From: Natrinema soli
GTDB taxonomy: Archaea > Halobacteriota > Halobacteria > Halobacteriales > Natrialbaceae
DNA length: 6,945 nucleotides
Assembly (NCBI RefSeq): GCF_028618695.1
Contig: NZ_JAQIVI010000049.1
Location: forward strand, 1-6,945
Reading direction: 5' to 3'
Positions 1 to 6,945 of the stretch are shown piece after piece. The position numbers and the translations under genes were made by a program. Each line of letters starts with the position of its first letter. The first letter of the stretch is position 1. The notes below the pieces were generated by a model that did no database searches, had not been told where the DNA came from, and saw only the letters and a list, made by a program, of their open reading frames with translations.

Positions 1-240
1 CGACGCGAACACTGTCCGGCCTGTGGCGAGAGGGTGACGACGACGGCCGAGCGCCTCGAGCACTGCTGTCGTCGACCCCGCGTCGGCATTCGGTCCGTCT
101 GCGAGGCGTGCGATCGGCCGCTCGTCGAACTCGTCGTTTCCGAGTCGAGCGCCGACCCGTGGCTCGAGTTGGCCGGCGTGACGGCCGCGGACGACTCGCC
201 GTCCGAAACGGAGGGATCGACGCGCGTCAGTCGTCAGTAG
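1..240 (+). CDS. C-terminal part of a Cys-rich putative zinc-ribbon protein (5' end outside window)
   Basis: Frame 1 is open from the first base to a TAG at 238-240, so the gene begins upstream of the window and only its last 79 residues are visible. An internal GTG at 34 could start a short product, but it would cut off the first Cys pair, so I prefer a partial gene. Visible Cys residues come as C-P-A-C-G (window residues 5-9), a C-C pair (22-23) and C-E-A-C-D (34-38). This spacing suggests one or two zinc knuckles. The block from E-H-C-C through P-L-V-E-L-V looks like a conserved core, followed by an acidic tail rich in S, D and E. I do not recognise the family and give no function. The last 14 bases overlap, tail to tail, the end of the fdhF gene on the other strand. 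Confidence 0.65.
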   Translation, partial: RREHCPACGERVTTTAERLEHCCRRPRVGIRSVCEACDRPLVELVVSESSADPWLELAGVTAADDSPSETEGSTRVSRQ

Positions 241-2458
241 CCGCTGGATCGGCGGTCTCGCCGAGGGGTTCGATATCGACGTCGATTTCGGCGGCGGCGG
301 CCTTGTACTCTGGAATCTTCGACCGCTCGTCGAGCACGTGATTCGTGAGCTTGTTCGCCGAGGCGGCCGCGAAGTGCGGCGTCGTCCAGACGACGCCCTC
401 CTTGGTGTCCTCGGTCACGTGCGCCTCGAGCGTGATCTCGCCCCGTCTCGAACGGAGCCGGACGTACTCGTCGTCTTCGATGCCGTAGCGCTCGGCGTCG
501 GTGGGGTGGACGTCGACGAAGTTCTCCGGGGTCTGCTTGTTGAGCGTCGGCGATCGCGTGCTCATCGTCCCGGTGTTGTAGTGTTCCTCGAGCCGGGCGG
601 TCGTGAGGATCAGCGGGTACTCGTCGTCGGGCGTCTCGGCCGGGGGCTGGTGGGCGACGCCCTCGATGTGGCCGCGCCCGCTCTCGGTGTCGAACTCGTG
701 CTCGTAGAGGAAGGGGTCGCCCTCGTCGCCGGGTTCGTAGCAGGGCCAGTGGAGCCCCTCCTCGCCCAGCAGGTCGTAGGTCATCCCGTGGTAGCTCGGA
801 CAGACCTGCCGGAGTTCCTCGAAGATTTCCTCGGGGTCCTCGAAGTCAAATTTTCCGCCGGACGGAGTCCGGCTCTCCGCGGAACCCCGTTCCTCGCTCT
901 CACCAAACAGGCGCGTCCCGATCTCGCTCAGGATCTCGCGGTCGTGTTTGGTGTTCTCGTGGACTTTCCCGACGCCGCGCATCCGCTGGACGCGCCGATC
1001 GGTGTTGGTGACGGTGCCGCCGCGTTCGGCCCAGGTCGTCGCCGGCAGGATCACGTCGGCGTACTCCGCGGTTTCGGTCGGGAAGATGTCCTGGACGACC
1101 GTGAACTCGAGGTCCGCGAGCCGCTCGGCGACGGCGTTGGCGTCGGGTTCGCTCATCACGGGGTTCTCGCCCATGACGTAGAGTCCCTTGATCGAGTCCC
1201 CGGCCTCGTAGGAGATTTCGACGTTCGTGAGCCCGGGTTCGTCCGGGATTTCGAAGCCCCAGACCTCCTCGACGGACTCGCGGGCCTCGTCGTCGTCGAC
1301 TAACTGGTAGCCCGGCAGGACGTTCGGCATCGCGCCGACGTCGCAGGTTCCCTGGACGTTGTTCTGGCCGCGCAGCGGGTTGACCCCCGTGCCGGGTCGC
1401 CCGAGGTTGCCCGTGATCAGCGCCAGATTGATCTCGTTCTGGACGTTGTCGACGCCGCAGGCGTGCTGGCTCATCCCCATGCCGGTGAAGATGGCCGCGT
1501 TGTTCGCCATTGCGTACTTCTCCGCGGCCAGTTCGATCGCTTCCAGTGGCACGCCACACTCCTCGGCCGCGGCTTCCTTGTCGAAGTCCTCGAGCGTCTC
1601 TCTGAGGTGTTCGAACCCCTCCGTGCGCTCCTCGATGAACACCTCGTCGATCCAGCCCTCGTAGGGGTTTTCGTCGTGCTTCTCGAGGATCGTCTTCAGG
1701 ACGATGTTGAGAAGCGGGATGTCGGTCCCGGGATTCAGCTGCAAGTGCTGGTGTCGGTCGGTGTCGTCGATCTGGAACGACCGCGTCGTCTTGTTCGCGT
1801 GGGGGTCGACCTGGATGACGGTCGCGCCCTCGAGGATGGCCTGCCGGAAGTACTGGCTGTTGGCGATCGGGTGTTGTTCGCCCGGATTCGCCCCCTGAAT
1901 CCAGAACACGTCGGCCTCCTCGCGGAGGTCCTGCATGCTGTTTGTCATCGCTCCCGCGCCCAGACTCGTGCGTAGCGCCCAGACCGTCGAGGCGTGACAC
2001 ATTCGCGTACAGTTGTCGACGTTGTTGGTGCCGTACCGGCGGGCCAGCTTCTGGAGCAGGTAGTTCTCCTCGTTCATCACCTTCGAGGAACCGAAAAAGC
2101 CCATCGCGTCCGGGCCGTACTCGTCGCGAATCCGCTCGAGTTCGTCGACGATGTACTCGTAAGCCTCCTCCCAGGAGGCCTCGCGGAACTCCTCGTCGCC
2201 GAACGACGTTCGGCTGCCGGACGAGCTTTGCTCGTCGCTGTCTGCTTTGATCAGCGGGTTGGTGAGCCGGTCCTCGTGGTCGACGACCTCAGTCGCCGCT
2301 CCGCCTTTGATGCAGATGCGGCCCTCGTTGACCGGGGCGTCACCCCACGGCATGAACTGCACGTCGCCGGGCTCCTCGCCCGGCTGTACTTTAATTCCAC
2401 ACCCGACGCCACAGTACGGACAGATCGTCTTGATTGGTTCTTGGTTATCGCTTGACAT
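227..2458 (-). CDS. fdhF: Formate dehydrogenase alpha subunit, Cys form (Mo/W-bis-MGD, 4Fe-4S)
   Basis: This 743-residue protein of the DMSO-reductase superfamily oxidises formate to CO2 at a Mo or W bis-MGD centre. The N-terminal 4Fe-4S motif is C13-x2-C16-x3-C20 plus C49, and K51 is the usual lysine between cluster and pterin. N-C-T-R-M-C154-H155 carries Cys at the position that is selenocysteine in E. coli FdhF (U140-H141). H155 and the N-P-L-R363-G-Q-N-N-V-Q-G block fit formate dehydrogenase better than NasA-type nitrate reductase. The MGD-binding C-terminal domain spans about 610-725 and ends with T-N-H-V-L-D and I-P-E-Y-K-A. The ATG at 2458 is chosen because GGAGGT (2466-2471) lies 7 nt upstream; the frame could extend 8 codons to 2482. 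No FdhB- or FdhC-type partner gene is next to it, so the electron acceptor subunit must be elsewhere. Two in-frame palindromic inserts (residues 73-88 and 520-535) make it longer than expected for the family. There is no signal peptide, so it is probably cytoplasmic. Confidence 0.93.
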   Translation of the reverse strand: MSSDNQEPIKTICPYCGVGCGIKVQPGEEPGDVQFMPWGDAPVNEGRICIKGGAATEVVDHEDRLTNPLIKADSDEQSSSGSRTSFGDEEFREASWEEAYEYIVDELERIRDEYGPDAMGFFGSSKVMNEENYLLQKLARRYGTNNVDNCTRMCHASTVWALRTSLGAGAMTNSMQDLREEADVFWIQGANPGEQHPIANSQYFRQAILEGATVIQVDPHANKTTRSFQIDDTDRHQHLQLNPGTDIPLLNIVLKTILEKHDENPYEGWIDEVFIEERTEGFEHLRETLEDFDKEAAAEECGVPLEAIELAAEKYAMANNAAIFTGMGMSQHACGVDNVQNEINLALITGNLGRPGTGVNPLRGQNNVQGTCDVGAMPNVLPGYQLVDDDEARESVEEVWGFEIPDEPGLTNVEISYEAGDSIKGLYVMGENPVMSEPDANAVAERLADLEFTVVQDIFPTETAEYADVILPATTWAERGGTVTNTDRRVQRMRGVGKVHENTKHDREILSEIGTRLFGESEERGSAESRTPSGGKFDFEDPEEIFEELRQVCPSYHGMTYDLLGEEGLHWPCYEPGDEGDPFLYEHEFDTESGRGHIEGVAHQPPAETPDDEYPLILTTARLEEHYNTGTMSTRSPTLNKQTPENFVDVHPTDAERYGIEDDEYVRLRSRRGEITLEAHVTEDTKEGVVWTTPHFAAASANKLTNHVLDERSKIPEYKAAAAEIDVDIEPLGETADPAATDD
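854..901 (-). repeat. In-frame palindromic insert B in fdhF (double hairpin, 48 bp)
   Basis: In coding orientation this segment encodes fdhF residues 520-535 (E-S-E-E-R-G-S-A-E-S-R-T-P-S-G-G), in a loop just before the conserved F-D-F-E-D-P-E-E helix. It holds two hairpins with 3-nt loops. The first is at 879-895, with five core pairs (GGAAC/GTTCC), one mismatch and one outer pair. The second is at 857-873, with seven perfect pairs (GCCGGAC/GTCCGGC). The hairpins are 5 nt apart. It aligns without gaps to insert A (2195-2242): 30 of 48 bases and 7 of 16 residues match by my count. The exact ends are uncertain because no target-site duplication is obvious. Confidence 0.6.
2195..2242 (-). repeat. 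In-frame palindromic insert A in fdhF (double hairpin, 48 bp)
   Basis: In coding orientation this segment encodes fdhF residues 73-88 (D-S-D-E-Q-S-S-S-G-S-R-T-S-F-G-D). It sits between the conserved R-L-T-N-P-L-I-K and E-F-R-E-A-S-W-E-E blocks, where relatives normally have only a few residues. It has two perfect hairpins: 2220-2236 (GACGAGC/GCTCGTC, loop 3 nt) and 2198-2214 (GCCGAAC/GTTCGGC, loop 3 nt), 5 nt apart. Geometry and reading-frame register are identical to insert B (854-901). The encoded stretch is rich in Ser, Gly and Asp/Glu, as expected for a tolerated surface loop. Confidence 0.6.
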
Positions 2459-2464
2459 CTGTGG

Positions 2465-2471
2465 TACCTCC
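2465..2471 (-). promoter_or_regulatory. Shine-Dalgarno site of fdhF
   Basis: On the minus strand GGAGGTA is followed by six bases and then ATG at 2458; counting from GGAGGT the spacer is 7 nt. This is a full match to the anti-SD of 16S rRNA at good spacing. It fixes the start of fdhF at 2458 and shows that the mRNA has a leader, unlike many haloarchaeal messages. Confidence 0.75.
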
Positions 2472-2576
2472 AGGTGTCGCACCCGTTAGACCAACCCACT
2501 ATCCGAGCATGCATGAGGTTTTCTACCATAGGAGCAGTACGTTGCAACGAGCGACTGCTCGGACAACGCGGAGCGC

Positions 2577-2600
2577 CGTCCGGAGCGAACGAACCGGACG
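2577..2600. repeat. Inverted repeat CGTCCGG / CCGGACG (7-bp arms, 10-nt loop)
   Basis: Perfect 7-bp arms at 2577-2583 and 2594-2600 flank a 10-nt spacer. It lies about 120-140 bp upstream of the fdhF start, next to a smaller inverted repeat at 2548-2561. It could be an operator, a transcript hairpin or a decayed palindromic element. The 10-nt loop differs from the 3-nt loops of the fdhF inserts, so I do not assign it to that family. Confidence 0.4.
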
Positions 2601-2731
2601 AAGGAAGGATCCCTCCTCGCCACCAGTATGAGCAGAACGCTGGTCGTCAGTATCACCGGTTGCAACTCCGATTCCCGACGTCCTCATCGGTAGGGAAACG
2701 CTAACGGTCACGCGTGCGAAACCGTCACTCG

Positions 2732-3286
2732 ATGGAGTTCACGCGGTCGCTCGTGGAATCCCAGGCGTGCGAGTATCGGGAGCGAGAGCCCCTGTACGCC
2801 GTCGAGGAGGAAACGCTCGAGACGCTCCCTGCAGCGTTCGAGTCGGGCGAATACGGCCGGCGGGACGCGGCCTGGGTCGTCAGGTGGTACTACCGGCGGT
2901 TCCTCGGCGACTATCCCGACGACGAGCGACGGGACGCAGAAGAGCGGTTCTGGACCAACGACTTCGAGGCCGTCAGAGACGCCATCGCCGACGCCGTCGA
3001 CGCGAGCGACGCCGCCGCGGCAATCGACTCGCTGACCGCCCTCGAGGCGGTCGACGTCCCCGTCGCCTCGGCGTTTTGCATGTTTATCGACCCCGACGAG
3101 TACGTCGTCGTCGGTCCCCGCGAGTGGTCGACGCTCCGGGACGCGGACGAACTCTCTCACTCGTATCCGAATCCGCCGTCGGTTTCGCAGTACGAGACCT
3201 ACCTCGAGCACTGTCGCTCGCTCGCTGACCGATTCGACTGCGACCTCTGGACGGTGTACCGCGCGCTCTGGCGGCTGTCGGATTGA
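2732..3286 (+). CDS. Uncharacterised protein with a helix-hairpin-helix/DNA-glycosylase-like core
   Basis: The protein has 184 residues from the ATG at 2732; an in-frame GTG at 2714 would add six residues. I chose ATG because no ribosome site favours the GTG. Residues about 40-56 (E-Y-G-R-R-D-A-A-W-V-V-R-W-Y-Y-R-R) are aromatic and basic. Around 100-125 is a block of the form S-L-T-A-L-E-A-V-D-V-P-V-A-S-A-F followed by D-P-D-E-Y-V-V-V-G-P-R-E-W. The C-terminal part has Y-L-E-H-C-R-S-L-A-D-R-F and ends R-A-L-W-R-L-S-D. This order resembles small proteins with the fold of HhH-GPD base-excision glycosylases (L..L.GV....AS.......Y.V.D.R). The usual Gly of the hairpin and a clear catalytic Lys/Asp pair are not evident, so enzyme activity is doubtful. 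No signal peptide or membrane helix is seen. The fold is my inference; that it is a real gene is well supported by its acidic composition and length. Confidence 0.7.
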   Translation: MEFTRSLVESQACEYREREPLYAVEEETLETLPAAFESGEYGRRDAAWVVRWYYRRFLGDYPDDERRDAEERFWTNDFEAVRDAIADAVDASDAAAAIDSLTALEAVDVPVASAFCMFIDPDEYVVVGPREWSTLRDADELSHSYPNPPSVSQYETYLEHCRSLADRFDCDLWTVYRALWRLSD

Positions 3287-3304
3287 GCGATGAACGCGGT
3301 TGCA

Positions 3305-3330
3305 GTCGCATTCACTCCGTTCAATGCGAC
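3305..3330. repeat. Inverted repeat GTCGCATT / AATGCGAC upstream of mobA
   Basis: Perfect 8-bp arms (3305-3312 and 3323-3330) flank a 10-nt loop, in the 80-bp gap between the HhH-like gene's stop (3286) and mobA. It is immediately upstream of the T-rich element that should be the mobA TATA box. An alternative pairing TGAACG (3291-3296) with CGTTCA (3318-3323) also exists. It could be an operator over the mobA promoter or part of the terminator of the gene upstream. The stem is followed after a few bases by TTTT (3338-3341), which fits either reading. Confidence 0.5.
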
Positions 3331-3337
3331 CGCGCAC

Positions 3338-3366
3338 TTTTCCTATCGCTCGACCAACGGTCGACC
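3338..3366 (+). promoter_or_regulatory. Probable mobA core promoter with a hairpin next to the start codon
   Basis: TTTTCCTA (3338-3345) lies 22-29 nt before the ATG at 3367, the spacing expected for a TATA box of a nearly leaderless haloarchaeal transcript. No Shine-Dalgarno site precedes the ATG. Between the two sits a perfect inverted repeat TCGACC-AAC-GGTCGA (3350-3364), which ends two bases before the start codon and is well placed as a repressor site over the transcription start. The TATA match is imperfect. Confidence 0.4.
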
Positions 3367-4005
3367 ATGTCCCAGGAAACTCGCCGAACCGAGCGAGCGG
3401 GCGTCGTTCTCGCTGGCGGCTACTCGACCCGCTTCGGCGAGGCGGACAAGGCCGTCGTCGACCTCGCCAGCACACCGATGATCCGCCGCGTCGTCGACCG
3501 GATCAACCCGACCGTCGACGAGATCGTCGTCAACTGCCGAGACGAGCAGCTCCCGGCGATACGAACGGCGCTCGAGGGCGGACCCGACGCGTCATTCGCG
3601 GTCGATCCGATCCCCGACCGCGGACCGATGGCGGGGATCATGACCGGACTCGGCGAGGCGACGGCGGAGTACGCCGTCGTCGTCGCCTGCGACATGCCCT
3701 TCGTCGAGCCAGCCCTCGTCGACCACCTTTTCGACCGGGCGGCTGGACACGAGGCCGCGGTGCCGCGGCTCGAGGACCAGTGGTTTCAGACGACGCAGGC
3801 GGTCTATCAGCCCTCGGCGATGATCGACGCCTGCGAGCGCGCCCTCGAGCGCGACGAGCGCAGAGTCGTCGAGCCCCTGCTGGACCTCGACTACGTCGTC
3901 GTCGACGAGGACGAGGTTCGCGAGTACGCGCCGCTCGAGACGTTCGAGAACGTCAACACCCGCGAGGAGTTCGAAGCGGCGCTCGAGCGTCTCGAGGAGA
4001 AATAA
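3367..4005 (+). CDS. mobA: Molybdenum cofactor guanylyltransferase
   Basis: This 212-residue protein, of normal family length, transfers GMP from GTP to molybdopterin to make the MGD form of the Mo cofactor in the cytoplasm. The nucleotide-binding signature V-V-L-A-G-G-Y-S-T-R-F-G (13-24) with K28 is typical of MobA. Further family blocks are P-D-R-G-P-M-A-G-I (83-91), the metal-binding A-C-D109-M-P-F, and N-V-N-T near the C-terminus (195-198). The frame is open to 3283, but ATG 3367 is chosen because residues before it are not family-like and a TATA-like element sits at the right distance. It runs in the same direction as the HhH-like gene, with its own likely promoter, and converges on yqeC with 6 bp between stops. 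FdhF, encoded 0.9 kb away, needs bis-MGD, so MobA acts directly upstream of it. A related nucleotidyltransferase role (MocA-like) is possible but the signature fits MobA better. Confidence 0.9.
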   Translation: MSQETRRTERAGVVLAGGYSTRFGEADKAVVDLASTPMIRRVVDRINPTVDEIVVNCRDEQLPAIRTALEGGPDASFAVDPIPDRGPMAGIMTGLGEATAEYAVVVACDMPFVEPALVDHLFDRAAGHEAAVPRLEDQWFQTTQAVYQPSAMIDACERALERDERRVVEPLLDLDYVVVDEDEVREYAPLETFENVNTREEFEAALERLEEK

Positions 4006-4011
4006 GTCCGG

Positions 4012-4761
4012 CTAGCGCTCGAACACGTCGACCACCGGGTCGTCCGCGAGCATCCGCGCCGAGACGACTCGCGTCACGACCGGCGCTCGCTCGAGCAACT
4101 CCCGTCCGATATCCTCCGCGACATCCCGCATCTCGGCGTCATCGACCTTGTTGAGTAACGGGACGACCGTCGCACCGTCCGGAACAGCCGTCAGCCCGCC
4201 GTGCTCGCTCGCGATTACTCGAGCGACGTCTTCGGGCCCGATTGCGTCGCCGCGATCGAGCCCGGTGATCGCCGCCACTCGCTCCGGCCGGTGGACGTGA
4301 TCGGCCGAGAGCGGCTTTCCAACGGCCTGCACGCTCGCGATCGGGACGACGGTGTCGACGTGGTCGGGAAGTTGCGGTTCGCGCTCGTTCGGTGCCTTGA
4401 ACTCTCGCGTCCGCGCACCGTCGGCCTTGACGAGAACGAGATCGGCGACGCCGGCCGCCGCGATATCGTCGACGATTTCGGGATCGTACCCCGCGTACCG
4501 GTCTTCTCCCTCCCGCTCCGGGACGACGCCGAGGGGCCACGCGTCCGCTCGCTCGAGCGCCGCGACCGGGTCGTCGGTCACGACGACTTCCTCGACGTGT
4601 CGATCGAAGATCGGGATCCGAACCGTCGCCGTCACGACCGCTCGCAGGGATCGATCGCGGGCGGCGCGTGCGGCCAGTGCGTAGAGCGTTGTCTTCTTGC
4701 CGCCCGCACCGACGACGGCGACGACACCGGACTCAGCTCGGAGCGCCTCGAGAACGTCCAT
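4012..4761 (-). CDS. yqeC: YqeC-like NTPase, putative selenium/molybdenum-enzyme accessory protein
   Basis: This 249-residue protein has an N-terminal P-loop-like motif V-V-G-A-G-G-K-K-T-T (16-25), a block V-K-A-D-G-A-R (111-117) followed by E-F-K-A-P-N-E-R-E-P, and L-L-N-K-V-D (202-207), which resembles a base-specificity motif. This order is typical of the YqeC family, known from bacteria as an accessory gene of selenium-dependent molybdenum hydroxylases; its exact reaction is not established. The length matches the family. The ATG at 4761 is supported by immediate conservation of the P-loop region and by a TATA-like AACGATTAG about 26 nt upstream, which suggests a leaderless message. It converges with mobA. 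In an organism whose FdhF uses Cys, its partner enzyme is not obvious. It may serve a Mo hydroxylase encoded elsewhere or handle the Mo cofactor more generally. No membrane segment is seen. Confidence 0.82.
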   Translation of the reverse strand: MDVLEALRAESGVVAVVGAGGKKTTLYALAARAARDRSLRAVVTATVRIPIFDRHVEEVVVTDDPVAALERADAWPLGVVPEREGEDRYAGYDPEIVDDIAAAGVADLVLVKADGARTREFKAPNEREPQLPDHVDTVVPIASVQAVGKPLSADHVHRPERVAAITGLDRGDAIGPEDVARVIASEHGGLTAVPDGATVVPLLNKVDDAEMRDVAEDIGRELLERAPVVTRVVSARMLADDPVVDVFER

Positions 4762-4781
4762 ACCGGACCTACTACCGGACC
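4761..4781. repeat. Direct repeat TACCGGACC x2 overlapping the yqeC start
   Basis: The 9-mer TACCGGACC occurs at 4761-4769 and 4773-4781, with a 12-bp period. The first copy touches the yqeC start codon and the second lies just downstream of its likely TATA box. Paired half-sites at one helical-turn-like spacing could bind a regulator. It could also be a chance duplication in GC-rich DNA. Confidence 0.45.
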
Positions 4782-4783
4782 CG

Positions 4784-4794
4784 GCTAATCGTTT
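4784..4794 (-). promoter_or_regulatory. Possible yqeC TATA box
   Basis: On the minus strand AAACGATTAGC is centred about 27 nt before the ATG at 4761. The spacing suits a leaderless transcript and it is the only AT-rich patch in this gap. The match to the haloarchaeal TATA consensus is weak. Confidence 0.35.
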
Positions 4795-4858
4795 GGGTCC
4801 GTGGCCCCGCGGCCGTCGCTCGAGTCCGCCGCAGCGAGGGCGGGTTCCGTCCCTGCTC

Positions 4859-4890
4859 TTTTATCGGCTCTAAGGCGTACTGAAACGGAG
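4859..4890 (+). promoter_or_regulatory. Promoter and Shine-Dalgarno site of the flavodoxin remnant
   Basis: CTCTTTTATC, with TTTTAT at 4859-4864, is a good haloarchaeal TATA element 33 nt before the ATG at 4898. GGAG at 4887-4890 sits 7 nt before the ATG. Expression signals are therefore intact although the coding region is shortened, so the remnant may still be transcribed and translated. Confidence 0.55.
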
Positions 4891-4897
4891 AGCGACG

Positions 4898-5092
4898 ATG
4901 GGTTCGATTCTCGTGAGCTACGGTAGCGGTGAGGGGCAGACGGCGACGGTCGCCGATCGAATCGGCGACGTGCTTGCCGACCGCGGGCATGATGCCACCG
5001 CGACGAATATCGACGAGGTTCCGGCGGACTTCGTCGCGTTCGTCGAGGGTCGGCTTTGCGTGCGGCCGCCCGAAATGGCTAGCGGAAACTGA
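4898..5092 (+). pseudogene. Flavodoxin/HemG-like gene with an apparent in-frame internal deletion (64 codons left)
   Basis: Residues 1-40 are a typical flavodoxin N-terminus: beta strand I-L-V-S-Y, the FMN phosphate loop G-S-G-E-G-Q-T-A (9-16), then the helix A-D-R-I-G-D-V-L. Intact flavodoxin-domain proteins of this type (protoporphyrinogen oxidase HemG-like) are about 150-200 residues. Here the middle of the fold is absent. The last 20 residues (A-D-F-V-A-F-V-E-G-R-L-C-V-R-P-P and on) resemble what I remember as the C-terminal helix of haloarchaeal members. The simplest reading is an internal in-frame deletion joining both ends near A43-D44-F45 (5024-5032), rather than simple 3' truncation. 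The product cannot form an FMN site. Promoter and ribosome site look intact. Its stop is 11 bp from the convergent stop of the BKACE gene. The alternative is a small functional protein, which I consider unlikely. Confidence 0.7.
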
Positions 5093-5103
5093 CTGCCTCA
5101 GTA

Positions 5104-5946
5104 CTACAGCCCGAGTATCTCCCGCGCCTGCGCCGGTGTCGCGACCTCACGACCCAGTTCCGCCGCGACGCGGACGACGCGTTCGACCAGTTGTGCGTTG
5201 CTCTCGGCGAGTTCCCCCCGCCGGTAGTAGACGTTGTCCTCGAGCCCGACGCGAACGTGCCCGCCGAACAAGAGCCCCATCGTCGCGAAGGGCAACTGGT
5301 GGCGACCGAAGCCGAGCGTGTTGAACAGCGCCCCGTCGGGAAGGTTGTCGATCGCGTTCAGGAAGTTTCGCGGCCGGGGCGGAGTCAGCGTTCCGGGGCC
5401 GAAGATCAGCGTCGCGTACACCGGCTCGGCGAGGTCCCGACGCTCGAGCAGGCCGCGGACCTCGTTCAGATGGCCGTCGTTGAACACCTCGAGTTCGGGT
5501 TTGATGCCGCGGTCGACCATCTCCGCGTGGAGCGAGTTGACCAGTCCGCGGGTGTTCTCGCTGGTGAGGTGGTCGTAGCGGTTCAGCGGGCCCATGTCGA
5601 GCGAAGCCATCTCCGGTGCGGGATCGGTTCGCAGGGGGAAGTGACGGTCCGCATCGGGCGCGCCCGTGCCGCCGGTGGAGTGCTGGATAATCACGTCGTC
5701 CGCGTAGCGTCGAATGGCGTCGTCGATCTCCTGAAAGCGCTCAGTTGCGAAGCTCCGCTCGCCGTTCGGTCGGCGCGCGTGGACGTGGACGACGGCGGCT
5801 CCGGCGGCCTCGGCCTCGGCTGCTGCCTTCCCGATCTCCGCTGGCGTCTCCGGGATGTGGGGCGACGTTTCCTTGCCTTGCACGCCGCCGGTCAGCGCCG
5901 CCGTGACGATCGCCGGTTCGCCGGCGAGGAAGTCCTGATAGGTCAC
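5104..5946 (-). CDS. BKACE / DUF849 family beta-keto acid cleavage enzyme
   Basis: This 280-residue protein belongs to the family whose founder is 3-keto-5-aminohexanoate cleavage enzyme (Kce). These TIM-barrel, Zn-dependent enzymes condense a beta-keto acid with acetyl-CoA and split it into acetoacetate and a new acyl-CoA. Seen here are the strand I-V-T-A-A-L-T-G-G (13-21) and the metal motif V-H54-V-H56-A-R. There are also S-T-G-G-T-G near 110, E-V-F-N-D-G-H-L in the middle, and V-G-L-E236-D-N close to the C-terminus. H54, H56 and E236 match the Zn/active-site residues of Kce. The length is normal. The start is GTG at 5946; its GTGA overlaps the TGA of the upstream small gene by 4 bp, so translation is probably coupled. 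The true substrate cannot be told from sequence: the family covers carnitine-derived, lysine-derived and other keto acids, and no diagnostic neighbour (lysine or carnitine pathway) is present. Confidence 0.9.
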   Translation of the reverse strand: MTYQDFLAGEPAIVTAALTGGVQGKETSPHIPETPAEIGKAAAEAEAAGAAVVHVHARRPNGERSFATERFQEIDDAIRRYADDVIIQHSTGGTGAPDADRHFPLRTDPAPEMASLDMGPLNRYDHLTSENTRGLVNSLHAEMVDRGIKPELEVFNDGHLNEVRGLLERRDLAEPVYATLIFGPGTLTPPRPRNFLNAIDNLPDGALFNTLGFGRHQLPFATMGLLFGGHVRVGLEDNVYYRRGELAESNAQLVERVVRVAAELGREVATPAQAREILGL

Positions 5947-6197
5947 GCGTCCTCACCTCCCGTTTCGTCCGCGCCGGTAGCCTCACCGACGTCCGCCGCG
6001 GTGTCGGCATCGTCGGCGTGCTCGCGGTAGATTTCGCAGTCGCGGTCGTGTGCGAGGTCGTAGCGGTCGGTACAGATATCGGCTCGCATCGGCTGGACGA
6101 ACCGATCGGCCGCCGTGCAGTACGCTCGCGCTTCGTCGAACGGGTCGCGGTCAGGATCGTCGGACCCGTCCCGGTACTCGAGATATGGACAGCTCAT
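5943..6197 (-). CDS. Small Cys-rich protein coupled to the BKACE gene
   Basis: This 84-residue protein has C3, C27, C42 and C54 in the blocks S-C-P-Y-L-E-Y-R, A-Y-C-T-A-A-D-R-F, R-A-D-I-C-T-D-R-Y-D-L-A-H and D-C-E-I-Y-R-E-H. Four Cys with nearby His suggest a bound metal ion or iron-sulfur cluster. The last 25 residues are a low-complexity acidic tail rich in A, D, E and G. It resembles small haloarchaeal hypothetical proteins I have seen before, but I know no function for them. It is the first gene of a two-gene operon; its stop overlaps the BKACE GTG start by 4 bp. The ATG at 6197 has no Shine-Dalgarno site, but the palindrome TGTTAACA lies 22 bp upstream at TATA-box spacing, so the mRNA is probably leaderless. 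A link to BKACE (chaperone, metal delivery or partner) is only inferred from the coupling. Confidence 0.8.
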   Translation of the reverse strand: MSCPYLEYRDGSDDPDRDPFDEARAYCTAADRFVQPMRADICTDRYDLAHDRDCEIYREHADDADTAADVGEATGADETGGEDA

Positions 6198-6219
6198 ACG
6201 TGTCGTTACGTCCGTGGGG

Positions 6220-6227
6220 TGTTAACA
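6220..6227 (-). promoter_or_regulatory. Likely TATA region of the small-protein/BKACE operon
   Basis: TGTTAACA is an 8-bp perfect palindrome ending 22 nt before the ATG at 6197, the right distance for a leaderless haloarchaeal promoter. It lies in the 154-bp divergent gap (6198-6351) that separates this operon from the dioxygenase gene. I see no other clear element in that gap. Confidence 0.4.
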
Positions 6228-6351
6228 GTCGCTGTTGGTTCGGCCACTCTCGAGGTGCCAACTCGAGCAGGTGCCCGACCAGTAACCCGCGCGTCCCCCG
6301 GTGACGCGAACGCGAGCAAACGATTCAAGCGGGGAGTCCCTAGGAACGGTA

Positions 6352-6945
6352 ATGTCACCGAACACACCCGGACTCCACCACGTCACGGCGATCGCTGGCG
6401 ACCCGCAGGCGAACGCCGACTTCTACGTCGGCACGCTCGGCCTGCGATTCGTCAAGCGGACCGTCAACCACGACGACACGGGCACGTACCACTTCTACTT
6501 CGGCGACGGCGAGGGCTCGCCCGGAACGAACATAACCTTCTTCCCGTGGACCGACCAGGGTCGCGAGGGGCAGTTCGGAGCCGGGCAAACCCGGACGACT
6601 GCCTACGGAATTCCCGCCTCGTCGGTCGCCTACTGGCGCGACCGCCTCGAGTCCGCCGGCGTCGACTACGCGGAGGAATCGCGGTTCGACGAGACCGTCC
6701 TCCAGTTTTCGGATCCGGACGGGATCGGACTCGAGCTGGTGGCGAGCGAGGCGCTACGCGCTTCGGGCCAGGTGAACGGCGACGCCGCGAACGACGACAC
6801 CGAGTTCGACGCGACACCGTGGGGCGAGAGCCCGGTGCCGACCGAACACCAACTTCGGGGCTTCTACAGCGTCACGCTGGCGGTCGACCAGTTCGGCCCC
6901 ACGGAAACGATCCTGACCGACGTGCTGGGGTACGCTCTCGAGGCC
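6352..6945 (+). CDS. VOC-family ring-cleaving dioxygenase (3' end outside window)
   Basis: The frame is open from ATG 6352 through the last base, giving the first 198 residues of a protein that should be about 310-330 long. It starts P-G-L-H-H10-V-T-A-I-A-G-D-P, the first metal-ligand motif of the vicinal oxygen chelate fold, followed by N-A-D-F-Y-V-G-T-L-G-L-R-F-V-K and T-Y-H-F-Y-F-G-D-G-E-G-S-P-G-T. This fits the MhqO/MhqA/PcpA-like hydroquinone-type extradiol dioxygenases annotated as ring-cleaving dioxygenases. The first VOC half closes with F-S-D-P-D-G-I-G-L-E-L-V (to residue 130). A second half begins at L-R-G-F-Y-S-V-T-L (168-176), where relatives often have G-F-H. Residues 132-154 form a loop that looks longer than usual and contains a hairpin. 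The remaining Fe(II) ligands lie beyond the window, so activity cannot be judged. AGGA (6342-6345) six bases before the ATG is a weak ribosome site. It is divergent from the BKACE operon. Confidence 0.85.
   Translation, partial: MSPNTPGLHHVTAIAGDPQANADFYVGTLGLRFVKRTVNHDDTGTYHFYFGDGEGSPGTNITFFPWTDQGREGQFGAGQTRTTAYGIPASSVAYWRDRLESAGVDYAEESRFDETVLQFSDPDGIGLELVASEALRASGQVNGDAANDDTEFDATPWGESPVPTEHQLRGFYSVTLAVDQFGPTETILTDVLGYALEA
6745..6787 (+). repeat. Possible degenerate half-copy of the in-frame palindromic element
   Basis: After an AGC codon, GAGGCGC (6748-6754), loop TAC and GCGCTTC (6758-6764) form a 7-3-7 hairpin with one G-T wobble. It has the same reading-frame register as hairpin 1 of the fdhF inserts. 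A shorter hairpin CGGC-GAC-GCCG follows at 6777-6787, not at the second-hairpin position of the fdhF inserts. The segment lies in an apparently extended inter-module loop (residues 132-145) of the dioxygenase. Because short GC hairpins arise often by chance here, membership in the family is tentative. Confidence 0.3.

Follow-up and report, generated by a model that had tools for sequence, protein, structure and literature searches.

A 45-bp double-hairpin element found in frame in haloarchaeal genes and its probable spread as mobile DNA across the class Halobacteria

Described palindromic elements and the two copies in a formate dehydrogenase gene

Small palindromic DNA elements that lie in frame in unrelated genes and encode a tolerated peptide are described from Rickettsia, where these Rickettsia palindromic elements (RPEs) are given as 105-146 or about 150 bp long (PMC2229807, PMC10969869). 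In-frame coding palindromes are also known from Wolbachia, and palindromic repetitive elements with coding potential from the archaeon Methanocaldococcus jannaschii (Suyama, Lathe and Bork 2005), both as cited in PMC2996958. The GTAG- or CGTC-tagged REPs are small, often paired hairpins that are extragenic by name, the GTAG types going with transposase genes; according to PMC3733652, intragenic units occur in some bacteria, over half of them as dimers or groups that encode 20 to 30 residues. The PATEs of the haloarchaeon Haloquadratum walsbyi, described as relatives of IS605-type transposons, carry no transposase, bear palindromes close to their termini, use a short targeting sequence, and cause no target duplication; they move in genomes in which most IS200-type transposases are defective, and one of them is reduced to 52 bp (PMC3119063). 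The relevant passages of PMC4500146 and PMC3403918 hold nothing akin to in-frame coding palindromes, and a literature search over titles and abstract openings, with most subscription papers outside its scope, found no haloarchaeal in-frame palindrome family.

The window analysed here (the whole stretch of 6,945 nucleotides from Natrinema soli) contains the gene for the formate dehydrogenase alpha subunit FdhF on the minus strand (227..2482), assigned by TIGR01591 (E 3e-212), by the Pfam domains Molybdopterin and Molydop_binding, and by alignment with 38 haloarchaeal loci. The ORF has 751 codons when counted from an upstream GTG, and the true start is probably the ATG at 2456-2458. The nearest protein among the compared loci is that of Natrinema zhouii (96%). 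The first-pass annotation had placed two segments that align without gaps on the minus strand at 854-901 and 2195-2242. The places, the strand, and the gapless alignment were borne out, and the inserted unit is 45 nt rather than 48 nt long: copy A occupies 854..898 and encodes SEERGSAESRTPSGG, and copy B occupies 2195..2239 and encodes SDEQSSSGSRTSFGD. The element consists of AGC, a 7-3-7 hairpin, a 5-nt spacer, a second 7-3-7 hairpin, and a 3-nt tail, and in a 20-copy alignment (A2) the hairpins sit 3 nt in from both element ends. The earlier 7-3-7/5/7-3-7 plan holds overall. Hairpins 1 and 2 of copy B (2220..2236 and 2198..2214, minus strand) and hairpin 2 of copy A (857..873, minus strand) are perfect, whereas hairpin 1 of copy A (879..895, minus strand) departs from the plan by one A.G mismatch (6/7 pairs). 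The codon immediately 5' of copy B (2240..2242, minus strand) is GAC, the preferred insertion target.

Folded as single-stranded DNA, copy B has a z score of -3.83 against dinucleotide shuffles, with 0/200 shuffles equally good, and copy A has a z score of -2.40 (2/200). As RNA, the value for copy B is -3.37 (0/200); copy A by itself is unremarkable, since its z score is -1.42 and 18 of the 200 shuffles match it. The element shares with the Rickettsia type the formation of stem-loops at the nucleic-acid level. An Rfam search of the window returned a single match, well under the gathering score and outside the element copies. The AlphaFold model of FdhF has a mean pLDDT of 52.5 and scores under 50 at 389 of its 751 residues. 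The values are low at residues 82-96 and 529-542, which is weak support at most for loops there because the whole model is poor.

When compared by description, the element shares with the RPEs and the Wolbachia palindromes the in-frame entry into unrelated genes, and the parallel with Rickettsia drawn in the first-pass annotation fits; an archaeal parallel, that of M. jannaschii, exists as well. The M. jannaschii elements are also archaeal in-frame coding palindromes, although their host is a methanogen and not a haloarchaeon. Unlike the RPEs, which by their published definition belong to the genus Rickettsia and are 105-146 or about 150 bp long, the element is 45 bp long, has two small hairpins, occurs in the archaeal class Halobacteria, uses one fixed frame, and has GAC as its target. 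In contrast to the REPs as described, its top hits are mostly genic; no constant GTAG or CGTC tag was seen by eye at the palindrome foot in the 20 copies of A2, and no transposase link was seen at 20 loci of the Y1 transposase, where the element did not flank the transposase gene in the manner of REP/RAYT (REPIN) systems. The element resembles the PATEs, again by description, in having a hairpin close to either end, a short target that is fixed, and no clear target duplication; the portion of PMC3119063 available for comparison, however, makes no mention of in-frame coding insertions for PATEs. The element is a separate archaeal family, akin to the coding palindromes of Rickettsia, Wolbachia, and Methanocaldococcus and set apart from them by their descriptions.

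Filled and empty sites in three genes

Thirty-eight haloarchaeal FdhF loci were translated and aligned, except that the locus of Natrinema salsiterrestre (L002) was judged from DNA. The site at 2195-2239 is filled in one of the 37 orthologues covering it, that of N. zhouii (L001), and the site at 854-898 in one of 36, that of N. salsiterrestre. The states of the two sites (2195/854) are +/+ in the window, +/- in N. zhouii, and -/+ in N. salsiterrestre; neither copy is present in N. versiforme (L028). At 854-898, one locus (L036) has a longer loop with a sequence unrelated to the element. The solved formate dehydrogenases 9t1s and 7bkb have alignment gaps at both element sites. This comparison, proposed as a check in the first-pass annotation, indicates that both FdhF segments are lineage-specific in-frame insertions.

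Exact +45-nt insertions against empty orthologous sites were also found in a HerA-like ATPase gene and an FAD oxidoreductase gene, both named by eye. At the site LYDD|DGEL of the HerA-like gene, the 16 resolved orthologues comprise ten that are empty, four with the 45-nt type, and two with a related 51-nt type (three genomes, G062, G042, and G081, were chosen for their hits there, and L237 and L238 lie outside the resolved set). This site is filled in N. thermotolerans and empty in N. mahii, and the two proteins are 97% identical. For the FAD gene, 16 genomes were compared, four of which (G220, G298, G095, and G016) were chosen because they had hits: nine are empty, six are filled, and G011 has a model match inside the gene but no script alignment. 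The insertion follows an Asp codon in three genomes and lies one codon earlier (VI|D) in three others. Absence from the orthologous site in relatives, a mark of the Rickettsia-type elements, is consequently seen for the FdhF, HerA-like, and FAD genes, the last two being the sites at which the earlier expectation of empty orthologous positions was checked and upheld.

The element occupies the same place in several genomes in the FAD gene, the HerA-like gene, and the 'ydavrd' gene, as would be expected if homologous recombination or horizontal transfer had distributed whole insert-bearing genes, with few true insertions. We regard such a spread as highly improbable. The exact FdhF site at 2195-2239 is also filled in a Halorubrum-like genome outside the 38-locus set (G017, locus L119), and the FdhF of this genome clusters with insert-free Halorubrum and Halolamina genes; it is 92.6% identical to the empty-site gene of Halorubrum laminariae (L019), and L020, L023, L024, and L025 are also empty. 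Judging from these sequence relationships, the site in G017 is one that was hit independently. In addition, the FAD gene has two insertion offsets, one HerA site has two element types, and different genes hold identical elements, the same 45-mer occurring in L120 and L124/L162 and, likewise, in the FdhF of G017 and L161.

Distribution, reading frame, and hairpin evolution of the family

When four Natrinema genomes were searched with a model built from the two window copies (R1), the numbers of matches at E<=1 were 17, 8, 7, and 4; the good matches lie mostly in frame within unrelated ORFs, and those at E >0.5 look like chance. A pattern of hairpin 2 by itself, used to escape circularity, yielded 25 matches, some of them orthologous copies, in 10 of 11 genomes versus none for the reversed pattern. 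Upstream of these matches, hairpin 1 was present at the fixed position with 7/7 pairs in 13 cases and 6/7 in two; six of the remaining matches have a 7-pair stem that differs in loop length or spacing, the stem in L102 has 6 pairs and is also spaced differently, and L089, L091, and L104 do not resemble elements. A covariance model (R2) was then based on A2, the 20 copies of which were chosen for pairing. It matched 254 of the 292 class genomes at E<=0.01 (best 3.3e-13), kinship among the genomes being ignored, whereas a control model in which each sequence was exactly reversed and the pairs were retained (R3) gave 20 matches in 19 of the 292 genomes (best 2.7e-4). The covariance search that the first-pass annotation had called for recovered copies that lie in frame in unrelated genes, far in excess of this control. 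In 18 chosen genomes, R2 found from at least 1 to at least 17 matches per genome at E<=0.001; these per-genome counts are lower bounds, 21 candidates having been scored per genome in the 292-genome search and 150 in the 18-genome search.

A scan for geometry only, over 585 kb of hit-enriched loci, found 24 distinct hits at the 5-nt spacing (four of them not elements by eye) versus 1-11 at 14 other spacings. A stretch of 400 kb of G017 contains three perfect double hairpins at gap 5, versus none in three third-order Markov sequences, but it also has four at gap 7; the same stretch has six model matches at E<=0.01. The plasmid search matched seven records, among them one unannotated, one hypothetical, and one from Tsukamurella (71% covered, E 0.06) that is probably a chance match. 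The phage search with the element model gave no match at E<=0.1. In our view, the hairpin pairs very probably represent copies of a non-autonomous mobile element, about 45 bp in length, that has spread across the class Halobacteria.

Among the 70 hits at the top of the R2 list (L111-L140 and L161-L200), 65 lie in a gene on the sense strand, are open in frame 0, and encode approximately SEERSSSSSRTQSGD; since the hits examined were the highest-ranking ones, intact stems are over-represented among them. When the 300 nt on either side were scored for codon usage, with the element omitted, frame 0 came out best of six in all 65 open hits. The other five have TAG in the second loop and look non-coding. 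Of 20 further hits, mostly from hit-rich genomes, 13 are open in frame 0 and seven have TAG and look non-coding; three of the open ones (L213-L215, from G017), which have flanks in common, may also be non-coding. The TAG copies, found in G019, G026, G178, G267, and G209, look like non-coding dispersed repeats, several with common flanks. Four of the seven matched plasmid records are haloarchaeal with a named gene, and in each the element has the same frame, as reckoned from coordinates: ppsA of a Haloterrigena salifodinae plasmid, a hemolysin-family gene of a Natrinema sp. SYSU A 869 plasmid, an alkaline-phosphatase-family gene of a Halolamina sp. CBA1230 plasmid, and cobN of a Natronococcus occultus plasmid. 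Like the Rickettsia type, the element is situated in frame in unrelated genes and gives them a common peptide. It adds to the predicted host proteins a 15-residue hydrophilic loop of the pattern S-E-x-x-x-x-S-S-S-R-T-Q-S-G-D.

The frame-0 peptide has a GRAVY of -1.79 and a charge of -0.09 per residue, that is, it is hydrophilic and net negative. It would suit the surface loops of halophile proteins, and the other five frames would do so less, being less hydrophilic and, in four of the five cases, basic. These properties raise the possibility that the common unit is an acidic, Ser-rich peptide loop duplicated and selected as protein, with the palindromes simply following codon choice. To this we attach very little credence, since 278 of 280 cells (99.3%) pair in the 20 copies of A2 (a set chosen for pairing), hairpin 1 pairs in matches picked by hairpin 2 alone, the insertion point is marked by GAC and hardly ever by GAG, GAT, or GAA, and non-coding relatives of the element exist.

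The hairpin arms have changed in a paired manner. In A2, nine of the 14 stem pairs are changed on both sides, and three cells have a one-side (G-U) change. The three stem pairs that the first-pass annotation had found changed on both sides between the window copies are real by alignment; its reading of them as evidence for selection or descent at the nucleic-acid level has to be tempered, because the copies were separately inserted and coordinated changes between two copies alone show no selection in place. For copies at the same site, 33 pairwise comparisons, which are not independent and in which most copies were picked through the model, gave differences of 4.4% in stems, 22.7% in loops, and 16.5% in flanks, the last figure being inflated by indel-shifted rows (FdhF site 2 and probably the 'frn' rows). 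Seventeen stem pairs were changed on both sides versus seven on one side. Decaying pairs are present in some same-site copies, namely in the window copy at 854-898 when set against L002, and also in L240 and L243; in the comparison with L002, one pair has changed in both arms and another is broken. In-place compensatory change as a proof of selection was accordingly set aside.

The low divergence of the stems and the excess of two-sided changes are also what hairpin-templated mutation (quasipalindrome correction) would produce by keeping or remaking the arms, and pairing would then be uninformative on hairpin function or mobility. We consider this unlikely as the explanation: it leaves the insertion into empty sites and the GAC target unexplained, and it could operate alongside mobility. 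Moreover, all seven one-sided changes are in the FdhF and FAD rows (the window versus L002; L240; L243), so that their scarcity elsewhere may be an effect of model selection. The conservation of the stems would fit selection on the hairpin, templated correction, or repeated re-insertion alike.

Insertion target, possible mobilisation, and implications

The codon preceding the element is GAC in 45 of 57 in-frame insertions, compared to a background of 0.089 in flanking codons; the 57 were counted by distinct left context, and some genes recur among them in more than one genome. The next commonest left codon is ATC (5/57). Among acidic left codons, GAC accounts for 45 of 47 versus a background share of 0.42. 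Selection on the protein would be blind to GAC versus GAT and should accept GAG, and the GAC preference therefore points to insertion targeting at the DNA level. The last codon of the element is also GAC, in 63 of 65 cases, and most copies are hence flanked by GAC on both sides. Such an arrangement could be produced by a very small MITE, its 42-bp core having been inserted by a DDE-type transposase with duplication of a 3-bp GAC target. We judge this origin improbable, because the empty ATC GAC at the FAD VI|D site becomes ATC [45 nt] GAC in three genomes, so that the duplication is at most 1 nt, and because the stems form two internal hairpins rather than terminal inverted repeats. A 3-nt GAC target duplication is contradicted at this site, and the element has neither the terminal inverted repeats nor, at this one readable site, the target-site duplication of a MITE.

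Insertion into genes adds exactly 45 nt, mostly beside GAC, and the genic copies examined have one orientation and one frame and keep the host gene open. For this mobile DNA element, we suppose a DNA-level insertion process that would recognise a folded single strand and join the element immediately 3' of GAC, as the two hairpins near the ends and the lack of a clear target duplication would suggest. Selection would then purge antisense copies and those in the wrong frame or within structured regions, and in-frame loop insertions would remain. Features of IS200/IS605-type elements are present: a palindrome lies close to each end, GAC serves as a fixed short target beside one end (45 of 57), and target duplication is lacking (1 nt at most at FAD VI|D, the one readable site). 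The likeliest mobilisation may be single-stranded DNA transposition of this type, supplied in trans or by past invaders, a proposal that we make tentatively; another enzyme or repair-templated copying would be the alternative.

The Y1 transposase domain (Y1_Tnp) is present in 201 of the 292 class genomes. It was not found in G001 (N. zhouii), G016, G017, G020, G022, or G026, all of which have element matches, and it is present in 14 of the 20 element-free genomes listed among 38. In 20 Y1 neighbourhoods, two loci had a match at E <0.001 inside the 2-kb range, in each case over 1 kb away from the transposase, and one weak match (E 0.042, L261) lies about 250 nt from it. A Y1 transposase as the present mobiliser was rejected, there being no association with the element either by genome presence or in these neighbourhoods.

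A broader picture, which we offer with some reserve as one possibility, is that of a class-wide archaeal mobile DNA adapted to genes. The chemistry of insertion would pick GAC (Asp), the length of 45 nt would keep the frame, and the acidic, hydrophilic peptide would resemble halophile surface loops, so that the element would live chiefly in coding sequence; its movement would be guided by hairpins in a single strand and would need no Y1 transposase.

The element provides another, seemingly much wider, setting for the invasion of working proteins by in-frame palindromes. The many relatives, the filled and empty sites, the target codon, and the genetically tractable hosts would allow direct tests of how the element spreads and of what it does to the protein. 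For annotation, 15-residue loops of the above pattern in haloarchaeal proteins are probably insertions rather than functional motifs.

Genes close to fdhF

Close to fdhF, at window 3283-4761, are two genes, one for a MobA-like NTP transferase and one of the YqeC family, suggesting that fdhF sits in a molybdenum-cofactor neighbourhood. The short ORF at window 4898-5091 on the plus strand, which starts with MGSILVSYGSGEGQTATVADRIG, was read by eye as a putative shortened flavodoxin-like gene.

Repeated copies and TAG-bearing repeats

Tandem or near-tandem copies of the 45-nt coding element were observed within a single ORF at the fetched loci L187 (G180:C1:194074-194163), L140, L180, and L192. 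Three copies in one genome, G017 (L213, L214, and L215), have the same flanks, GCCGGCGAC on the left and CTCGCGCGTGCT on the right, and probably belong to a longer dispersed repeat; the flanks of L165 (genome G209) resemble theirs on both sides.

A related double hairpin carrying TAG in the second loop was observed inside apparently non-coding repeats of some genomes, at L165, L188-L190, L193, L205, L206, L208-L211, and L218. Several of these TAG-type repeats have common flanks (gaggctggggaggc... or tgcccctttgagtcc). The coding element may have come from these TAG-type repeats or may be related to them.

A second element type at the HerA-gene site

At L223 (genome G003) and L225 (genome G006), the site in the HerA-like ATPase gene is filled with another type of element, which is 51 nt long and has a peptide of approximately SAEPRSADDSSGRSPRD. 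Because the 45-nt type also uses this site, there may be several element families, and hot sites may be shared.
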